DNA from: a bacterium
Lineage (GTDB): Bacteria; Desulfobacterota_D; UBA1144
Length of the DNA: 11,183 bases
Assembly: GCA_002697665.2 (NCBI GenBank)
Contig: NZXA02000034.1
Coordinates: 14,159-25,341, forward strand
Direction: 5' to 3'
Shown here: piece by piece, positions 1-11,183 of the stretch
How the letters are laid out: every line of letters begins with the position of its first letter
Numbering within the stretch: the stretch's first letter is position 1
The notes under the pieces: generated by a model
What the model was told of the DNA's origin: nothing
Seen by the model: only the letters and a program-made list of their open reading frames with translations
Database searches by the model: none
Program-made: the position numbers and the translations under genes

Positions 1-411
1 TTTCTGATTTAAAATTTTTTTAATTTTATCTATTTTGCCAATTGAAATTTCACCATATATCTCACCCTTTTTATAAGATTCTATTGGTGTTAAGATCCAA
101 TTTTGAAAATTGAATGGGTGATTATGCTCTACAAAATCATTTATGGGCAATATTCCTTTAATATCATGATTACCACGTATTAAAAATTTTTTAATATTAA
201 TTCTAGCTAATTGTTCATTCAAAAACTCAAACGACTCCATTTTTTGATCTTGTACCATATCTCCCAAAAAAAGGACCAATTCATAATTATCAAGATTGTT
301 TACTAAATTATCAATAATTGCTTTAAAAGATTTGAATGTATCAATGCCTAGAAATGGGGAGTTTTTAATTAAATGTGAATCTGAGATAATAGCAATTTTA
401 AATTTATTCAT
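1..411 (-). CDS. cpdA: Cyclic-nucleotide phosphodiesterase CpdA-like, N-terminal part
   Basis: This is a calcineurin-like metallophosphoesterase gene cut by the left edge of the window. The first 137 codons are present, about half of a typical 270-residue protein. Translation from the ATG at 411 shows the metal-binding motifs in order: D11-S-H13, L-G50-D51 and G80-N81-H82-D83. The segment LGIDTFKSFKAII near residue 21 and GDMVQDQ at 50-56 align with E. coli CpdA (LGVNTWESYQAVL, GDLAQDQ) as I remember it, which favours a 3',5'-cAMP phosphodiesterase over a generic phosphoesterase. CpdA hydrolyses cAMP in the cytoplasm. The third and fourth metal motifs lie outside the window and cannot be checked. 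It is divergent from the MIP channel gene with only 42 bases between the two starts, and has no Shine-Dalgarno sequence. The family is sure; cAMP specificity is inferred. Confidence 0.82.
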   Translation of the reverse strand, partial: MNKFKIAIISDSHLIKNSPFLGIDTFKSFKAIIDNLVNNLDNYELVLFLGDMVQDQKMESFEFLNEQLARINIKKFLIRGNHDIKGILPINDFVEHNHPFNFQNWILTPIESYKKGEIYGEISIGKIDKIKKILNQK

Positions 412-419
412 TTAATTCT

Positions 420-425
420 ATTATA
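420..425 (-). promoter_or_regulatory. -10 box for cpdA, probably leaderless
   Basis: A perfect TATAAT lies on the minus strand, with 8 bases between it and the cpdA ATG at 411. Transcription would start at or within a base or two of the ATG, which fits the missing Shine-Dalgarno sequence. No good -35 hexamer is visible 16-18 bases upstream. Confidence 0.5.
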
Positions 426-441
426 TTACACAACTTTTTGT

Positions 442-447
442 TAGAAT
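442..447 (+). promoter_or_regulatory. -10 box for the MIP channel gene, probably leaderless
   Basis: TAGAAT (5 of 6 consensus bases) is followed by 6 bases and then the ATG at 454. There is no Shine-Dalgarno sequence. The -35 region is poor. With ATTCTA at 415-420 it forms a dyad across the 42-base divergent spacer, so an operator for a dimeric regulator is possible but unproven. Confidence 0.42.
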
Positions 448-453
448 ATCTCA

Positions 454-1080
454 ATGAATAAATATATAGCAGAATTATATGGAACTTTTTTACTAGTATT
501 AGCAATTGTAGGAACCTTTATAATGACTCAATCTCTAGGAGCACCATCCTATGTCACTTTGTTAACGGTAGCATTGGCCGTTTCACTTGTACTACTTTCT
601 AATATTACAATTTTTTCAAAAGTCTCTGGCGCTCACTTTAACCCCGCAGTCAGTTTAATGATGTATTTAAGAAAAAATATATCTTTTCAAGAATTTATTT
701 CATACTCGCTCTTACAAATATTAGGTGCTGTCTCCGCAGTTGTATTTGCACATTTAACCTTTGACTTTGGACAAACTTCCATTTCTTTTGTTTCAAGAAG
801 TACAAATGGGATATTGCTATCAGAATTTTTAGCAACTGCTGGACTACTTGTGGCTATTATTCACTCAGAAAAGTTTTTTCCTGAAAGAGTGCCAACTGTT
901 GTTGCTTCATATATTTTTGCTGCTACTTTTTTTACAACCTCAACTTGTTTTGCCAATCCAGCTGTGACTATCTCTAGAATTTTTACTGATACAGGTGTGG
1001 GTATAAACTTAGAATCCGCAATGATGTTTGTTCTTGTTGAACTACTAGCAGTATTTATTGTTTCAAAGGCTATTAATTAA
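454..1080 (+). CDS. MIP-family channel (aquaporin/aquaglyceroporin, AqpS-like)
   Basis: A 208-residue inner-membrane channel of the major intrinsic protein family, slightly shorter than the usual 230-280. It shows the two MIP half repeats: AELYGTF with E7 in helix 1 and SEFLAT with E124 in helix 4. The first NPA is in SGAHFNPAVS (N63-P64-A65) and the second in CFANPAVTISR (N168-P169-A170). In orthodox water and glycerol channels the second NPA is followed by the selectivity-filter arginine (NPAR); here it is V171. The NPAVT form is what I recall for AqpS-type channels linked to arsenical transport, so the pore may pass larger or charged solutes. C165 is three residues before the NPA asparagine, the same offset as the mercury-sensitive Cys189 of human AQP1. 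No arsenic gene is nearby, so the substrate is open. The stop overlaps the convergent downstream gene by 4 bases. Confidence 0.88.
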   Translation: MNKYIAELYGTFLLVLAIVGTFIMTQSLGAPSYVTLLTVALAVSLVLLSNITIFSKVSGAHFNPAVSLMMYLRKNISFQEFISYSLLQILGAVSAVVFAHLTFDFGQTSISFVSRSTNGILLSEFLATAGLLVAIIHSEKFFPERVPTVVASYIFAATFFTTSTCFANPAVTISRIFTDTGVGINLESAMMFVLVELLAVFIVSKAIN

Positions 1081-1280
1081 TGCTTAGCTATCATGGATTG
1101 AATTGAAAGACTTACAGATGGATCTTCAGCAATACTTAATTGCTCTTCAATTTTTTCATTAACAATTCTATATGCAATTTTAAGCATATTAGTATCTGAA
1201 AAAACCTTAAAATAATCTAGACGTCTAATCTCATTTGCTAAAAGATTATAAGCTTGATTCTTTTTTTCTTTATTGCTCAT
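1077..1280 (-). CDS. Small protein of unknown function (67 aa)
   Basis: I do not recognise a family. The 67-residue product is soluble and probably helical, with a lysine-rich start (MSNKEKKNQ), a central part running LLANEIRRLDYFKVFSDTNMLKIAYRIVNEKIEEQL, and no cysteine or membrane segment. The ATG at 1280 is preferred over a TTG at 1289, because the TTG would overlap the predicted -10 box. A promoter, TTGACA-17-AATAAT, ends 8 bases before this ATG and there is no Shine-Dalgarno sequence, so a leaderless mRNA is likely. That promoter is the main reason to believe the gene is real. Its last codons overlap the end of the convergent channel gene by 4 bases. Confidence 0.6.
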   Translation of the reverse strand: MSNKEKKNQAYNLLANEIRRLDYFKVFSDTNMLKIAYRIVNEKIEEQLSIAEDPSVSLSIQSMIAKH

Positions 1281-1288
1281 GGTCAGCA

Positions 1289-1317
1289 ATTATTCAGTAA
1301 TAATTTATTTTTGTCAA
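1289..1317 (-). promoter_or_regulatory. Promoter of the 67-aa gene (leaderless)
   Basis: On the minus strand: -35 TTGACA (1317-1312, perfect), a 17-base spacer, and -10 AATAAT (1294-1289, 5 of 6). The ATG follows after 8 bases, so the start site falls at or next to the start codon. Confidence 0.65.
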
Positions 1318-1418
1318 GAATATAAATTAAAAATTTATTATATTTTTTTTAATTTTTTAAATAATTTTTACAATATATATATTTGTCTAATTTTCTCTAT
1401 AATTTTTAACTAAAATCT
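1318..1418. other. AT-rich non-coding spacer
   Basis: About 100 bases of almost pure A and T, with several T runs. I see no ORF, hairpin with GC pairs or clear repeat. It separates the back-to-back promoters of the 67-aa gene and the small RNA. It could act as an UP-element-like region for the latter, but nothing specific supports that. Confidence 0.5.
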
Positions 1419-1447
1419 TTGACATTTATAAAAGTATCGACTATAAA
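1419..1447 (+). promoter_or_regulatory. Promoter of the small hairpin RNA
   Basis: Perfect -35 TTGACA (1419-1424), an ideal 17-base spacer, and -10 TATAAA (1442-1447, 5 of 6). It is the strongest-looking sigma70 promoter in the window. The start site is predicted near 1453-1455, one to three bases before the hairpin. Confidence 0.75.
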
Positions 1448-1453
1448 GTTTAT

Positions 1454-1511
1454 ATAGGCTTATATCCTATAAGATCGTCTCCTCCTGATTTTAGATATAA
1501 GCCTTTTTTTT
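1454..1511 (+). ncRNA. Candidate small regulatory RNA with an anti-Shine-Dalgarno apical loop
   Basis: The predicted transcript is about 58 nt and is nearly all one hairpin. The outer stem of 11 perfect pairs joins AGGCTTATATC (1456-1466) to GATATAAGCCT (1494-1504). A 3-nt bulge (1467-1469) follows, then an inner stem of 7 pairs (1470-1476 with 1487-1493, one G-U). The apical loop is GTCTCCTCCT (1477-1486). The hairpin runs straight into eight Ts (1504-1511). There is no start codon, so it is not a small ORF. The loop contains CCTCCT, the anti-SD core of 16S rRNA, and its complement AGGAGGAG resembles a strong ribosome binding site. C-rich loops that pair with ribosome binding sites are known in sRNAs such as RsaE/RoxS and the CcsR RNAs. 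I do not recognise it as a named family; the function is inferred. Confidence 0.65.
1456..1511 (+). terminator. Intrinsic terminator of the small RNA
   Basis: A perfect 11-bp stem (1456-1466 with 1494-1504), followed by T8. It also isolates the oad promoter, which begins three bases later, from upstream transcription. The minus-strand reading lacks a T run, so the terminator acts on plus-strand transcripts. Confidence 0.8.
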
Positions 1512-1513
1512 GT

Positions 1514-1542
1514 TTGTCATTCGTTGTTTTTTTTACTAAAAT
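1514..1542 (+). promoter_or_regulatory. Promoter of the oadGAB operon
   Basis: -35 TTGTCA (1514-1519, 5 of 6), a 17-base spacer, and -10 TAAAAT (1537-1542, 5 of 6). The predicted start near 1549 gives a leader of about 32 nt carrying the oadG ribosome binding site. Having its own promoter makes the upstream hairpin a separate unit, not an attenuator of this operon. Confidence 0.62.
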
Positions 1543-1566
1543 AACTATGATTTAAAAAAAATTAAA

Positions 1567-1573
1567 GAAGGAG
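1567..1573 (+). promoter_or_regulatory. Shine-Dalgarno site deciding the TTG start of oadG
   Basis: GAAGGAG lies 8 bases before the TTG at 1582, ideal spacing, and fixes this non-ATG start. It is one of only two clear ribosome binding sites in the window. Its AGGAG is exactly complementary to CUCCU in the loop of the small RNA encoded just upstream. Confidence 0.8.
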
Positions 1574-1581
1574 TTTTCACA

Positions 1582-1797
1582 TTGATAGGTGAATCTATAA
1601 ATTTCATGATTTTAGGGATGGCGACAGTATTCTCTTTTTTATTAATCATGATATTAATCCTAAAAATACAAGCTTTCATAATTGGTAGGTTGATAACAGA
1701 AGATAACTTAAGCTCTAACCCGGAAAGAATTATAAATGATAATAAAAAGGTTGCTGTAATATCAGCTGCCATAAAAAAACATAAAGAAAGCAAATAG
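1582..1797 (+). CDS. oadG: Oxaloacetate decarboxylase (Na+-extruding) subunit gamma
   Basis: The 71-residue small subunit of the oxaloacetate decarboxylase sodium pump; 60-90 residues is normal for the family. It has one N-terminal membrane helix (about residues 8-30, ILGMATVFSFLLIMILILKI), a short polar linker, and a C-terminal tail ending KVAVISAAIKKHK, like the VAVISAA tail of other OadG and MmdC proteins. In the family this subunit anchors OadA to OadB, and in Klebsiella its C-terminus binds zinc through histidines; here only H68 is present. The start is TTG, fixed by the ribosome binding site at 1567-1573. OadA begins 21 bases downstream. OadG sequences diverge fast, so the identification rests on topology, tail motif and position in a G-A-B operon. 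Confidence 0.85.
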   Translation: MIGESINFMILGMATVFSFLLIMILILKIQAFIIGRLITEDNLSSNPERIINDNKKVAVISAAIKKHKESK

Positions 1798-1818
1798 GAT
1801 TCTATAGAAAATAAAGAT

Positions 1819-3633
1819 ATGAGTAAAAAATACATAGACATAATGGATACAACATTCAGAGATGGGTTTCAGTCGGTTTTTGGTGGTAGGGTTTTAATGG
1901 AAGATTTTATGCCAGCCGTAGAGGAAGCTGCAAATGCAGGAATAACTCATTTTGAATTTGGTGGTGGTGCCAGATTTCAAAGCTTATTCTTCTATCTTAA
2001 TGAAAATGCTTTTGACATGATGGATAAATTTCGTGAAGTGGTAGGACCAGATGCTAACTTGCAGACTTTATCGAGAGGAATTAATACAGTAGCCTTAGAC
2101 ACAGGTAGTAGGGAAATAGTTGATTTACATGCAAAAATGTTTAAAAAACATGGAACAACAACAATTAGAAATTTTGATGCATTAAATGATGTTTCCAATC
2201 TTCAATATAGTGCCGAATGTGTAAATAAGCATGGCCTTAAACATGAGGCTGTTATAACAATGATGGATCTACCACCTGGTTGTGTTGGCGCTCACACTGT
2301 AGATTTCTACGAAAATATATTAAAACAAATATTAGATGCGGGAATGAAATTTACTTCATTATGCTTTAAAGATGCAAGCGGAACTTCACATCCAAAAAAG
2401 GTTTATGAAACAATAAAAATGGCGAGAAGACTACTAGATGATAAAATGCATGTTAGGTTCCATACACATGAAACCGCCGGGGTAAGTGTAGCTTGTTATC
2501 TTGCAGCACTTGAAGCTGGTGCGGACGGTATTGATACTGCAGTGGATCCATTATCTGGAGGAACTAGCCAACCTGATCTATTAACTATGCTTCATGCAAC
2601 TAAAAATTCTGAATTTAATCTTGGAGATCTAGAATCAAATAAAATACTTAAATATAGAGAAGTCCTAATAGAAAGATTAAAGGATTATTATTTTCCAGGT
2701 GAAGCACAAAAAGTATCACCATTAATTCCTTTTTCTCCTATGCCTGGAGGGGCGTTGACAGCTAACACCCAAATGATGAGAGATAATAATATATTAGATA
2801 AATTTCCACAAGTAATAGATGCAATGGGTGAAGTAGTTGAAAAAGGTGGATATGGAACATCAGTTACACCAGTTTCTCAATTTTATTGGCAACAGGCTTT
2901 TTCAAATGTAATGTTTGGAAATTGGAAAAAAATAGCTGATGGATATGGAAAAATGGTCCTAGGATATTTTGGAAAGACGCCTACCAAACCAAATGATGAA
3001 ATTGTTAAGCTTGCATCTGAACAGTTGAAGCTTGAGCCAACAACAGAAAACCCATTAGATATTGCAGATAGAGATGAAAAGAAAAGTATAAAATATTGGA
3101 CACAAATTTTAACAGATGAAGGGTTAGATACAACCGAAGAAAATATCTTTATTGCAGCCGCCTGTGCAGATAAGGGGATTGAATTTTTAAAAGGTGAGAT
3201 CACCGCTAATGTCAGAAAAATTGATCAGATATCTGTTGGTCAGCAACAAAAAAGTGATACAAAAGTTAATAATTCTGCATCTGTTTATACAGTTATTTTG
3301 GATGGTGAAAAATATAATGTTCAAGTAGCTGAAGGAGAAAATATAGATATAACTCCTGCGAATATTGTCCAAAAAGTGCAAGATACAGAATCAATAAAAA
3401 ATAATGCTTCTGAAGCATCAGGACAAGGGGTTAAAGCTCCTGTCAATGGAGTAGTTGTAAAAATCATTTCTAATATTGGAGATAAAGTTTCAGCTGACCA
3501 AACTGTATTAGTCTTAGAATCTATGAAGATGGAAATTGAAGTAAAGGCGGGAAGTGATGGATTAGTTGCTTCAATAGATGTTACAAAAGGCCAGAATGTA
3601 GAGGAAGGTCAAGCAATATTTAGCTTAAAATAA
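1819..3633 (+). CDS. oadA: Oxaloacetate decarboxylase subunit alpha (biotin-containing carboxyltransferase)
   Basis: A 604-residue cytoplasmic subunit that moves the carboxyl group of oxaloacetate to biotin. The carboxyltransferase TIM barrel covers about residues 1-330, with metal-site motif DTTFRD (D10, D15), K184 in CFKDASG, and H215/H217 in RFHTHETAG. The conserved C-terminal PYC/OADA domain follows to about 470, then a flexible linker (471-535) and a biotinyl domain (537-604). The biotin lysine is K570 in LESMKME, 34 residues from the end, and the S replaces the usual A of EAMKM. The barrel has FRDGFQSV and [12 protein letters not shown] where Klebsiella OadA has LRDAHQSL and LECWGGATFDAC; this matches the Campylobacterota OadA/PycB subfamily as I recall it. 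The oadG and oadB neighbours argue for a Na+ pump over a pyruvate carboxylase B subunit. Its own Shine-Dalgarno is weak. Confidence 0.93.
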
Positions 3634-3637
3634 ATGT

Positions 3638-4954
3638 ATGAAAAAATTTATACTTTTTAGTTTTTTAATTTTTACTTTTTTTTCATTTATGAACTTAACT
3701 TCATACTCATCTGAAATTGAAAAAAAAGGTCCAGAAGAATTTGAAAAAAAGAATCTTACCGAACTAGTTAATAACCTATATAAATCAACTGGAGTTCATG
3801 AGTTTTTTAATCCTGTAGAAGGTAAACTCGATGCAGACAGGAAGAGCTCGATGTCCATTTTTAATCAGACATGGGGTCGAGCAATTATGATAATAATTGC
3901 TTTTTGTCTTTTCTACCTGGCTATTGCAAAAAATTTTGAACCACTTCTTTTAATACCAATTGGCTTTGGAGGTTTATTGGCAAATATCCCAATTGCTGAA
4001 ATTGCTGGACCAAATGGTTTTGTTGGAATTCTGTATACAATGGGAGTTGAAACAGGTCTTTTTCCAATATTAATTTTTATGGGTGTTGGAGCTATGACGG
4101 ATTTTGGGCCACTAATAGCAAATCCTAAAACTGCATTATTAGGAGCTGCAGCACAATTTGGAATTTTTGGGACACTAGTAGGTGCTGTATTTCTTACGCA
4201 AAATACCAATATTATCAATTTTTCTCTCCAAGATTCTGCTGCGATTAGTATTATAGGTGGTGCAGATGGTCCCACAGCAATATTCATAGCTTCAAGATTA
4301 GCTCCTGACCTACTAGGAGCTATAGCAGTAGCAGCGTATTCATATATGGCTTTAGTTCCAATAATTCAGCCTCCAATAATGAAAGCCTTAACAACAGAAA
4401 AAGAAAGGCAAATAAAAATGGTTCAATTGAGAAATGTAAAAAAAGTGGAAAAAATAATTTTTCCTCTTACTGTATTGTTTTTATGTATATTGGCACTTCC
4501 TGATGCAACACCACTTGTTGGGGCACTATGTTTTGGTAATTTTGTAAAAGAATCAGGTGTTGTTGAAAGGCTATCCGAAACTTTACAAAATGCTTTGATA
4601 AATATTGTAACAATATTCCTTGGTTTAGCAGTTGGCTCTAAACTTGCAGCTGATAAGTTTTTAGTGCCTGAGACCCTTGGAATAATCTTTTTAGGACTAG
4701 CTGCTTTTTCTGTTGGAACAATTGCCGGCCTTTTAATGGCAAAATTAATGAATAAATTATCAAAAGATCCGATAAATCCTTTAATTGGATCTGCTGGTGT
4801 ATCGGCAGTTCCAATGGCTGCGCGTGTATCAAATAGAGTTGGTATGGACTCAAATCCATCAAATGTACTACTAATGCATGCAATGGGTCCAAATGTTGCT
4901 GGTGTTATTGGCTCAGCAGTTGCTGCGGGTGTGTTAATCTCAATTTTTGGTTAA
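3638..4954 (+). CDS. oadB: Oxaloacetate decarboxylase subunit beta (Na+ pump)
   Basis: The 438-residue integral membrane subunit that decarboxylates carboxybiotin and exports Na+. The residues shown in Klebsiella to matter for Na+ are present: D210 in GGADGPTAI (D203 in Klebsiella), Y236 in AYSYMA (Y229), and N380, G384 and S389 in [10 protein letters not shown] (N373, G377, S382). [11 protein letters not shown] and [17 protein letters not shown] are also intact. An N-terminal hydrophobic stretch (residues 2-20) followed by about 60 polar residues precedes the first core helix. It looks like a signal sequence plus a periplasmic segment, and I recall such an extension in Campylobacterota-type OadB. 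It also lacks the insert Klebsiella OadB carries after GGLLSNIPEA. It starts 4 bases after the oadA stop. An out-of-frame ATG at 3634 opens only 8 codons, and the exonuclease ATG directly follows the stop. Confidence 0.95.
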
Positions 4955-5434
4955 ATGGATTTAGTTTTTGATATAGAAACGAATGGCTTTGTTAAGGATA
5001 TGACAGCTATTCATTGTATAGTAACTCAAGACTTATCCAACAATGATGTCTCGTCTTATTATGGAGACCAATTAATAGAAGGTATTAAAAAATTAGAATC
5101 TGCCAATGCAATAATTGGTCATAACATAGTTGGATTTGACATACCTGCTATAAGTAAACTATATGAGTTTAATCCAAAAGGAAAAGTGCTTGATACTTTA
5201 ATTTATGTAAGAAAATTATGGCCTGATATTAAAATAGATGACTTAAATAACCCTAATGTTCCTGAAAATTTGAAAGGCAGACATTCTCTAGATGCATGGG
5301 GATATAGATTGGGAGAAAATAAAGGTAGCTATGATAAGGGATGGGATGTTTTTTCAGATGAAATGCTAAGATATTGTATTCAAGATGTAAAAGTGACGAG
5401 TATTTTATGGAAGCTAATAAGTTCGAAATTATAA
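4955..5434 (+). CDS. Stand-alone T7-polymerase-type 3'-5' exonuclease (DEDDy family)
   Basis: A 159-residue protein with the complete exonuclease domain of T7-like family A DNA polymerases and nothing after it. Exo I is FDIETNG (D6, E8), Exo II is GHNIVGFDIPAI (D62), and Exo III is YCIQD (Y140, D144), so all metal-binding acids and the DEDDy tyrosine are in place. The most telling part is GRHSLDAWGYRLGENKGSY (108-126), close to the corresponding stretch of T7 gp5 as I remember it. No polymerase domain follows: the stop at 5432-5434 overlaps the convergent gene. The ATG directly abuts the oadB stop (TAAATG), so it is probably translated by coupling as the last gene of the oad operon. A proofreading, nuclease or oligonucleotide-trimming role is possible. 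Substrate and any tie to oxaloacetate metabolism are unknown, and phage origin is an inference. Confidence 0.85.
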   Translation: MDLVFDIETNGFVKDMTAIHCIVTQDLSNNDVSSYYGDQLIEGIKKLESANAIIGHNIVGFDIPAISKLYEFNPKGKVLDTLIYVRKLWPDIKIDDLNNPNVPENLKGRHSLDAWGYRLGENKGSYDKGWDVFSDEMLRYCIQDVKVTSILWKLISSKL

Positions 5435-5953
5435 TTTTTTATTTTTTTTTAATAACTTAGTTAAAAGCGGTGTCCAAGCAATAATCAATGGAACTGGTCT
5501 CCTAATATAAAAAATAATTATTAAAAAAATAATATTAGTAAACCATACCTCTGGTTGACCCCAGGAAACGCCATCAAATCTATAATCAGATAAAGGCCAG
5601 AAAATTTTAGTTCCAAAAAAATCTTTCGAATGAGATACGGAATCTAAAATTGAATGAAATGGCCAAGCTAAGGCAGCAAATGATAAATATTTCTTTTTAA
5701 AAAAAAATAATATTAAAACTAAAAGAAATCCTGTTATTAGACTGTGAGAAAAATCATAAATTAAAAATACCCAGTCTGGAATAGAAGATATCGAGGGTTT
5801 GCCATAAGAAAAATTACCGTTTATTAACTTGTAAAATAGATTTGGAATAAAAGGGAGCAAGTCGGGAGCAGCACCAAAAAATAAAGGAAGGTAGAGGTAT
5901 TTCTTATAACCGAATAAAGCTTTACCCCAAAGGGCATGACTGAAAGTATCCAA
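5429..5953 (-). CDS. DUF457/YdjM-like membrane-bound metal-dependent hydrolase
   Basis: A 174-residue membrane protein with four to five hydrophobic segments (about 21-40, 62-84, 89-101, 139-152, 154-165). It carries the histidine and aspartate pattern of the YdjM/DUF457 family: DTFSHALWG with H6, APD with D31, DFSH with H70, and HSILDSVSHS with H100, D104 and H108, then FWPLSD at 118-123. These residues would form a metal site near the membrane face. No reaction has been established for the family, so 'hydrolase' is nominal. The start is TTG at 5953, supported by AAGGA 8 bases upstream inside the last codons of hflC. It is the last gene of the minus-strand block, four bases after the hflC stop, and its stop overlaps the exonuclease stop at TTATAA. 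A link to HflKC is not obvious. Confidence 0.75.
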   Translation of the reverse strand: MDTFSHALWGKALFGYKKYLYLPLFFGAAPDLLPFIPNLFYKLINGNFSYGKPSISSIPDWVFLIYDFSHSLITGFLLVLILFFFKKKYLSFAALAWPFHSILDSVSHSKDFFGTKIFWPLSDYRFDGVSWGQPEVWFTNIIFLIIIFYIRRPVPLIIAWTPLLTKLLKKNKKL

Positions 5954-5957
5954 AAAA

Positions 5958-6803
5958 TTAATCCTTATCTTTAAGCAAATTTAGTAAATCAGAATCTATA
6001 GGTAAGAAAATTATGGACTTACCATCAATAATTTTATCATAAGCGTCTAATTTTCTAAAAAACTCATAAAAGCTAGGATCTTTAGAATATGAATCTGAAT
6101 AAATTTTTGTTGCAATTTTATCACCCTCACCTTTGATTTCTTCGCTTTTAGCGTAAGCTTCTGCCAAAATTATTTCACGCTCCTTATCAGTTTGAGCGCG
6201 AATTTTTGCCGACTCCTCTTCACCCTCAGATCTATATCTTTTAGATATTCTTGATCTCTCAGCAATCATCCTATCAAAAACACTTCTTTGAACCTCGCTA
6301 GGTAAATCAGCTCTTTTAATTCTTACATCAATTAGTTCCATACCAAAATCTTTAAGTCTCTCAGTACTTCCAATTTTAACCTCATCCATAATTAACTCAC
6401 GATTTTCGGCTATAACTTCATTAATATTGTGAGTAGCTAATTCCTCCCTCATTTCAGAAAATACAATATCCTCGATTCTAGAATTTGCACTAAAAAGATT
6501 ATTTACTGATTTGAAAAAAACTAGGGGATCAACAATTTTCCATCTAGCTATGAAATCTACAACTAATCTTTTTTTATCTAATGTTAAATATTCACCAGGA
6601 GGTGCATCAGTTGAAAGAATTCTATTATCAAACTTTGTAACTTTCTCAATAAAAGGCTTTTTAAAGCTTAATCCTGGCTTGCTAACCGTCCTTTTGTATT
6701 CACCAAGTTCCGTAATAATTGCTTGTTGTGTCTCGTCAACAACAAATAAAAAAGTTGGAGAAAATACAAAAACCAAAAGTAGTATAGGTAGAAATTTTTT
6801 CAT
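5958..6803 (-). CDS. hflC: HflC, SPFH/Band 7 modulator of FtsH
   Basis: A 281-residue partner of HflK. An N-terminal membrane anchor (residues 4-22, FLPILLLVFVFSPTFLFVV) is followed by the SPFH/Band 7 domain on the periplasmic side (about 23-190). That domain begins VDETQQAIITELGEYKR and includes APPGEYLTLDKKRLVVD and the stretch MRIAER-like DRMIAERSRISKRYRSEG (178-194), typical of HflC. A charged coiled coil (about 190-240) leads to the C-terminal DPSFYEFFRKLDAYDKII and FLPIDSDLLNLL. In Proteobacteria HflK and HflC alternate in a large membrane cage around FtsH and regulate its proteolysis. I chose the ATG at 6803, one base after the hflK stop (TAATATG). An upstream ATG at 6824 would add seven residues and overlap hflK by 20 bases. 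Length is somewhat below E. coli HflC (334). Confidence 0.95.
   Translation of the reverse strand: MKKFLPILLLVFVFSPTFLFVVDETQQAIITELGEYKRTVSKPGLSFKKPFIEKVTKFDNRILSTDAPPGEYLTLDKKRLVVDFIARWKIVDPLVFFKSVNNLFSANSRIEDIVFSEMREELATHNINEVIAENRELIMDEVKIGSTERLKDFGMELIDVRIKRADLPSEVQRSVFDRMIAERSRISKRYRSEGEEESAKIRAQTDKEREIILAEAYAKSEEIKGEGDKIATKIYSDSYSKDPSFYEFFRKLDAYDKIIDGKSIIFLPIDSDLLNLLKDKD
5962..5966 (-). promoter_or_regulatory. Shine-Dalgarno site deciding the TTG start of the YdjM-like gene
   Basis: On the minus strand AAGGA sits 8 bases before the TTG at 5953, embedded in the final K-D codons of hflC. It supports a non-ATG start and coupled translation with hflC. Confidence 0.7.
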
Positions 6804-6804
6804 A

Positions 6805-7812
6805 TTAATCTTTAAAAACCTCATTTAATGGAAGCAAGTTCAATGAACCACTTGCAGAGTCTGTACCAATAACCTTCTTAGGCCTTTGGAGAATTGATTC
6901 CATTTTTTCTAGATATATCCTAGTTTTTGTTGTTTCTTTATCCTTTCTGTACTCAGAATATATTTGATTAAACCTTGCAACATCACCTTCAGCTTTAGAA
7001 ATTCTTTGCTCTCGATAAGCTTCAGATTGTCTAATCATTTTTTCAGCTTCACCCCTGGCTTTAGGGATTACATCTTCAAAATATCCTTTTGCATTATTGA
7101 TTAATTTTTCTTTGTCTTCTTTAGCTCTAACAACCTCATTGAAAGCATCTTTAACTTCTTCTGGAGGATCAACTATTTGAAGCTTTACATCAGTTATTGC
7201 AACACCTGAGGAGTAAGAATCTAAGAGTTTTTGAAGGAAAGCTCTGGTATTAGATTGTATAAGATCTCTACCAGTAGTTAAGGCATCATCTATATTTGTT
7301 ACACCCATAGAGCTTCTTAAAGCCACCTCTGCAGTGCTTTTAATTGTGGATTCTACGTTCCAAACTTTGAAGAGATAATTTCCTGGATCCTTAATCTTCC
7401 ACTGTATAATTGCTTGAGCATCAACAATATTTTCATCTTTAGTAATCATTAAAGATTCTTGTACAATACTAATTCTAGATCTATCTGATCTAAAGCCAAT
7501 TTCGATTCTTCTAACTTTTTCTACATCAACTACAGTCAACTTATCTACTACAGGAATTTTTAAATGTAATCCAGGTTCAGAGTAGCTTGATAATTTACCA
7601 AACCTTTGTATGACTCCAATCTCTCCAGGGTCTATTGTGTAAAAACTACTATAAATTGCAAAAATTCCCAAAAGAACAGGTAGAACAACAAATAGCTTTT
7701 TAAAACTATCCTTTGAATCTTGATCTATTGTAACAGGATCAGTTCCACCATTAGAGCCTCTTTTGTCTAGATTATTCAAAAAATCAATAATTTTCTTAAT
7801 AAGATTAAACAC
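6805..7812 (-). CDS. hflK: HflK, SPFH/Band 7 modulator of FtsH
   Basis: The 335-residue partner of HflC. A short cytoplasmic tail with glycines (about 1-38, RGSNGGTDP) takes the place of the long Gly/Asn-rich tail of E. coli HflK. One membrane helix (39-57) follows, then the SPFH domain starting YTIDPGEIGVIQRFGK, with QWKIKDPGNYLF (137-148) and the family hallmark VDPPEEVKDAFNEVVRAKEDKEKLINNA (about 214-241). A coiled coil runs to about 290 and the end is LNLLPLNEVF. The start is GTG at 7812: a stop codon in frame lies directly upstream and no ATG is near. A promoter (7846-7819) ends 6 bases before the GTG and no Shine-Dalgarno sequence is visible. hflC follows after one base. The pair sits behind a symporter gene, without the hfq-hflX neighbourhood seen in enteric bacteria. 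Confidence 0.95.
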   Translation of the reverse strand: MFNLIKKIIDFLNNLDKRGSNGGTDPVTIDQDSKDSFKKLFVVLPVLLGIFAIYSSFYTIDPGEIGVIQRFGKLSSYSEPGLHLKIPVVDKLTVVDVEKVRRIEIGFRSDRSRISIVQESLMITKDENIVDAQAIIQWKIKDPGNYLFKVWNVESTIKSTAEVALRSSMGVTNIDDALTTGRDLIQSNTRAFLQKLLDSYSSGVAITDVKLQIVDPPEEVKDAFNEVVRAKEDKEKLINNAKGYFEDVIPKARGEAEKMIRQSEAYREQRISKAEGDVARFNQIYSEYRKDKETTKTRIYLEKMESILQRPKKVIGTDSASGSLNLLPLNEVFKD

Positions 7813-7818
7813 TTATTA

Positions 7819-7846
7819 ATTTTAACTAATTAAACATTTATCACAA
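7819..7846 (-). promoter_or_regulatory. Internal promoter before hflK
   Basis: On the minus strand: -35 TTGTGA (7846-7841, 4 of 6), a 16-base spacer, and -10 TAAAAT (7824-7819, 5 of 6). The GTG start follows after 6 bases, implying a leaderless hflKC transcript separate from the upstream operon. Moderate match only. Confidence 0.42.
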
Positions 7847-7847
7847 G

Positions 7848-9023
7848 CTAGGAAAACCTGTCTACAATTTTTGTAATTACCAAATCTCCAGCAACATTTA
7901 ATGCGGTTCGGAACATATCGAGCAATCTATCAACACCTACAATTAATGAAATTGCCTCTACGGGTATACCAACTGAAGTAAACACTACGGTCATCATAAC
8001 TAAAGCAACTGATGGTACACCTGCAGCACCAATACTCCCAATAGTTGCTGTTACTAAAATTAGTAAATATTCATCAAAAGATAGGCTAAGACCTATCAGA
8101 TTTGATACAAAGACTGCAGACAAACCAAGATATATTGCTGAGCCATCCATATTAACTGTTGCTCCTATTGGAATTACAAAATTACTGATTTGATTATTTA
8201 TTTTAAGATTTTTTTCTGCGGTTTTTAAAGTGAGGGGTATGGTCGCGGAACTACTTGACGATACAAATGCAAAAAAAAGGGTATTTTTAATATTTTTAAA
8301 AAATTTATAAAAATTTTCCTTAAGTAGAAATTGTATTATGGATCCATAGAATAACAAAAAATACGATAAAAATATTGCTATTGCGATTAAAGTAAACTTC
8401 AATAATAGATATAAAATATCATAATCAATAGTGACTAATAAATTTCCAAATAGGGAGAAAATTGCAAAAGGTGCAAGCCACATAAAATAAAGAATTGATG
8501 ACAAAACAAAATTGTTTGATTTTTTTAAAATTTTAATAATTGTCGAATTTTTAATAATTTTAATAATTATTCCAAAAAAAATAGCCATGATCATTATGGC
8601 TAAAGGATTACCATCAAGTATCAAGGATGGTAACTTAAATAAGTCAAAACCTAGTGGCTTAATTGAATCCTTAACATCTAACCTTTCAAAATTATTAAAG
8701 TTTAATTCTGATATTAACGCCTCATTAACAGGAAAATTAACTTGACTCGAAATAGCTAAAGAAAAAGATATTGAAATAGTTGTAGATAATATATAGAGAA
8801 CAATTGTTAGCGGAATCATTTTTTTGAGCTTTGTATTAGTATCAAATGATGCTATTGAATATGATATAGAAATAAAAATTATAAATGGAACGACAAGCTT
8901 CAAGGTCGAAATGAATAGATCACCTATGATTTTTGAAGAGATTACAACATCAGGAATCAAGAAAGATGATGGGATAGCCAGTAAAAAACCTAAGAGCATT
9001 AATAATGATATTCTTTTTTCCAT
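7848..9023 (-). CDS. Dicarboxylate/amino-acid:cation symporter (DAACS family)
   Basis: A 391-residue inner-membrane secondary transporter of the glutamate transporter fold. Diagnostic elements are the serine-rich hairpin 1 tip SSSSSATIP (255-263), NMDG in helix 7 (291-294), hairpin 2 IGAAGVPSVAL (331-341), and helix 8 DRLLDMFRTALNVAGD (365-380). D365, D369, R372, N376 and D380 correspond to the cation- and substrate-binding residues of GltPh (D390, D394, R397, N401, D405). The arginine favours acidic substrates such as aspartate, glutamate or C4-dicarboxylates; NMDG and the aspartates are compatible with Na+ coupling, though H+ cannot be excluded. The start codon overlaps the DUF2237 stop (TAATG), so translation is coupled. 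Two hairpins and a T8 run lie inside the gene around 8574-8633. Exact substrate unknown. Confidence 0.92.
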   Translation of the reverse strand: MEKRISLLMLLGFLLAIPSSFLIPDVVISSKIIGDLFISTLKLVVPFIIFISISYSIASFDTNTKLKKMIPLTIVLYILSTTISISFSLAISSQVNFPVNEALISELNFNNFERLDVKDSIKPLGFDLFKLPSLILDGNPLAIMIMAIFFGIIIKIIKNSTIIKILKKSNNFVLSSILYFMWLAPFAIFSLFGNLLVTIDYDILYLLLKFTLIAIAIFLSYFLLFYGSIIQFLLKENFYKFFKNIKNTLFFAFVSSSSSATIPLTLKTAEKNLKINNQISNFVIPIGATVNMDGSAIYLGLSAVFVSNLIGLSLSFDEYLLILVTATIGSIGAAGVPSVALVMMTVVFTSVGIPVEAISLIVGVDRLLDMFRTALNVAGDLVITKIVDRFS

Positions 9024-9391
9024 TATCCAAGATCAACCGAGAATTTTTTTAGAATATCTAATGGAATTATCTCAAGCACTTTATGATTTGTAGATAATAT
9101 ATAAACTTTTGGAGCGCAATTATTTTCGTATGCTTCTAACCACCTATAAGCGCAAACACACCATTTATCACCAGCCTTAAGACCTGGAAAGTCAAAATCT
9201 GCTATAGGTGTTGTAAGATCATTGCCAACACTTTTAGAGAATTGTAAAAACTCATTAGAAGCCTGTATACAAACTAAATGCAGCCCTTTATCTTCATCAC
9301 CGGTATTACAAAATCCATCTCGGTAAAAACCTGTCATTGGAGAAGTACAACAAAGTTCAATATTTTGATCTAAAACATTTTTTTGAGACAT
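9023..9391 (-). CDS. DUF2237 family protein
   Basis: A 122-residue soluble protein matching the DUF2237 family across its whole length. The signature runs NVLDQNIELCCTSPMTGFYRDGFCNTG (5-31), GNDLTTP (56-62), then FPGLKAGDKWCVCAYRWLEAY (68-88) and NCAPKVYI (91-98). Cysteines C14, C15, C28, C41, C78, C80 and C92 are plentiful for a small cytoplasmic protein, and several sit in the conserved motifs, so metal or redox chemistry is possible. The family has no established function that I know of. Both ends overlap neighbours by one base in TAATG: the start with the DUF2939 gene and the stop with the symporter gene. The three are almost certainly co-translated. Recognition of the family is firm, the function is not. 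Confidence 0.88.
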   Translation of the reverse strand: MSQKNVLDQNIELCCTSPMTGFYRDGFCNTGDEDKGLHLVCIQASNEFLQFSKSVGNDLTTPIADFDFPGLKAGDKWCVCAYRWLEAYENNCAPKVYILSTNHKVLEIIPLDILKKFSVDLG

Positions 9392-10041
9392 TATTGTTGA
9401 TCATAACCCTTTTTTAAATTTTTTAATAAATCAACTGATTGCTCAATTTTTGATGCAATTTTACTAGATAATTCATCTGATTGAATAAAGTACAAATGCC
9501 ATCTAGGAAATATTAACCTCATCTTGAAAGCTATGTCTCCATCAGGAGTTATAATTTTAGCTTCAAAGTTTTTAAAACCGGAAAACTTAAAAGTTTCTAA
9601 AGAATAGCCCTCAATATTAAATAATTTTTTTTCAGTTTTAACATTACTTTTTTCAATATTTTTACTATTTTCATTCTTTTTAATATTTTTATTTCTTTCT
9701 TTAAGCTCGACAAGTTTAATTATGCCATCTGGAGTTATAATCTTATCTACTGCAATATCTAGAGCAGTTCCACCAAAAACTTTTTCTCCAACTCTTTTAA
9801 TATCTTCAAAAATACCATCTATTGGATTATCGATATCCTTTTTTCTCTCTTTAGCTCTTTTTTTTAAAAATCTTCTGACATCTTTTTTAACATTTTTTTG
9901 TAATTCATTCCAAAGAATATATCCATTTAATACTTCTTTGTCTTTTTCTTTTATGCCCATTCCGATTTTATAAAGACTATAAACTGGGGATACAAACAAT
10001 AAGGCAGATACTAAAACTAGAGTCCAAAAGAAAAATTTCAT
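9391..10041 (-). CDS. DUF2939 domain protein, membrane-anchored
   Basis: A 216-residue protein. An N-terminal hydrophobic segment (about 4-19, FFWTLVLVSALLFVSP) would be a signal anchor. It is followed by SLYKIGMGIKEKDKEVLNGYILWNELQKNVK, the pattern of DUF2939 domains (a YxLxxAIxxxDxxxLxxxxDxxxL-like start). A lysine/asparagine-rich linker sits in the middle (about 113-139), and a C-terminal beta-rich part ends in a helix. KIITPDG occurs twice, near residues 101 and 161, which hints at an internal repeat. No catalytic motif or lipobox is visible and the family's function is unknown; a periplasmic location is inferred. I prefer the ATG at 10041 over a TTG at 10050 because it directly precedes the signal-like segment. 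Its stop overlaps the DUF2237 start. Confidence 0.7.
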   Translation of the reverse strand: MKFFFWTLVLVSALLFVSPVYSLYKIGMGIKEKDKEVLNGYILWNELQKNVKKDVRRFLKKRAKERKKDIDNPIDGIFEDIKRVGEKVFGGTALDIAVDKIITPDGIIKLVELKERNKNIKKNENSKNIEKSNVKTEKKLFNIEGYSLETFKFSGFKNFEAKIITPDGDIAFKMRLIFPRWHLYFIQSDELSSKIASKIEQSVDLLKNLKKGYDQQ

Positions 10042-10098
10042 CTGACTCAAATATAATACAATTTATTTTTAAAAAAACACAGGTTCTTAAAAATTATT

Positions 10099-10872
10099 TC
10101 AATCGAAAAGCTCTAGATTTTGGCCATAGTCTAGCCTTCTATAAGAGATTTGTCTGTCTTCAAAATACGAGCAATGATCACAGCTTTTAGAACCCTCCGG
10201 CATATTTTCATTATTTAAAGTTGAAGCTAATTCTTTAAGTTTATTTGGTATCCATTCTATGTCGTATTCATATTTGATAAGTTGTAAATTGAATTTTAAT
10301 TTTTTTTCAAAAGATCCATCTTTGATTGCATTTGCATAGAGAAAAAAGCCATAGGGTTCAAGTTCTAAATCATTCTTAATCAAGAGAAAACTATAAAAAT
10401 CAATTTGGCGTTTATAAGCAGGCCACCAACCACTATTTGATATGCTTATTCTTCCTTCTTTAGAAGTGGCCTTATAGTCAACAACAATTAATTTTCCAGT
10501 GTCTAAATTAATCCATAGATCATCAATTGCTCCTGTAAAAACCAAATCTAATTCCGTATCTGTATATGATATTCCTTTAAAATTCTCTCTCCATTCATTT
10601 AGGTTAGGATGTGAAAAAGGTATGATATTAAGATCATTTTTAATAAATATTGGATGTTTCTTTTTGGCAGAACGATAAAAATCAAATTCATTTTTAAGCA
10701 AATTATCAACGGCATTATTAAGTGTGAAGCTAGGAGGCTGTATCATGCCAAGTCCTTTAACTCTATCAAGCCAAAAACACCGCTTACATTTTATATATAA
10801 ATCAACTTTTGATCTACTAATTCTGAAATTTTTAGTTATTCCTTTGGTATAAATATTTTTTTTTCTAATCAT
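10099..10872 (-). CDS. PD-(D/E)XK (RecB/Cas4-like) nuclease
   Basis: A 257-residue protein with a RecB-type nuclease core. The N-terminal motif ISRSKVDLYIKCKRCFWLDR (18-37) is followed by the active-site line: D117/D118 in GAIDDLW, then VVDYKAT (D132-Y-K134), then motif QIDFYSF (Q156, Y160), the QxxxY signature of the RecB/AddB/Cas4 group. Two cysteine pairs flank the core: C29-x2-C32 and C230-x2-C233. That would suit a Fe-S or Zn site clamping the ends of the domain, as in AddB and Cas4, but those use one N-terminal and three C-terminal cysteines. No cas or add genes are adjacent. It starts 5 bases after the NADH dehydrogenase stop and has no Shine-Dalgarno sequence. The nuclease fold is well supported; its pathway (repair, processing) is unknown. 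Confidence 0.85.
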   Translation of the reverse strand: MIRKKNIYTKGITKNFRISRSKVDLYIKCKRCFWLDRVKGLGMIQPPSFTLNNAVDNLLKNEFDFYRSAKKKHPIFIKNDLNIIPFSHPNLNEWRENFKGISYTDTELDLVFTGAIDDLWINLDTGKLIVVDYKATSKEGRISISNSGWWPAYKRQIDFYSFLLIKNDLELEPYGFFLYANAIKDGSFEKKLKFNLQLIKYEYDIEWIPNKLKELASTLNNENMPEGSKSCDHCSYFEDRQISYRRLDYGQNLELFD

Positions 10873-10877
10873 ATTTA

Positions 10878-11183
10878 TTATTTTACAAATATAAGACGGG
10901 TCCCTTTATCTTGATTAAAATAATTTAAAGCCCACTTTATTAATACCGAAACTTTATTATCAAAACCTATTAGAAAACAAATATGAACAAATAACCACAA
11001 GAGCCATGCTACAAAACCCTGAGCTTTATAAAATCCTAGATCAGCGACTGCCCTATTCCTTCCAATTACTGCAAGATTTCCTTTATCTTTATACTCAAAT
11101 TCTTTAAAAGATTTATCACCATTAACTCGATTTTTAATAAGTTTTGCAACATATTCTCCAGCCTGCATAGCCGCAGGAGCAAC
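10878..11183 (-). CDS. ndh: Type II NADH:quinone oxidoreductase (NDH-2), C-terminal end
   Basis: The gene runs off the right edge; 101 C-terminal residues are visible and the start lies outside. The segment begins VAPAAMQAGEYVAKLI, the end of the FAD-binding fold where NDH-2 enzymes have APxAxQQG. It is followed by KDKGNLAVIGRNRAVADLG (family form: KGxMAxIGRNxAVxD), then a hydrophobic hairpin GFVAWLLWLFVHICFLIGF, and WALNYFNQDKGTRLIF at the C-terminus. NDH-2 is a single-subunit flavoprotein on the cytoplasmic face that passes electrons from NADH to quinone without pumping ions; the C-terminal amphipathic part attaches it to the membrane. Tandem stops (TAATAA) end the gene, and the nuclease gene starts 5 bases on, so they are likely co-transcribed. 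The NAD and FAD dinucleotide motifs cannot be checked here. Confidence 0.88.
   Translation of the reverse strand, partial: VAPAAMQAGEYVAKLIKNRVNGDKSFKEFEYKDKGNLAVIGRNRAVADLGFYKAQGFVAWLLWLFVHICFLIGFDNKVSVLIKWALNYFNQDKGTRLIFVK

Follow-up and report, generated by a model that had tools for sequence, protein, structure and literature searches.

The window analyzed here, a stretch of bacterial DNA of 11,183 nt, contains a promoter-like sequence, a hairpin, and a run of T residues between positions 1419 and 1511. This arrangement raises the question of whether it encodes a small RNA (sRNA) that stands alone, and whether the hairpin loop could act on the Shine-Dalgarno (SD) sites of other mRNAs.

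Promoter, hairpin, and terminator of the unit

The elements named in the original prediction were checked against the sequence of the plus strand. The promoter (1419–1447) is present as described, with TTGACA (1419–1424) and TATAAA (1442–1447) separated by a 17-nt spacer, as is the T8 run of the intrinsic terminator (1504–1511). The perfect 11-bp outer stem is also found, with its 5' arm at 1456–1466 and its 3' arm at 1494–1504; its last pair, A1456-U1504, borrows the first T of the T8 run. An unpaired CTA (1467–1469) lies between the two stems. For the inner stem, a 7-bp helix with a 10-nt loop had been proposed, and the overall shape stands, but the predicted fold adds one weak G-U pair, to give 8 bp (1470–1477 with 1486–1493) and an 8-nt apical loop, UCUCCUCC (1478–1485), that this pair closes. 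With a start placed 7 nt after the −10 element and an end at the T run, the predicted sRNA is 58 nt long (1454–1511), and covariance-model matches cover it in related genomes (see below).

The predicted hairpin is far more stable than expected from its composition (minimum free energy of −20.5 kcal/mol versus −9 ± 2.77 for shuffled sequences, z = −4.15, with 0 of 200 shuffles as stable). Predicted unpaired probabilities across the loop are 0.99–1.00. In the 58-nt form, the 8-nt loop is predicted to be open at no cost, and the 10-nt window made of the loop and its closing G-U pair to open for 1.3 kcal/mol. A survey of 358,675 bases, or 35% of this genome, found 98 terminator-like hairpins; only two of them have a C-rich loop, namely the sRNA hairpin and one on the opposite strand inside oadA.

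Promoter matches in this AT-rich window occur at the level expected by chance (53 sigma-70-like sites found versus 58.2 expected). The sRNA promoter was not on the list produced by a simple promoter scan, because that scan demands a T at the last −10 position, and the sRNA hairpin was not on the terminator list. With promoter matches at chance level and the unit missing from both lists, the case that it goes beyond chance is one of conservation. By sequence and conservation together, the unit appears to stand alone as a promoter, hairpin, and terminator.

A window search against Rfam returned no match at 1419–1511, even at E values up to 5, and no gathering-level matches were found in the four loci scanned, L128, L130, L131, and L133 (L129 was left out). 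This agrees with the RNA having gone unrecognized when the sequence was first read.

Conservation, distribution, and genomic setting

Analysis of 14 genomes from the same family (77–94% complete) identified the unit in six, hereafter the carriers. It lies upstream of the oad genes in all five genomes of the window's own genus (G000–G004) and in one of the nine other family genomes (G010). A 16-nt block, TCGTCTCCTCCTGATT (1475–1490), which spans the loop and its flanking bases, is identical in all six carriers, with 16 of 16 bases invariant and no differences in any of the 15 pairwise comparisons. The stem arms differ at 2–6 positions within the genus and at 12–13 positions relative to G010 (counting its N). 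In the promoter, TTGACAT is invariant in the six carriers and the spacer is variable; the −10 sequence TATAAA is found in five, G003 being the one that differs.

To count base pairs, the six carriers were aligned with MAFFT using sequence alone, and one cell containing an N was set aside. All counted cells of the outer stem are paired, as are 83% and 93% of the cells in the two parts of the inner stem. Across the whole structure 95.6% of cells are paired, compared with 28–47% when the partners are slid by 1–3 columns. Three pairs change on both sides (in the outer stem, UA becomes CG and CG becomes UA; in the inner stem, AU becomes UA), and 6 of 500 shuffles reach that number. G010, the most distant carrier, accounts for all three; its stem also contains the N, and two of its inner pairs are broken. 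The other stem changes are one-sided and leave G-U pairs or, at three cells outside G010, no pairing. Because the genus also shows no variation in the 3' arm, both the contrast between loop and arms and the two-sided changes derive from G010 alone. The original prediction had looked for an invariant loop, compensated stem changes, and a retained T run in related genomes, and all of these are present, the run being T6 to T9 in the other five carriers.

A covariance model was then used to search 57 genomes of the class. The six carriers gave E values of 4.7e-15 to 4e-8, and nothing convincing was found elsewhere; with more than 40 genomes in the search, the filters applied were stricter, and some weak matches are lost to them. 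Each carrier contains one strong match, except that G002 has two on separate contigs (C11 and C15); their flanking letters are identical, and they were counted as one copy. The second of these contigs holds only residues 1–185 of oadA, and the sharing of the oad/sRNA region by C11 and C15 is probably assembly redundancy. Weak matches in G022 and G033 (E = 0.0014 and 0.0016) were rejected as long G+C-rich hairpins that lack a CUCC loop. A search of 40 relatives for the 16-nt block with up to two mismatches returned 37 rows in 23 genomes; outside the six carriers, none of the loci examined adopts the fold of the unit, an exact copy of the block in G017 included, and 6 of the 37 rows came without a locus. 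Ten matches to the block in viral contigs were all folded, and none has the hairpin with a T run.

Downstream of the unit are oadG (1582–1797, plus strand; the gamma subunit, PF04277), oadA (1819–3633, plus strand; the alpha subunit with a biotin domain, PF02436, PF00682, and PF00364, with TIGR01108 below its cut-off), and oadB (3638–4954, plus strand; the beta subunit, PF03977, with TIGR01109 over its cut-off), which together specify a Na+-pumping oxaloacetate decarboxylase. A separate promoter for this operon had been proposed, and a promoter-like site, TTGTCA-17-TAAAAT, is seen on the plus strand at 1514–1542, beginning 2 nt beyond the T run of the sRNA. Since the T run ends only 2 nt upstream of the oad −35 element (1504–1519), termination and oad initiation may interfere. 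Upstream of the unit are a divergent, conserved ORF of 67–70 aa, depending on the start codon (1077–1289, minus strand), and a gene for a MIP/aquaporin protein. The divergent ORF has no Pfam family, and its sole NCBIfam match, to malic enzyme, is far below threshold.

Six non-carriers contain oadA but not the unit (G005, G006, G009, G011, G012, and G013), and two, G007 and G008, contain neither. No aquaporin gene was detected in G006, G007, or G008. The divergent ORF and oadG are separated by 281–390 nt in the five carrier loci measured and by 137–139 nt in four non-carriers (the distance in L010 could not be measured). An ACTA(A/C/G)AAT −10 region is located at the same place before oadG in carriers and in five non-carriers (L005, L007, L008, L009, and L010). 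The loci L002–L010 come from the same assemblies as G001, G002, G004, G005, G010, G009, G012, G013, and G006, respectively, and so are not independent of them. Based on the retained oad −10 region and the shorter intergenic region of the non-carriers, the unit looks like a cassette that was gained upstream of an existing promoter in an ancestor of the carriers, or that was lost elsewhere.

We read the lineage as marine Dadabacteria-like. The window's assembly, at 90% completeness, totals 1,032,450 bases over 43 contigs, and the available text of one study describes marine Dadabacteria genomes as streamlined (PMC8115339). A text search of the main text of that paper found neither "sRNA" nor "non-coding," and the titles and abstract openings of literature combining Dadabacteria with small RNA held nothing on sRNAs of this group. 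No Hfq match was found in the 14 family genomes, in a search that detected Hfq in 5 of 14 reference genomes used as a control.

Shine-Dalgarno use and candidate targets

The 16S rRNA of the window's genome ends in GGATCACCTCCTTA. This tail contains CCUCCU, so the CCUCCU of the loop corresponds to the anti-SD core, as the original prediction had it, and the loop is predicted to be accessible and complementary to SD sequences. Within the sampled part of this genome, a 5-nt anti-SD match occurs at −20 to −4 in 48 of 252 starts, compared with 26 of 252 at −70 to −54, and at least 6 nt complementary to the loop occur in 21 of 252 starts at −20 to −4, compared with 3 of 252 at −70 to −54. The SD sequence is thus used by a minority of genes in this genome, and because that use is partial, SD-led genes exist for such a loop to hit. 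The proposal that the RNA would act on an SD-led subset is therefore a reasonable one.

Candidate targets were sought in samples of five genomes of ∼1.0 Mb each (358,675 of 1,032,450 bases for G000, 400,000 for G001, 381,205 for G003, 355,006 for G010, and 400,000 for the non-carrier G005). Gene models were non-overlapping longest ORFs of at least 90 or at least 60 aa, depending on the test. Comparisons of carriers with non-carriers used ortholog-consistent starts and dropped starts too near the end of a stretch, and the ortholog-based test left out any cluster in which a genome was represented by several genes. The original prediction had looked to start regions for targets, but in these partial samples starts with at least 6 loop-complementary nt are no commoner in carriers (21/252, 16/263, 19/285, and 20/256) than in G005 (22/245).

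At gene starts in the carrier samples, the real block scores much like the reversed block, but reversal leaves CCTCCTC in place and so makes for a weak control. In G000, 72 of 354 starts give predicted duplexes of −10 kcal/mol or stronger, a count that none of 40 shuffled loops attains (mean of 50.4, highest 69); at −9 and −8 kcal/mol, the real loop falls within the range of the 40 shuffled loops. The excess over shuffled loops may reflect general SD use alone. Across the 14 genomes, the complement of the block with up to three mismatches occurs 41 times in the six carriers (21 for the reversed control) and 42 times in the eight non-carriers (33 for the control), in counts that exclude seven self-hits on the unit, show a mild excess over the control, and are not tied to gene starts. 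The most closely related genomes (G000, G001, and G002) share some of these hits; by eye, none is present in all six carriers.

The best conserved candidate site is the leader TATCAAGGAGGAGTGTTAATG of a 67–69-aa ORF without a Pfam family, for which a duplex of −16.2 kcal/mol is predicted in all six carriers. Few starts reach this value: 1 of 263 in G001, which is this ORF, 1 of 252 in G000, 2 of 285 in G003, and 3 of 256 in G010. The ORF falls outside the G000 sample, where a looser choice of starts yields two other sites, at −16.8 and −16.3 kcal/mol. The same leader core is predicted to pair at −16.2 to −16.4 kcal/mol in the non-carriers G007, G008, G009, G011, and G012; among the six non-carriers whose leader was read (G006 and G013 were not recovered), G005 is the only one that differs (−12.2 kcal/mol). 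Since five of these six non-carriers share the leader, the site either is older than the sRNA or is maintained for reasons of its own, and we regard the ORF as a candidate target only. Other leaders of interest from the target tests belong to ORFs that, judged by eye, resemble the F0 c subunit and GroEL.

Two other features of these start regions were observed. The leader of a 64–69-aa ORF, TATCAAGGAGGAGTGTT, is unusually conserved, being present in 11 of 12 genomes of the family that were read, including five without the sRNA (L292:1501 on the reverse strand, with orthologs in L288–L299, and G001:C5:84161). The product has one hydrophobic stretch followed by a polar tail, the G000 copy has no Pfam family, and the ORF looks like one for a highly expressed, uncharacterized membrane protein. 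In addition, a likely start in G007, which lacks the sRNA, is associated with CATCAGGAGGAGACAAATG, a sequence nearly complementary to the block (G007:C13:3607–3622, locus L134).

Alternative readings, proposed mechanism, and related sRNAs

The position of the unit suggests that it might instead control oadGAB in cis, either because terminating polymerase hinders use of the oad −35 element or because the CUCCU loop of a read-through leader masks the oadG SD sequence, AAGGAG. The T run does stop 2 nt before the oad −35 element, the unit adjoins oad in all six carriers, and the two genomes without oadA, G007 and G008, also lack the unit. These two genomes also lack the aquaporin gene, however, so loss of the whole block, or an assembly gap at it, explains the joint absence of oadA and the unit. 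Moreover, transcription interference needs no invariant loop, the match between the loop and the oadG SD sequence is just 5 contiguous bp (CUCCU/AGGAG), and AAGGAG is present before oadG in non-carriers too; we judge cis control to be unlikely. It is also conceivable, though we give it a small chance, that the invariant loop is a binding element or decoy for a ribosomal or RNA-binding protein and not an antisense seed. The conserved 16 nt are wider than the 8-nt open loop, and complementarity gives no clear regulon, as such a role would allow. The flanking bases close the inner stem, though, which may suffice to keep them, and the unpaired bases match an anti-SD sequence exactly. CsrA-type proteins bind a GGA motif, which here would lie on the other strand, where no T run follows the hairpin.

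The unit could also be a plain terminator, or an insulator made of a promoter and a terminator, that yields no regulatory RNA and whose loop is identical through shared recent ancestry. It is found in only six genomes, five of them from one genus, and the 3' arm is invariant within that genus. Terminator loops, however, are normally free to drift, and the G010 loop is identical even though its arms differ at 12–13 positions with compensation; the TTGACAT promoter is kept as well. We consider this reading very improbable.

We therefore favor, with some confidence, the reading that positions 1454–1511 encode a free-standing, Hfq-independent, trans-acting sRNA of ∼58 nt that would block SD sites; its transcription, its start and end, its pairing with targets, and the direction of regulation are all inferred. 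In the mechanism we propose, the terminator hairpin would be the entire sRNA molecule. The outer stem would provide transcription termination and RNA stability, and the inner stem would display UCUCCUCC as an open loop. This loop would pair with purine-rich SD stretches of the GGAGGA type in a restricted group of mRNAs, and the conserved bases flanking it could open and lengthen the duplex. By competing with the 30S subunit at these sites, the sRNA would reduce translation of the mRNAs it binds. Given the lack of an Hfq match, a compact hairpin that is complete in itself and exposes a C-rich loop is consistent with pairing that needs no chaperone.

If this mechanism is correct, a conserved sRNA has been kept in a 1-Mb streamlined genome without detectable Hfq, anti-SD-loop riboregulation arose again in a distant lineage, and the unit would offer a compact model for chaperone-free, SD-directed repression. 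A bolder version, which we put forward as speculation with little expectation that it holds, is that this is a minimal one-hairpin regulator of an Hfq-less, streamlined candidate phylum. Here the terminator would itself be the regulator and its loop a mimic of the 16S tail, tuning translation of the minority of SD-led genes collectively and not that of a few specific mRNAs, and it would have arisen independently of the proteobacterial and Gram-positive sRNAs with C-rich loops.

The strategy of an anti-SD loop is already known in other bacteria and was apparently invented separately here. The best reading of our analysis is that the sRNA represents a new family of a known kind, one that would act like alpha-r14/CcsR or other C-rich-loop sRNAs without being a member of these families. 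In Firmicutes, RsaE/RoxS uses C-rich (UCCC) unpaired stretches to pair near SD sites; it is a larger RNA with another motif, and the window gave no Rfam match at the unit.

Among the systems compared, the alpha-r14/NfeR1/SmelA075 and CcsR ("cuckoo") sRNAs of Alphaproteobacteria are described, in the available text of PMC10746234 and PMC3927594, as having an ultraconserved anti-SD loop motif, CCUCCUCCC, variable stems, and two to four hairpins. As far as these descriptions go, the sRNA analyzed here resembles them in its ultraconserved anti-SD loop over divergent stems (in six genomes) but differs in the loop itself, which is GUCUCCUCCU within the block TCGTCTCCTCCTGATT in all six carriers and not CCUCCUCCC. 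It also differs in having one hairpin per locus, in its location beside oad, in belonging to another phylum, and in having no Rfam match. A DUF1127 protein often accompanies CcsR-like loci, according to the portion of PMC10253847 available; none was found among the seven nearest ORFs of the window scanned with Pfam.

The 6C/B11 sRNAs of Actinobacteria, as presented in the available part of PMC10470900, have two C-rich loops and repress an mRNA with a G tract, and the title of a study cited there states that 6C is chaperone-independent. A C-rich loop is common to these RNAs and the one analyzed here; on that description, 6C/B11 differ in their two loops and in their phylum, and the sRNA here has no Rfam match. 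For sX13 of Xanthomonas, the available text of PMC3771888 reports Hfq-free action through C-rich loops on G-rich motifs near target starts, by an RNA of 115 nt with three stem-loops and a CCCC motif in loops 1 and 2. Judged by that text, sX13 and the sRNA described here both display a C-rich loop, whereas sX13 is longer and is built of three stem-loops in place of one hairpin.
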